This document shows, piece by piece, positions 1 to 64,000 of a stretch of 64,000 nt of DNA. The stretch is taken from positions 103,810 through 167,809 of the forward strand of contig NZ_JACESB010000005.1 of the NCBI RefSeq assembly GCF_013912005.1, read 5' to 3'. Within the stretch, counting starts at the first letter, position 1. Each line of letters starts with the position of its first letter. The notes beneath the pieces are model-generated. The model was not told where the DNA came from. It did no database searches and was given only the letters and a program-made list of their open reading frames with translations. Source of the stretch: Brevundimonas sp. (GTDB taxonomy: Bacteria; Pseudomonadota; Alphaproteobacteria; Caulobacterales; Caulobacteraceae). A program made the position numbers and the translations under genes.

Positions 1-253
1 TGACCCGCAGCCAGCAGTCCGGCCGCCCCGCCACCGCGTCGCGCATCAGGCGGCGCAGCCGGTCCTCGCCGGCCGGCTCGCCGAACAGCTCCGTCGCCGA
101 CGTCTCCAGCCGGGCCAGATGCAGGTCGAGCCCGCGGACGCCGCCCGCCTCCACCCGAAACGAGGTGTAGGCCCCGTAGTTGACCAGGGCGATGCGGGCG
201 AGGTCGTCCGGCGTCGCCGGCCTGCCGTCGACGCGCAGGTCGCCCGCGTCCAC
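1..253 (-). CDS. Class IV aminotransferase-like protein (partial, C-terminus off the window)
   Basis: Only the first 84 codons are visible. The reading frame is the same as that of gyrA, and the gyrA TGA is followed by GGC and then GTG, so GTG at 251-253 is the first possible start and lies 3 bases after the gyrA stop. The N-terminus carries NYGAYTSFRVEGG-like and GLDLHLARL-like segments, which match the start of class IV (branched-chain/aminodeoxychorismate lyase fold) aminotransferases of alphaproteobacteria. The PLP lysine lies outside the window, so activity cannot be judged. It probably shares a transcript with gyrA. The family call is by resemblance only and the substrate is unknown. 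Confidence 0.6.
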   Translation of the reverse strand, partial: MDAGDLRVDGRPATPDDLARIALVNYGAYTSFRVEAGGVRGLDLHLARLETSATELFGEPAGEDRLRRLMRDAVAGRPDCWLRV

Positions 254-256
254 GCC

Positions 257-3022
<2,766 letters not shown>

Positions 3023-3148
3023 GGAAATCGGGCTTTAAATGGCCGGAATCGGAACGTGATCCGCTGTCCGGTTTTCTAGCATCCGGGGGCTTGGGTGGCA
3101 AAGCGACGCCGCCGCATTCCGCCCCCTCCACAGAGGGAGTTCCAACCC

Positions 3149-3715
3149 ATGGCCGTCACCCGTCTCGCCGGTCTCGCCGCCGTATCCGCCGCCGTCTCGC
3201 TGGGCGCCTGCGCGACCATGCCTGCCAGCCACGCCGAACCGCGCGCCAGCCTGGGCGACTTCGGCGAGGCGACGCTGGTCAACGCGACCGGCGCCCGCAT
3301 CGGCCGGGCGGTGCTGACCCAGGGTCCGACCGGGCTGCTGATCCGGGTGGAGGCCGACGGTCTGACGCCGGGCTGGCACGGCATCCACATCCACGCGACC
3401 GGCGCGTGCGAAGCCCCGTTCACCTCGGCCGGCGGCCACATCAATCACGCCGAGCCGAAGGCCCCGCACGGCCTGCTGAATGCGGAGGGGCCGGACGACG
3501 GCGACCTGCCCAACGTCTTCGCCGACGCCCAGGGCCGGGTCCGCGCCGAGCTGTTCACCACCCGCGCCCGCATCGCCCCGGAGGGGCCGGGCCAGTGGCT
3601 GTGGGACGCCGACGGCTCCGCCCTCGTCATCCACGCCAACGCCGACGACCACCGCACCCAGCCGATCGGCGGCGCCGGCGACCGCGTCGCCTGCGGGGTG
3701 ATGGCCGCAGGCTAG
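3149..3715 (+). CDS. sodC: Cu-Zn superoxide dismutase, lipoprotein form
   Basis: The enzyme dismutates superoxide in the periplasm. The start is ATG 3149, which has GAGGGAG 9 bases upstream; an in-frame upstream extension has no ribosome binding site and would bury the signal peptide. Residues 1-21 form a lipoprotein signal with the lipobox LGAC, so Cys21 should be lipidated. Metal-ligand motifs are present: GIHIH, the cluster GGHINH with a downstream PHG, and VIHANADDH near the C-terminus. Two Cys (in TGAC and VACGV) fit the conserved disulfide. Length is 188 residues, normal for a precursor. The gene is divergent from gyrA. An inverted repeat (3790-3820) lies downstream. Confidence 0.94.
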
Positions 3716-3789
3716 GGCGCCCCGCGGGCGCATGGGGCGGGCGGCGGCTGTGTCCGCCGGCCGGCGCCGCCTGCTCTCCGCCCCCTCCC

Positions 3790-3820
3790 CGTCATCCTCG
3801 CGCCCGGACCGAGGATGACG
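3790..3820. repeat. GTCATCC-type inverted repeat
   Basis: CGTCATCCTCG (3790-3800) is followed by a 9-base spacer and its exact complement CGAGGATGACG (3810-3820). There is no T-tract, so it is not an obvious intrinsic terminator. The sequence resembles dispersed intergenic repeats with a GTCATCC...GGATGAC core that are frequent in alphaproteobacterial genomes. A related pair of half-sites occurs at 4652-4662 and 4902-4912, on the other side of the orphan gene at 3880-4437. Confidence 0.7.
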
Positions 3821-3879
3821 GCGCTGAACTCTGGGGGCGAAACGCGAAAGCGGTCGCCGGAAAGGACCGCTGAGGGTGG

Positions 3880-4437
3880 TTAGCGGACATCACCCGCGTC
3901 TTCTCCAGTGACAAAATAAGGCAGTTTCGGAGCGCGCGTCTGCAACAAAGCAATCAAGGTCTGGATGCGATCCGGCGTGAGTTTGCTGGGTTCCGGCGGA
4001 TTGACCAACAGGGCGTCATTGCCATTCACCGAAAGGAGGTCGCCCCGTTCGGTGCCGCAGGCCATTTCGACGCGCGCAGCAAACTCGCCCAAGCTTTCGT
4101 TTTCGGGGTCAAACGGCGGAAAGCCTGATAAGCCGCGCGTCGCGAGCCATTCGTGCTGCTGCCTGCGTGCCTGATCTCGCAGCGCGACCATTCTTGGGTG
4201 CGCTGAAACTAGGCGTTGGAATGCGTCGTCGAGTTCTTCCGACGCGAACACGAAGCGGCTCGGAAACGACAGGTACAGGTCGGCGAGATCAACCAGCACC
4301 GCGTCTGGGATGTTGGCCGCCGCAAAGGTGAGGACATCCTCTTGGCAGAGGTCGTCCCACTCTACCTTTACGTCTTCCGGCTTGATGCCGCATGACATCA
4401 GCGCATCCACCAGCGGCCCGTTAGGGTGGTCGCCCAT
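3880..4437 (-). CDS. Hypothetical protein, lower-GC orphan gene
   Basis: I do not recognise this 185-residue acidic protein. No signal peptide, membrane segment or known catalytic motif is visible. It looks soluble and helical, with a run near residues 70-100 rich in charged residues (RDQARRQQHEW). ATG 4437 was chosen because GGAG lies 5-8 bases upstream on the minus strand; the longer frame to 4638 has poor residue usage and no ribosome binding site. Base composition is visibly lower in GC than all neighbours, with A/T-rich codons such as AAA, TTT and GCA. The gene is bounded on both sides by GTCATCC-type inverted repeats. Recent acquisition is an inference. The reading frame is open and shows good third-position structure, so I accept it as a gene. 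Confidence 0.7.
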   Translation of the reverse strand: MGDHPNGPLVDALMSCGIKPEDVKVEWDDLCQEDVLTFAAANIPDAVLVDLADLYLSFPSRFVFASEELDDAFQRLVSAHPRMVALRDQARRQQHEWLATRGLSGFPPFDPENESLGEFAARVEMACGTERGDLLSVNGNDALLVNPPEPSKLTPDRIQTLIALLQTRAPKLPYFVTGEDAGDVR

Positions 4438-4937
4438 AGTCTCCAATCCTCGCCTCCGGGCCTCTCGCCCATCGCGAGTGTATCGGTGGAACCGGTGTCG
4501 GCAAATGACGCCGCCGAACGTCCGCAACGGGTCGACCACGGACTCGCCGGCGGCCCCGATGAATCCTCCCATCCAGACTATCGCCGGCCACCCCCTCCGT
4601 CCCAGGGGTGGATTCCCGAGACGCGCCAACCCGGCCATATCGCGCCAGACGCTGTCATCCCGCGCACCCCGCCGTCACGAGGCGGGGCCCTGCAGAACGA
4701 CGACAGCGTCGGCCGCCCGGGACAATCTGGGGACCCGTCAGACCTCGCCGGAGGGCCGCCCCGGCTTCGGAAGCGCCCGCGCCGCCGGGCGGCGGAGCGC
4801 TGCGACCGATCCTGACGCACCGCGGCCCTACCCTGTGCGGAACGGGTCTTTGACATCGCCGCGAAGGGTCGCTCCGCCGAGGACCGGCCGCCCCAATGTG
4901 TCGGGATGACAGGGTTTCGCGATTTTGTGGGACAGGG
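4438..4937. other. 500-bp intergenic region without a convincing gene
   Basis: No frame in this stretch has both a ribosome binding site and plausible codon use. It contains the upstream region of the orphan gene and, from 4652 to 4912, a segment bounded by an 11-bp inverted repeat. Inside that segment is a short hairpin, CCCCGCC (4668-4674) with GGCGGGG (4682-4688). The right end is the 3' flank of the ABC exporter gene, where no clean terminator was found. Confidence 0.6.
4652..4912. repeat. 261-bp segment bounded by 11-bp inverted repeats
   Basis: CTGTCATCCCG at 4652-4662 is exactly complementary to CGGGATGACAG at 4902-4912. The core GTCATCC is the same as in the repeat at 3790-3820. No transposase or open frame lies inside. 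It could be a miniature non-autonomous element, or two independent copies of a dispersed intergenic repeat in opposite orientation. The sequence alone does not decide this. Confidence 0.5.
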
Positions 4938-6788
4938 TCAGTCGTCGCGGAACTGCAGCCGCGCCAGACGGGCGTAGAGGCCGCCGGCGGCCAGCAGGCT
5001 GGCGTGGGTCCCCTCCTCCGCCACCCGGCCGTCCTCCAGCACCACGATGCGGTCGGCGCGCAGCACCGTCGCCAGGCGGTGGGCGATGACGAGGGTGGTG
5101 CGGGTCTCCATCGCCTGGTCCAGCGCGGCCTGCACCAGCCGCTCGCTCTCGGCGTCGAGCGCCGAGGTCGCCTCGTCCAGCAGCAGGATCGGCGCGTCGC
5201 GCACCAGCGCCCGCGCGATGGCCAGCCTCTGGCGCTGGCCGCCGGACAGGCTCTTGCCGCGCTCGCCGAGCGGGGTGTCGAAGCCTTCCGGCAGCGCCTC
5301 GATGAAGCCCAGCGCCTGCGCCTCCTCGGCCGCGGCCCGGACCTGCTCGTCCGTGGCGGCCTCCCGCCCGAAGCGGATGTTCTCCTCGGCCGAGCCGGAG
5401 AACAGCGGCGCCTCCTGGGAGACCCAGGCGAAGCGGCTGCGCACCTCCGCCGGGTCCGCCTGCCGCACGTCGACGCCGTCCACCGACACCACCCCCGACT
5501 GCGGGTCGTAGAAGCGCAGCAGCAGGCGGAACACCGTGCTCTTGCCGGCCCCGGAGGGTCCGACGAGGGCCACCGTCTCGCCCGGACGCACGGTCAGGGA
5601 GAAGCCCCTGAGCGCCGGCAGGTCCGGCCGGCCGGGATAGCTGAAATGCACGCCGGACATGGACACCTCGCCCACCGGCGGCTCCGGCAGGCGAAGCGGC
5701 TGCGCCGGCGCGGCGATGGCCGGCTGGCTGCGCATCAGCTCGTCGATCCGCTCCATGGCCCCGGCGGCCTTCTGCACGTCGCCCCAGCTCTCGCCCAGGG
5801 CCCCGACGGCGCCGGCGGCGAAGACCGACAGCAGCACGAACTGCAGCAGGGCGCCGGGGCTCATCCGCCCGGCGATCACGTCCTGGGCCCCCAGCCACAG
5901 CACCAGGGTGACGCCGCCGAACATCACCACGATGATCATGGCGGTCATCAGCGCCCGCGCGCGCATCCGCACCAGCGAGGAGGCGAAGGCCGCCTCGACC
6001 GCCTCGCCGAACCGCCCGACCGCGCTGGCCACCCGGCCGAAGGCCTGCACCGTCTCGATGGCGTCGACGCTCTCGCCGGCGAAGCCGACGGCGCTGGCGA
6101 ACCGATCCTGGGTGGCGACGGTCAGCTTGCGCACCCGGCGGCCGAAGACGAACAGCGGCCCCAGCAGCAGCGGCACGATCAGCAGCACCAGGCCGGTGAG
6201 CTTCGGGCTGACCACGAACAGCAGGATGACCCCGCCGATCAGGGTCAGGAAGTTGCGCACCGCGTAGGAGATCGAGGTCGTCATGAGCGTCTCGATCAGG
6301 GCGATGTCGGTCGTCAGGCGCGACAGGACCTCCCCGGTCCGCATGCGGGCGTAGAAGGCCGGATCGAGGCTGAGCACCCGGTCGAACAGGCCCTTGCGCA
6401 GGTCCGCCACCACCCGCTCGCCGGTCTTGGTGACGTAGAAGTAGCGCACCGCCGTGGCGACGCCGAGGAACAGGGCGACGGCCCCGAGCAGCAGGAACCA
6501 CAGGTTCAGTCCGGCGCCGTCGTCGGCGAAGCCGTGATCGATCGCCCCGCGGGCGGCGGCTGTCAGGCCCAGCGACGCCGCCGTGGACATCACCAGCCAG
6601 AAGCCGGCCATCGCCAGATGGCCCTTGTGGCGCAGGGCGTAGGGCAGCAGGCGCGCCAGCGGGCGGATGTCGCGGCGCTTCTCCCGGCGCTGACCCGCCT
6701 CGGCCATCTGTTCGGCCAGCAGGGCGCCCGCGCCCGGGCGGCCCCGCAGGTCGGCGGAAGAGGCGGGAGCGGCGGCAGGGTCGGTCAT
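4938..6788 (-). CDS. ABC exporter (half-transporter, fused membrane and ATPase domains)
   Basis: The 616-residue protein is a type-IV-fold ABC exporter half-molecule of the ABCB/MsbA-like class, expected to work as a homodimer in the inner membrane. Residues 1-50 are a cytoplasmic N-terminus. Six transmembrane helices occupy about 55-330. The ATPase domain (about 375-610) has Walker [10 protein letters not shown] at 410-418, the signature LSGGQ at 514-518, Walker B ILLLDE at 534-539, and a switch histidine in VIAHRLAT. The substrate cannot be read from the sequence; lipids and drugs are both common in this class. The gene is divergent from rpmE, with 130 bp between the starts. Confidence 0.9.
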
Positions 6789-6839
6789 CGGGCGCCTCTT
6801 GCCCCGGAAAGCCCCCCGGTGTAAACGCCGCCGCTCATT

Positions 6840-6869
6840 CCCGCCGCCCCCGGCGGGTTTCTCATTTTT
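6840..6869 (+). terminator. Terminator-like hairpin in the rpmE leader
   Basis: CCCGCCG (6840-6846), a CCCC loop and CGGCGGG (6851-6857) are followed by TTTCTCATTTTT (6858-6869). This is a canonical intrinsic-terminator layout. No plus-strand gene lies upstream: the neighbour at 4938-6788 runs the other way. The hairpin therefore sits in the 5' leader of rpmE, 49 bases before the ATG. An attenuator of L31 synthesis is one explanation. Chance, or ending of antisense read-through from the exporter gene, are others. Confidence 0.5.
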
Positions 6870-6918
6870 CGCGCATGGACGGTCGGCATCGTCACCGCGC
6901 AGAGACGGAACGACGACA

Positions 6919-7143
6919 ATGAAGGCGGATATCCACCCCGACTATCACTTCATCACGGTCACGATGACGGATGGCACGACGTACCAGACCCGCTCGACCT
7001 ACCAGAAGGAAGGCGCGACGCTGAACCTGGACATCGATCCGCTGACGCACCCGGCCTGGACCGGCGGCAACCAGCAGCTGATGGACCGCGGCGGCCGCGT
7101 CTCGCGCTTCAACAACAAGTTCGCCGGCTTCATCAAGAAGTAG
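6919..7143 (+). CDS. rpmE: 50S ribosomal protein L31
   Basis: The 74-residue protein belongs to the large ribosomal subunit and contributes to the intersubunit bridge at the central protuberance. The N-terminus [10 protein letters not shown] and the segment HPAWTGG are typical of L31. ATG 6919 gives the family length; a frame extending upstream to 6799 has no support. The protein contains no cysteine at all, so it is the zinc-independent (C-minus) form. The leader holds a terminator-like hairpin (6840-6869), and a strong terminator follows at 7190-7225, so the gene is probably monocistronic. Confidence 0.96.
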
Positions 7144-7189
7144 GCCGGGGGCTGGCTTCAGGGCCACACCTCTGCGGCTTGACGATCAC

Positions 7190-7225
7190 AAAGGCGTCGG
7201 TCCCCGGACCGGCGCCTTTCTGTTT
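7190..7225 (+). terminator. Intrinsic terminator of rpmE
   Basis: AAAGGCGTCGGTCC pairs with GGACCGGCGCCTTT across a two-base CC turn, with one T-G wobble, and is followed by CTGTTT. It lies about 45 bases after the rpmE stop. Confidence 0.85.
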
Positions 7226-7315
7226 GCCAGGAACGCCGATAAGATTCCCGGCGTTGGATTTTCGGGGCGTGGGCGTGGTGTCCGTGCAGCGGAAGACGGA
7301 CGAAGAGCGAGCGTT

Positions 7316-8881
7316 ATGAACCGACGGCAATTGGGTGTGGGCGCGGCTGTCGCGGCGTTGACGTCGGCTGCGGGCTTCGCCGCCCGGGCCCAGACCCGCG
7401 ACCCCGCTGCCGTCGCCTTCTACGACAGCTTCAACGACCGGCTCGCCCGCCTGCCCGCCACCCTGCAGCCCGACGTGCGCGCCTTCTACGAGATGAACGG
7501 CTGGCGTCCCGTGTGGAACGCCGAGCGGCGGCGGTCGCTGCTGGCCGCCGCCGGCCGCGCCGAGCGTCACGGCCTGTCGCCCGACGACTTCTTCGGCGAC
7601 CTCGAGCGCGCGGCCTCGGATCCGGCCGGGATCGAGATGGCGACCACCGGCGCGGCCCTGACCTACGCCCGGGTGCTGGCCGAGGGGCGGGTGCGGCCGG
7701 AGACGGTCGAGGATCTCTGGGAGATGCAGAAGAACCGGGTCGACCTGCCGGCCGGCCTGAACGACGCGCTGGCGCAGAACCGGCTCGTCGACTGGTTCGA
7801 GACCCTGGCGCCGACCGACATCGGCTACTCCAACCTGTCCGCCGGCTACGTCCGCTATCGTCGCCTGATCCGCGACAACGGCGGCTGGCCCGCCTTCCGC
7901 GCCGGCCCCAACATCGAGCCGGGCGGCAGCGATCCGCGCGTGCCGGTGCTGATCCAGCGCCTCGTGGCCGAGGGCGACCTCGACGCCGCGGCCGGCGCCC
8001 GGCTGGCGTCCATGGGGAATGTGTACGGCCCGGAGCTGGAGCAGGCGGTGCGCAGCTTCCAGACCCGCCACGGGCTCGTCTCCGACGGCCGTATCGGCAC
8101 GGGCACCCAGCGCTCCCTGTCGGCCTCGGCCGAGGACCGGGCGCGCCAGATCGCCCTGAACCTCGAACGCCGCCGCTGGCTGAAGCGGGAGGTCGCGCCC
8201 GAGCGGATCGAGGTGAACACCGCCGCCGCGATCATGGTGTACTGGAAGGACGGCCGGCCGGTGCACTCGAACCGGGTGGTGGTCGGCTCGCCCTCGAACC
8301 AGACCCCCAGCCTCGAGAAGCAGTTCGCCTCGGTGGTGGCCAATCCGCCGTGGTACGTGCCGGCCTCCATCGCCCGCAACGAGATCCTGCCGCGCGGGCC
8401 GGGCTATCTGGCCAGCCAGAACATGTACATCTCGAACGGCCAGGTCATCCAGCGCGCCGGGCCGAACGCGGCGCTCGGCTATGTGAAGTTCGAGCTGCGC
8501 GACAGCTACGCCATCTTCCTGCACGACACCCCGACCAAGTCGGCGTTCAACCTGGCCATGCGCCAGCGCAGCCACGGCTGCGTCCGCGTGCAGGACGCCG
8601 TCGAGTTCGCCCGGCTGCTGCTGTCGCCCGATCCCGCCCTGCTCGCCCAGTTCGACGAGGCCCAGGCCACGCGCGAGACCAAGCGCATCCAGACCGGACG
8701 CGAGATCACCGTGCGCCTGCTGTACTGGACCGCCTTCGTCGACGGCCAGGGCCGGGTCGCCTTCCGCGAGGACGTCTACAGCCGCGATGAGAAGCTGGCG
8801 GAAGCGCTGGGCATCGCCGTCAGCCTGCCGAAGCCGGTCGACGACGGCCGCGGCCGCGACGCCGACGACGTCGGGCCGTAG
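7316..8881 (+). CDS. L,D-transpeptidase of the YcbB type, peptidoglycan cross-linking
   Basis: The protein should form 3-3 cross-links in the periplasmic peptidoglycan by transpeptidation from tetrapeptide donors. It has 521 residues, long for the YkuD fold and typical of the YcbB/LdtD class. An N-terminal export signal (residues 1-26) begins NRRQLG and could be a Tat signal. A scaffold region follows, then a peptidoglycan-binding-1-like segment (VRSFQTRHGL...GTGTQRSL), then the YkuD domain with the catalytic motif SHGCVRV, Ser419-Cys422, Cys422 being the nucleophile. Upstream, HDTPTKSAF matches the conserved His region. ATG 7316 directly precedes the signal sequence. It stands alone between the rpmE terminator and a convergent gene. 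Confidence 0.9.
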   Translation: MNRRQLGVGAAVAALTSAAGFAARAQTRDPAAVAFYDSFNDRLARLPATLQPDVRAFYEMNGWRPVWNAERRRSLLAAAGRAERHGLSPDDFFGDLERAASDPAGIEMATTGAALTYARVLAEGRVRPETVEDLWEMQKNRVDLPAGLNDALAQNRLVDWFETLAPTDIGYSNLSAGYVRYRRLIRDNGGWPAFRAGPNIEPGGSDPRVPVLIQRLVAEGDLDAAAGARLASMGNVYGPELEQAVRSFQTRHGLVSDGRIGTGTQRSLSASAEDRARQIALNLERRRWLKREVAPERIEVNTAAAIMVYWKDGRPVHSNRVVVGSPSNQTPSLEKQFASVVANPPWYVPASIARNEILPRGPGYLASQNMYISNGQVIQRAGPNAALGYVKFELRDSYAIFLHDTPTKSAFNLAMRQRSHGCVRVQDAVEFARLLLSPDPALLAQFDEAQATRETKRIQTGREITVRLLYWTAFVDGQGRVAFREDVYSRDEKLAEALGIAVSLPKPVDDGRGRDADDVGP

Positions 8882-8884
8882 GCC

Positions 8885-9247
8885 TCAGAACCGGACGTCG
8901 ATCCGGACGACCGCGCAGCCGTCGGCGGAGATCTGAACGACCTGGGGCCGACCATTGGTCACATAGCCGCCCCGCGTCCGATGGACGCCGGCTTCGTCGC
9001 GACAGACGACCACGAAGCTGTTGTCGGAGAAGCGGGCGGTTCGAACCACGCGCCCTCCTGCAGGCAGGTCGCCCTGCCACGAGAACTGTCCCGGACGGGT
9101 GGTCTCCACAGAGAGAGTCAGCGTTCCGCCGCTGCGGTTCTCGATCATCACGAGCGAGCGCGCGCTCGCGAACACGACAGCGGTCAGGGCGGCGGCCGCC
9201 AAGGCGAGGACGGCCAGGCCGATCGTCCAGCCCCGGGTGCGGCTCAC
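8885..9247 (-). CDS. Hypothetical single-pass membrane or secreted protein
   Basis: The 120-residue protein has one hydrophobic segment at residues 8-30 and a C-terminal domain outside the cytoplasm that looks beta-rich (NRSGGTLTLSVE, GQFSWQGDLPAGG). Two Cys (CRDEAG and GCAVV) could form a disulfide. The start is GTG 9247, which overlaps the rcdA TGA by four bases (GTGA), so it is translationally coupled to rcdA. I do not recognise the family. The fold pattern suggests a small periplasmic beta-sandwich, which is inference only. It is convergent with the L,D-transpeptidase gene, with a 3-base gap. Confidence 0.75.
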   Translation of the reverse strand: MSRTRGWTIGLAVLALAAAALTAVVFASARSLVMIENRSGGTLTLSVETTRPGQFSWQGDLPAGGRVVRTARFSDNSFVVVCRDEAGVHRTRGGYVTNGRPQVVQISADGCAVVRIDVRF

Positions 9248-9777
9248 TGGCGGAAGGCCGCCGCCAGCCGGTCCAGTTGGCTCTGCACCGGATTGACCGG
9301 CTCCTCCCCGGGCGTGTCCTGGTACATGCGGCGGTCGAGGTGCAGCGCGCGATCGTACAGCTTCTCGGACCGCACGACGTACTCCACCAGGGCGATGGGC
9401 AGCTCCGGGTGGCCGGGCTCGGCCTCGACCCTGCGGTCGGCCAGCCGGTAGCGCGGCTCGCAGGCGGCCGCGGCGGTCATGTCCCCTTCCCGCACGGCCC
9501 GCTGCACCAGCAGCCAGGACGCGATCTGCATCAGGCGCGTGGTCAGCTTCATGCTTTCCCCCGCGTAGGCCAGGGCGGCCGCGCGCGACAGCAGCTTGGA
9601 CTCCCGCCGACCGTCGCCGTCCAGATAGGCGGCGGTCTCCTCGACCAGCTCCATGCCCTCGCGGAAGGTGCGGTCGAACAATTCGGAGCGCGCGAAGTCC
9701 TCGACGACGGCGATGCGACTGCGGCCGGCGCTTCCCGGCGAAACGTCTTCGGTGGACATGAACTCGGCCAGACTCAT
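9244..9777 (-). CDS. rcdA: RcdA/DUF1465 family, regulator of CtrA degradation
   Basis: In Caulobacter, RcdA is an adaptor that works with CpdR and PopA to deliver the cell-cycle regulator CtrA and other substrates to ClpXP. This 177-residue protein has the family length and the core segments SELFDRTFREGM, LSRAAALAYAGESM and TTRLMQIASWLLVQRA, an all-helical bundle. The gene sits next to a DUF1192 gene and a divergent quinone oxidoreductase, a neighbourhood I associate with rcdA in Caulobacter. The start is ATG 9777; a second Met at residue 7 is possible. The C-terminal tail after residue 150 is charged and probably disordered, as expected for an adaptor. Confidence 0.85.
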   Translation of the reverse strand: MSLAEFMSTEDVSPGSAGRSRIAVVEDFARSELFDRTFREGMELVEETAAYLDGDGRRESKLLSRAAALAYAGESMKLTTRLMQIASWLLVQRAVREGDMTAAAACEPRYRLADRRVEAEPGHPELPIALVEYVVRSEKLYDRALHLDRRMYQDTPGEEPVNPVQSQLDRLAAAFRQ

Positions 9778-9868
9778 GGATTCAGCGCATCCGTATCACG
9801 GGTGACGCGGCGGCGCGCCCTCGTCGTCTGCGTGCAACGGCCGTGCCAGACCCGCGACAGGGGAAATC

Positions 9869-10072
9869 TCAGTCGCCGAAGCGGAAAAGGGCGTCGGCCG
9901 CGCTCCGCTGCGACGACTTGCCCTCAATGGCTGCCCTGACGCGGGCGATCTCCCCCTCAAGCAGGGCGATCCTCTCCCGCAGATCCTCCACCGAATAGGC
10001 GTCGAGGTCCTCCCGGACGAGCGCCGTCAGGGACGCGCCGCGGGCCGCGCGGGGCTCCAGATCCTCGAACAT
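9869..10072 (-). CDS. DUF1192 family small protein
   Basis: The 67-residue protein begins MFEDLEPR and has a C-terminal coiled-coil-like stretch, SVEDLRERIALLEGEIARVRA, with leucine spacing. This is the DUF1192 pattern, a family of unknown function conserved in alphaproteobacteria. On the minus strand GGAGG precedes a tandem ATGATG; the second ATG (10072) has a 5-base spacing and was chosen, with 10075 and 10084 as alternatives. It lies 91 bases upstream of rcdA on the same strand and is probably co-transcribed. The promoter region is shared with the divergent oxidoreductase gene. Confidence 0.85.
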   Translation of the reverse strand: MFEDLEPRAARGASLTALVREDLDAYSVEDLRERIALLEGEIARVRAAIEGKSSQRSAADALFRFGD

Positions 10073-10153
10073 CATCGCCTCCATCCATGGCCAGCCGGGA
10101 CGCTTCCCCCTATCTGAACGCCCGGACACGGACGAATGCAAGGACGGGCGGCC

Positions 10154-11125
10154 ATGCGGATGATCGGGATTGCAGGCGGCGCCGGGCCCGCCGGGGCTCT
10201 CACGCCCGACCAGCGACCCGATCCGCACGCCGGCCCCGGAGAGGTGCGCATCCGCGTCCGCGCCGCCGGGGTGAACCGCCCCGATCTCCTGCAACGCCGC
10301 GGCCTCTACCCGCCCCCGCCCGGCGCCTCGGACATCCTCGGCCTCGAGGTGTCCGGCGAGATCGACGAGGTCGGAGCCGGCGTGGCGCGGTGGTCGGTCG
10401 GCGACCGGGTCTGCGCCCTTCTGGGCGGCGGGGGGTATGCGGAGTTCGCCGTGGTCGACGCCCGCCACGTCCTGCCGCTGCCCGAAGGGCTGGACTTCAC
10501 CGTCGGCGCCGCCCTGCCCGAGACCGTCTGCACCGTCTTCGCCAACGTGTTCGAGGCCGGCCGTCTCGCGGCCGGCGAGACCCTGCTCCTGCACGGCGCC
10601 ACCAGCGGCATCGGCGTCACCGCCATCCAGATGGCGAAGGCGGCGGGCGCGCGCATCATCGCCACCTCGCGCGGGGCGGCCAAGGCCGAAGCCGCGCGGG
10701 GGCTGGGCGCGGACCTCAGCCTCGACGCCCTGGCCGACGACATGCCGGCGGCGATCGCGGACTTCGGCGGCGCGGACGTCGTGCTGGACATGGTCGGCGC
10801 CGCCTACGCCGGCCTCAACCTCGAGGCGCTGCGGCCGATGGGGCGCTGGGTGGTCATCGCCACCCTCGCCGGCTCGCGGGCCGAGGTCGATCTGGCCCGG
10901 GTGATGATGAAGCGGCTGACCCTTACCGGCTCGACCCTTCGGGCCCGGCCCGCCGACGAGAAGGCGCGCCTGATGGCGGCGGTGGAGGCCACGGCCTGGC
11001 CGTGGGTCGCGGCCGGCGCGGTGCGCCCCCCGATCGACGCCGTCTTCCCCCTGGAGCAGGCCTCGGCCGCCCACCTCCGGCTGGAGGCGGGCGACCACGT
11101 GGGCAAGGTCGTGCTGACCCTCTGA
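10154..11125 (+). CDS. NAD(P)H-quinone oxidoreductase (PIG3-like MDR)
   Basis: The protein is a zinc-independent medium-chain dehydrogenase/reductase of the quinone oxidoreductase type, acting in the cytosol on quinones with NADPH. Family segments are the N-terminal AAGVNRPDLLQRRGLYP, LGLEVSGEI and the nucleotide-binding LLHGATSGIGVTAIQMAKA. It lacks the cysteine and histidine set of zinc alcohol dehydrogenases. About 323 residues is normal. ATG 10154 was preferred to the in-frame ATG 10136 because it matches the usual family N-terminus, but 10136 cannot be excluded. It is divergent from the DUF1192-rcdA pair. Confidence 0.88.
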   Translation: MRMIGIAGGAGPAGALTPDQRPDPHAGPGEVRIRVRAAGVNRPDLLQRRGLYPPPPGASDILGLEVSGEIDEVGAGVARWSVGDRVCALLGGGGYAEFAVVDARHVLPLPEGLDFTVGAALPETVCTVFANVFEAGRLAAGETLLLHGATSGIGVTAIQMAKAAGARIIATSRGAAKAEAARGLGADLSLDALADDMPAAIADFGGADVVLDMVGAAYAGLNLEALRPMGRWVVIATLAGSRAEVDLARVMMKRLTLTGSTLRARPADEKARLMAAVEATAWPWVAAGAVRPPIDAVFPLEQASAAHLRLEAGDHVGKVVLTL

Positions 11126-11128
11126 GGC

Positions 11129-11749
11129 TTACCAGCGCCCCCCGCGCCTGACCGGGCGCAGCGACGAGATGCGGTCGTTCAGGCCGTGCTGCTGCAGGTT
11201 CCAGACATCATCGCTGAAGGTCCGGCACGTGCCGCGGAACCAGGCGTCGGTGCAGACCTCCCAGGATCCGCGGAAGCGCATCGAGCTGATGACGTCGTTG
11301 AAGCCGGTCTCGCGCAGGTTCCCCACCTCGCCGCGGAAGGTCGCGGACTGACCACGGTACAGGGCGTCGCGATAGACGGTGATCTCGTTGCGGCCGCCGC
11401 CCCAGCCGCCGTCCGGGCGGTCGGGACGATCGGGGCGGTCGGGGCGATCGGGACGGTCGGGACGACCCGGCCGATCCTCGTAGTCCCCGCGCCACGGCCC
11501 GCACACCAGCCGACCGTCCTCGTTGCGGATCTCGTAGTCGCCGCAGCGGTTGAGCTCGATCGACGTGCCGCGGATCCGGCCGTCCCGGGCCCGGCAGTCG
11601 GCGTACAGCCGCCCGCGGTTCACGTATTCGCCGCTGCAGCTGTCGCGATAGCTCCCGCGCGGCGCGACGCGCGCACCGCCTTCCCACTCCTGCGTCGCCG
11701 GGGCGCCGCCGGACAGCAGCGCGGCGGCGGCGAGACTCTCGATCAACAT
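11129..11749 (-). CDS. Secreted CVNH-domain plus beta/gamma-crystallin protein
   Basis: The 206-residue protein has three parts. After a short hydrophobic N-terminus (LAAAALL) comes a cyanovirin-N homology domain at about residues 33-83, recognised by SYRDSC, LYADCRARDG, TSIELNRC and EDGRLVC, with paired Cys. A linker at about 88-118 repeats Asp-Arg-Pro five or six times and ends in glycines. A beta/gamma-crystallin-type domain (about 121-202) shows two Greek-key halves, each with YRG or FRG followed by a conserved aromatic and an S/N-D-x-x-SS turn (NDVISSM, NDRISSL). AAGGAGG 7 bases before ATG 11749 fixes the start. CVNH domains bind glycans and crystallin domains often bind calcium, so an envelope or matrix glycan-binding role is plausible but inferred. 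The signal peptide is unusual because it has no early positive charge. Confidence 0.85.
   Translation of the reverse strand: MLIESLAAAALLSGGAPATQEWEGGARVAPRGSYRDSCSGEYVNRGRLYADCRARDGRIRGTSIELNRCGDYEIRNEDGRLVCGPWRGDYEDRPGRPDRPDRPDRPDRPDRPDGGWGGGRNEITVYRDALYRGQSATFRGEVGNLRETGFNDVISSMRFRGSWEVCTDAWFRGTCRTFSDDVWNLQQHGLNDRISSLRPVRRGGRW
11411..11470. repeat. Short in-frame tandem repeat coding Asp-Arg-Pro
   Basis: Nine-base units of the type GGTCGGGAC, GATCGGGGC and similar repeat about six times in phase and encode the PDR linker of the CVNH-crystallin protein. The units are degenerate at the third codon position. Such repeats can vary in number by slippage. Confidence 0.75.
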
Positions 11750-11964
11750 GGCATCCCTCCTTGGTGGCTCCGGACGCGAAAACGCGTCGATGGACGCACT
11801 GTTCAGCTTGGCGGATGAACCTTGGCTGTACAGCGACGTCGGAGATCGTTTCTTTTTGCGGCGAATGCGCCTATATCGAAAGTCTCAGCGCCCGGCCGAA
11901 AGGTCGGGCGCCGTCGTATCCGGAACCCGCGACCGCGGGCGCACAACAAGAAGCGAAGACGTCC

Positions 11965-12639
11965 ATGACCGACATCCTGATGCCCAAGGCCACCGCGGTC
12001 TGGCTGGTCGACAACACCTCGCTCACCTTCGAGCAGATCGCCGCCTTCTGCGGCCTGCACCCGCTCGAGGTTCGCGGCATCGCCGACGGCGACGTGGCCC
12101 GGGACATCCGCGGCGTCGATCCGATCACCGGCGGCCAGCTGACCCGCGAGGAGCTGGACAAGGCCCAGGCCAACCCCGACTACCGGATGCAGGCGGTGGT
12201 CAGCCGCCACGCCGAGCTGCTCAAGTCGGCCAAGCCGGCGCCCAAGTACACGCCGGTGTCGCGCCGCCAGGACCGCCCCGACGCCATCGCCTGGTTCGTG
12301 CGCAACCACCCCGAGGTCACCGACGCCCAGATCTCCAAGCTGCTGGGCACCACCAAGGCGACCATCGAGAGCGTGCGCAACCGCACCCACTGGAACAGCG
12401 CCAACATCAAGCCGGTCGATCCGGTCACCCTCGGCCTCGTCGGCCAGCTGCAGCTGGACGAGATCGTCAAGAAGGCGGCCGAGAAGAAGGCCCGCGACGA
12501 CGCGAAGAAGGGGGGCGCCACCCTCCAGCCGGCCGACGCCGAGCCGGAGGCCCCCGCCGAGCCGGAGTTCGTTCCGGAAGAGCGGGTCCGCCGCGGCGCC
12601 GAACCCACCGCGGAGTCGGTGTTCGGCTCGCGCGACTGA
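11965..12639 (+). CDS. trcR: DUF1013 family cell-cycle transcriptional regulator TrcR
   Basis: This family (DUF1013) is restricted to alphaproteobacteria and is annotated as the cell-cycle transcriptional regulator TrcR. The 224-residue protein starts MTDILMPKATAVWLVDN and has two helix-turn-helix-like parts: TSLTFEQIAAFCGLHPLEV (about residues 18-36) and DAQISKLLGTTKATIESVR (about 115-135). The C-terminal 60 residues are rich in Pro, Glu and Ala and look disordered. ATG 11965 matches the family start; a longer frame to 11761 is composed of non-coding-like sequence. A 215-bp region separates it from the divergent CVNH gene, and a bidirectional terminator follows at 12654. Confidence 0.9.
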   Translation: MTDILMPKATAVWLVDNTSLTFEQIAAFCGLHPLEVRGIADGDVARDIRGVDPITGGQLTREELDKAQANPDYRMQAVVSRHAELLKSAKPAPKYTPVSRRQDRPDAIAWFVRNHPEVTDAQISKLLGTTKATIESVRNRTHWNSANIKPVDPVTLGLVGQLQLDEIVKKAAEKKARDDAKKGGATLQPADAEPEAPAEPEFVPEERVRRGAEPTAESVFGSRD

Positions 12640-12653
12640 GGACGGAAAAGACG

Positions 12654-12692
12654 ACGGCCCCGGAGATCGCTCTCCGGGGCCGTTTCCGTTTT
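12654..12692. terminator. Bidirectional intrinsic terminator between trcR and ydcH
   Basis: ACGGCCCCGGAGA (12654-12666), loop TCGC, and TCTCCGGGGCCGT (12671-12683) form a perfect 13-bp stem. On the plus strand TTCCGTTTT follows. On the minus strand the flank reads CGTCTTTTCC. It can end trcR and the convergent small gene at 12704. On the minus strand the loop is GCGA, a GNRA tetraloop. Confidence 0.9.
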
Positions 12693-12703
12693 CGGGAGGC
12701 CCG

Positions 12704-12877
12704 CTAGTGGGTCCGGGCCTCCAGGCTGGTGATCTGTTCCTTCAGACGCAGCTTCTGCTGCTTCAACTCCCTGACGCGAAGCGGGTCCGCGGAGGGGTGG
12801 GTCATCTCCTGCTGGATGGTGCGGTCCAGCATGCGGTGACGGTTTCCCAGTTCGCGGATACGAGCTTCAATGGTCAT
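12704..12877 (-). CDS. YdcH family small protein (DUF465)
   Basis: The 57-residue protein (MTIEARIRELGNRHRMLDRT...) has the DUF465/YdcH pattern: a helical hairpin with R-x-L, a Pro turn (HPSADPLRV) and a basic second helix KQQKLRLKEQI. Function is unknown. GGAGG 8 bases before ATG 12877 supports the start over a longer frame. A second member of the same family lies at 14105-14329, on the far side of ubiX and the DUF2390 gene. Confidence 0.85.
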   Translation of the reverse strand: MTIEARIRELGNRHRMLDRTIQQEMTHPSADPLRVRELKQQKLRLKEQITSLEARTH

Positions 12878-12933
12878 GGCTTGCGCCTCCATGTCTAAGG
12901 GACCACTAGAGTGAGCGCCCGGCCCGACCGCCT

Positions 12934-13605
12934 GTGGAATCACATTCCGGTGAGGCGGCGGGCCTTCCCGACCCGACCAGCCTGGAGCCGGAATTGGCCG
13001 AAGATGTGAACGGAGCCGCAGTCCCCCCGTCGCGGCTGGTGGTGGGAATCTCCGGCGCGTCCGGCGTGATCTACGGCATACGGGCGCTGGACGCCCTGCG
13101 GGAGCTCGGCGTCGAGAGCCATCTGGTGGTCAGCCGCGCCGCCTTGCTGACGCTGTCGCAGGAAACCGATCTGACGGCGGACGATCTCGCCGGCCGCGCG
13201 GACGTGACGCACCGGCTGAACGACGTCGGCGCGACGATCGCCTCGGGTTCGTTCCGGACCATGGGCATGCTGGTGGCCCCCTGCTCGGTCCGGACCATGG
13301 GCGAGATCGCCACCGGCGTGACCTCGACCCTGCTGAGCCGCGCCGCCGACGTCACGCTCAAGGAGCGCCGGCCTCTGGTGCTGATGGTGCGCGAGACGCC
13401 GCTCCACCTCGGACATCTGCGCACCATGACCGCCCTGGCGGAGATGGGCGCGGTGATCGCCCCGCCCCTGCCCGCCTTCTATGCGAAACCCGGCACGGTC
13501 GCCGAGATGGTCGACCAGTCGGTGGGCCGGGCGCTCGACGTGTTCGGGCTCGACTGGAGCGCCGTGAAGCGGTGGGACGGCCTCCGCGCGGCGGAGCGGG
13601 CGTGA
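12934..13605 (+). CDS. ubiX: Flavin prenyltransferase UbiX
   Basis: UbiX prenylates FMN with dimethylallyl phosphate to make the cofactor of UbiD decarboxylases, in ubiquinone synthesis. The core motifs are present: VVGISGASGVIYG (flavin/phosphate loop), a Ser/Thr-rich segment ASGSFRTMGM, APCSVRTMGEIATG, and RRPLVLMVRETPLHLGH near the C-terminus. The start is unsure. The frame opens at GTG 12934, but about 33 residues then precede the usual UbiX start; TTG 12994 (GGAG 6 bases upstream) or GTG 13006 would fit the family length better. The 3' end overlaps the next gene by four bases. Confidence 0.93.
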   Translation: MESHSGEAAGLPDPTSLEPELAEDVNGAAVPPSRLVVGISGASGVIYGIRALDALRELGVESHLVVSRAALLTLSQETDLTADDLAGRADVTHRLNDVGATIASGSFRTMGMLVAPCSVRTMGEIATGVTSTLLSRAADVTLKERRPLVLMVRETPLHLGHLRTMTALAEMGAVIAPPLPAFYAKPGTVAEMVDQSVGRALDVFGLDWSAVKRWDGLRAAERA

Positions 13606-14066
13606 CCCTCTGGGACTGGTCGCTGCGCGCCTGGCGGGCGCCGGGCGTCGAGACCGCCTGCCTCGACCTGCAGGACGCCCAGGGTCAGAACATCCCCCTG
13701 TTGCTGTGGGCGGCCTGGACCGCCGCCACCGGCCGGACGCTCGCCGGGGACGACATCGAGGCCGCCTGCGACACGGCGCGGGTCTGGCAGGATGCGGTGG
13801 TGCTGCCGCTGCGCGGGGTCAGACGGGCGCTGAAGACGCGGATCCCCGACATCGACGACGAGGATCGCGAGGCGGTGCGGTCCCAGGTGCAGGCGGTCGA
13901 GCTCGACGTGGAACGACGTCTCCTCGCCGCTCTCGAGCGCATTTCGCCGGCCGTCTCCGGCCCGCCGAAGCCGGTTCTGCCGGCCCTCGTCGCCGTTTCG
14001 CGGCAGTGGTCGCCGGTGACGCCGCGGACGGCGCTCACCCTCCTCGCCGAGCGCCTTCCGGGGTGA
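13602..14066 (+). CDS. TIGR02444/DUF2390 family protein
   Basis: The 154-residue protein starts VTLWDWSLRAW and contains DLQDAQGQNIPLLLWAAW, the hallmark of the DUF2390 (TIGR02444) family of unknown function. It is helical with no signal or membrane segment. GTG 13602 overlaps the ubiX TGA (GTGA), so translation is coupled to ubiX. What the pair does together is not known. Confidence 0.85.
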   Translation: MTLWDWSLRAWRAPGVETACLDLQDAQGQNIPLLLWAAWTAATGRTLAGDDIEAACDTARVWQDAVVLPLRGVRRALKTRIPDIDDEDREAVRSQVQAVELDVERRLLAALERISPAVSGPPKPVLPALVAVSRQWSPVTPRTALTLLAERLPG

Positions 14067-14104
14067 CCGGCGGCGCGTTATAAGCGGCGCGCTCCGGGGC
14101 CGAC

Positions 14105-14329
14105 ATGAACGACGACGATCCGATTCTCAGCGAGGCTGAAAAGGCGCTGCACGCGCGGCTCAAGGAGCTGCAGCAGGAACACGCCGACCTCGACGCCTCG
14201 ATCGAGGCGCTCGGCTGCATGCCCATACCGGACCAGCTGATGATCGCGCGGCTGAAGCGGAAGAAGCTGGTGCTGCGCGACGAGATCGTGAAGATCGAGG
14301 CGATCGTCCTGCCGGACATCATCGCCTGA
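14105..14329 (+). CDS. YdcH family small protein (DUF465), second copy
   Basis: The 74-residue acidic-then-basic helical protein has the family arrangement: a first helix (ARLKELQQEHADLDASIEAL), a turn with Pro (MPIPDQL) and a basic second helix (IARLKRKKLVLRDEI). It lies 38 bases after the DUF2390 gene, so it may be the last gene of a ubiX transcript. Its role is unknown. It is convergent with the GGDEF gene. Confidence 0.85.
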   Translation: MNDDDPILSEAEKALHARLKELQQEHADLDASIEALGCMPIPDQLMIARLKRKKLVLRDEIVKIEAIVLPDIIA

Positions 14330-14333
14330 GGCC

Positions 14334-14897
14334 TCAGCGCCCCTTCTTGCGCACCCACATGGCGGCGTCCGCCTCGGCCAGCCAGACCTCCGGATCGTCC
14401 TGCCCGGCGAACGCCCGCACACCGAACGAGCCGCCGAGGCCGGCGGATCGCCCCTCCCATTCGAACGGCTGCGCCTCCAGCGCCGCCGCCAGCCGTCGCG
14501 CCTTCTCGCGACCTTCCTCGAGCCCGGCGTTGAGCATCAGCAGGGCGAACTCGTCGCCGCCCAGCCGGCCGACGGCGTCGGACTCCCGCAGGTTGGCGAG
14601 CAGCAGCCGGGCCACGTGCACCAGCGCCGCGTCCCCGGCGGCGTGACCGAGCCGGTCGTTGACGCCCTTGAACCCGTCGAGGTCGAGGTAGAGCAGCACC
14701 GCGGGCACGCCGTGACGCTGGCAATAGGCCATGGCCCCCTTCATCGCCGCCACGAAGCCGCGGCGGTTCAACGCCGGCGTCAGCACGTCGTGATCGGCCG
14801 CCGCCTCGGCCGCCTCGGCCCTCAGGCGCAGGGCCTCGACCTCGGCGCGCAGGCGCTCGATCTCGGCGTACGGGTCGATGGCGGCCGCGTGGCTCAC
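14334..14897 (-). CDS. Small GGDEF diguanylate cyclase
   Basis: This is a 187-residue protein with an N-terminal coiled coil (about residues 10-34, EIERLRAEVEALRLRAEAA) and one GGDEF domain. The active-site motif is RLGGDEF at about residues 111-117, with the metal-binding LYLDLDGFKGVND upstream. The product-inhibition I-site RESD lies exactly five residues before GGDEF. It should therefore make cyclic di-GMP and be feedback-inhibited. There is no sensor domain besides the coiled coil, which may drive dimerisation. GTG 14897 is the first plausible start, with a weak ribosome binding site. purE is divergent, 123 bp away. Confidence 0.87.
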   Translation of the reverse strand: MSHAAAIDPYAEIERLRAEVEALRLRAEAAEAAADHDVLTPALNRRGFVAAMKGAMAYCQRHGVPAVLLYLDLDGFKGVNDRLGHAAGDAALVHVARLLLANLRESDAVGRLGGDEFALLMLNAGLEEGREKARRLAAALEAQPFEWEGRSAGLGGSFGVRAFAGQDDPEVWLAEADAAMWVRKKGR

Positions 14898-15020
14898 GGT
14901 CGGAAGGCGCTCCCCGGCCGGCGACTCAGCACGCCCGGCCGCCGTTGAGCCTAGCGCCCTCGGTTGCGGGCGCAACGCGAGTCCTGTATCGCGCCGCTTT
15001 CCGCGAAGGAGCCCGGACGC

Positions 15021-15512
15021 ATGACGACCGAGACCCCCCCGGTGGCGATCATCATGGGCAGCCGTTCGGACTGGCCGACGATGCGGCAGGCGGCCGAAGC
15101 GCTCGACCGCCTGGGCGTGGCCTGGGAGGCGAAGGTGGTCAGCGCCCACCGCACCCCGCAACGGCTGTTCGACTTCGCGACCGGGGCGAAGGCCGCGGGC
15201 TACAGGGTGATCATCGCGGGAGCCGGCGGCGCGGCCCACCTGCCGGGCATGGCCGCCTCGATGACGGAGCTGCCGGTGCTCGGCGTGCCGGTCGAGTCCA
15301 AGGCGCTCAAGGGCATGGACAGCCTGCTGTCGATCGCCCAGATGCCGGGCGGCGTTCCGGTCGCCACCCTCGCCATCGGCGAGCCGGGGGCGAAGAACGC
15401 CGGCATCCTCGCGGCGCAGATTCTCGCCCTGTCGGACGATGCCCTCGCCGGCCGGCTCGCCGCCTTCCGCGCCGCCCAGACCGAGGCGGTGCACGAGACG
15501 GTCGAGGACTGA
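15021..15512 (+). CDS. purE: N5-carboxyaminoimidazole ribonucleotide mutase PurE
   Basis: PurE converts N5-CAIR to CAIR in purine synthesis, after PurK. The 163-residue protein has the class I motifs [34 protein letters not shown] and [23 protein letters not shown] precedes ATG 15021 at a good distance; an in-frame ATG at 14964 has no such site. purK follows immediately, its GTG starting one base after the purE TGA. Confidence 0.97.
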
Positions 15513-16592
15513 GTGAGCGCCTCCCCCCTGCCCCCCGGCTCCACCATCGGCATCCTCGGCGGCGGCCAGCTGGGCCGGATGCTCAGCCAGGCGGCGTCGC
15601 GCCTCGGCTTCAACGTCGTCATCCTCGACCCGGAGGAGAACTGCCCGGCCGGACGGGTGTCGCAGGGGCAGCTCGTCGCCGCCTATGACGACGCCACGGC
15701 GCTGACGGTGCTCGGCCGGGTGGCGCAGGCCGTGACCTTCGAGTTCGAGAACGTGCCGGCGGCCTCGGTCGAGCGGCTGGTCGAGGGCGGCGCCACGGTG
15801 TCGCCGGGCCCCCGGGCGCTGGCGGTGGCGCAGGACCGGGTCGAGGAGAAGACCTTCCTGAACGGCGTCGGCGCGACGACGGTGGACTTCGTGGCGGTCG
15901 ACAGCCTCGACGATCTGATCGCAGGTCTGGAGCGGCTGGGGACGCCGTCGCTGCTGAAGACCCGCCGCGAGGGCTACGACGGCAAGGGCCAGGTCTGGGT
16001 GCGCGCCGCCAGCGAGGCCGCCGACGCCTGGAACGCCATCGGGAGCCGGCCCGCCGTGCTGGAGGCGAAGGCGGCCTTCGTGCGCGAGCTGTCGGTGATC
16101 GCCGCACGCGGTCGCGACGGCTCGGTCGCGGTCTATCCGCTGGGCGAGAACGTGCATGAGGGCGGCGTGCTGCGCACCACCGTGGCGCCGGCGACGGTCG
16201 ACGCCGGCACGGCCGCCCGGGCGGTGGAGATCGCCGAAGCCATCCTCAACGGTCTAGATTACGTCGGGGTGCTGGGCGTGGAGCTGTTCGACCTCGGCGG
16301 CGGCGAGCTGCGGGTCAACGAGATCGCCCCGCGGGTGCACAACACCGGCCACTGGACCCAGGACGGCTGCGCCTGCGACCAGTTCGAACAGCATATCCGC
16401 GCCATCGCCGGCTGGCCGCTGGGCCCGACCGCCGCCCACGCCCGGGTCGAGATGACCAACCTGCTCGGCGACGAGGTCGACCGGTGGCGCGAGCTGTCGG
16501 CCGCGCCGGACGCCCGCCTGCACCTCTACGGCAAGGCCGAGGCCCGGCCGGGCCGCAAGATGGGCCATGTGAACCGGGTGAAGCCGCTCTAG
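15513..16592 (+). CDS. purK: 5-(carboxyamino)imidazole ribonucleotide synthase PurK
   Basis: PurK makes N5-CAIR from AIR, bicarbonate and ATP. The 359-residue ATP-grasp protein has the N-terminal GILGGGQLGRML, the ATP-binding LLKTRREGYDGKGQ and the C-terminal FDLGGGELRVNEIAPRVHNTGHWT. The start is GTG 15513, directly after the purE stop, so the two are translated together. Its 3' end overlaps the coq9 stop on the opposite strand by four bases. Confidence 0.97.
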   Translation: MSASPLPPGSTIGILGGGQLGRMLSQAASRLGFNVVILDPEENCPAGRVSQGQLVAAYDDATALTVLGRVAQAVTFEFENVPAASVERLVEGGATVSPGPRALAVAQDRVEEKTFLNGVGATTVDFVAVDSLDDLIAGLERLGTPSLLKTRREGYDGKGQVWVRAASEAADAWNAIGSRPAVLEAKAAFVRELSVIAARGRDGSVAVYPLGENVHEGGVLRTTVAPATVDAGTAARAVEIAEAILNGLDYVGVLGVELFDLGGGELRVNEIAPRVHNTGHWTQDGCACDQFEQHIRAIAGWPLGPTAAHARVEMTNLLGDEVDRWRELSAAPDARLHLYGKAEARPGRKMGHVNRVKPL

Positions 16593-17287
16593 CCGGCTTC
16601 GCTGCGCGCCCCGTACCGCAGCCGCGCCAGTACGTCGGTGACCTTCCGCAGCGGGGCGTCGAAATCCTTGCCGGCCTTCCACTTCTCGAAGGCCATGACG
16701 TTGTCGATGCGGCGCGCCACGAAGGCCTCGGCGGCGTCCTGGCCGTCGAACCAGCGCAGGGTCAGGGCCGGGATCAGGATGCCGGAAAGGATGGCGCGCT
16801 TGGAATAGTGGTTCCAGTCGGTCGCGGTGTCGCCGGCCCAGCGCCACAGCAGGTCGGCGGTCTCCCAGGCGAGTTGCAGGCCGAGGTCCGTGTTGGTCGG
16901 CAGGGCGAGGAAGGCGGCGCAGCGGCGGGTCGCCTCCAGGTCCCCGGCGCCCGCCTCCATGCGGGCGGAGACGGCGCGGGCGATTCGCTCGCGGATCTTC
17001 AGCGTCGCCGGATCCACGTCGGCGAGCGCCGCCATGGCCCGGTCGTCGTGCCGCCGCGACAGCAGGGCGGCGAGGTCGCGGGCGCCGTTGGGGAACAGCA
17101 GCTCCTCGTCGCCGACGGAGAGGCCCAGCTCCTCGCAGGCGGCGCGAACCATGCGGCCGTTCCAGCCGGTGCGGGGCGCATGGCGGATTGCGGCGTCGAG
17201 AACCGCCTGCTCCATCTGGTCCGCCCAATCGGCCTTGACGGCCTCGCCTTCGGGCTCCGCATTCGACAGGTGTGGCGCGTCGGTCAT
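16589..17287 (-). CDS. COQ9 family protein, ubiquinone biosynthesis
   Basis: COQ9 is a lipid-binding accessory factor for the hydroxylation steps of ubiquinone synthesis. The 232-residue protein has a TetR-like N-terminal helical part ([16 protein letters not shown]), the segment [14 protein letters not shown] typical of COQ9, and a C-terminal helix after residue 195. The start is ATG 17287. It is convergent and overlaps purK by four bases. With ubiX, this is the second ubiquinone gene in the window, but they are not adjacent. Confidence 0.88.
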
Positions 17288-17460
17288 GGCGCCAGCATAA
17301 GCCCGTCCGGCGGGCGTTTCGACCCATCACAAAGGGCCGCGACGATCTGGACAGTGCGGAACGGCTCGTGTATCAGCCCGCCTTCACTCACGGGCCCCGG
17401 TCCGGGAGCGCGAGATTTTATTTGTCTGCCCGTCTCCCTCACAGGACGCGGCGGGCAGCC

Positions 17461-17478
17461 AAAGGAGAGTTTCACCTG
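17461..17478 (+). promoter_or_regulatory. Ribosome binding site that decides the CTG start of rpsU
   Basis: AAAGGAG at 17461-17467, then 8 bases, then CTG at 17476. The site matches the anti-Shine-Dalgarno well and is the main reason to place the start at a non-canonical codon. Confidence 0.75.
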
Positions 17479-17712
17479 GTTCAGATTTTCGTCCGCGACA
17501 ACAACGTCGATCAGGCGCTGAAGGCCCTGAAGAAGAAGATGCAGCGCGAAGGCAGCTTCCGTGAAATGAAGCGCCACGTGCACTACGAGAAGCCCTCGGA
17601 GAAGCGCGCCCGCCAGAAGGCGGAAGCCGTGCGCCGCGCCCGCAAGCTGGCCCGCAAGCGCGCCCAGCGCGAAGGCCTGCTGCCGGCCCCCAAGCCGCGC
17701 CCCGGCCGGTAA
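17476..17712 (+). CDS. rpsU: 30S ribosomal protein S21, apparent CTG start
   Basis: S21 helps the 30S subunit pair with the leader of mRNA. The protein reads (M)[19 protein letters not shown] and ends in a basic tail, 78 residues, the usual length. The codon at the family's initiator position is CTG (17476-17478). AAAGGAG at 17461-17467 lies 8 bases before it, an ideal distance. There is no in-frame ATG or GTG nearby; the only canonical alternative, TTG 17422, would add 18 unrelated residues and has no ribosome binding site. A strong terminator follows at 17739. It is divergent from coq9. Confidence 0.93.
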
Positions 17713-17738
17713 GACCGGCTCCACGAGGCTGAACGATC

Positions 17739-17770
17739 AAGGGCCGCTCCGGAAACGGGGCGGCCCTTTT
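17739..17770 (+). terminator. Intrinsic terminator of rpsU
   Basis: AAGGGCCGCTCCG, loop GAAA (a GNRA tetraloop), and CGGGGCGGCCCTT form a 13-bp stem with one wobble, followed by TT. Confidence 0.88.
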
Positions 17771-17922
17771 CGTTGTCTGCTCACCTCGCCTTCAGCCGAA
17801 TCCGACGGCGAGCACAGGCGGCCGAGGGGGCCAGGAGCGGGCGACGCCGGCGGATCCGGTCGGGACGTCAGCCGGCCGGGTCTGCGCCGCCCTTCCCCCC
17901 AACAGCTGCGCGCTCCCCCAGT

Positions 17923-17941
17923 CGCCGGCGGCAAGCCGGCG
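17923..17941. repeat. GC-rich hairpin downstream of the ABC-2 permease gene
   Basis: CGCCGGC (17923-17929), GGCAA, GCCGGCG (17935-17941). It lies about 20 bases past the permease stop on the minus strand. There is no T-tract, so it may stabilise the mRNA end rather than terminate. Confidence 0.4.
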
Positions 17942-17962
17942 GAGGGGTGAGGCCGACCCGGC

Positions 17963-19357
17963 CTAGTTCCCGCCGCCCCGGATCGCCCCGGCGAAGCTCC
18001 TCCAGCTCAGCTTCACGTCGGACAGGGCGCCGGCGCGGAAGGCGCGGCCGGACAGCCAGACCATGAACAGGGCGAAGGCGAACATGCCGGCCATGGCGCC
18101 GATCAGCTCGAGCATCGGCGGATCGGAGGGCAGCCGCGCCATCATCAGGAAGGGCGTGAAGAACGGCACCCACGACAGGATCTTCACCGCCGGCGCGTCC
18201 GGCGTGGTCATGGCCATCGACATGGTCATGACCGGAATGATGAGGATCATCATGATCGGCCCCATCAGGGTCTGGGCGTCGCGCGGGGTCTCGCAGAAGG
18301 CGCCGATGGCGGCGAACAGGACCGCGTACATCAGGTAGCCGCCCACCATGAAGGCGACGAACCATCCGATCATGCCGCCGGTCAGCAAGATGTCGCCGAC
18401 CATGGCCGCCTGTCCGGGCGCGAACGAGAGCAGTCCCGCGGCGCCGATGCCGCCCCAGGCGAGCAGCACGGTGATGGTCAGCAGGGCCACGCCGAGCACC
18501 TTCCCCGCGAGAATCTCCGTCGGCGAGGCCGAGGACAGCAGCACCTCGAGGATCTTGTTCGACTTCTCCTCCATCACGCTGTTCAGCAGGATGGAGGCGC
18601 CGGTGATGATCAGCGACCAGAGCAGGAAACCGCCCGCCATGCCGATGATGGTCGGCAGCTTGTCACGTAGGGAGACCTCGCCGCCGCTGACCGACTTCGG
18701 CGAGAACACCGCGATGTCGGGACGGAAGCTCTCGGCGCTTTCGACCACGGCCGGGTCGATGCCGGCGCCCTCGAACAGCGCCTTGCGGTTGGCCGCGCGG
18801 AGGGCGTCGCGAACGAAGTCCTCGACCGTGTCGTCGGTCGCCCGCGCGGTCCAGACGCGGGCCGCCGGCCCGTCGGCCTCGCGGCTGAGGAAGACGACGG
18901 CGTCGAGTCGATCCGCCTCCGGCGTCTCGTCGGTGAGATACCGGCGCACGATCTCGTCCTGCGCCGCGCCGGGCGCCGCCGCTTCGATCTCGGGCGGAGT
19001 CTCGACGATGCGGAGGCGCGGCCCGGACAGGCGCGCGAAGGCGCCCTTGGCGGCGCTGGAGCCGGCCATGGGCATCCCGGTGGCCTTCTCGGCCGCCTCG
19101 TTCGCCTGACGCTCCCGTTCCTGCCGCCGCTCGACGTCGCGGGCGAGGGCGTTGCGGATGGCGGCGGCGAGGCCGGACGCCTCGGGCCCCTCCTCGACGA
19201 CGGCCACCGCGCGGATGGGCTCGGAAGACTTGATCAGGATCGGCACCGCGCCGCCGAGGACGGCGAACAGGGGGAAGGCCAGCAGCGACAGCCAGAAGCC
19301 GACCGTCTTGGCGTAGGCGGCGTATTCGCGCCGGGCGATGAGCAGGATGCGGTTCAT
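17963..19357 (-). CDS. ABC-2 type exporter permease (NatB-like)
   Basis: The 464-residue membrane protein has one N-terminal helix (residues 20-40), a large extracytoplasmic domain (about 41-250) and a C-terminal bundle of about six helices. The segment MEEKSNKILEVLLSSASPTEILAGKVLGV is diagnostic of NatB/YhaP-type ABC-2 permeases. It pairs with the ATPase encoded just upstream; the ATPase TGA overlaps this ATG by four bases. The substrate is unknown; sodium, drugs or peptides are possible in this class. Confidence 0.88.
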   Translation of the reverse strand: MNRILLIARREYAAYAKTVGFWLSLLAFPLFAVLGGAVPILIKSSEPIRAVAVVEEGPEASGLAAAIRNALARDVERRQERERQANEAAEKATGMPMAGSSAAKGAFARLSGPRLRIVETPPEIEAAAPGAAQDEIVRRYLTDETPEADRLDAVVFLSREADGPAARVWTARATDDTVEDFVRDALRAANRKALFEGAGIDPAVVESAESFRPDIAVFSPKSVSGGEVSLRDKLPTIIGMAGGFLLWSLIITGASILLNSVMEEKSNKILEVLLSSASPTEILAGKVLGVALLTITVLLAWGGIGAAGLLSFAPGQAAMVGDILLTGGMIGWFVAFMVGGYLMYAVLFAAIGAFCETPRDAQTLMGPIMMILIIPVMTMSMAMTTPDAPAVKILSWVPFFTPFLMMARLPSDPPMLELIGAMAGMFAFALFMVWLSGRAFRAGALSDVKLSWRSFAGAIRGGGN

Positions 19358-20316
19358 CGGGCGGCCTCCTGACCGGCGGGCTTCACGGACTGGTCCTGGT
19401 CGGGGTTGTCCCCCGTCAGGGCGATGAAGGCGTCGTGCAGGCTGGGTTCGCGCAGGTCGAAGCGGCGGACGTCGAGCCCGCCGAGGAAGGCCGCCTTGAG
19501 GGCTTCCTGGCCCTGCGCCCCACGGTCCAGCGCCGCCCGGATCACCCGCACCTCGCCGCGATCGGCCGCCACCTCGACCTCGACGACGCCGGGCAGGCCT
19601 TGCACCTGCTCGGGCGCGATGGCCCCCTCGAGCTCGAGGAAGCGGCGGGTGGTGGCCTTGGCCTCGTCCACCGTGCCCTCGAAGGCCTTCCGGCCGCGCG
19701 CGAGCAGCACGACCTTGTCGCACAGCCGTTCGGCGTGCTGCATCACATGGGTGGAGAACAGCACCGTGGCCCCGTCCGCGGCCAGGCTGCGGATCATCGC
19801 CTCCAGCCCCTGCTGATTGACCGGATCGAGCCCCGAGAAGGGCTCGTCGAGGATGACGAACTCGGGCCGGTGCACCACCGAGGCGATCAGCTGCACCTTC
19901 TGGGACATGCCCTTGGACAGCTCCTTCATCTTCTTGCGTTTCGCCGCGCCCAGTCCCTGGGCGTCCAGCATCTCGCGCGCCCGGCGGCGGCCCTCGCCCA
20001 GCGGCACGCCCTTCAGCGAGCCGAAAAAGGCGATGGCGTCGACCGGCGTCATCTTCTTGTAGAGGCCGCGCTCCTCGGGAAGGAAGCCGATGCGGTCGCG
20101 CACCTTCCGCCCGTCGTCGGCGCCGAGGATCTCGATGCGGCCGGACGTCGCCGGCTGCAGGCCCAGGATCATCCGGATGGTCGAGGTCTTGCCGGCGCCG
20201 TTGGGACCGAGGAAGCCGCAGATGCTGCCCTTCCCGACCTCGAACCCGAGATCGCGCACCGCGTGGAAGCCGCCGTAGCGCTTGTTCACGCCCTCGAGTG
20301 TCAGTGCCGCCGCCAT
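19354..20316 (-). CDS. ABC exporter ATPase (NatA-like)
   Basis: The 320-residue ATPase drives the ABC-2 permease. It has Walker A GPNGAGKTST, a signature-like LSKGMSQKVQ, Walker B FVILDEPFSGLDP and the H-loop FSTHVMQ. A C-terminal domain of about 100 residues is typical of NatA/YhaQ. ATG 20316 has GGAGG 5 bases upstream; a frame extending to 20370 begins in the promoter region. phoR is divergent, with 135 bp between the starts and an inverted repeat at 20352-20369. Confidence 0.9.
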   Translation of the reverse strand: MAAALTLEGVNKRYGGFHAVRDLGFEVGKGSICGFLGPNGAGKTSTIRMILGLQPATSGRIEILGADDGRKVRDRIGFLPEERGLYKKMTPVDAIAFFGSLKGVPLGEGRRRAREMLDAQGLGAAKRKKMKELSKGMSQKVQLIASVVHRPEFVILDEPFSGLDPVNQQGLEAMIRSLAADGATVLFSTHVMQHAERLCDKVVLLARGRKAFEGTVDEAKATTRRFLELEGAIAPEQVQGLPGVVEVEVAADRGEVRVIRAALDRGAQGQEALKAAFLGGLDVRRFDLREPSLHDAFIALTGDNPDQDQSVKPAGQEAAR

Positions 20317-20351
20317 GCGCCCTCCGTCGATCAGCGGCCCATTGGTAGAAG

Positions 20352-20369
20352 TGTAAAGGGACATTGACA
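20352..20369. promoter_or_regulatory. Inverted repeat in the ABC-2 exporter/phoR intergenic region
   Basis: TGTAAA (20352-20357), six bases, TTGACA (20364-20369), arms matching at five of six positions. Read on the minus strand, TTGTCA followed 17 bases later by TACCAA could be the exporter promoter, so the repeat would overlap its -35 region. A repressor site is plausible; no local regulator gene is present. Confidence 0.3.
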
Positions 20370-20451
20370 ACCCGGCCGCGGACGGTTCGCCGCGCCACTG
20401 TCATGAATTCCGTGTCATGTTCGACCCTCGCGAGTCGCCGTCGGACGCCTG

Positions 20452-21882
20452 ATGCCTCTTGAAGCCGCCCCTTCGCCTGTCGCCCCGCCCGCGGCGTCAC
20501 GGCTCTGGACCGTCGGGGCGAGCGCAGGAATCTCGATCGCGGTGCTGGTGGCGCTCGCCGCAAGTCACCGCGAGCTGGCGTCCTGGCTGCTCGGGGCCGC
20601 CGCGTTGGTGGGTCTGGCGACCTGGGCCGTCAATCGGCGTCCCGCCGCCCCCCCGGCAGACGCGGCCCAGCCCGCGCCGCCTGAGGAGACGACCGCCGTC
20701 GATCGCCCGCTGCTGGAGGGGGCGTTCGAGGCGCTGGCCGACCCGGTTCTCGTCGTCGCCGGCGGCGAGGCCGACGACTTCGCCGGGCGTCGCGTCGCCC
20801 TGGCTAACGCAGCGGCCCGCGACCTGCTGCGCATCCCGCGCGAAGGCGCCCTGCTGGTCTCCGCCCTGCGCGAGCCGGCGGTCCTCGAGGCGGTCGACGA
20901 GGCGCTGTACGGCGGCGTGTCCCGGACCACCGACTACACCGCCGCCGGTCCCCGCACCCGCCACTGGCGGGCGCTGACGCGGCCGTTGCCGGGGGCCGAA
21001 GCGGCCGGGCCGCTCGCGCTGGTGGTGCTCCGCGACGAGACGGAGGTCCGGCGCATGGAGCTCATGCGCGTCGACTTCCTCGCCAACGCCAGCCACGAGC
21101 TGAAGACGCCGCTGGCTTCGCTGGCCGGCTTCATCGAGACCCTCAAGGGACACGCCCGGGACGACGCCCGCGCCCGCGACCGGTTCCTCGACATCATGGC
21201 GGTGCAGGCCGACCGCATGAGCCGGCTCGTCGCCGACCTGCTGTCGCTGAGCCGCATCGAGCTCAACGAGCACATTCCGCCGTCGGGCCGGGTCGATCTG
21301 GTGCCCGCGGCCCGCGACGTGATCGACGCCGTGGGCCTGCTCGCCGCCGAGCGGGGGGTCACCCTGAAGCTGGAGGCGCGGGCGACCTCCGCGCCGATCG
21401 CCGGCGACCGCGACGAGGTCGTGCAGGTGATCCAGAACCTGGTCGACAACGCCATCAAATACTCCAGCGCCGGGCAGACGGTGGAGATCGTCATCAAGGC
21501 CGACGTGCCGCTCCAGGAGGCGGCGGCGGCCTGGTCGGGCGGCGCCCGCGAGGGCGGGGTGACGCGCCTGCCCCTGCTGACCCCGGACCGCGAACCGGGC
21601 CAGCAGTACGCCGGCGTGATGGTCCGCGACTACGGGCCCGGCATGGCCCGCGAGAGCCTCCCCCGGCTGACGGAACGCTTCTACCGCGTCGAGGGCCAGA
21701 AGAGCGGCGAGCGGTCGGGCACCGGCCTGGGCCTGGCCATCGTCAAGCACATCCTGAACCGGCACCGCGGCGGCCTGACCGTCGAGAGCGCGCCGGGACA
21801 GGGGGCGACCTTCACCGCCTACTTCCCGGTCGACGCGCGACGGACCCGTGACGCGCAGGCGACGGCGGCTCCGACGTCGTAA
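20452..21882 (+). CDS. phoR: Phosphate-regulon sensor kinase PhoR
   Basis: PhoR senses phosphate status through the Pst transporter and PhoU and phosphorylates PhoB. The 476-residue protein has two N-terminal membrane helices (about 17-60), a PAS-like domain (about 85-200), the HisKA motif NASHELKTPL with His215, and the ATPase lobe with NLVDNAIKYS, DYGPGM and GTGLGLAIVKHIL. Near residues 350-385 is a longer loop than usual in the ATP domain. ATG 20452 is the natural start. It is the first gene of the pho-pst block, and phoB lies at the far end. Confidence 0.95.
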   Translation: MPLEAAPSPVAPPAASRLWTVGASAGISIAVLVALAASHRELASWLLGAAALVGLATWAVNRRPAAPPADAAQPAPPEETTAVDRPLLEGAFEALADPVLVVAGGEADDFAGRRVALANAAARDLLRIPREGALLVSALREPAVLEAVDEALYGGVSRTTDYTAAGPRTRHWRALTRPLPGAEAAGPLALVVLRDETEVRRMELMRVDFLANASHELKTPLASLAGFIETLKGHARDDARARDRFLDIMAVQADRMSRLVADLLSLSRIELNEHIPPSGRVDLVPAARDVIDAVGLLAAERGVTLKLEARATSAPIAGDRDEVVQVIQNLVDNAIKYSSAGQTVEIVIKADVPLQEAAAAWSGGAREGGVTRLPLLTPDREPGQQYAGVMVRDYGPGMARESLPRLTERFYRVEGQKSGERSGTGLGLAIVKHILNRHRGGLTVESAPGQGATFTAYFPVDARRTRDAQATAAPTS

Positions 21883-21887
21883 CAGAA

Positions 21888-21905
21888 CTGTCATGCGGGC
21901 GTCTT
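21888..21905 (+). promoter_or_regulatory. Possible Pho box upstream of pstC
   Basis: CTGTCAT (21888-21894), GCGG, then GCGTCTT (21899-21905). The first repeat matches the PhoB consensus exactly, the second at four of seven bases, and the 11-bp period is correct. It lies about 80 bases before the pstC start, after the phoR stop. A separate phosphate-controlled promoter for pst is plausible. Confidence 0.4.
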
Positions 21906-21987
21906 ATTCCGCTGACCATTCGGGGGCAGTTTCCCGCCCGGACCGGCCCGGGCGACCGGACCGTACCGATTCTCACCCCGGACGCCG

Positions 21988-23410
<1,423 letters not shown>

Positions 23411-23418
<8 letters not shown>

Positions 23419-24700
23419 GGCGACGAACGGCCACGACCGCACGCGGGCGGAACGGCTGCGCAGCGGCCTGAAGCGGCGCTACGCCAAGGAGCGGCGCTTC
23501 CGCGCCTACGGCCTGCTGGCCATCGCCGTGGCCGTCGGCTTCCTCGTGCTCCTGCTCGGCCGCATCGTGGAGCAGGGCCACACCGCCTTCTACACCCACT
23601 CGGTGACCGTGCCGGTCTACATGGACCCGGCCCGGATCGACCGCGGCTATCCGCAGGGCACCAATTTCGAACAGCTCGTCGCCGAACAGCAGTTGCGCCG
23701 CCTCGGCATCGCCGACGACGCGACGGGATCGAAGGCCACCGCGATGCGCGGCCTGTTCTCGTCGGAGCTGAAGTTCGTGGCCGCCGGGCGGATCGCCCGC
23801 CAGCCCGGCCTGGTCGGCCAGACCGTGACCCTCGCCGCCCCCCTGTCCGACGACGCCGACCTCTACTTCAAGGGCAAGATCACCCGCGCGACGCCGGCCG
23901 AGCAGCGCCGGCTGTCGAACGAGCAGATCGCCTGGCTGGACCGGATGCGCGACGAGGGCCAGGTGTCGGCCCACTTCAACGCCGGCCTGTTCACCCGCGG
24001 CGACTCCACGGAGCCGGAGCTCGCCGGCGTGCTGGGCGCGGTGATCGGCTCCGCCCTCATGCTGCTGGTCACCGCCCTGATCGCCATCCCGCTCGGGGTC
24101 GGCGCGGCGCTGTACCTCGAGGAGTTCGCGCCCCGGAACCGGCTGACGGACCTGATCGAGGTCAACATCAACAACCTCGCGGCCGTGCCGTCGATCATCT
24201 ACGGCCTGCTGGGCCTGGCCCTGTTCATCAACTGGATGCACCTGCCCCGCGCCAGCCCGCTGGTCGGGGGTCTGGTTCTGGCCCTGATGGCCCTGCCGAC
24301 CATCATCATCGCCACCCGCTCGTCGCTGAAGGCGGTGCCGCCCTCCATCCGCGAGGCCGCCCTGGCCATGGGCGCCTCGAAGACCCAGACCGTGTTCCAG
24401 CACACCCTGCCGCTGGCCATGCCGGGCGTGATGACCGGCGCCATCATCTCGATGGCGCACGCGCTGGGCGAGACCGCCCCGCTGCTGCTGATCGGCATGA
24501 TCAGCTTCGTCCCGGGCCTGCCGCACAGCCTCGTCGAGCCGACCGGCGCCCTGCCCTCGCTCGTCTACATCTGGGAGAACGCCTCGGAGCGCGCCTTCCA
24601 CGAGCGGACGGCCGCCGCCATCCTGGTCCTGCTCGCCTTCATGATCGTCATGAACGCCGCCGCCATCGTGCTGCGCCGGCGCTTCGAACGCCGGTGGTAA
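23411..24700 (+). CDS. pstA: Phosphate ABC transporter permease PstA with N-terminal DUF3333 region
   Basis: PstA is the second channel subunit. The 429-residue protein has a DUF3333-type N-terminal region: a basic start ([14 protein letters not shown]), one membrane helix, and about 160 extracytoplasmic residues before the transport core. The core has [16 protein letters not shown] and the ATPase-contact loop [20 protein letters not shown] 23411 overlaps the pstC end by 8 bases. Confidence 0.95.
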
Positions 24701-24704
24701 GACA

Positions 24705-25688
24705 ATGAAGTTCAAGATCTTCCGTTCGACCGAAGACCGGAACGGCGGGGCCGGAGCCGACCCGACGCAGACCCCGCGCATGGGCGGACAGGTCCTGCCC
24801 GCCGCCGACGCCGACGGCGCGGGCGACAGCGCCTCCGGCCGGGTGCAGGACGCGCCCGTCGACGGCCCGCCGGCCCTTCCGCCGACCACCACGGCGCCGC
24901 GCGCGCTGCACGCCGGGGGCGGCCCGGTCGGGCAGACCAAGATCTGCGCCCGCGACGTCTCCGTCTTCTACGGCGACAAGCAGGCGCTGTTCGACGTCTC
25001 CCTGGACATCCCGGACAAGACCGTCACCGCCCTGATCGGCCCCTCGGGCTGCGGCAAGTCGACCTTCCTGCGGACGATGAACCGCATGAACGACACCATC
25101 CCGCACGCGCGGGTGACCGGCCGCATCGAAATGGACGGCGAGGACATCAACGCGAAATCGGTCGACCCGGTGCTGCTGCGCGCGCGCGTCGGCATGGTCT
25201 TCCAGAAGCCGAACCCGTTCCCGAAGTCGATCTACGAGAACGTCGCCTACGGCCCCCGCATTCACGGCCTCGCCACCTCGAAGGGCGAGCTCGACGAGAT
25301 CGTCCAGGCCTCGCTGAAGCGCGCCGGGCTGTGGGAAGAGGTCGCCGACCGCCTGCACTCGCCCGGCACCGGCCTCTCGGGCGGCCAGCAGCAGCGCCTG
25401 GTCATCGCCCGCGCCATCGCCGTCGAGCCCGAAGTGATCCTGATGGACGAGCCCTGCTCGGCCCTCGACCCGATCGCCACCGCCAAGATCGAGGAGCTGA
25501 TCGACGAGCTGCGCGAGCGCTACTGCATCGTCATCGTCACCCACTCCATGGCCCAGGCCGCGCGCGTCAGCCAGCGCACCGCCTTCTTCCACCTCGGGCG
25601 GCTGGTCGAGACCGGCGACACCGAAGAGATCTTCACCAATCCGCGCGAGCGCCGCACGCTGGATTACATCACCGGCCGCTTCGGCTAG
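24705..25688 (+). CDS. pstB: Phosphate ABC transporter ATPase PstB, N-terminally extended
   Basis: PstB powers phosphate import. The 327-residue protein has Walker [10 protein letters not shown] at 112-120, the PstB-specific [20 protein letters not shown], signature LSGGQQQR and Walker [14 protein letters not shown]. About 75 residues rich in Gly, Ala and Pro precede the usual PstB start, which is unusual; a downstream Met at residue 26 would still leave an extension. The start has the spacing of a coupled gene, 4 bases after pstA. phoU follows 7 bases later. Confidence 0.96.
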
Positions 25689-25695
25689 GACCGCC

Positions 25696-26418
25696 ATGAC
25701 CCAGCATACCGTCAAGGCCTACGGGGACGAGCTGAACCAGCTGACCGCCGAGGTCGCCCGCATGGGCGGTCTCGCCGAGGCCCAGGTCGCCGACGCGGTC
25801 GAGTCCGTCGCCCGTCGCGACGTGGGTCTGGCCCGCGCGGTCGTGGAACGCGACGTCCGTCTCGATTCCCTGCACCGCGAGATCGAGAAGAAGGCGATCC
25901 GCCTGATCGCGCTGCGCCAGCCGGTCGCCTCCGACCTGCGCCGCACCCTGGCCGCGATGAAGCTGGCCACCGACCTGGAGCGCACGGGCGACCTGGCCAA
26001 GAACATCGCCAAGCGCGCCCTGATCCTCGCCGAGGGCGAGCCGATGCAGCCGCTGACCCGCTCCATCGAGCGCATGGGACGGCTGGTCTCGACCCGCCTG
26101 CGCGACGTGCTGGACGCCTACGCCGCCGCCGAGGTCGAGCGCGCCGTCTCGGTGTGGAACACCGACGACGAGGTGGACGAGCACTACAACGCCCTGTTCC
26201 GCGAGCTGCTGACCTACATGATGGGCGACCCGCGCACGATCGGGGCCTGCACCCACCTGCTGTTCATGGCGAAGAACCTCGAGCGGATCGGCGATCACGC
26301 GACCAATATCGCCGAGACCATCCACTACGAGATCACCGGACTGGAGTTCACCGGCGAACGGCCGCGCTGGACCCCGGATCCGGATCAGTCCGCCTCGCCA
26401 GAGACGACCCCCGCCTGA
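25696..26418 (+). CDS. phoU: Phosphate signalling protein PhoU
   Basis: PhoU binds the Pst transporter and PhoR and keeps the Pho response off when phosphate is plentiful. The 240-residue protein is a double three-helix bundle, with the two family signatures LRRTLAAMKLATDLERTGDLAKNI and LLFMAKNLERIGDHATNIAE, where E and D residues bind metal. A 25-residue Pro-rich tail follows. It lies between pstB and phoB. Confidence 0.96.
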   Translation: MTQHTVKAYGDELNQLTAEVARMGGLAEAQVADAVESVARRDVGLARAVVERDVRLDSLHREIEKKAIRLIALRQPVASDLRRTLAAMKLATDLERTGDLAKNIAKRALILAEGEPMQPLTRSIERMGRLVSTRLRDVLDAYAAAEVERAVSVWNTDDEVDEHYNALFRELLTYMMGDPRTIGACTHLLFMAKNLERIGDHATNIAETIHYEITGLEFTGERPRWTPDPDQSASPETTPA

Positions 26419-26435
26419 AGCCCGGAGAGTTCGAC

Positions 26436-27125
26436 GTGCAGCCCTATGTTCTGGTGATGGAAGACGAGGACGCGCTGGCGACGCTGCTGTCCTACAACCT
26501 CGAGAAGGAGGGCTACCGCGTCGTCGTCGCCTCGGACGGCGAGGAGGGCATGCTCCAGATCGACGAGCGCCTCCCCGACCTCGTCCTGCTCGACTGGATG
26601 CTGCCCAAGCTGTCCGGAATCGAGGTCTGCCGGCGGATCCGCGGCAAGCCGGAGACGCGCAACCTGCCGATCATCATGCTGACCGCGCGGGGCGAGGAAT
26701 CCGACCGGGTGCGGGGGCTGGACACCGGGGCGGACGACTATCTGACCAAGCCGTTCTCGATGACCGAGCTGACCGCCCGCATCCGCGCCGTGCTGCGCCG
26801 CATCCGGCCCGGTCTGGCGGACGACCGCATCAGCCACGGCGACATCGTCATCGACCGCGTCGCCCACCGGGTGCGCCGCGCCGGCGCCGAGATCCATCTC
26901 GGCCCGACCGAGTTCCGCCTGCTCGACCACTTCATGCAGCATCCCGGCCGGGTGTTCAGCCGCGAGCAGCTGCTGGACGCGGTCTGGGGCTCGGACGTCT
27001 ACGTCGAGGCGCGCACGGTCGACGTGCATGTCGGCCGCCTCCGCAAGGCGCTCAATATCGAGGGGACCGTAAACCCCATCCGCACCGTCCGCTCGGCCGG
27101 CTACTCGCTGGACCTCGGCGGCTAG
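26436..27125 (+). CDS. phoB: Phosphate-regulon response regulator PhoB
   Basis: PhoB activates phosphate-starvation genes once PhoR phosphorylates it. The 229-residue protein has a receiver domain (acceptor Asp53 in LLDWMLPK, switch Thr in IIMLTARG, Lys in YLTKPFS) and an OmpR-type winged helix (about 130-229, LGPTEFRLLDHFM and TVDVHVGRLRKAL). The start is GTG 26436 with GGAG about 8 bases upstream; the frame continues upstream into phoU without a better start. It is the last gene of the block. pstS is not in the window. Confidence 0.96.
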   Translation: MQPYVLVMEDEDALATLLSYNLEKEGYRVVVASDGEEGMLQIDERLPDLVLLDWMLPKLSGIEVCRRIRGKPETRNLPIIMLTARGEESDRVRGLDTGADDYLTKPFSMTELTARIRAVLRRIRPGLADDRISHGDIVIDRVAHRVRRAGAEIHLGPTEFRLLDHFMQHPGRVFSREQLLDAVWGSDVYVEARTVDVHVGRLRKALNIEGTVNPIRTVRSAGYSLDLGG

Positions 27126-27158
27126 CCGGCGCCGGTCGGCCCGTGGCAGGCTGACCCG

Positions 27159-27767
27159 ATGACGGACGATCCTTCCCGCGGCTGGAACGCGGTCGCCGCC
27201 GACTTCATGAAGGCCCGCTCCGACGCGGGCGTGGATGTGGTGGAGCGGTGGGCGCGACAGCTTCCGTCGGGCGCCGCGGTGCTCGACATCGGCTGCGGCT
27301 CCGGCGCCCCCGTGGGAACCGCCCTCGTCGGGGCCGGCCTGCAGGTGTGGGGCGTCGACGCCTCGCCGGCGCTCGTGGACGCGTTCCGCCGGCGCTTGCC
27401 CGGATCGCCCGTGGCCTGCGAGCCCGCCGAGAGCAGCGCCTTCTTCGGGCGGCGGTTCGACGGCGCGGTTGCGATCGGACTGCTGTTCCTGCTGCCGGCG
27501 GAGGATCAGCTCCGCCTGCTCCACCGGGTCGCCGAGGCCCTGGAGCCCGGCGGCCGCTTCCTGTTCACGGCCCCGCGGACCGCCTGCGAATGGACGGACA
27601 GCCTGACGGGCCGGCCGTCCCGGTCGCTGGGCGAGGCGGCCTATGGCGAGGCCCTCGCCCGGGCCGGACTGCGACTGGCGGCGAACCACCGCGACGCCGG
27701 CGGGAACGACTATTTCGACGCCGTGCGGGAGGCCGACGACGGCTCTACAACCAGCGGGTCCGTCTGA
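27159..27767 (+). CDS. Class I SAM-dependent methyltransferase
   Basis: The 202-residue protein has the methyltransferase motif I LDIGCGSGA (residues 42-50), the acidic motif II GVDASPAL, and RFDGAVAIGLLFLL for motif post II/III. It resembles small-molecule methyltransferases of the Methyltransf_11/25 type. The substrate cannot be inferred. It follows phoB by 33 bases and may be read from the same transcript. Its last 23 bases overlap the convergent corA gene, so the two messages are complementary at their ends. Confidence 0.85.
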   Translation: MTDDPSRGWNAVAADFMKARSDAGVDVVERWARQLPSGAAVLDIGCGSGAPVGTALVGAGLQVWGVDASPALVDAFRRRLPGSPVACEPAESSAFFGRRFDGAVAIGLLFLLPAEDQLRLLHRVAEALEPGGRFLFTAPRTACEWTDSLTGRPSRSLGEAAYGEALARAGLRLAANHRDAGGNDYFDAVREADDGSTTSGSV

Positions 27768-28713
27768 AGCGCACGAACAGCCAGCCGCAGATGACCGCGA
27801 TCACCAGCAGGACGGCCGGATAGCCCCATGGGCTGTCCAGCTCCGGCATATGCCTGAAGTTCATCCCGTAGATGCCGGCGATGGCGGTCGGGACGGCGAG
27901 GATGGCGGCCCAGGCGGCCAGCTGCCGGGTGATCGCGCCGGTGCGCTGCTGCTCCAGCAGGTTGGAGAATTCGAACACCGAGGTCAGCACCTCGCGCAGG
28001 CCGTCCACCATGGTCTGCACCCGCCGCACGTGGTCGAGAACGTCGTTGAAGTAGGGGCGGGTGTCCGGGTCGATGCCCGGCAGGTCGAGGCGGATGAACT
28101 TGCCCGCCACCTCCGACGTCGGGGCGAGCACGCGCTGGAACCGGATCAGCTGGCGGCGGATCTCGAAGATGCGGTTGATCTCGCTGCGGGCCAGGAAGCT
28201 GTCGATGGCCCGCTGCTCCATGGCCAGCACTTCGTCCTCCAGCGCCTCGCCCAGCGGCAGGTAGCCGTCGACGATGAAGTCCAGGATGGCGTGCAGCACA
28301 TAGTCGACGCCCTGGGACAACAGGGCGGGCGAGGCCTCCAGCTGCTCGCGCAGCTCGGCGTGGCCGCGGCTGGAGGTGCGCCGCACGCTGATGATGTGGC
28401 TGTGACCCACGAACAGCGAGGTCTCGCCGTAGCGGATCAGGCCGCTCTCCAGCCAGGCGGTGCGCGCGACCACGAACAGCTGGTCGCCATAGACGTCCAG
28501 CTTCGGCAGCTGGTCCCCCTTGGCCGCGTCCTCGACGGCGAGAGGATGCAGGCCGTAGCTGCGCTGGAGGGTCCGCAGCTCCTCAAGGGTCGGATCGACC
28601 AGGCCGATCCAGACGAACTGCGACTTGTCCTCGGGACAGTCGATCCGCTCATCGATGGCGACCGGCCGCACCCGGCGGCCGTGCTGGTACAGACAGGCGG
28701 CGACGACGCTCAT
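27745..28713 (-). CDS. corA: CorA family magnesium/divalent-cation channel
   Basis: CorA forms a pentameric inner-membrane channel for Mg2+ and Co2+. The 322-residue protein has the large cytoplasmic domain (1-255), two C-terminal transmembrane helices and the selectivity motif YGMNF with Gly283-Asn285 between them. The periplasmic loop after it is RHMPELDSPWGY, close to the usual MPEL pattern. The start is ATG 28713. It is convergent with the methyltransferase gene and divergent from the ggt gene. Confidence 0.93.
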   Translation of the reverse strand: MSVVAACLYQHGRRVRPVAIDERIDCPEDKSQFVWIGLVDPTLEELRTLQRSYGLHPLAVEDAAKGDQLPKLDVYGDQLFVVARTAWLESGLIRYGETSLFVGHSHIISVRRTSSRGHAELREQLEASPALLSQGVDYVLHAILDFIVDGYLPLGEALEDEVLAMEQRAIDSFLARSEINRIFEIRRQLIRFQRVLAPTSEVAGKFIRLDLPGIDPDTRPYFNDVLDHVRRVQTMVDGLREVLTSVFEFSNLLEQQRTGAITRQLAAWAAILAVPTAIAGIYGMNFRHMPELDSPWGYPAVLLVIAVICGWLFVRFRRTRWL

Positions 28714-28818
28714 GGGGCAGCGGTACAGCCGAACGGCGGAACGGAGAAGCCCCGCCGCGCTTCACACGCCGCCGCAAGCGGTTAGGGTCGGATCGCCGCC
28801 TTCACCGGGAGTCCCGCC

Positions 28819-30660
<1,842 letters not shown>

Positions 30661-30748
30661 CCGCCGCGCCCCCGGGTTAAATCCCCGTAAGACGCATCCG
30701 CCGTCCTCCCGCCCCGCCTCTCCCCCGGGACCACGGGAGAAGACGGGA

Positions 30749-31462
30749 ATGGCGGACGCGATCTGGGTGCTGTCGGGCTGGGTCGGCGGGACGGCGGCGG
30801 CCGGCCTGCTGTGCGCGGCGATGGCGCGCGGGCGGGTGCGCTGGCTGTGGCTCGCCACCGCCCTGCTGCTCATGGTCGCCTACGACGTCCTGCTGACGCG
30901 GGGCTACGGGCGCATCCCGCTGGACTTCGGGCCGTCCGACTGGAACTGGGAGGGCAAGACGCTGGCCGTCCTGCTGTCCCTGGCCGTCGCCGCCTGGCTC
31001 GGCTTCCGGCGCAGCGGCGTGACGCTCCGGCAGTACCGGACAGGATGGCCCGGCGCGCTGGCGCTGTCGGCCGTTCTGGTCGCGGTGTACCTGGGCCTCG
31101 CCCTCTACTTCCCAACCGAGCCGGCCGACGCCGACACGCTCGCCTTCCAGCTGACCATGCCGGGACTGGACGAGGAGCTGTTCTACCGGGGCGTGCTGCT
31201 GGTGATGCTCAACGAGGCGTTCGGCCGCCCGCTGTCGGTGCTCGGCGCGCCGATGGGCTGGGGCGCTCTGGTCTCCTCCTTCGCCTTCGGCCTGACCCAC
31301 GCGCTGGGCTACGGCGACGGCGGCTTCAGCGTCGACGCCACGGCCCTGGCCCTGACCGGCCTCCCGGCCCTGCTGCTGGTGTGGATCCGCGAGAAGACCG
31401 GCAGCGTGGTCCTGCCGATCCTGCTGCACAACTTCGGCAACTCCATCTACCATCTGGTCTAG
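30749..31462 (+). CDS. CPBP (CAAX-type) intramembrane protease family protein
   Basis: The 237-residue polytopic protein has the three CPBP/Abi motifs: EELFYR (Glu142, Glu143, Arg147), FAFGLTH (His184) and HNFGN (His227, Asn231). These residues form the glutamyl protease site of the Rce1 fold. About seven membrane helices are predicted. Bacterial members serve in bacteriocin immunity, protein sorting or unknown roles; nothing nearby points to a bacteriocin. The ATG at 30749 has a GGGA-type site upstream. Confidence 0.87.
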   Translation: MADAIWVLSGWVGGTAAAGLLCAAMARGRVRWLWLATALLLMVAYDVLLTRGYGRIPLDFGPSDWNWEGKTLAVLLSLAVAAWLGFRRSGVTLRQYRTGWPGALALSAVLVAVYLGLALYFPTEPADADTLAFQLTMPGLDEELFYRGVLLVMLNEAFGRPLSVLGAPMGWGALVSSFAFGLTHALGYGDGGFSVDATALALTGLPALLLVWIREKTGSVVLPILLHNFGNSIYHLV

Positions 31463-31582
31463 GCCTCGCCGGAGGTCCAAGGCCGTATGAAGTTTCTGCA
31501 AAGCTGCATCCGGTCCGAACCCCGGCCGCCTCTTCCCGACGCGGACACTCCTGTCCGTCGCCTTGCCATCATCCGGAGCCCC

Positions 31583-32647
31583 ATGCGTCCCCTTCTGCTC
31601 GTCCCCGCCTTCTCGCTTCTCCTCCCCGGCCTCGCCCTGGCCGAGACCCGGGAGCCGGTTCGGATCCCCGCCGGGGATGTCGTCCTGGCCGGCGAACTGG
31701 TCCTGCCGGACGGGCCTCCGCGGGCGGCGGTGGTGCTGGTGCAGGGGGCGGGCCCGCACGGCCGCGACCAGATGATCTCCGGCGCGCCGATGTTCGGACA
31801 GCTGGCCGAGCAGCTGGCGGCCCGCGGCGTCGCCAGCCTGCGCATCGACAACGCCGGCGTGGGCGAGTCGACGGGCGAGACGCCGCGCCACTTCCGCGAC
31901 CGCATCCCGCACATCACCGCCGCGCTGGATCTGCTGGCCGGCCACCCTGCGGTCTCTGCGGCCCCGATCGGCCTCGTCGCCCACAGCGAGGGGACGTTCG
32001 TGGCCGGCGAGGTGTGGAGCGCGCGCGACGCGGCGATCGACTTCCTCGTGCTGCTCGGCGCGCCGGGACGGCAGGGGCGCGAGGTCTGGGTCGACCAGCA
32101 GTCCAATCCGGAGCGTTTCCCGGACCGCAGCGCCGAAGACCTCGCCCGCATCCGCGACGGATTCGACCGGGTCGCCGTCGCCTCGATCTCCGGCGACCGC
32201 GCCGCCGTGGAGACCGCGACCGACGCCCTGTTCGCCGTCATCGGCCTGACCCCCGAGGAACTCGCCGAGGTGCGGCCGGGCTTCGTCGACCGCATGGCCA
32301 GCCCGGAGATGCAGGTCCTGCTCGGCCACGATCCGGCTCCGGCGTTCGGGCGCGTCACCGACCCGGTGCTGGCGGTGTGGGGCGGCGTCGACCCGCTGAC
32401 CGCGCCGGCGCTGAACCTGCCGCCCTTCCTGGCGCAGCGTCACCCCGACAGCCGCCTGACCGCCGTGGTCCTGCCGGACGAGGAACACTTCTTCCTGCGC
32501 GGCGAGGGCCTCGAGCCGGGCGAGCACGCCTTCGGCAAGATGAACCTCAGCCCCCGGCTTGTGTCGACCATCGACCACTGGCTGGGCGGCGAGACGTTCG
32601 CGGACCAGGCGCGGCGCCCGGGCCGCGGGCCGGGCCGGTCACAATGA
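31583..32647 (+). CDS. Secreted alpha/beta hydrolase
   Basis: The 354-residue protein has a signal peptide (RPLLLVPAFSLLLPGLALA) and an alpha/beta hydrolase fold: oxyanion region QGAGPHGRDQ, nucleophile in LVAHSEGTF (Ser flanked by His and Glu), an acidic residue near WGGVDPLTAP, and a late His in DEEHFFL. It resembles the S9/AXE1-like dienelactone-type hydrolases. ATG 31583 with GGAG close upstream precedes the signal peptide; a longer frame to 31487 would mask it. Substrate unknown. Confidence 0.85.
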   Translation: MRPLLLVPAFSLLLPGLALAETREPVRIPAGDVVLAGELVLPDGPPRAAVVLVQGAGPHGRDQMISGAPMFGQLAEQLAARGVASLRIDNAGVGESTGETPRHFRDRIPHITAALDLLAGHPAVSAAPIGLVAHSEGTFVAGEVWSARDAAIDFLVLLGAPGRQGREVWVDQQSNPERFPDRSAEDLARIRDGFDRVAVASISGDRAAVETATDALFAVIGLTPEELAEVRPGFVDRMASPEMQVLLGHDPAPAFGRVTDPVLAVWGGVDPLTAPALNLPPFLAQRHPDSRLTAVVLPDEEHFFLRGEGLEPGEHAFGKMNLSPRLVSTIDHWLGGETFADQARRPGRGPGRSQ

Positions 32648-32703
32648 GGCCAAGGTTCAACCGGCGAATGTCCGCAGAAGCACGGACATAACCGGAGGTT
32701 CCG

Positions 32704-33531
32704 ATGATCGCTCTTGTGGCCGCGGCCCTGCTGGGAGCCGTCCAACCGAGCTGCACGCCGCCTGACGGCACGGACGCGCTGCTGGCGCTCGAGCGCCGCT
32801 ACATCGTTGTCGGAGAGCTCCATGGGACGACAGAGGTCCCGGCGGCGTTCGCGCAGCTGGTTTGCGCCGCCGCGGAACAGGGACCGGCGACGGTGGCGCT
32901 GGAGCTGCCGACGGCCATGCAGCCCCAGCTCGACGCTTTCCTCGCCGCCACCGACGAGGCCGCGGCGCTGGCGGCTCTGGAGGGGACGCACTTCCTGAAC
33001 CCGCGCATGAACGACGGGCGGAGCAGCCGGGCGATGCTGGAGATGATGCTGTCGGTCCGCGCGCTACGCGCCGCCGGCCGCGACGTGGCCTTCCACGCCT
33101 TCCAGCCGAGCAAGTCCCGGCCGCGCGAGCTGAGTCAGGCCTGGTACGAACTCGACATGGGCCACGCCCTGGCGGAAGCCGCCTGCGCCCGGCCTGAGGC
33201 CAGAGTGCTGGTCCTCGTCGGCAACCTGCATGCCCGCAAGACCGGCTTCGAGCGCCTTCCCGACCTCGGGCTCCCGGCCGCCGGCCACCTTCCGGCGTCG
33301 GAGGTGGTCGCCCTGGATCTCGCCCAGCAGGGCGGCGAGGCGTGGAACTGCCAGCAGGAGTGCGGCGCACACCCGTCCCGGGCGGTCTACGACGTCGAGG
33401 CGCGCGGCGTGAGGCTCGAGCCCGCCTCCGACGGCGCCTTTGACGGCGTGCTGGCGGTGGGTCCCACCACCGCCTCGCCGCCGGTCGCGGAAGATCAGCC
33501 TTCCCCGATCTCCTCCGGCGCCAGCTCGTAG
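32704..33531 (+). CDS. Tiki/TraB-ChaN superfamily-like secreted protein
   Basis: The 275-residue protein has a short N-terminal hydrophobic segment, then YIVVGELHGTTEVP and, later, LVLVGNLHARK. Two GxxH motifs of this kind mark the TIKI/TraB/ChaN superfamily, thought to be metal-dependent hydrolases or haem-binding proteins. Three or more Cys in the C-terminal half (WNCQQECG) suggest an extracytoplasmic location. The C-terminal 25 residues (ASPPVAEDQPSP) look disordered, and the coding end overlaps the convergent hslO gene by 37 bases. Function is not known. Confidence 0.75.
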   Translation: MIALVAAALLGAVQPSCTPPDGTDALLALERRYIVVGELHGTTEVPAAFAQLVCAAAEQGPATVALELPTAMQPQLDAFLAATDEAAALAALEGTHFLNPRMNDGRSSRAMLEMMLSVRALRAAGRDVAFHAFQPSKSRPRELSQAWYELDMGHALAEAACARPEARVLVLVGNLHARKTGFERLPDLGLPAAGHLPASEVVALDLAQQGGEAWNCQQECGAHPSRAVYDVEARGVRLEPASDGAFDGVLAVGPTTASPPVAEDQPSPISSGASS

Positions 33532-34415
33532 ACCGAGGCGCAGTATTCGCAGGTCACCCGGATCTTGCCGTCGTCCTCGACCATGCCGGCCCGCTCCTCC
33601 GGTCCGAACGACGTCAGCACGGCGGCGATGCGGTCCTTCGAGCAGCGGCACTGCGCCTTCAGCGGGCGCGCGTCCTCCAGCCGGACGCCGTCCTCGTGGA
33701 ACAGGCGGAACAGCAGGGTTTCCGGCGTGATGGTGGGGTCGATCAGCTCGTCGTCGGCCAGCGTCTGGAACAGGGCGCGCGAGCGGTCCCAGACCTCCTC
33801 GGTCGAGCCGCGGGCGGCGTCGCCGGCGATCAGCTGGATGAGCGCGCCGCCGGCCCGCCAGCTGGGGCCGTAGCCGCTGCTCACGGTTCCGACCGCGAGG
33901 CGGACCTTGGTCGGCACCTGCTCCGACTGTTCGAAATAATGTTCGGCCGCCAGCGACAGGCTCTCGCCCTCGATCGGCGTGATCCCCTGGGTGCGCTCGA
34001 AGTCGGGACCGCGGTCGAGGGTCATGACGAACACGCCCTGCCCCAGCAGGGTCTTCGCGCCGGGACGGGAGAAGCCCTGCGACACGGCCTCCACCTCGTC
34101 GGGGTCGAACCGGCAGTAGCCGCGCAGATGGCCGGTGGTGTCGTAGTCGGCGACCACATAGCGCACGGGGCCGTCGCCCTGGGCCTGGACGATCAGCCGG
34201 CCCTCGAACTTCAGGCTGGAGCCGACGAGGGCGGCCAGGGCGCAGGCTTCGCCCAGCAGGCCCGCCACCGGCTCCGGATAGGCGTGGGCCGAGAGGATGG
34301 CGTCGATGGTCTCGCCGAGCCGCACGAGGCGGCCGCGCACCGGCCAGCCCTCGATCTGGAAGGCGGCGGCGAGGTCGTCGGCGGGTGCGGCGGCGGCGGG
34401 CGCGTGATCGGTCAC
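33495..34415 (-). CDS. hslO: Redox-activated chaperone Hsp33
   Basis: Hsp33 is a holdase chaperone switched on by oxidation, which releases zinc. The 306-residue protein has the N-terminal core and the C-terminal redox switch with Cys256, Cys258 (CRC) and Cys289, Cys292 (CEYC), all four present. The linker sequence between them is normal. ATG 34415 gives an N-terminus with a 15-residue Ala-rich extension. Its 3' end overlaps the convergent Tiki-like gene, and it is divergent from the SDR gene, with 150 bp between. Confidence 0.94.
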   Translation of the reverse strand: MTDHAPAAAAPADDLAAAFQIEGWPVRGRLVRLGETIDAILSAHAYPEPVAGLLGEACALAALVGSSLKFEGRLIVQAQGDGPVRYVVADYDTTGHLRGYCRFDPDEVEAVSQGFSRPGAKTLLGQGVFVMTLDRGPDFERTQGITPIEGESLSLAAEHYFEQSEQVPTKVRLAVGTVSSGYGPSWRAGGALIQLIAGDAARGSTEEVWDRSRALFQTLADDELIDPTITPETLLFRLFHEDGVRLEDARPLKAQCRCSKDRIAAVLTSFGPEERAGMVEDDGKIRVTCEYCASVYELAPEEIGEG

Positions 34416-34565
34416 GAGCGGTCCTTCGGAGGGGCGGAACGGGGAGCGACGCTAGATAGGCGCGGCGCTCGCGAATGGTAAGGCCTGCATGCTAGAGCAG
34501 GAACCGGCGGGGCGGCGGCCCCGTTCCGGAAGCCCCGGGATTCCAGCTCTCCGCACGGAACAGGC

Positions 34566-35972
34566 ATGACCAGAGCGAACCTGAAGCCCCTCAACCAGCA
34601 GGCGATCGTGGTGACCGGGGCGACGTCCGGCATCGGCCTCGCGGTGGCCCGGCGCGCGGCGCGGGCCGGGGCCTGCGTGTTCCTGATCGCGCGCAGCGAG
34701 GGCGACCTGAAGACGCTGTGCGAGGAGCTGCAGGCGACGGGGGCGCGGGTGGCCTGGGCCGTCGCCGACGTCGCGGACCACGACGCCCTGATGGCCGCCG
34801 CCGAAAAGTGCCAGCGGCTGTTCGGCGGCTTCGACACCTGGGTGAACAACGCCGGGGTCACCATCTTCGGCCGCCTCCGCGACACGACGCTGGAGGACCA
34901 GCGGCGGCTGTTCGACACCAACTACTGGGGCGTGGTCAACGGGTCCCTGGTCGCCGTCGAGCACCTGCGCGCGCGGCCGGGCGGCGGGGCGATCATCAAC
35001 GTCGGTTCGATTCTCTCCGACGCGCCGATCCCGATCCAGGGCGCCTATTCGGCGTCCAAGCACGCGGTGAAGGGTTTCACCAACGCCCTGCGCATGGAGC
35101 TGATGCGCGAGCAGGCGCCGATCACCGTCAGCCTGGTCAAGCCGGCGGCCATCGACACGCCCTACAACCGGCACGCGCGAAACCTGACCGGTCAGGCGAC
35201 GCAGAATCCGCAGCCGGTCTATGCGACGCACGTGGTCGCCGACACCATCCTGTACTGCGCCAGCCATCCGATCCGCGAGATCACCGTCGGCGGCGGCGGA
35301 CGCCTCATCGCCAGCTTCTACGCCGCCCTCCCCGGCGTGGCGGAACCTCTTTTCGCCCGGTTCGCTCCCTCCCTGATGCGGGACCGCCGTTCCGCGTGGC
35401 AGCCGGACGACGACGGGCTCTATGACCCGACAGAGGACGGTCTCGACGAGGAGGTCCACTACCCCATGGTTCGACAATTCTCCGCCCTCGCCGAGGTGCG
35501 CAAGCACCCGGGAATCGCCGCGGGCGTGATCGCTGTGCTCGCCGGCGTCGGCCTCGCCACCCTGCTGCTGAACCAGCGCACCGGCCCGACCCGGCTGGAG
35601 AGCCTTCGCGGCCGCCTGCATCCGCGCGGCTGGGTGGACGCGGCGGCGCTGCGGGACAGGATCGACGATCTCGCGGAGACGGTGCGGCACGGCCTGACCG
35701 AGGCGGGCGAGCGCGCCGGCGAGCTGGGCGACGAGGCCCGGCATCGGTCGGGGCGCCTGCTGCATGACGCCCGGCATTCCTCGCGCAAGGCGATGCGCAA
35801 GCACGGACGCAAGGCCCGGCTCTACGCCCGCGACGCCGGCGACTACGCCCGCACTCACGCCAAGGAAGGCGGCGCCATTCTGGCCCTCGCGACCATAGCC
35901 GCGGCCATCGGCGCGGCCGCTCTCGACGCCCGCCGCCCGGACAGCCGGCTGCGCAACATCGGGCGTCACTGA
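34566..35972 (+). CDS. Short-chain dehydrogenase fused to a membrane-anchored charged tail
   Basis: The N-terminal 250 residues are a classical SDR: TGATSGIG (17-24), NNAG (93-96), Ser147, and Tyr160/Lys164 in YSASK. Then follows a linker, a membrane helix (about 314-335), a long charged helix rich in Arg, His, Glu and Ala (about 345-432) and a second hydrophobic helix (about 434-452). The charged helix plus C-terminal membrane anchor resembles the DUF883/YqjD-ElaB type. In total 468 residues, about 200 more than a usual SDR. The substrate is unknown. The tail suggests attachment to the inner membrane, perhaps with ribosomes or envelope partners, which is inference. Confidence 0.85.
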   Translation: MTRANLKPLNQQAIVVTGATSGIGLAVARRAARAGACVFLIARSEGDLKTLCEELQATGARVAWAVADVADHDALMAAAEKCQRLFGGFDTWVNNAGVTIFGRLRDTTLEDQRRLFDTNYWGVVNGSLVAVEHLRARPGGGAIINVGSILSDAPIPIQGAYSASKHAVKGFTNALRMELMREQAPITVSLVKPAAIDTPYNRHARNLTGQATQNPQPVYATHVVADTILYCASHPIREITVGGGGRLIASFYAALPGVAEPLFARFAPSLMRDRRSAWQPDDDGLYDPTEDGLDEEVHYPMVRQFSALAEVRKHPGIAAGVIAVLAGVGLATLLLNQRTGPTRLESLRGRLHPRGWVDAAALRDRIDDLAETVRHGLTEAGERAGELGDEARHRSGRLLHDARHSSRKAMRKHGRKARLYARDAGDYARTHAKEGGAILALATIAAAIGAAALDARRPDSRLRNIGRH

Positions 35973-36037
35973 GCCAATGCAGGCGGCCGTGCGGCCGCCT
36001 CGTTGCTGCAGCTGCGAAGGTGAGCCATGGTCCGACC

Positions 36038-37918
36038 ATGACCGCCACCTTCGTCTTCGACTTCGACTCGACTCTCGTGCGTATCGAGACCCTGGAGGCG
36101 CTGGCCGACCTCGCCCTTGAAGGTCAGGCGGAAGCGCCGCGGGTTCGCGAGGAGATCGCCCGCCTGACCGCGGCGGCCATGGCGGGAGAGATTCCATTCG
36201 GCGAGGCGCTGAGTCGCCGACTGGCCCTGCTGCCGCTGACCCGGGCCCACGTCCAGGCCCTCGCGGCGGGCATCGTCGAGGAGCTCACGCCGTCGGTCCG
36301 CCGCAACGCCGACTTCTTCCGCCGGCACGCGCGGCGGGTCCTTGTCGTTTCGGGCGGATTTCGTGAGGTCATCGCCCCCGTCGCCGCCTGGCTGGGCATC
36401 CCCGAGGAGCGGGTGCTGGCGAACGACCTCGTCTACGATTCGTCCGGACGGGTGATCGGGGTCGACGACGCCAACCCCCTGTCCCGGGCGGGAGGCAAGG
36501 TCGAGGCGCTGGCGGCGGTCGACGGGCCGCGGATCATGATCGGCGACGGCTGGACCGACGCGGAGGTCTGGCTCGGCGGCGCCGCAGACCGCTTCTACGC
36601 CTTCACCGAGGTCGCCCGGCGCCCCGAGGTCGTCGCGGCGGCGAACGCCGAGGTCGCATCCGTCGACGAGTTGCTCCACGCGGAAGGCCTCGTCGGGCGC
36701 TGGTCCTATCCGCGCAGCCGCATGCGCATCCTGCTGCTGGAAGCGATCCACCCGGCCGCTGTGGCGCGTTTCGAGGACGCCGGCTATCGGGTCGAGACCG
36801 CATCCGGCGCCCTCGGGGAGGACGAGTTGATCGCCCGCATCCGGGGCGTCCACGTCCTGGGCGTTCGTTCCAAGACCCAGGTGACGGAGCGGGTTCTGGC
36901 CAGCGCCGATCGCCTGCTGGCCGTCGGCGCCTTCTGTATCGGCACCAACCAGATCGATCTGCCGGCCGCCGCCGAACGCGGCGTGGCGGTCTTCAACGCC
37001 CCGTACTCCAATACCCGTTCGGTCGTCGAGCTGGCGGTCGGACTGATGATCGTCCTGCTGCGGCGGGTCGCCGAGAAGTCGGCCGCCCTGCACCGCGGTC
37101 AGTGGAACAAGTCGGCCGCAGGCGCCCGGGAGCTGCGCGGCAAGACGCTGGGGATCGTCGGCTACGGCGCCATCGGCTCGCAGCTCTCGGTGCTCGCCGA
37201 GGCGCTCGGCATGCGGGTCGTGTTCCACGACCTGACCGAGCGGCTGGCCCTCGGCAATGCGCGCCGGGCCCGATCGCTGAAGGACCTGCTCGCTGACAGC
37301 GACGTGGTCAGCCTCCATGTCGACGGAAGATCGGCGAACGCCGCGCTTGTGGGCGCCGGCGAACTGGCGGTCATGAAGCCGGGAGCCTTGCTGCTCAATC
37401 TCTCGCGCGGCCACGTCGTCGACGTGGAGGCGCTCGCCGAGGCCGTGCGTTCCGGCCGTCTCGGCGGCGCGGCGGTGGACGTCTTTCCGGAAGAGCCGGC
37501 GACGAACCAGGACCCGTTCGCCAGCGCCCTGCAGGGCCTGCCGAACGTGATCCTGACGCCGCACATCGGCGGCTCCACCGAGGAAGCGCAGGAGGCGATC
37601 GGCGAGTTCGCGGCGGACCGGCTGCTCGCCTACCTCGAACGGGGCGACACCAGCTTCTGCGTGAACCTGCCCAATGTGCAGCTGGCCGAGGTGTCCGGCG
37701 CCCATCGCCTGCTGCACATCCACCGCAACCAGCCGGGCGTTCTGGCCGAGCTGAACCGGGCCATCGCCGCGGCGGGTCTGAACATCCTGGGGCAGCACCT
37801 CAAGACCGACGAGCGCACCGGCTACGTCATCGTCGATGTCGATCGCGACTACGATCCGAAGGCCCTGGCGGCGCTGAAAGGTGTGACCGGAACGCTGCGG
37901 TTTCGCACCGTGTACTGA
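36038..37918 (+). CDS. Fused phosphoserine phosphatase-phosphoglycerate dehydrogenase (SerB-SerA)
   Basis: One continuous 626-residue frame joins two enzymes of serine synthesis. Residues 1-220 are a HAD phosphatase: FDFDST (Asp8, Asp10), Ser105 in VVSGG, Lys154 in GGKVEAL and GDGWTD (Asp170, Asp174), as in PSP/SerB. Residues 229-540 are an E. coli-type SerA: SKTQVTERVL, CIGTNQIDL, GYGAIG (375-380) for NAD, Arg457 in NLSRG and His509 in TPHIGG. Residues 556-626 are an ACT domain with HRNQPGVL and a conserved Asn in GLNIL, matching the serine-binding sites. ATG 36038 matches the phosphatase start; GTG 36020 is an alternative. The pathway's middle enzyme SerC is not here. Confidence 0.92.
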   Translation: MTATFVFDFDSTLVRIETLEALADLALEGQAEAPRVREEIARLTAAAMAGEIPFGEALSRRLALLPLTRAHVQALAAGIVEELTPSVRRNADFFRRHARRVLVVSGGFREVIAPVAAWLGIPEERVLANDLVYDSSGRVIGVDDANPLSRAGGKVEALAAVDGPRIMIGDGWTDAEVWLGGAADRFYAFTEVARRPEVVAAANAEVASVDELLHAEGLVGRWSYPRSRMRILLLEAIHPAAVARFEDAGYRVETASGALGEDELIARIRGVHVLGVRSKTQVTERVLASADRLLAVGAFCIGTNQIDLPAAAERGVAVFNAPYSNTRSVVELAVGLMIVLLRRVAEKSAALHRGQWNKSAAGARELRGKTLGIVGYGAIGSQLSVLAEALGMRVVFHDLTERLALGNARRARSLKDLLADSDVVSLHVDGRSANAALVGAGELAVMKPGALLLNLSRGHVVDVEALAEAVRSGRLGGAAVDVFPEEPATNQDPFASALQGLPNVILTPHIGGSTEEAQEAIGEFAADRLLAYLERGDTSFCVNLPNVQLAEVSGAHRLLHIHRNQPGVLAELNRAIAAAGLNILGQHLKTDERTGYVIVDVDRDYDPKALAALKGVTGTLRFRTVY

Positions 37919-38007
37919 AAACTTTCCCCGACGGCATCTTGCGCCGGGCCCGGAGCGGCGCAGAGTACCGGCAACGGCCGCGCACGTCGGTCGAGGGAGG
38001 ATTCTTG

Positions 38008-39843
38008 ATGTCTCGTTTTCTGCGCAACGCGGCCGCCGCCGCGCTGGCCGTGGCCGCCGCAGGCGCGATCGCCTCGGCCGCGAACGCCCAGAGCTACAAC
38101 CGTCTCGTCGTCTTCGGCGACAGCCTGAGCGACAACGGCAACCTGTACGCCGCCACCGCCGGGACCAATCCGCCGTCGCCGCCCTACTACCAGGGGCGCT
38201 TCTCCAACGGCCCCGTCTTCACCGAGCTGCTCGGGTTCAACGCCGGGCGCTACGCCGCGGGCGCGCCGTTCGGCGGCAGCATCAACTTCGCGTTCGGCGG
38301 CGCCCGCACCGACGCCTCGGCCTTTCCTCCCGGCATGCGGAGCCAGCTGGCCGCCTATGTGGCGGGCGGCGGCGCCTTCGGCGCCAATGATCTCGTGAGC
38401 GTTCTCGGCGGCGCCAACAACATCTTCCAGGCCTTCCCCGGCGCCGCCGGCAACGCCCAGACCGCGGCGTCGACGATGCAGGCCGTGGCCGCTGGAGCGG
38501 CCGCGGACGTCAACTTCATCGTCAACAGCGTGGCGGCGGCGGGCGCGGGAACGGTGCTGGTGACCAACCTGCCGCGTCTCGGGATCACGCCGCAGTTCGC
38601 CGCGAGCAACCCGGCCGTGGGTCCGGCCGGCTCCGCACTGGCGGACTTCTCGGGGTCCGCGTTCAACTCGGCCCTGGCGACCGGGCTGTTCGGCGTCGCC
38701 GCCGCCAATCCGTCGTCCAACATCATCCTGATGGATCTCTACAGGATCAGCGACCCGCTGGCGGCGAATCCCGGGGCGTTCGGACTGACGAACGCCACCG
38801 ACAGCTGCTTCAACGGCGTCACCGTCTGCGCCAATCCGGACGGCTATCTCTACTGGGACGGGGTCCATCCCAGCGCAGCGGGACACCGCCTGATCGCCGC
38901 CCTCGCCAACGACTACCTGTACTACGGCGACCTGGGGGCCCAGTCGGCGGTGCAGGCCGAGACCGGCTATCGTCAGCGCGAGGACCTGCTGGACCTGGCC
39001 AGCGAGGGGCTGTCCGGCCGCGCCGCGTGGACCCCGGGCATGCAGATGACCTTCGGCCTCATCGCCGACAGCGTCGAGACGGACGCCCGCGGCCCCGTCG
39101 CCGCGGCGGACGCCACCGGCTGGGGCGGCCGGGTCGGGTTCGACTATGTCACCAGCGAGACGAAGCGCTTCGGCGTCGCGGCCAGCTTCCGCACCACCGA
39201 GGTGGAAGCCGGGCCGATGGCCTTCGACGTCCAGAGCTTCGGCGTCGACTTCGCCGGCGGCTGGCGCTCGGGGGCGATGTTCGTGAACGGCGTCATCGGC
39301 GGCTCGCTCGACAATTACGACGGCGTCACCCGCGTGACCGCGCTGGCTCCCGTCGTGCATGCGGGCCAGACTTCCGGGTCCAGCTTCGGCGCCCGGCTGC
39401 AGGCCGGGACCTGGTTCGACATGGGCGGCATCGCCCTCTCGCCCCGGGCGGCCATCGGCTACGTCTCCACGGATGTCGACAGCTACATCGAGCAGGGCTT
39501 CGCGGCCCAGTACAGCTACGGCGACCGCACCCTGAGCGGGACCACCGCCGAGATCGCCCTGCGGGCCGAAGGCGGCGGCGAGGGCCTGCGGTTCTGGGCC
39601 GAGGGCGGCTATCGCGACACCCTGGGCGACGGCGGCGATCCGGTGCGCGTCGGCATCGCCGGCAACCCCGCCCAGGTGCTGGAGCGCGACGTCGAGGAGC
39701 CGTTCGGCGGCTCCATGCTGGCCTCCGCCGGCGTCGACGCGGACATCGGGCCGGTGACGATGACCGTCGGCTACCGCGGGCGCTTCGGCGACGCTGCCGA
39801 CAGCCACGTCGGGGCGATCACCTTCACCCTGCCGCTGCAGTAG
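38008..39843 (+). CDS. GDSL/SGNH esterase autotransporter
   Basis: The 611-residue protein has a signal peptide (about 1-27), an N-terminal GDSL esterase domain (catalytic Ser39 in GDSLSDNG, late DGVHPS for the Asp-His pair) and a C-terminal autotransporter barrel of about 260 residues ending in ITFTLPLQ. The layout is that of EstA: an outer-membrane esterase that anchors its own catalytic domain at the surface. A strong ribosome site, GGGAGG, precedes ATG 38008. A terminator follows at 39868. Lipolytic or rhamnolipid-like functions are known for the family; the substrate here is unknown. Confidence 0.92.
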   Translation: MSRFLRNAAAAALAVAAAGAIASAANAQSYNRLVVFGDSLSDNGNLYAATAGTNPPSPPYYQGRFSNGPVFTELLGFNAGRYAAGAPFGGSINFAFGGARTDASAFPPGMRSQLAAYVAGGGAFGANDLVSVLGGANNIFQAFPGAAGNAQTAASTMQAVAAGAAADVNFIVNSVAAAGAGTVLVTNLPRLGITPQFAASNPAVGPAGSALADFSGSAFNSALATGLFGVAAANPSSNIILMDLYRISDPLAANPGAFGLTNATDSCFNGVTVCANPDGYLYWDGVHPSAAGHRLIAALANDYLYYGDLGAQSAVQAETGYRQREDLLDLASEGLSGRAAWTPGMQMTFGLIADSVETDARGPVAAADATGWGGRVGFDYVTSETKRFGVAASFRTTEVEAGPMAFDVQSFGVDFAGGWRSGAMFVNGVIGGSLDNYDGVTRVTALAPVVHAGQTSGSSFGARLQAGTWFDMGGIALSPRAAIGYVSTDVDSYIEQGFAAQYSYGDRTLSGTTAEIALRAEGGGEGLRFWAEGGYRDTLGDGGDPVRVGIAGNPAQVLERDVEEPFGGSMLASAGVDADIGPVTMTVGYRGRFGDAADSHVGAITFTLPLQ

Positions 39844-39867
39844 GGAAGAGACGCCCGACGACGATCC

Positions 39868-39898
39868 AGGCGCCCGGCCAACGCCGGGCGCCTTTTTC
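39868..39898 (+). terminator. Intrinsic terminator of the esterase autotransporter
   Basis: AGGCGCCCGGC, loop CAAC, GCCGGGCGCCT, then TTTTTCG. Perfect 11-bp stem about 25 bases after the stop. Confidence 0.92.
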
Positions 39899-40070
39899 GT
39901 GTCCGGTTCCGCGGTGCGACGACCTGCCGCCCCCGGCGGCCCCAAAGTCGCCCCCTCCCGTCGTCAGCTTGCCGCCTCCACGGACGCGCACCTCCCGATG
40001 GCCCTTCGCAACGGAGAGCCCGCGTCCCTTCCCTGCTCTGCCCGAGCCGAACACGGAGCCGACGCCGCCC

Positions 40071-40691
40071 ATGCGACGCCTGTTGCCGACCGCCCGGTCG
40101 TTCTTCATCCACTCCGGCCAGATCACCGGATTCGCCGCCGCCGCCTTCATGGCGATGGCCTTCGCCCCCCTGCCCGAGGCCGGGGGCCCCGTTCCCTACG
40201 AAGCCGCCTCCGCCCCCGAAGCGCCGCCGATCGTGGCCATCGCGGAGGCCGCGGGGCCGGTGACCCGCGACATCGCCTTCGTCCGCCCGGTGAAGGGCTA
40301 TGAGGTCAACTCCCGCTTCGGCCTGCGCCGGCTGGCCGGCCAGGCCGCCCGCCAGCACAAGGGCGTGGACATCGCCGCGCCGCAGGGCACCGGCGTCTAC
40401 TCGGCCGCCGAGGGCGTGGTGAGCCGCACCGGCTACGACGCCGGCGGCTACGGGCGTTTCATTGAGCTCCGCCATCCGAACGGGATGAGCACCCTCTACG
40501 GCCACCTCAGCCGGGTCGACGTGGCCACCGGCGACCGGGTCGCCGATGACGAGCGCATCGGCCTGGTCGGCTCCACCGGCCGCTCGACCGGACCGCACCT
40601 GCACTTCGAAGTCCGCCGCGGCGACCGCCAGATCGATCCGATGCGGGTGATGGGACGCTCGTTCGCCGTGAACCTCGACGTCGAAGCCTGA
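40071..40691 (+). CDS. M23 family peptidoglycan endopeptidase (LytM domain)
   Basis: The 206-residue protein has one N-terminal hydrophobic segment (about 16-34) and a C-terminal LytM domain: HKGVD (His96, Asp100) and HLHFE (His176, His178), the complete zinc and catalytic set. It is therefore probably an active D,D-endopeptidase in the periplasm, unlike the degenerate EnvC/NlpD type. The start is ATG 40071; the ribosome site is weak (GGAG 12 bases upstream). It follows the terminator at 39868, so it has its own promoter in 39899-40070. Confidence 0.88.
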   Translation: MRRLLPTARSFFIHSGQITGFAAAAFMAMAFAPLPEAGGPVPYEAASAPEAPPIVAIAEAAGPVTRDIAFVRPVKGYEVNSRFGLRRLAGQAARQHKGVDIAAPQGTGVYSAAEGVVSRTGYDAGGYGRFIELRHPNGMSTLYGHLSRVDVATGDRVADDERIGLVGSTGRSTGPHLHFEVRRGDRQIDPMRVMGRSFAVNLDVEA

Positions 40692-40757
40692 CGGCGGCGC
40701 AACGCCCACGCTTTCTTCACCCCTTGGCCGGATAGTAGGCGGCGCAAGGGGTGTCGC

Positions 40758-43037
<2,280 letters not shown>

Positions 43038-43038
43038 C

Positions 43039-43248
43039 CTACTCGTAGCCGTGGGCGGCTTCGTTGATCACCTGGGACGGCATGGACGAGAAGTCGACCG
43101 CCACCGGCTGCGCCTGTTTGCGCTGGAAGGTCCGGATCACATGCTCCAGCCGACGGCGGACCTCGCGCTCGGCCTCCGTGCCGGCGTCGAGCGCCAGCGG
43201 AGCCAGGCAGAAGTCGATGATGGCCTTGCTGCTGGTCATCGGTTCCAT
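43039..43248 (-). CDS. Small conserved-looking protein downstream of aceA
   Basis: The 69-residue protein (MEPMTSSKAIIDFCLAPLAL...) has no export signal. It has a helical middle, EREVRRRLEHVIRTFQRKQ, and a C-terminal end in NEAAHGYE. AAGGAGA precedes ATG 43248 at good spacing. It lies 11 bases after the aceA stop and so belongs to the aceA transcript. I do not recognise it. Given its size and position, an accessory or regulator of isocitrate lyase is possible but unproven. Confidence 0.7.
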   Translation of the reverse strand: MEPMTSSKAIIDFCLAPLALDAGTEAEREVRRRLEHVIRTFQRKQAQPVAVDFSSMPSQVINEAAHGYE

Positions 43249-43259
43249 GGGGTCTCTCC

Positions 43260-44540
<1,281 letters not shown>

Positions 44541-44636
44541 GAGCGGTCTCCTGGGCCGATGCGCGGCGGTGTCGGAGAGGAGAACACCCGGAAGTCAAAA
44601 TCGATACATGATCGCCGGCATCGGCGAGGTCGCTTG

Positions 44637-44674
44637 GTCACATTATGACACTTGCTGTTAAGTCATCTTGTGAC
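44637..44674. promoter_or_regulatory. Paired palindromic operator candidate between aceA and its regulator
   Basis: GTCACATTATGAC (44637-44649) and GTCATCTTGTGAC (44662-44674) are each palindromes of the form GTCA-N5-TGAC. Together they are also an 11-of-13 inverted repeat with a 12-base spacer. Their start points are 25 bases apart, more than two helical turns. The sites lie 11-48 bases upstream of the regulator gene and about 97 bases from the aceA ATG. The composition is A/T-rich compared with the flanks. Confidence 0.65.
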
Positions 44675-44685
44675 ACACTCGGCCC

Positions 44686-46098
44686 ATGGAGACCGCAGAC
44701 CGCAAGCTTTTCCTGGGCGGCCGCCTCAAGCGGCTGCGCCGCGATCTCGGTCTCACCCAGACCGCCATGGCGGCCGACCTCGGCTGCTCCCCCAGCTACC
44801 TGAACCATATCGAGCGCAACCAGCGGCCGGTCTCCGCCCAGCTCCTGCTCCGCCTGGCGGAGACCTACGACGTCGACCTGCGCACGTTCGGCCCAACCGG
44901 AGGACCGGCGACCGAAGCCGTCCTCTCGGAGGCGCTGGCGGACCCGGTGTTCCAGGGTCTGGCCGTCCCCCGGCACGAGATCGTCCAGCTGGCCGAGGAC
45001 CAGCCCGCCGCCGCCGACGCCTTCCTGCGCCTCTACCGCGCCTTCGCCGACCGCCGCGCCCGCGACCGGGCCGAGGGCGACGCCGGGGACGAGACGCCGG
45101 CGAACTGGGTGCGGGAGTACGTGCAGGCCCGCCGGAACCACTTCCCTGAGCTGGACGCCGCCGGCGAGACGCTGGCGGCGGCGCTGGAGGCGGAAACCCC
45201 GGGCGAGGCGTTCGAGACCCGGGCCCGCGCCCGCCTGAAGGCGGCGCACGGCCTGTCCGTCCGCACCCTGCCGGACGACGTCATGGTCGAGTGGACGCGA
45301 CGCCTCGACCCGCACCGCGGCCGGCTGCTGCTGTCGGAGACCCTCGGCCCGGCCTCGCGGGCCTTCGCCGTCGCCTATCAGCTGGCGCTGGCGCAGCATG
45401 ACGGCGCCCTCTCCGCCATGGTCGAGGCCGCGAACGCGCCGGACGAGCCCACACGCCGCCTGCTGAAGGTGTCGCTGGCCAACACCCTGGCCGCAGCCAT
45501 CCTGATGCCCTACGCCGCCTTCCAGGCCACGGCCGAGGCCGCCGGCTACGACCTCGCCCGGCTGCAGGCCCGCTTCGGCGTCTCGTTCGAACAGGCGGCG
45601 CACCGCCTGACCACCCTGTCGCGCCCCACCGCCCGCGGCGTGCCCTTCTTCCTCATGCGCGTGGACCAGGCCGGGAACGTCTCGAAGCGCTTCGCCGCCG
45701 GCGCCTTCCCCTTTTCGCGCTTCGGCGGAGCCTGTCCGCGCTGGCGCCTGCACTCGGCCTTCCGAACCCCCGGCCGGATCGTGACCCAGATCGTCGAGAC
45801 GCCCGACGGCCAGCGCTGGTTCACCCTCGCCCGCACCGTCGAACGGCAGGGGCGGGACGGCTTCACCGAGCCGCACGACCTCGCCATCGGCCTCGGCTGC
45901 GAGCTGAAGCACGCCCAACGGCTGGTCTACGCCCGCGGACTCGACCTCGCCGCCCCGGACGTCACCCCGATCGGGCCGGCCTGCCGGCTCTGCCACCGCC
46001 ACCCCTGCGCCGAGCGCGCCGCCCCGCCGGTCGACCGCCCGCTGACGGTCGACGACTGGTCCAAGTCGGTCAGTCCGTACCCGTTCGCGGCGGGGTGA
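44686..46098 (+). CDS. XRE-family regulator of the ScfR/RamB type (glyoxylate/short-chain acyl control)
   Basis: The 470-residue protein has an N-terminal XRE helix-turn-helix (about 10-66, TQTAMAADLGCSPSYLNHIER), a degenerate ImmA/IrrE-like middle part in which the HExxH zinc motif is absent (the region reads AYQLALAQHDG), and a C-terminal DUF2083 domain with GPACRLCHRHPC. This is the ScfR/RamB family, which senses acyl-CoA-type signals and controls glyoxylate, methylcitrate or acyl-CoA genes. Its position, divergent from aceA across shared operator-like repeats, supports control of aceA and of itself. Confidence 0.9.
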   Translation: METADRKLFLGGRLKRLRRDLGLTQTAMAADLGCSPSYLNHIERNQRPVSAQLLLRLAETYDVDLRTFGPTGGPATEAVLSEALADPVFQGLAVPRHEIVQLAEDQPAAADAFLRLYRAFADRRARDRAEGDAGDETPANWVREYVQARRNHFPELDAAGETLAAALEAETPGEAFETRARARLKAAHGLSVRTLPDDVMVEWTRRLDPHRGRLLLSETLGPASRAFAVAYQLALAQHDGALSAMVEAANAPDEPTRRLLKVSLANTLAAAILMPYAAFQATAEAAGYDLARLQARFGVSFEQAAHRLTTLSRPTARGVPFFLMRVDQAGNVSKRFAAGAFPFSRFGGACPRWRLHSAFRTPGRIVTQIVETPDGQRWFTLARTVERQGRDGFTEPHDLAIGLGCELKHAQRLVYARGLDLAAPDVTPIGPACRLCHRHPCAERAAPPVDRPLTVDDWSKSVSPYPFAAG

Positions 46099-46123
46099 GC
46101 GCGGCTTCCGGGGCCGTCGCAGT

Positions 46124-47527
46124 TCAGGTCAGGCGCAGCCGGCCCTCTTCGGCGGCAGTCAGGACGCCCGCCCGCTCCAGCAAACCCGAGATCACTCCGG
46201 CCGCATCCTCCGTCCCCCGGTCCAGCAGCGTCTCCATGTCGGCCCGCAGGGACGGATCGTCCGACACCGCGTCCAGCCGGTCCAGCCACTCCGCCCGGGT
46301 CAGCACCTCGTCCTCGCGGCTCGCGTCGATCAGCGGGCGCAGGAAGTCGAACCAGTCGCCCCCGGTCGCCCGCCTCTGCGCCGCCTCGGCGACCAGGGCG
46401 AACACCGCCCCGCAGGCGTAATGAGCCTTGAACTCGCCGCGGTCGACCGAGGTAGACACCGGCTGGTCGGCGAAGTCGACGCACTCGTCCACCGCCTCCT
46501 GCAGCCGGCCCCGGACGTCGAAGGCGGGGTCGATGGCCTGCATGGCGCGGATCGCCATCAGGTCCGCCCCGCCCTCGGTGATCCACGAATCCTCCGGCGT
46601 CGCATAGCGCACCGTCTGGCCGAGCCAGAAATGGGCGCTCTCGTGCCCGATGAACCACCGCGCCATGTCGCGCACCCCGGCGGAGGGCTGGAGCACGCCC
46701 TCGCCCTCGAAGGCCATCACCACGAGGCCGGGCAGGACGCTGCCGGCCATGCTGGCCTTTCCGGGCGTCGGCCCGGTCCAGCTCATCATGACCGTCGGCG
46801 CGGCGGACTCGCCGGGCCCCAGTCGGGCGGCGTACTGCTCCCCGATGCGCGGCGCCCAGTCCGCCAGTTCGTCCGCGATCCACCCCGGCAGACCCGGATC
46901 GACCACGGTCGACAGCCCTTCCCCGGCGACCAGCTCCGCCGGTCCGAAAAGGATGTAGGTCCCGACGCGGGTGGACTCCGGCGCATCGAGCCGCCGCCCC
47001 TGTACGAGCACCGGCCCGTCCGCGTCGCTCCAGGTCACCCGGGCCGGCCCGGACCCGTCGACGACCGGTCCGAGATCGCGCGGCAGGGCGGCGAGATCGG
47101 CCTCCGCCGCCAGCGGGATCAGGTGGAAGACCTCGCTGTACCAGGCGGCCGCGCCGTTGGAGAACATCAGCACCGGATCGTAGTTCGCCTGCAGGTCAAC
47201 GAAGCGCGGCTGCATCCGCACCCGGATCCGCCGCGGCACGGGGGCGCCGTCCACCCCGCGCAGCACGTCCCGCCCGCCGACCGTCTCCAGCCTCGCCCCC
47301 GGCGTCTCCACCGTCCACTGGTGCAGCCGCCAGCCGCGACCGTCCGTCAGCGGCTCGGAGTCGCCGAACACCCACAGCGGCGCGTCGCGATCGAGGGTCA
47401 GGTCGAGCATCCAGGCGCCCGCCTCGTGGCGCACCACGGCGGCGACCGGCGGCTCCGGCGTCTCCGCCGAGGCGGGTGCGGCGGCCAGCGTCAGGGCCGC
47501 CAGCGCGGCGCCCAGGGTGCGGATCAT
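46124..47527 (-). CDS. Secreted gluzincin-type metallopeptidase-like protein
   Basis: The 467-residue protein has a signal peptide (1-21) and a zinc motif HESAH (His295, Glu296, His299) with Glu318 in WITEGGAD as third ligand, exactly the gluzincin spacing of M1/M61 peptidases. The N-terminal half (about 25-200) looks beta-rich. It is likely a periplasmic or outer-membrane-associated peptidase. Its exact family is not clear; M61-like is my best guess. The start is ATG 47527. The gene lies convergent with the regulator at 44686 and in line with the WYL gene upstream. Confidence 0.82.
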   Translation of the reverse strand: MIRTLGAALAALTLAAAPASAETPEPPVAAVVRHEAGAWMLDLTLDRDAPLWVFGDSEPLTDGRGWRLHQWTVETPGARLETVGGRDVLRGVDGAPVPRRIRVRMQPRFVDLQANYDPVLMFSNGAAAWYSEVFHLIPLAAEADLAALPRDLGPVVDGSGPARVTWSDADGPVLVQGRRLDAPESTRVGTYILFGPAELVAGEGLSTVVDPGLPGWIADELADWAPRIGEQYAARLGPGESAAPTVMMSWTGPTPGKASMAGSVLPGLVVMAFEGEGVLQPSAGVRDMARWFIGHESAHFWLGQTVRYATPEDSWITEGGADLMAIRAMQAIDPAFDVRGRLQEAVDECVDFADQPVSTSVDRGEFKAHYACGAVFALVAEAAQRRATGGDWFDFLRPLIDASREDEVLTRAEWLDRLDAVSDDPSLRADMETLLDRGTEDAAGVISGLLERAGVLTAAEEGRLRLT

Positions 47528-47592
47528 GGCAAGCTCCTCCTCGCCCCCGTCGCCGTAGCCGCGGCGCCGAACGGCGTCAGCTTAAGCTTTGG

Positions 47593-48582
47593 TCAGGCTC
47601 GGGCCTCTCCGAGGGCGCGGCCGGCGGCCGCCAGCTCGGCGGCCATGACGGTCCTGAGCCGCTCCGGCTGCAGGATGGTCACCTGCCCGCTCCAGGTGAA
47701 CAGGTGCCAGGCCAGCTCGCGCATGCCCGAGGCGCGGAAGCGCACCAGCACCGAGCCGTCCGGCTGATCCTCCACGCTCTGCGTCGGGTGCCAGCGCCAC
47801 GCCCGCGCCTCCTCCGCTCCCTCCGGCGACACCCGCAGCACCACGTCCTCGATCTCGTCCTGGTAGATGCCGAACGACTGGCTGGCGAAGGCCTGCAGGT
47901 CGAAGTCGGCGGGCGGCGACGCCACGCCGGGTTCGGCCCGGACGCCGCTCATCCGGTCCAGCCGGAAGGTGCGGATGCCCCCTGTCTCCCGGTCGGCGGC
48001 GACCAGGTAGTTGGCGCGGCCGAACATCAGCCCGCAGGGCGCCACGCTGCGCCGCCGCGCCTCGGCGCCGGGGCGGCTGTAGATGAAGCCCAGCGGCTGG
48101 CCGGCGAGGATGGCCTGGCGGATCTGGGTCAGGACCGCCTCGTCGGCCGAGGGGCGCGGCCCGGCCTGCACGGCGATGGTTTCGGCCCGCACCAGCGCCT
48201 CCAGGTCGGGGGCCAGCCGGTTCAGCGTGGTCGAGCGCATCGCCGACTTGAGCTTTCTCTCCAGCCCCTCCAGCGCCGCCGCGCGGCCCGGCTCCCCGGC
48301 GGCGCGCAACCCCTGCGCCGCCTTGCTCAGCTCCAGCAGCTCGGCGGCGGTGGGCGCCTGTTCGAAGGCCGACAGGCCGCCGCGGATGCGCCACCGCTTG
48401 TACGGCGGGTCCGAGACCTCCTCGGCCTGCGGGAACAGGTCCAGCACCGCGTCGCGCATGCGTTCGACGGTGCGGCGCCCGACCCCCATGTCGCGGCCCA
48501 TCTCGTCCAGGGTCAGCCCTTCGGCGCTGGCGGCCATCCGCCGCGCCAGCTCGATCACCATCGCCGCCTTTTCGAGTCTCAT
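47593..48582 (-). CDS. WYL-domain transcriptional regulator
   Basis: The 329-residue protein has an N-terminal winged helix (about 1-75, LTLDEMGRDMGVGRRTVERMRD), a middle part, and a WYL domain (about 135-230) with FIYSRPGAEARRRSVAPCGLMFGRANYLVA. A C-terminal WCX-like extension follows. WYL proteins bind nucleotides or single-stranded DNA and often control defence or DNA-repair genes; no such gene is close by. ATG 48582 has GAGG just upstream; the longer frame to 48618 is less likely. A small gene is divergent at 48672. Confidence 0.88.
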   Translation of the reverse strand: MRLEKAAMVIELARRMAASAEGLTLDEMGRDMGVGRRTVERMRDAVLDLFPQAEEVSDPPYKRWRIRGGLSAFEQAPTAAELLELSKAAQGLRAAGEPGRAAALEGLERKLKSAMRSTTLNRLAPDLEALVRAETIAVQAGPRPSADEAVLTQIRQAILAGQPLGFIYSRPGAEARRRSVAPCGLMFGRANYLVAADRETGGIRTFRLDRMSGVRAEPGVASPPADFDLQAFASQSFGIYQDEIEDVVLRVSPEGAEEARAWRWHPTQSVEDQPDGSVLVRFRASGMRELAWHLFTWSGQVTILQPERLRTVMAAELAAAGRALGEARA

Positions 48583-48671
48583 GGGCCTCAGGGAAGCATA
48601 CGTCCGATTCTGACGCAACGCGGTCGCATAGTCGAACCATCGACAGAGACACCCCTTCCCGGAGCACTCCC

Positions 48672-48896
48672 ATGGCCCGCGCCTTCGCCCCCGCCGCCGA
48701 GATCGCCGCCCACCGCTACCTGATCGTCCCCTGCGAGGCCGAGGCCGGCCTGGCGGTGATCTGGGACCGACTGGAGGAGCAGGTGATCGACGTCATCGAC
48801 GCCCGCCAGTCGGCCCGCTACGCCGACGAGGACGCCCTGTGGGACGAGGCCCGCCCGGCCTTCGATCCGGCCGAAGACTTCCGCATGGCGGCCTGA
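48672..48896 (+). CDS. Small hypothetical protein divergent from the WYL gene
   Basis: The 74-residue acidic protein (MARAFAPAAEIAAHRYLIVPCEAEAGLAVIWDRLEEQ...) shows no signal peptide or membrane segment. GGAG lies 7 bases before the ATG. Its position, with an 89-bp shared upstream region, suggests it may be controlled by the WYL protein. I do not recognise the family. Confidence 0.65.
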   Translation: MARAFAPAAEIAAHRYLIVPCEAEAGLAVIWDRLEEQVIDVIDARQSARYADEDALWDEARPAFDPAEDFRMAA

Positions 48897-49319
48897 TCAG
48901 CCGGGATAGCGGGCCTTCAGCGAGGCCGCCGAGGCCGCCGCCATCTCCTTCAGCACCGCGGCGTCCACGTCGGCCAGCCGGTTGACGTAGACGCAGCCCT
49001 TGCCGGCCTTGTGCCGGCCCAGTCGCGCGAGGAAGTCGTCCCGTCGTTCCTCGCAGCCGGACAGGTAGAACACCAGATTGCCCTTCCGCGGCGAGAAGCC
49101 GACCAGCGGCGCGTCGCCCTCGTGGCCGCTGGCGTAGCGGTAGTGGTACGCCCCGAAACCGACGATCGACGGTCCCCACATGGTCGCCGGCTCGCCGGTG
49201 GCCTCGGCCAGCAGGGCGCAGGCGGCCTCCGCGTCGGCCCGCCGCTTCGGATCCTCCACCGCGGCGATGAAGTCGGCGGCGGAGGCGGCGGTGGGTCTGG
49301 TCTTCTGTTCGGCGGCCAC
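48897..49319 (-). CDS. DUF1801 family protein
   Basis: The 140-residue protein has the DUF1801 core: SAADFIAAVEDPKRRADA, TGEPATMWGPSIVGFGAYHY, and the C-terminal CVYVNRLADVDAAVLKEM. These proteins have a compact fold related to the YdhG group, with unknown role. The start is GTG 49319, five bases after the pntB stop. It may therefore be the last gene of the pnt transcript. Confidence 0.85.
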   Translation of the reverse strand: MAAEQKTRPTAASAADFIAAVEDPKRRADAEAACALLAEATGEPATMWGPSIVGFGAYHYRYASGHEGDAPLVGFSPRKGNLVFYLSGCEERRDDFLARLGRHKAGKGCVYVNRLADVDAAVLKEMAAASAASLKARYPG

Positions 49320-49321
49320 GG

Positions 49322-50737
<1,416 letters not shown>

Positions 50738-50762
50738 TCGGTCGGCTCCCCCTCGTCCTCGA

Positions 50763-51047
50763 TCACTTGCCCGGCGGGCATGCGGTACGCGCCAGCCGCC
50801 ACAGGGCCGCGGCGATGAACAGCGGCCCGAGGAAGACCATCGCCCAGTCCCAGACGCTCATCGACCGCTCCTGCGCCACGATGCGCAGCAGGATGGAGGC
50901 GAACATCAGCACCACGCCGCAGTCGAGGAAGCGCAGCTTGCGGATGGCGTCCCTCTCCCCGAACCAGCTCCAGAGCCACAGGGCGACGCCGATCGCGGTG
51001 GCGACCCAGGAGGCGGCGATGACGAACTGGACGACGTCGAGCGTCAT
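50763..51047 (-). CDS. Small three-helix membrane protein inside the pnt operon
   Basis: The 94-residue protein has three hydrophobic segments: residues 5-30, 42-58 and 68-87. The basic loop between them (ERDAIRKLRF) predicts an N-out or N-in orientation by the positive-inside rule. Its ATG (51047) overlaps the stop of the transhydrogenase alpha-2 gene by four bases, so it is translated with it, and pntB follows after 25 bases. No standard pnt subunit has this sequence. I do not recognise it; a small accessory subunit is one idea. Confidence 0.75.
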   Translation of the reverse strand: MTLDVVQFVIAASWVATAIGVALWLWSWFGERDAIRKLRFLDCGVVLMFASILLRIVAQERSMSVWDWAMVFLGPLFIAAALWRLARTACPPGK

Positions 51048-51364
51048 GCGGCGTCGGCTTTCGGCCGCTCCTTCTTGCGGTACATGGCCAGCATCCGCCG
51101 GGTGACCATGAAACCGCCGAAGATGTTGACGCTGGCCAGGGTCACCGCCGCCACGCCCGCGCCCCTGGCGACCCACCCGTCGCCGCCGGTCAGCGCCGCC
51201 GCGGCGATCAGCCCGCCGACCACGATCACCGACGAAATGGCGTTGGTCACCGCCATCAGCGGCGTGTGCAGGGCCGGCGTGACGCTCCAGACCACATAGT
51301 AGCCGACGAAGATGGCCAGCACGAAGATGGCCAGGCGGAAGACGGTGGGGTCGACGTGTTCCAT
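51044..51364 (-). CDS. pntAB: NAD(P) transhydrogenase subunit alpha-2 (membrane part)
   Basis: This 106-residue protein supplies the part of domain II that in E. coli is the C-terminal end of PntA. The segments FVGYYVVWSVTPALHTPLMAVTNAISSVIVVGGL and FGGFMVTRRML are typical. Three to four membrane helices are present. The split alpha-1/alpha-2 arrangement matches alphaproteobacteria such as Rhodospirillum. It starts at ATG 51364; the preceding gene at 51365 stops immediately before it. Confidence 0.96.
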   Translation of the reverse strand: MEHVDPTVFRLAIFVLAIFVGYYVVWSVTPALHTPLMAVTNAISSVIVVGGLIAAAALTGGDGWVARGAGVAAVTLASVNIFGGFMVTRRMLAMYRKKERPKADAA

Positions 51365-51652
51365 TCAAATGTCCTCCTCTGCGCCCCTGACTGTCGAACC
51401 GGCGGAAGCCCCGCGCTCAAGCCTTTCAAGTCGTTCGTCGATGCTCACCAAGACATAGGCCGCCGAACCGACCACAAGGCAGTAGGTCAGTCCAACAATG
51501 CCGACGATCGCCACATGGAACAGTCCCATGCCGCCAGAATCTGTCGCCCAACCGAGCCCCGCCTGAGCCACCGCGAGCACTAGGAGAATCGGGCCGCCGA
51601 CCAAGGCGAGCAGCGATATGAGCTTGAGAATCCGGCGCGGGATCCGGCTCAT
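51365..51652 (-). CDS. Small two-helix membrane protein between alpha-1 and alpha-2, lower GC
   Basis: The 95-residue protein has two membrane helices (about 10-32 and 43-68), then a short charged helix (SIDERLERLERG) and an acidic tail. Its ATG overlaps the alpha-1 stop by four bases, and it ends directly before the alpha-2 start, so it is fully embedded in the pnt operon. The base composition is visibly lower in GC than the flanking genes, with codons such as TTG, CTT and ATA-like that neighbours avoid. It may be an inserted gene. I do not recognise the family. Confidence 0.75.
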   Translation of the reverse strand: MSRIPRRILKLISLLALVGGPILLVLAVAQAGLGWATDSGGMGLFHVAIVGIVGLTYCLVVGSAAYVLVSIDERLERLERGASAGSTVRGAEEDI

Positions 51653-52782
51653 CCCCTCACCCCCTCGTGCACCACGGCCCCGCCGTGGGTCACCGCCGCC
51701 GCCTTGAGGATCTCGTCCTCCAGATCCACCGTCAGCGTCCCGTCCTTCACCAGCAGCCCGGTGAAGGCGACGAGGTTGCGCGCATAGAGCGCCGAGGCGT
51801 CGGCCGCGATGCGTCCGGCCATGTTGGTCCAGCCGACGATCTTCACGCCGTTCGGCGTCGTCACGACCTCGCCCGCCTTCGCCCCCTCGACGTTGCCGCC
51901 GTTGTCGATCGCCAGGTCGACGATCACCGAGCCGGGCTTCATCGAGGCGACGTGCGCCGCTGTCACCAGCCGCGGCGCGGGACGGCCCGGAATCAGGGCG
52001 GTGGTGACGACCACGTCCTGCTTGACGATGTGGCTTGCGGTCAGCTCGGCCTGCTTCGCCTGGTACTCGGGCGACATCGGCTTGGCGTAGCCGCCCGCCG
52101 TCTCCGCCGCCCGGAACTCCTCGTCCTCGACCGCGATGAATTTGGCGCCCAGGCTCTCGACCTGCTCCTTCGAGGCCGGCCGGACGTCGGTGGCGGTGAC
52201 CACCGCCCCCAGCCGCCGCGCCGTGGCGATGGCCTGCAAGCCCGCCACGCCGGCGCCCATCACGAACACCTTGGCGGCGGCGACGGTGCCGGCCGCCGTC
52301 ATCATCATCGGAAAGCCCTTGCCGTAGGCGTACGCCGCCTCGATCACGGCGCGGTAGCCGGCCAGATTGGCCTGGGAGGACAGGGCGTCCATCGCCTGGG
52401 CGCGGGTGATGCGCGGCACGAACTCCATGGCGAAGGCGGTCACCCCCGCCCCGGCCAGCGCCGCCACGGTCTCCTTCTCGCGATACGCGTCGAGCAGGGC
52501 TGCGACCACCGCGCCGGGCTTCAGCGCGCTGGTCTCCTGCGCCGTCGGACCACGCACCTTCAGCAGGAGATCGGCCCCGGCCAGGGCCGCCTTGGTGTCG
52601 GGGGCCACCGTCGCGCCGGCGGCGGCGTAGTCGGCGTCGGGGATGGACGAGCCCAGCCCGGTCCCGGCCTCGACCGTCACCGTCGCGCCCAGGGCCGTCA
52701 GCTTCTTCACGGTTTCGGGCGTCAGGGCGCAGCGGGTCTCCCCGTCGCGGCGTTCGCGGGTCACGGCGATGGCGACAGCCAA
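51649..52782 (-). CDS. pntAA: NAD(P) transhydrogenase subunit alpha-1 (NAD-binding domain I)
   Basis: This 377-residue soluble protein binds NAD(H). It contains the alanine-dehydrogenase-like N-terminal lobe (AVTRERRDGETRCALTPETV), the region FAMEFVPRITRAQAMDALSSQANLAGY, and the Rossmann segment VFVMGAGVAGLQAIATARRLGA. The mobile loop is in EFRAAETAGGYAKPMSPEYQ. The start is ATG 52782. It is the first gene of the pnt operon; an aa3-type oxidase subunit gene lies upstream on the same strand, 87 bases away. Confidence 0.97.
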   Translation of the reverse strand: MAVAIAVTRERRDGETRCALTPETVKKLTALGATVTVEAGTGLGSSIPDADYAAAGATVAPDTKAALAGADLLLKVRGPTAQETSALKPGAVVAALLDAYREKETVAALAGAGVTAFAMEFVPRITRAQAMDALSSQANLAGYRAVIEAAYAYGKGFPMMMTAAGTVAAAKVFVMGAGVAGLQAIATARRLGAVVTATDVRPASKEQVESLGAKFIAVEDEEFRAAETAGGYAKPMSPEYQAKQAELTASHIVKQDVVVTTALIPGRPAPRLVTAAHVASMKPGSVIVDLAIDNGGNVEGAKAGEVVTTPNGVKIVGWTNMAGRIAADASALYARNLVAFTGLLVKDGTLTVDLEDEILKAAAVTHGGAVVHEGVRG

Positions 52783-52869
52783 GCGAATCCCTCCGTCCGA
52801 TCCAGACGAGGGAACGTTAGGCGCAAGCGGAAGGGTGCGTAAAGCCGGCCGCCGCGCGGCGGGCCCGGA

Positions 52870-53124
52870 TCAGTGGGCGGTCTTCGGCGCCTTCAGGAAG
52901 AACCAGCCGCCCACCATGATCACCACGAACACGATCGCCGCGGCGATCAAGCTGCCCGACGGCATGAACCAGACGGTCAGCATGGCGACGATGGCGGCGG
53001 TCAGCAGCGAGCCCCACTTGGCCATGCCCATGAACATCCGGAAGGTCGCCTCCTGCTCGGAGATCTCCTGGCTGCCGTGCACATAGGCGTCGTGGGCGTC
53101 GTGGGCGGTGTGCGGGTCGGCCAT
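52870..53124 (-). CDS. aa3-type cytochrome c oxidase subunit IV family protein
   Basis: The 84-residue protein has a His-rich N-terminus (DPHTAHDAHDAYVHG), the motif EISEQEATFRMFMGMAKWG and two membrane helices (about 33-50 and 54-76). This is the bacterial aa3 oxidase subunit IV-like family (COX4_pro_2). It probably assists cytochrome oxidase in the inner membrane. No other oxidase subunit is nearby. It precedes the pnt genes and may be in the same transcript. Confidence 0.87.
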   Translation of the reverse strand: MADPHTAHDAHDAYVHGSQEISEQEATFRMFMGMAKWGSLLTAAIVAMLTVWFMPSGSLIAAAIVFVVIMVGGWFFLKAPKTAH

Positions 53125-53189
53125 GTCGGTGTCCGGAATCTCGAAGACGGTTGGCGCTCTTATACCGGCGCGCGCCGTCGGCTCAAGCC

Positions 53190-54545
53190 TCAGTCCAGCG
53201 CCGCCAGCACGTCGCGCGTGAAGGGGATCGGGTCAAAGGGCTTGCCCGCCGCGTCCTCGCCCCGCCGCACGATGACAATGTCCCGGCTCGGCACGATGAT
53301 CACATACTGGCCGCGATTGCCGTTGGCCGAGATGGTGTCGGTGGGAACGCCGTCGCTGCGGTTCATCAGCCAGAAGGTCGCGCCATAGCCCTGCGCCCCT
53401 CCCGGCTGCGGGCCGGAGGCCCGCGAGACGTAGGCAAGCCAGTCCTCCGGCAGCAGTCGCTCCCCGTCGACCATGCCGTCCTCGAGGTACAGCCGCCCGA
53501 AGCGGACCAGGTCCCGCGCCGTGCTCCACACCTGGCTGGACAGCACGTGGTTCCCGCGCCAGTCGGTCTCGGCCCAGGTGTCGTGCATGCCCAGCCGCCG
53601 GAACAGAGCGGCCGGAGGGTGGTCGGCGAAGGTCCCCGCGACGCCCAGCACCGCCAGCAGGGTGTCGTTGTTGGCGTAGCGGTAGCGCGTCCCCGGAGGC
53701 GCGATCAGCGGCCAGGTCGGCGCCTGTTCGTCCACCCCGACGCCGCCGAAATAGAGGGCGTCGGTACGGTTGCCCGCCGTGTCGCTGGTCAGGCCCGAGG
53801 CCATGCGCAGCAGGTTGTCGAGGGTGATGGCCTGCCGCGGATCGCCGTCCCGCCTCCAGTCCGGAAGGGCGACCGGGGCGTTCACGTCCGCCTCCCCGCG
53901 CTGCACCGCCGCCCCGACGATCGTGCCCGCCAGCGACTTGGCCACGGACCAGGTCCGCTGCGGCGTGTCCGGTCCGAAGCCCGGAGCGTAGCGCTCCGCC
54001 ACCAGTCGGTCGCCCTGCAGCACCGCCACCGCCGTGGTGTTGGCCCCCGCCCCGTAGCCCCCGTCGAAGGCGCGGTCGACCGCGGCCGTGAGGGCGGCGA
54101 GGTCGCCCTCCGCCGGCCCGGCCGGCAGGTCGCCGGCCTCCGGCGCCGGGACCGGAACCCGGCCGTCCCCGGTCGGACCGTCCCAGCCGACGGGCATCAC
54201 GCTGCAGCCCTGTCCCGGGCGATAGACCGCCACGCGCGGCGGCATGGCCGCATCCCAGGCCACGGAGAAGCGGGCCCCCGCGATCTCCACCGGCATCGCC
54301 CGCACCAGCGGGTCCAGCTCCGGATAGACGCCGACCAGCTCGTTGGCCTCGACGCTCTCCAGCGTCCGCGCGCCGCCCGCGGCCTCGGCGCTCTTCAGGG
54401 CGCCGCAGACCATCAGGGCCTTGTAGCCGGCGGCCATGCTCCGCACCGGGGCGGGCGCCTCGGCCACGACGGCGGGAAGCGGCGACTGGGCGGCGGCGGC
54501 CAGCGGAACGGCGGCCAGGGCGGCCGCGAGGATCAGGGTGCGCAT
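53190..54545 (-). CDS. Secreted serine hydrolase of the beta-lactamase/penicillin-binding fold
   Basis: The 451-residue protein has a signal peptide (1-20), a poorly conserved N-terminal part of about 140 residues, and a class C beta-lactamase-like domain: SxxK as SVAK (Ser200, Lys203), YxN as YAN (Tyr290, Asn292), and a late GQYV/IIVPSRDIV strand pair. Such proteins act as esterases or D-amino-acid peptidases more often than true beta-lactamases. Start ATG 54545 precedes the signal peptide directly; the longer frame to 54851 lies in the neighbouring gene. Confidence 0.87.
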   Translation of the reverse strand: MRTLILAAALAAVPLAAAAQSPLPAVVAEAPAPVRSMAAGYKALMVCGALKSAEAAGGARTLESVEANELVGVYPELDPLVRAMPVEIAGARFSVAWDAAMPPRVAVYRPGQGCSVMPVGWDGPTGDGRVPVPAPEAGDLPAGPAEGDLAALTAAVDRAFDGGYGAGANTTAVAVLQGDRLVAERYAPGFGPDTPQRTWSVAKSLAGTIVGAAVQRGEADVNAPVALPDWRRDGDPRQAITLDNLLRMASGLTSDTAGNRTDALYFGGVGVDEQAPTWPLIAPPGTRYRYANNDTLLAVLGVAGTFADHPPAALFRRLGMHDTWAETDWRGNHVLSSQVWSTARDLVRFGRLYLEDGMVDGERLLPEDWLAYVSRASGPQPGGAQGYGATFWLMNRSDGVPTDTISANGNRGQYVIIVPSRDIVIVRRGEDAAGKPFDPIPFTRDVLAALD

Positions 54546-54580
54546 CGGACGACGCTCGCCGCCCGGGCCGGCTTCGTCAA

Positions 54581-56383
54581 TCAGAAGGTGGCCTCGAACT
54601 GATCGACCAGCCGCTCCAGCCGCTTCGTGCCGATGGTCCAGAAGGCCGGGTCGCGCGGATCCAGCCCGAACGGCGCCAGCGCCTCGACATAGCCCTTCGA
54701 CCCGCCGCCGGCCAGCAGCTCGCGGTACAGCGGCGCGAACCCCGCCGGGTCCTTCGCCCGCGTCTCCATCAGCGCCGCCACCAGCAGGTCGCCGAAGGCG
54801 TAGGCGTAGACGTAGAAGGGCGCGTGCACGAAGTGGCTGACATAGGCCCACCAGTGCTCATAGCCGTCGTTGAGCGTCACGGCCGGCCCGAGGGAGCCGC
54901 CCATCTCCTCCAGCCAGATGGCGTTGATCCGCTCCACCGGCAGCTCGCCGGCCGCCCGCTCGTCATGGAAGCGCGTCTCGAAACGGTGGAAGGCGATCTG
55001 GCGCACCACCGTGTTCAGCCCGTCCTCGATCCGCCCGGCCAGCAGGCCGCGCTTCTCCGCTTCCGGCGCCGTCTTCAGCAGCCGGTCGAAGGTCAGGCCC
55101 TCGGCGAAGATCGACGCCGTCTCCGCCAGGGTCAGCGGCGTGTCGGCCAGCAGGCTGCCCTGCCCCGCCGCCAGCGTCTGGTGCACCCCGTGCCCCAGCT
55201 CGTGCGCCAGGGTCAGCACGTCGCGCCGCTCGCCCATCCAGTTCAGGAACACATAGGGGTGACGGTCCGCCGTCACCGGGTGGGCGTAGGCCCCCGACTG
55301 CTTGCCCGGCCGCGCCTTGCCGTCGATCCACGGCCGGTCGAAGAAACCGCGGGCCCGCTCGGCGAACTCGTCGCCGAGGTCGGCGAAGCTCTCCAGCACC
55401 AGCTCCCGGCCCTGACGCCAGTTGAAGCCGCGCGGCGCGGTGGTCTCCAGCGGCGCGTTGCGGTCCCACTGGTCCAGCTTCGCCTTGCCCAGCGCCCTGG
55501 CCTTGAGCGCATAGTAGCGGTGCGACAGGCGCGGCCAGGCCTCGGCCACGGCCTCGGCCATGGCGTCGACCGACTCGCCGTCGACCTCGTTGGCCAGGTG
55601 GCGGCTGTCGGCCGGCCGTTTGAAGCCGCGCCAGCGGTCCTCCAGCGCCTTGTCCGCCGCCACCGTGTTCAGCACCAGCGCCATCGTCCCGGCCCGCGCC
55701 GCCAGCGCCTCGTTCAGCCCCACGGCCGCCGCCTTGCGCTGCGCCGCCTTCGGATCGGACAGGCGGTTCAGCGCCTCCGACAGGGTCAGCTCGTCCTTGC
55801 CGGCCTTCACCCGGAGCGCCGCCAGCGTCTCGTCGAACAGCCGCGGCCACTGGGCGCTGATCGGCGCGCGCTCGGCGAGGAAGGTCTCCAGCTCGTGGGA
55901 CAGCTCGTGCGGCTTCATGGCCCGCACCCGCCGCAGCCACGGCCGCCAGCGCGCGGCGGCCGGCGCGGCCGCGAGGGCGGCGTCGATTTCCGCCTCCTCG
56001 AGCTGGTTGATCTCCAGCGTGACCCAGATGGTCGAGGCGGCGATGGCCGTCCCCTTTTCCCGGATTGTCGCCTCGAAGCCCTGCGCCGCCGCATCGTTGC
56101 GGTTGGTCGAGGCGGCGAGGAAGGCGTAGGCGCCGAGCGCGCCGAGCACGTCCGAGGCCTGCTCGTACAGCGTCACCGCCCGGTCCAGCCGCTCGCCCAG
56201 CAGGGCGGCCTCGGCCCGGGCCCCGGCCAGCTGGCCCTGCAGGCCGTTGAGTTCGGCGACGAGCGCGCGGGCGCGCGCCAGGTCGGCCTCGATGCGCGGG
56301 TCCTCGCGCGAGGCGTACAGGTCGGCGAGGTCCCACAGCGGGGCCTCAAGCGGTTCGGCGGGGGTCTGGAAGGGCGCGTTCAT
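54581..56383 (-). CDS. pepF: M3 family oligoendopeptidase F
   Basis: The 600-residue cytosolic protein is an M3B zinc peptidase that cuts short peptides. The zinc motif is HELGH (His394, Glu395, His398) in LTLAHELGHGVHQ, and the third ligand is probably in LAETASIFAEGL, as E-x-x-S-x-x-x-E. AAGGAGG before ATG 56383 fixes the start; a longer frame to 56458 is not supported. The DUF1203 gene is divergent, 101 bp away. Confidence 0.94.
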   Translation of the reverse strand: MNAPFQTPAEPLEAPLWDLADLYASREDPRIEADLARARALVAELNGLQGQLAGARAEAALLGERLDRAVTLYEQASDVLGALGAYAFLAASTNRNDAAAQGFEATIREKGTAIAASTIWVTLEINQLEEAEIDAALAAAPAAARWRPWLRRVRAMKPHELSHELETFLAERAPISAQWPRLFDETLAALRVKAGKDELTLSEALNRLSDPKAAQRKAAAVGLNEALAARAGTMALVLNTVAADKALEDRWRGFKRPADSRHLANEVDGESVDAMAEAVAEAWPRLSHRYYALKARALGKAKLDQWDRNAPLETTAPRGFNWRQGRELVLESFADLGDEFAERARGFFDRPWIDGKARPGKQSGAYAHPVTADRHPYVFLNWMGERRDVLTLAHELGHGVHQTLAAGQGSLLADTPLTLAETASIFAEGLTFDRLLKTAPEAEKRGLLAGRIEDGLNTVVRQIAFHRFETRFHDERAAGELPVERINAIWLEEMGGSLGPAVTLNDGYEHWWAYVSHFVHAPFYVYAYAFGDLLVAALMETRAKDPAGFAPLYRELLAGGGSKGYVEALAPFGLDPRDPAFWTIGTKRLERLVDQFEATF

Positions 56384-56484
56384 GCCCTCCTTGTGGGGAG
56401 CCCGGAGCCCCGGCGCAACGGCCGAAAGCCGCCAGACGCCCCGGCGGCGCCGGATCATTCTGCCGGGAAAGGAGACGCCGCCCC

Positions 56485-56955
56485 ATGAGCTTTCGCATCC
56501 AACCCCTGCCCCTCGCCCCGTTCCGGCCGCTGTTCGCGCTCGACGACGCCGGCCTCGCGGCGATCGGCGCCCGGCGCATGACGGCCGAGGCGCCGCACAG
56601 CGCCCCCTGCCGCGTCAGCCTCGCCGACGCGGCTCCCGGGGAGCGGCTGATCCTTCTCAACCACCGGCACCTCGACGCGCCCGCCAGCCCCTACCGTTCG
56701 GAAGGCCCGGTCTTCGTGCGCGAAGCCGCGGCCGAGGCGGCCCCGGCGCCGGGCGAGGTCCCCGACATGCTGCGCCGGCGACTGCTGTCGGCGCGGGCCT
56801 ATGACGCGGACTGGATGATGGTCGACGCGGACGTGGTCGACGGCGGGGAGCTGGCGGAGCGGCTGGAGGCATGGCTGGAGCGGCCCGAGGTCGCCGTCGT
56901 CCATCTGCACACCGCCCGCCGGGGCTGCTTCCTGGCGGCGGCCGTCCCCGCCTGA
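56485..56955 (+). CDS. DUF1203 family protein
   Basis: The 156-residue protein has the DUF1203 pattern: FRIQPLPLAPFRPLFALDD at the start, APCRVSLADAAPGERLILLNH, and a late WMMVDADVVDGGE. Length and lack of a signal match the family. Function is unknown. The gene is divergent from pepF and convergent with the NUDIX gene, only 4 bases away. Confidence 0.87.
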   Translation: MSFRIQPLPLAPFRPLFALDDAGLAAIGARRMTAEAPHSAPCRVSLADAAPGERLILLNHRHLDAPASPYRSEGPVFVREAAAEAAPAPGEVPDMLRRRLLSARAYDADWMMVDADVVDGGELAERLEAWLERPEVAVVHLHTARRGCFLAAAVPA

Positions 56956-56959
56956 AGCA

Positions 56960-57394
56960 TCAGGCGGCGAAGGCGGCGATCAGCGCCTTGAGCTCCGGTT
57001 CGTCGACGCGCCGCTCCGCCTCCTCCGGCGACATCCACTCGCGCGTCCGCTCGCCCCGCTCCTTCCAGTCCGCGTGCACGGTCAGCACCTCCAGCGGAAA
57101 GACCGCCACCACGCACCATTTCGGCGCGCGGCGCTTCAGGGCCTTCAGATAGCGGAAGGTTCCGAACGGCTGATCGACGACGCGGCCCTCCACGCCCGCC
57201 TCCTCCAGCGCCTCCTGCGCCGCCGCCTCCGCGTCGGAGCGCCCGGACATCCGCCCGCCCTTGGGCGTGACCCAGCGCCGCGTCTCGCGCGAGGTGACCA
57301 GCAGGATCTCGACGCCGCCGGGGCTTCGCCGCCACGGCAGGGCCGCCACCTGTCGGCGGTCGCTGCGTTCGGAGCGGGTGGGATCGGCCGCCAT
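56960..57394 (-). CDS. NUDIX hydrolase with a variant NUDIX box
   Basis: The 144-residue protein has the NUDIX fold. The box reads GGRMSGRSDAEAAAQEALEEAGV: the EE of the metal site and final glycine are intact, but the first Glu position is Arg and the Arg before the first metal Glu is Gln. The segment RWVTPKGGRMSG resembles diphosphoinositol-polyphosphate-type and related alphaproteobacterial NUDIX proteins, in which such variants occur. The substrate is unknown. It stops 4 bases past the DUF1203 gene on the other strand. Confidence 0.88.
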   Translation of the reverse strand: MAADPTRSERSDRRQVAALPWRRSPGGVEILLVTSRETRRWVTPKGGRMSGRSDAEAAAQEALEEAGVEGRVVDQPFGTFRYLKALKRRAPKWCVVAVFPLEVLTVHADWKERGERTREWMSPEEAERRVDEPELKALIAAFAA

Positions 57395-57553
57395 CCGTCA
57401 GCGCACTCCGATCCGCGCTTCCGGCTCCGGGCTCGCCGCTTCCGGCCGCATCTGCATCGACGATTCGCCTCCGGGACGGGTCTGCGACAGGCGTCCTCAC
57501 GCACGCCCGCGATTGCGTCAACCCGTCAGTTCCCGGACGGTTCGCCGGAGCGG

Positions 57554-58078
57554 TCAGCGTCCGCTCTTCGCCGCCGCCTCCGCGAGGCCCTCGCAGTCGA
57601 AGCGCTGGCAGAATTTCTCCATCAGCCCGCCCAGCCGTTCGAGCAGCAGCGGGGCCATCACCTGCTGCATCTCGAAGTTGAGCTCCGACTGCTTGCGCAC
57701 GACAGCCCGTCCCGTCGGCGAGCCATAGAAGGCGATCGCCCCCTCCAGCTCCGCCACGGTGAAGGCGTCGGCGACGTCGTCCCTCAGCTCGACAAGGGCG
57801 ACCTCGACCGCTTCCTGCACCGCGTCGGCCAGCTGGCTGGCCATCCAGACGCGCTGTTCCTCCGGAAGGTCCATCTGCCCGTAGGTCTCGTCCAGCTGCG
57901 CCCGCAGCTGCTTGAACACCTCGCCGCCCTGGGTGAGCTCGAGATAGCGTCCGGCCAGCTCAAGGTGCTGCTGTCGCGACGGCTGCGGATCGACCACCAC
58001 GACCTGCGCCGGAGCCTGCGCGGCCGCCGGCGCCGCCAGCGCCAGCCAGATCGCGCCCATGATCAACGGCGTCCGCAT
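57554..58078 (-). CDS. DUF2059 domain secreted protein
   Basis: The 174-residue protein has a signal peptide (about 1-21) and the DUF2059 core, all helical, with RYLELTQGGEVFKQL, FTVAELEGAIAFYGSPTGRAVVRK and a C-terminal Cys pair (FCQRFDC). A periplasmic location follows from the signal. Function is unknown. The gene is separated from rplA by a strong terminator (58131-58168), so it has its own promoter between 58079 and 58130. Confidence 0.85.
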   Translation of the reverse strand: MRTPLIMGAIWLALAAPAAAQAPAQVVVVDPQPSRQQHLELAGRYLELTQGGEVFKQLRAQLDETYGQMDLPEEQRVWMASQLADAVQEAVEVALVELRDDVADAFTVAELEGAIAFYGSPTGRAVVRKQSELNFEMQQVMAPLLLERLGGLMEKFCQRFDCEGLAEAAAKSGR

Positions 58079-58130
58079 GCTCGGCCTCCCCTGCGTGGAG
58101 CCATCCTTCCGCGCCGGGAGCGTGGCCGCA

Positions 58131-58168
58131 AACGAAAAGCGGCGGCGGAGATCGCTCTCCGCCGCCGC
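58131..58168 (-). terminator. Intrinsic terminator of rplA
   Basis: On the minus strand GGCGGCGGAGA, loop GCGA, TCTCCGCCGCC (58141-58166) is followed by GCTTTTCGTT. This ends the rplK-rplA message, so rplJ-rplL are not co-transcribed here. Confidence 0.9.
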
Positions 58169-58191
58169 CGTGTCGTTTCGATCCCGAAGGA

Positions 58192-58881
58192 TCAGGCGCC
58201 CAGCGAGGCCGGGTCCACCTTGAAGCCCGGGCCCATCGTCGAGGACAGGCTGATGCGCTTCACATAGGTGCCCTTGGCGCCCGACGGCTTGGCGCGGACG
58301 AGAGCGTCCACCATCGCCTTGACGTTGGCTTCCAGGGCGGCCTGGTCGAACGAGGCCTTGCCGATGCCGGCGTGGACGATACCCGCCTTCTCGACGCGGA
58401 ACTCGACGGCGCCGCCCTTGGCGTCCTTGACGGCCTGGGCGACGTTCGGGGTCACGGTGCCGACCTTCGGGTTCGGCATCAGGCCGCGCGGGCCCAGCAC
58501 CTTACCCAGACGGCCGACGAGGGCCATCATGTCCGGCGAGGCGATCACCCGGTCGAACTCCATGAAGCCGCCGTTGATCTTCTCGTACAGGTCCTCGGCG
58601 CCGACATGCTCGGCCCCGGCCGCGCGGGCCTCCTCGGCCTTGGCGTCCTTGGCGAAGACGGCGACGCGCACGTCGCGGCCCGTGCCCGACGGCAGGTTGA
58701 CCACGCCGCGGACCTGCTGGTCGGCGTGACGCGGGTCGACGCCCAGGTTGACGGCGATCTCGATCGACTCGTCGAACTTGGCCTTGGCGTTTTCCTTGAC
58801 CGCCTTGATGGCGTCGGCGAACGGCAGCAGCGCCTCGCGGTCGCCGGTCCAGGCCTGGATGCGCTTGGGTTGCTTGGCCAT
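58192..58881 (-). CDS. rplA: 50S ribosomal protein L1
   Basis: L1 forms the L1 stalk and moves the deacylated tRNA out; in many bacteria it represses its own operon. The 229-residue protein has the usual motifs [23 protein letters not shown] and [15 protein letters not shown]. The start is ATG 58881, 4 bases after the rplK stop. A terminator lies downstream, at 58131-58168. Confidence 0.98.
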
Positions 58882-58885
58882 GAGC

Positions 58886-59317
58886 TTAGCCCTCCACCAC
58901 GTTCAGGCCCATCGCGCGGGCCGAGCCTTCGATGATCTTCGTCGCAGCGTCGAGATCGTTGGCGTTGAGATCCTTCATCTTCTTCTCGGCGATCTCGCGC
59001 AGCTGGGCGCGGGTGATCTTGCCGACGGTCTCGCGACCGGTCTTGTTCGCGCCCGACTTCAGGCCGGCGGCCTGCTTCAGGTAGAAGGTCGCCGGCGGCG
59101 TCTTGGTGACGAAGGTGAACGACTTGTCCTGGTAGACGGTGATCACGGTCGGAAGCGGGGTGCCCTTGGCTTCCTTTTCGGTGCGGGCGTTGAACTCCTT
59201 GCAGAAGCCCATGATGTTGACGCCGCGCTGGCCCAGCGCCGGGCCGATCGGCGGCGACGGAGTCGCGGAGCCGGCGGGCACCTGCAGCTTGATGTAGCCG
59301 AGAATCTTCTTGGCCAT
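58886..59317 (-). CDS. rplK: 50S ribosomal protein L11
   Basis: L11 binds the GTPase-associated region of 23S rRNA and is needed for RelA activation. The 143-residue protein has [34 protein letters not shown] and the proline-rich switch segment. Start ATG 59317. It leads rplA. The 199 bp between it and nusG contain a terminator for nusG (59453-59490), so rplK must have its own promoter. Confidence 0.98.
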
Positions 59318-59452
59318 TGGTCTCTCCTAAGGAATAGCCCCGGGCGGACCCGGGGCCGGTGAGCCGTGGTGCGGCATGGCGGCCTCCCACGGATTTGCCG
59401 CCCGACGGGCGCAGGGCCGGTCGGGCGAAGGCGCGCGTGTAGCGGATGGCGG

Positions 59453-59490
59453 CCGGAAAAGCAAACGGCGGCCCCGGGGGAGCCGCCGCT
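59453..59490 (-). terminator. Intrinsic terminator of nusG
   Basis: On the minus strand CGGCGGC (59482-59488) pairs with GCCGCCG (59466-59472) around a short G/C-rich loop, then TTTGCTTTTCC. It lies about 30 bases after the nusG stop, separating secE-nusG from rplK-rplA. Confidence 0.8.
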
Positions 59491-59516
59491 GCGAATACCG
59501 TCGATGGCGCCCGGGG

Positions 59517-60092
59517 TCAGGCCGCCGTCTTCTCGACCTGGCCGTACTCGAGGTCGACCGGGGTCGGACGGCCGAAGATCGACACCGCCACGCGCAGGCG
59601 GGCGTTGTCCTCGTCGACGCTCTCGACCTGGCCGTCGAAGCTGGCGAACGGACCGTCGATGACCTTGACGGTCTCGCCGATGTCGAAGCGGATGGTGGGC
59701 TTCGGACGCTCGACGCCCTCTTCCACGGCGCCGATGATGTTCTGGACCTCACGCTCCGAGACCGGCAGCGGCTTGGTGCCGCCGGCGGCGCCGAGGAAGC
59801 CGGTCACCTTCGGCGTGTTCTTGACCAGGTGATAGGCGTCGTCGGTCATCTCCATCTTCACCAGCACGTAGCCGGGGAAGAATTTGCGCTCGGAGTTCAC
59901 CTTGCGGCCGCGGCGGATCTCGACGACGTCCTCGGTCGGCACGAGGATCTCGGAGAAGGCGTCCTCCAGCCCCTGCTGCCGGGCCTGCTCGCGCAGCTGC
60001 TCGGCGACCTTCTTCTCGAAGTTCGAATAGGCGTGGACGATGTACCACTTGTGCCGGGGATTGGCGGGCTTGGGCGCGACGGCGTCGGTCAT
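59517..60092 (-). CDS. nusG: Transcription elongation/antitermination factor NusG
   Basis: NusG links RNA polymerase with Rho or with ribosomal S10. The 191-residue protein has an N-terminal NGN domain (HKWYIVHAYSNFEKKVAEQL, FFPGYVLVKMEM) and a C-terminal KOW domain (IGETVKVIDGPFASFDGQVE). Start ATG 60092, 15 bases after the secE stop. secE is upstream. Confidence 0.98.
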   Translation of the reverse strand: MTDAVAPKPANPRHKWYIVHAYSNFEKKVAEQLREQARQQGLEDAFSEILVPTEDVVEIRRGRKVNSERKFFPGYVLVKMEMTDDAYHLVKNTPKVTGFLGAAGGTKPLPVSEREVQNIIGAVEEGVERPKPTIRFDIGETVKVIDGPFASFDGQVESVDEDNARLRVAVSIFGRPTPVDLEYGQVEKTAA

Positions 60093-60107
60093 GGGTGTCA
60101 GTCTCTG

Positions 60108-60398
60108 TTACTGGCCGATCGCGAGGACGATGCGCGACAGGAAGGCCAGTCCGGTGTCGACCACGAAGAAGAAGACGGCGGCGATGGCCACCATGATGAA
60201 GACCATCACCGAGGTGATCCAGGTCTCCTTGCGGCTCGGCCACACGATCTTGCGGCCCTCGGCGCGGACCTGGCTGGCGAACTGCGGGATCGAGGTCCGC
60301 TTCTTCGCCGGAGCCGCGTCGGCCGCCGCGGCGGCGCCGGCGATGGCCGGCTGGGCGGTCTGGGTGCGGCGCCCCGTCGGGGACTTGGCCTTCGCCAT
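60108..60398 (-). CDS. secE: Preprotein translocase subunit SecE
   Basis: SecE is an essential SecY partner. The 96-residue protein has an Ala-rich N-terminus of about 35 residues and one C-terminal transmembrane helix. The amphipathic helix before it, EGRKIVWPSRKETW, is the SecE signature. ATG 60398 fits the length; an in-frame extension to 60449 runs into the upstream leader. It lies between tRNA-Trp and nusG. Confidence 0.95.
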   Translation of the reverse strand: MAKAKSPTGRRTQTAQPAIAGAAAAADAAPAKKRTSIPQFASQVRAEGRKIVWPSRKETWITSVMVFIMVAIAAVFFFVVDTGLAFLSRIVLAIGQ

Positions 60399-60470
60399 CG
60401 GTGTCTCTTCGCGCAATGAATCCTGACACCGCCAGATGGGAACTCCCATCCGGCGGCGACAGGGGGAAAA

Positions 60471-60546
60471 TGGCAGGAGTTGGGGGACTCGAACCCACGA
60501 CCCCCGGTTTTGGAGACCGGTGCTCTACCAGCTGAGCTAAACTCCT
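60471..60546 (-). tRNA. tRNA-Trp (CCA anticodon)
   Basis: The 76-nt minus-strand sequence starts AGGAGTTTAGCTCAGC and ends AACTCCTGCCA, with acceptor stem AGGAGTT/AACTCCT, D-loop GCTCAGCTGGTAGAGC, T-arm GGTTCGAGTCC and encoded CCA. The anticodon loop TCTCCAAAA gives CCA, so Trp. It is directly followed by secE and nusG on the same strand, a typical arrangement in bacteria, and may share their transcript. Confidence 0.97.
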
Positions 60547-60607
60547 GGACGAGGCCCCGGGGCGCTGCGGATGACCCGCCGCGCGTCCGGTGTCGCCAGA
60601 GCCGGGG

Positions 60608-60636
60608 TGATTACCAGCGCCGCCCCGGCATATCAA
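60608..60636 (-). promoter_or_regulatory. Possible promoter for tRNA-Trp and secE-nusG
   Basis: On the minus strand TTGATA (60631-60636) and TAATCA (60608-60613) are 17 bases apart, upstream of the tRNA. The -10 match is weak, so this is only a candidate. The region is the only one before the tRNA not coding for protein. Confidence 0.3.
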
Positions 60637-60663
60637 GCGCAAGCGGCCGCAAGCCGCCCGCCC

Positions 60664-62004
60664 TCAGCCCTGCTCGTGGTTGTGGGCCTGGACGGCGGCG
60701 GTCTCGTCGGACTTCTTCACCACCTGCCGGAACAGCAGCTTGTCGATGCGGCGGTCGTCCATGTCGATGACCTCCACCTCGAAGCGGCCCAGCTGCAGCA
60801 CCTCGCCCTCGTCCGGGACCCGCGACAGCTGGTGCAGCACCAGGCCGGCGACGGTGTGGAAGCCCTCCTGCTCGCCGAAGTCCTCGCCCAGCAGGTCGCA
60901 CAGCTCCTCGAGGTCGGTCTGGCCGTCGACCAGCCAGCTGCCGTCCTCGCGCTGGCGGACCATGGCCTCGCCCTCGTCGTGCCCCTCGTCGAAGTCGCCG
61001 GCGATCATCTCCAGCAGGTCGGTGGCGGTGACCACCCCCTCGAAGGCGCCGAACTCGTCGACCAGGAAGGCCATGTGGACCTTGGACGACTTGAGGATCT
61101 CCAGCGCCTTCAGCACCGAGGTCGACTGGGGGATGAAGGCCGGCGTCTGCACCAGCCGCTCGACGTTGAACTCGCCGTTGTCCAGCAGGCTGTCCAGCAG
61201 GTCCTTCTTGTGGACCACGCCCAGCGGATTATCGACGTCGTTCTCCCGCGCCACCACGATGCGCGAATAGGGACAGGTGCGGATCTCCTCGCGCAGCTGT
61301 TCCTCGCTGTCGTCCAGGGCGATCCAGAACACCTCGTGGCGCGGCGTCATCGCCACCCGGATCGGGCGGTCGCCGAGGGTCAGGATCTCCTCGATCATCT
61401 CCTGCTCCTCCGGCTCGATCAGCCCGGCGGAGGTGCCCTCGGCGAGGATGGTCTCGACCTCCTCCTGGGTCACGTCGGTGCCGTCCCGGTCCTTGACCCC
61501 CATGAGCTTGAGGATGCCCGAGGTCGAGGCGGTCAGCAGCACCACGAACGGCTTCAGCACGATGGCGAGGGTCGAGATCGGCGCCGCCATCTTGGAGGCG
61601 ATCGCCTCGGGGAAGATCAGGGCCAGCCGCTTGGGCACCAGCTCGCCGACGATCAGCGAGACATAGGTGATCAGGACGACCACGATCGCCGTGGCGATGA
61701 TCTGCGACCACGGCGCCAGGGCCGGGACCGAGGTCTCGAGGATGCGGTCCAGCTCGCCGGCGATGGTGGCCTGGCCGTAGGCGCCGGCGAGGATGCCGAT
61801 CAGGGTGATGCCGACCTGCACCGCCGAGAGGAAGTGGGTCGGCTCCTCCGCCAGCTTCAGGGCCGAGCGGGCTCCGCGGTCGCCGCGTTCAGCGCGACTC
61901 TGCAGGCGGGACTTGCGGGAGGACACGACCGCAAGCTCGGTCATGGCGAACAGGCCGTTCAGCACCACGAGGAGCAGGACGACGGCGATGGCGATGAGTA
62001 ACAT
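60664..62004 (-). CDS. CNNM/HlyC-CorC family membrane protein
   Basis: The 446-residue protein has the DUF21/CNNM membrane domain (about 1-190, four membrane helices), a pair of CBS domains (about 205-335, with TPRHEVFWIALDD and VHMAFLVDEFGAFEGVVTATDLLE), and a C-terminal CorC/HlyC domain (about 345-430). Members are thought to export Mg2+ or Co2+ or to control transport. With corA at 27745, this is the second magnesium-related gene in the window, unlinked. Start ATG 62004. Confidence 0.9.
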   Translation of the reverse strand: MLLIAIAVVLLLVVLNGLFAMTELAVVSSRKSRLQSRAERGDRGARSALKLAEEPTHFLSAVQVGITLIGILAGAYGQATIAGELDRILETSVPALAPWSQIIATAIVVVLITYVSLIVGELVPKRLALIFPEAIASKMAAPISTLAIVLKPFVVLLTASTSGILKLMGVKDRDGTDVTQEEVETILAEGTSAGLIEPEEQEMIEEILTLGDRPIRVAMTPRHEVFWIALDDSEEQLREEIRTCPYSRIVVARENDVDNPLGVVHKKDLLDSLLDNGEFNVERLVQTPAFIPQSTSVLKALEILKSSKVHMAFLVDEFGAFEGVVTATDLLEMIAGDFDEGHDEGEAMVRQREDGSWLVDGQTDLEELCDLLGEDFGEQEGFHTVAGLVLHQLSRVPDEGEVLQLGRFEVEVIDMDDRRIDKLLFRQVVKKSDETAAVQAHNHEQG

Positions 62005-62095
62005 CCAGGGGGAGCGGGACCGACGCGGCGCGACAGTCGGCGTCCGCCCCCCAATGATAGGGGCCTTCGCGCCCCTCCGCCACGATTTCGTGCAC

Positions 62096-62224
62096 TCAGT
62101 GCGTCCGGCCGCCCTCGATGGCGCCGTAGGGGCCGCGGGCGCCGGGCTCCGCCGGCTGCGAGGCGCAGGCCGACATGCCGATCAGGGTGCCGATGAACAG
62201 GCCGATGTGGAGCGCGCGCCGCAT
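62096..62224 (-). CDS. Tiny lipoprotein (42 residues)
   Basis: The frame MRRALHIGLFIGTLIGMSAC then a 22-residue tail rich in Gly, Pro and Ala gives 42 residues. There is a basic start, a hydrophobic segment and Cys20 after MSA, an acceptable lipobox. The tail (ASQPAEPGARGPYGAIEGG) fits a small secreted lipoprotein. The ribosome binding site is weak. It sits in the 90-bp-long gap before the CNNM gene and is below most length cut-offs, so it is easily missed. Function unknown. Confidence 0.6.
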   Translation of the reverse strand: MRRALHIGLFIGTLIGMSACASQPAEPGARGPYGAIEGGRTH

Positions 62225-62313
62225 GTGGTTACCGATTTCCTAACGCCGGAAACCGAACGTAGGCCCGGGGCCGCGGTTCCGCGCAAGCGGCGTCGCCCGG
62301 TCGGGGAATTGCG

Positions 62314-62339
62314 AAGGGCGCCGCCGCGGCGGCGCCCTT
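62314..62339. repeat. Perfect 26-bp palindrome after the channel-like gene
   Basis: AAGGGCGCCGCCG (62314-62326) and its complement CGGCGGCGCCCTT (62327-62339) meet without a loop. It lies 22 bases after the stop of the gene at 62361 on the minus strand. A terminator is possible, but the T-run after it is only CCCTTCGC. Confidence 0.55.
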
Positions 62340-62360
62340 GCTCAGGCGAAGCGGTCCGGC

Positions 62361-63677
62361 TCAGGCGAGGGGGCCGGTTCCGCCGCCGCGCCGCGTCAGC
62401 CGGTCGGCCCAGGTCTGGGCCACCTGCCCGGCCGCGCCGCGGCCGCCGAGACCGAAGGCCAGGGCCGCCGCCACCGCCGCCGCGCCGAGGATCAGGCCGA
62501 AGGCCAGCAGCACGATGTCGTCGGCGATGCCCATGAAGCGCAGGCCCATGGCCGTGGCCAGGGCGATGGTCGCCCAGCGCACCAGGGTCGAGGCGAAGCC
62601 GTCCGCCCCGGCCGTGCCGCGGTTGATCAGCCGCGCCAGCAGGTCGGCGATCAGCACGCCGGCGGTGATGATCACCCCGCCGACGATGACCCGCCCGGCC
62701 AGGCCGAGGATTTCCTCGACCATGGCCGCGAAGGTGGCGAACTGCAGCAGGCGGGCCGCCTCGATGGCGGTGAAGGCCACGATGGCGACCATGACCAGCT
62801 TGCCGACCACGCGAGACGGCGTCATCGGCTTCGGGGCGTCGACGCCGCCCATGGCCGCGGCGGTCGCCGGGGTCACGTCGCCGGCGTAGGGGGCGGCCGA
62901 CGGGGCCGGCTCGGCGGCGCGGTCGCGGCCGGCCAGGCTCATGAAGCTCGACACGCTGCGGTCGAAGCCGGTGGCCGGGAGCACCCGTTCGACGATCTGC
63001 GCCACCCAGCGGCCGATGAACCAGCCCAGCGCCAGCACGATGGCCGCGGCCAGCACCCGCGGGATGGCGTCGAACACGGTCGACAGCACCGCCACCGCCG
63101 GCACCGTCAGCGACTCGATGCCCAGCTGCTCCAGCGCGGCGATGGTGATCGGGATCAGCACCAGCACGAACACCAGGGTGCCCAGCGCGGCGCTGACGCC
63201 GGTCGAGCCGGTCGCCCGCGACAGGCCCGCCTTGTCCAGCCAGCGGTCGGCGTTGGCCGCCTGCAGGGCGGCCTCGGTGACCCGCTTCGCGAGGGTGGCG
63301 ACCACGAAGCCGATGAAGAAGATCAGGGCCGCGCCCAGCAGGTTGGGCAGGAAGGCCGCGACCTGGCCGAGCAGGGTGTTCAGCGGCGCCGCGACCTGGC
63401 CGAGGTTCAGCACGCCGAGGGCGGCGATGACGCCGAACAGCAGGATCAGCCAGAAGGCGACGTCGCCGAGGCTGTGGCCGATGCTGTGGCGCGGGTTCTC
63501 GCTCAGGTTCGCCTTGGCGGCGCCCGGGATGCGGTCGATGCCCTTGGCCAGGGTCCACTTGACCGCCTTGCCGATGAACCAGGCGGCGATCAGGATCAGC
63601 GCCGCGCCGAGCAGCCGCGGCAGCCATTCCTCGATCAGCCGCTCCCAGCCGATGAACTCGTAACCCGTGTCGTACAT
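62361..63677 (-). CDS. Mechanosensitive ion channel-like membrane protein
   Basis: The 438-residue protein has about ten membrane helices in repeated blocks of the conserved TM-helix type (PF05552-like), with the recurring motif ALILIAAWFIGK, LIFFIGFVVATLAKRV, IVLALGWFIGRWVAQIVERVL. It lacks the beta domain of MscS. NCBI-type naming is mechanosensitive ion channel. A role in osmotic release is plausible but not shown. The 30-residue loop near 255-285 is rich in Ala and Pro. Start ATG 63677. Confidence 0.82.
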   Translation of the reverse strand: MYDTGYEFIGWERLIEEWLPRLLGAALILIAAWFIGKAVKWTLAKGIDRIPGAAKANLSENPRHSIGHSLGDVAFWLILLFGVIAALGVLNLGQVAAPLNTLLGQVAAFLPNLLGAALIFFIGFVVATLAKRVTEAALQAANADRWLDKAGLSRATGSTGVSAALGTLVFVLVLIPITIAALEQLGIESLTVPAVAVLSTVFDAIPRVLAAAIVLALGWFIGRWVAQIVERVLPATGFDRSVSSFMSLAGRDRAAEPAPSAAPYAGDVTPATAAAMGGVDAPKPMTPSRVVGKLVMVAIVAFTAIEAARLLQFATFAAMVEEILGLAGRVIVGGVIITAGVLIADLLARLINRGTAGADGFASTLVRWATIALATAMGLRFMGIADDIVLLAFGLILGAAAVAAALAFGLGGRGAAGQVAQTWADRLTRRGGGTGPLA

Positions 63678-63805
63678 AAGCCCTGCCCTTCGCGCCGCGG
63701 GGGGTCCGCGACGTTCCTGGACACAGAACCGCCGCAGGGGCGCCGGGTTCCGGCCGGCGCGGCGGTCGAGGCGGATCGGCTCGCGCTTCGGCGCCCCGGC
63801 GGCCG

Positions 63806-63842
63806 CAAAGAAAAGCCCCGCCGGATCGCTCCGGCGGGGCCT
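63806..63842 (-). terminator. Intrinsic terminator of tuf
   Basis: On the minus strand GCCCCGCCGGA, loop GCGA, TCCGGCGGGGC (63815-63840) is followed by TTTTCTTT. It lies about 75 bases past the tuf stop. Confidence 0.92.
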
Positions 63843-63915
63843 GTCCTGTGATGGGGCCGATGCTCGCCTCGCGGAGGCTCGCGGCTTGAGGCCCCGGGTC
63901 TTCAGATCGTCGCGA

Positions 63916-64000
63916 TCAGGCGATGATCTTCGACACCACGCCGGCGCCGACGGTGCGGCCGCCTTCGCGGATGGCGAAGCGGAGCTTCTCTTCCATCGCG
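63916..64000 (-). CDS. tuf: Elongation factor Tu (partial, 3' end)
   Basis: Only the last 27 codons are in the window: a frame ending LRFAIREGGRTVGAGVVSKIIA. This is the C-terminus of EF-Tu. The stop is TGA at 63916-63918. The gene continues beyond the right edge. A strong terminator follows. Confidence 0.95.
   Translation of the reverse strand, partial: AMEEKLRFAIREGGRTVGAGVVSKIIA

Follow-up and report, generated by a model that had tools for sequence, protein, structure and literature searches.

A single reading frame joins a phosphoserine phosphatase domain to a type II phosphoglycerate dehydrogenase

We analyzed a 64,000-nucleotide stretch of Brevundimonas sp. DNA (the window). On its + strand, a single stop-free reading frame runs from an ATG at 36038 to a stop codon at 37916-37918 and encodes a 626 amino acid (aa) protein. 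An alternative in-frame GTG lies at 36020, and the in-frame stop upstream ends at 35767. An earlier note on this DNA had described a phosphoserine phosphatase (PSP, SerB) and an ACT-bearing phosphoglycerate dehydrogenase (PGDH, SerA) joined in one frame, and we indeed observed no stop between the two parts. The features of the gene are as follows.

36038..37918 (stop included), + strand: SerB-SerA fusion gene, 626 aa, from the open reading frame and Pfam and NCBIfam matches; alternative GTG start at 36020
36038..36682, + strand: PSP (HAD-IB phosphatase) domain, residues ~1-215, from profiles, alignment, and invariant residues
36683..36721, + strand: junction, residues ~216-228, within a segment whose length does not vary among relatives
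36722..37024, + strand: SerA substrate-binding domain, first part, residues ~229-329, boundaries approximate, from Pfam and the E. coli SerA alignment
37025..37603, + strand: SerA NAD-binding block, residues ~330-522, with R457, E486, and H509; missing in the shortened forms described below
37604..37696, + strand: SerA substrate-binding domain, second part, and hinge, residues ~523-553
37697..37915, + strand: ACT domain, residues ~554-626, with H562, N564, and N582

The Pfam domains are ordered HAD, two 2-hydroxyacid dehydrogenase domains, and ACT, with no aminotransferase (PSAT) domain in the chain. The C-terminal part scored 624.8 bits against the NCBIfam type II SerA model NF008759 (cut-off 404), over residues 227-632 as numbered on the GTG-started frame, and aligned end to end with E. 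coli SerA. It comprises substrate-binding, NAD-binding, and ACT domains and lacks an ASB domain, the composition by which a type II PGDH is defined (PMC6300728). The SerA half thus shares its domains, catalytic residues, and serine-site residues with the E. coli enzyme (PDB 1yba, 1psd), which differs in being unfused and without a PSP domain. The N-terminal part exceeded the cut-off of the HAD-IB phosphatase model TIGR01488 (52.2 versus 45 bits) and gave its best alignments with human PSP (1nnl) and a PSP-like protein of Francisella (3kd3). With these stand-alone HAD-IB PSPs it shares the fold motifs and aligned residues; unlike them, it is fused to SerA, and its score of 70.7 bits against the serB model TIGR00338 lies below the cut-off of 144.15, a threshold that is reached in only 7 of the 14 control genomes. 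Recognizing the fusion may help annotation, as its PSP half does not attain the usual SerB threshold. A 610-aa open frame also lies antisense over the gene (window 35966-37798, - strand) and is probably a by-product of GC-rich codon use. A scan for promoters and terminators gave nothing exceeding chance.

Active-site and serine-site residues are invariant

We aligned 109 full-fusion rows (108 distinct sequences, the window protein being present twice) with 34 distinct shortened forms. In the PSP domain, D8, D10, S11, T12, E17, R61, S105, K154, D170, and D174 were invariant in fusions and shortened forms alike. Two positions varied: M48 (M in 105 of 109 fusion rows and in 34/34 shortened forms) and T173 (92 fusion rows have T, 10 have N, 6 have S, and 1 has G; all 34 shortened forms have S). 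By alignment with human PSP, the HAD motifs and the presumed substrate residues are present. In the SerA half, R60, S61, K141, R240, E269, and H292 (E. coli numbers) were invariant in the 109 fusion rows; R240, E269, and H292 align with R457, E486, and H509 of the fusion. Serine-site residues H344, N346, and N364 (H562, N564, and N582 of the fusion) were invariant in the 109 fusion rows and in the 34 shortened forms as well. Every one of the 109 rows (108 distinct) therefore carries the type II active-site set R60, K141, R240, and H292, whose roles in E. coli SerA are given in PMC6300728 (sections 8 and 9), together with the ACT residues that contact serine (section 9 of the same paper). The catalytic residues are thus complete in both parts, as had been claimed.

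The stretch that contains the junction (window protein residues 205-240) was 36 residues long in 108/108 distinct fusions and in 34/34 shortened forms. Rough NG86 estimates against five Brevundimonas or Caulobacteraceae relatives, at high dS, put dN/dS at ~0.24-0.46 in PSP against ~0.09-0.26 in the SerA parts, so that PSP evolves faster than SerA.

The fusion is common in Brevundimonas and in Bacteroidota

We surveyed 101 genomes, namely the window's own, 60 others of its genus, and 40 of its order outside the genus. The fusion was intact in a single open frame in 57 of the 61 genus genomes; it was interrupted by a contig end or divided between contigs in three (G023, G040, and G059) and lay as two pieces on one contig in G005, which is 66% complete. 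The 40 order genomes outside the genus gave no full-length match. A second survey, of 150 genomes of the order with the PSP domain as query, found the fusion in 12 of 13 genus members. Four of these were new to the survey: three carried the fusion (G105 is called from its 643-aa open frame only) and one, G164, did not. Pooled, 65 distinct genus genomes comprise 60 with the intact fusion, 4 with it in pieces, and 1 without. Eighteen genomes from other genera of the family gave only weak PSP matches (E 1e-6 to 1e-10, in frames of 272-355 aa), although named Asticcacaulis records do carry the fusion. Nineteen stand-alone PSP genes, at 35-42% identity, were found in a different family of the order (f4). 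In G067 (L185) and G099 (L186), an unfused PSP gene and an unfused type II SerA gene are adjacent and convergent, and in G091 (C1:650735-651376), a stand-alone-type PSP match sits inside a 608-aa frame, either a long frame or another fusion, with SerA elsewhere on the contig.

Across Pseudomonadota, 87 of 299 genomes drawn gave a match at E ≤1e-60: 4 fusions, all from the window's own genus, 80 unfused type II-like SerA proteins, and 3 weaker dehydrogenases. We rejected fusions in G522 and G447, where long frames surround SerA, as the translated SerA frames (L158 and L156) contain no PSP domain. A scan of public genome contigs confirmed at least 584 stretches, and each of the best 80 that were kept spans the query from residue 1-6 to 625-626; being the top-scoring matches, these 80 do not give the share of fusions among all 584. 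The architecture is hence common, contrary to the rarity that the earlier note implied. Thirty of the best 80 are from Caulobacteraceae (Brevundimonas and Asticcacaulis) and 50 from elsewhere, mostly Bacteroidota (Hymenobacter, Dyadobacter, Algoriphagus, Pontibacter, Sporocytophaga, Runella, Larkinella, Rudanella, and others), but also including an Omnitrophica and a Nomurabacteria. Among 148 Bacteroidota drawn, including the centre G202, 25 matched at E ≤1e-8. Ten of these are full fusions and five are shortened forms; in the other ten, which match weakly, the PSP part begins ~200 or more residues into the frame (two translated). Given the single frame in 60/65 genus genomes and in the best 80 of at least 584 stretches, and with nothing found in its favor, an assembly or frame artefact has a negligible probability.

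In the literature, covered at the level of titles and abstracts, mostly open access and without supplements, we found no description of a SerB-SerA fusion or of the shortened form. A diverged SerC, with no gap at SerA or SerB, is reported for Echinicola in passages of PMC7311316; the lack of a gap would fit a fusion there, which these passages do not themselves state.

A single origin is enough, and transfer between phyla is likely

In a SerA tree, all 34 sampled fusions fall on one side of a branch (support 100) from 24 unfused type II SerA proteins, and one fusion origin is therefore enough to account for them. Caulobacteraceae fusions (7 rows, 99) branch beside all other fusions (85), which makes transfer of the fusion between phyla likely, in either direction between Caulobacteraceae and Bacteroidota. 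Thirty-three phage records matched the fusion, none over 80% of its length, and the 10 of these 33 that were listed cover SerA only. The SerA in phage-labelled records (OQ572411.1, CAKLQH020000003.1, and others) has ~52% identity to the SerA half and seems likely to be host carry-over or contamination. The shortened form alone, used as the query, had no match in a plasmid collection at E 1e-30.

The fusion probably replaced a native serA

We then considered which other serine genes accompany the fusion. The fusion is the best SerB match (TIGR00338) in the window's genome, where the sole other match (20.9 bits over 50 positions) led us to reject a hidden stand-alone SerB. It is likewise the best match in 16/16 other fusion-bearing genomes, and nothing in these 16 or in G164 exceeds the cut-off. 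A separate SerC, above the cut-off of its model (SerC_2), is encoded on another contig of the window's genome, with a purA-like frame ~30 bases after it. No second ACT-type SerA was found in this genome, which holds two short SerA-like dehydrogenases (36-38% identity) that could be backups in the SerA role.

In four relatives from other families of the order, chosen for having serA, serC adjoins serA in all four, with purA beyond serA in three. The window's genome and those of an Asticcacaulis (G213) and G164 have serC and purA without serA, and tblastn detected no remnant of a native serA in the serC-purA stretch of any of the three. We infer from this missing gene that the fusion probably replaced the native, unfused serA beside serC in the Brevundimonas-Asticcacaulis line; it looks as though native serA gave way to one incoming gene.

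G164 (same genus; L251, L181) is 99% complete and has no PSP match at E 0.001. Its best SerA match is a short dehydrogenase at 35%, and serC and purA are kept. It may be a serine auxotroph or use another route; loss of one fusion gene removes two pathway steps at once.

A SerC-like gene lies beside the fusion outside Caulobacteraceae

The search for SerC nearby that the earlier note had proposed was positive in one part of the range. A gene for a SerC-like class V aminotransferase directly follows the fusion, on the same strand, in 20 of the 50 non-Caulobacteraceae loci among the best 80 of at least 584 stretches, starting from 240 bases before to 487 bases after the end of the fusion. It is spread over two frames in L084. 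For the two that we tested (L091 and L101), phosphoserine transaminase models matched best, below their cut-offs. The other 30 of the 50 loci have no SerC-like gene adjoining the fusion; in L095 it lies 4.2 kb away, and the L061 sequence stops 39 bases past the fusion. In Caulobacteraceae, none of the 30 loci has a SerC-like gene beside the fusion. These loci have genes resembling the neighbors of the fusion in the window, which, as named from translations, are a short-chain dehydrogenase upstream (21/30), a GDSL esterase downstream (22/30), and Hsp33 nearby (27/30). A second HAD-type gene of ~238 aa was seen after the fusion and the SerC-like gene at L091:4517-5230 (Omnitrophica) and L099:8068-8781. 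A comparable serB match lies 3 kb downstream in G211, the source of L104.

One Bacteroidota order carries a shortened PSP-ACT form

The five shortened Bacteroidota matches have frames of 435-453 aa. PSP comes first in them, followed by what is left of the SerA substrate-binding domain, in diverged form, and then by the SerA ACT domain.

L117, L119-L122, L187-L216: shortened PSP-ACT loci

Over 90% of the 34 aligned shortened forms lack the counterpart of E. coli SerA residues 112-304. R240, E269, and H292 are absent in 34/34, and R60 is R in 0/34. In L117, HAD and an ACT family scored above their cut-offs, the dehydrogenase catalytic-domain family scored below its own (15.2 versus 24.6 bits), and no NAD-binding family matched. 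Compared with the full forms, the shortened ones average 0.45 identity in PSP, 0.52 in ACT, and 0.24 in the first part of the substrate-binding domain, so the remnant has diverged whereas PSP and ACT have been retained.

In the order of G338, possibly Sphingobacteriales, all genomes but G747 (150 of 151) have the shortened form, with matches that reach the end of the 430-aa query at 63-100% identity. In a quick PSP tree, which was flagged for odd composition and long branches, the shortened forms sampled (14) make one clade (99) nested within the fusions (97 for 17 fusions plus these 14), and on this placement the shortened forms appear to descend from the full fusion. A SerA search of 20 genomes returned a short SerA-like gene in the 13 with the shortened form and in G747, and the full fusion in the other 6. 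These short genes (33-39% identity, frames of 316-352 aa) have matches that end before the ACT part, and a class V aminotransferase gene lies directly upstream on the same strand in 14/14 loci, G747 included. In L224, the only pair scored with NCBIfam, the aminotransferase is serC_1 (463.9 versus a cut-off of 443.6 bits), and the dehydrogenase matches PGDH best, at 309.3 bits, below the cut-off of 454 of that longer model.

A probable bifunctional serine-synthesis enzyme with one serine sensor

We consider it likely, on sequence evidence, that the protein is a bifunctional enzyme in the phosphorylated pathway of serine synthesis, and that its ACT domain controls SerA and possibly PSP. The C-terminal type II PGDH would form 3-phosphohydroxypyruvate, a separate SerC would convert this to phosphoserine, and the N-terminal PSP domain would release serine. 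Serine would bind between ACT domains and inhibit the dehydrogenase as in E. coli SerA. More tentatively, serine may also alter PSP activity, so that one sensor may govern the first and last steps. The predicted pair of activities is well supported by sequence: the active sites are invariant, no other protein of the genome matches SerB better, and a SerC-like gene lies downstream in 20/50 loci. Counting against it are the PSP score below the serB cut-off, the short SerA-like dehydrogenases in the genome, the lack of the fusion in G164, the faster evolution of PSP, and the absence of a SerC-like gene beside the fusion in 30/50 and 30/30 loci. The earlier note had also raised a phosphatase acting on another substrate. 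On this reading, the PSP domain serves salvage or works mainly on another phosphate ester, such as histidinol phosphate, and the fusion would be no device of the serine pathway; the score below the cut-off would fit, and some PSP-annotated proteins have been proposed as histidinol-phosphate phosphatases (in a passage of PMC5764234). We regard it as improbable, given that no better SerB exists in the window's genome or in 16/16 other fusion genomes, that the PSP-type residues are invariant, and that a SerC-like gene directly adjoins the fusion in 20/50 loci. Nor did we find support for channelling, which had been suggested as well: SerC acts between the two steps and is encoded elsewhere in the window's genome.

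Textbook feedback in serine synthesis hits the first enzyme. In E. coli SerA, the substrate-binding and ACT domains form a unit that turns against the NAD-binding domain when serine binds (PMC6300728, section 9). PSP is joined to the start of this unit by a stretch of constant length, which makes an effect of serine on PSP plausible. The shortened form is the strongest hint of such an effect, as it keeps the serine-site residues without a dehydrogenase core to regulate, and it lends indirect support to the proposal that feedback reaches both ends of the pathway. As a tentative scenario, somewhat short of an even chance, we propose that fusion was a regulatory capture: PSP came under the ACT domain of SerA, and one sensor throttled both ends. 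One Bacteroidota order would then have excised the dehydrogenase core (E. coli ~112-304); PSP would have kept ACT, feedback would have moved from the first to the last step, and a short SerA without ACT would have taken over catalysis.

An only slightly less than even probability goes to a plain co-expression fusion, in which both enzymes work and PSP gains nothing from SerA or ACT, the benefit being that stoichiometry is fixed and two genes move as one. This agrees with the two steps not being consecutive and with distant lineages having received the fusion as a unit, native serA probably being replaced in one of them. It sits less easily with the constant junction length in 108/108 fusions and 34/34 shortened forms and with retention of the ACT serine site after loss of the dehydrogenase core. 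The shortened forms may, however, keep ACT only for dimerization or folding and so be uninformative on serine control of PSP, a possibility that we take seriously while leaning against it. E. coli SerA does have an ACT-ACT interface in its tetramer (noted in PMC6300728); against this reading, the serine-contacting H344, N346, and N364 are kept in 34/34 shortened forms. With a fusion and descendants that lack the dehydrogenase core but retain the sensor residues, regulation, stoichiometry, and channelling become directly testable against each other.

Relation to known serine-pathway proteins

The protein is a variant assembled from known enzymes, and the shortened form lifts the case beyond an annotation note. 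Mycobacterial SerB2, a precedent for control of a PSP by serine, also has PSP and ACT in one chain; its PSP is inhibited by serine (according to PMC10564941 and the abstract of PMC4270767), with the ACT domains implicated in this inhibition (PMC10564941). The arrangement differs: SerB2 has two ACT domains N-terminal to PSP, whereas the fusion has one C-terminal ACT behind a whole SerA, and in the shortened form the single C-terminal ACT sits behind a SerA remnant. Serine-pathway enzymes are likewise found in one chain in the stramenopile PGDH-PSAT fusion (described in parts of PMC2705460 and PMC5715807); this protein is eukaryotic and joins the consecutive steps 1 and 2, whereas the fusion in the window joins steps 1 and 3.
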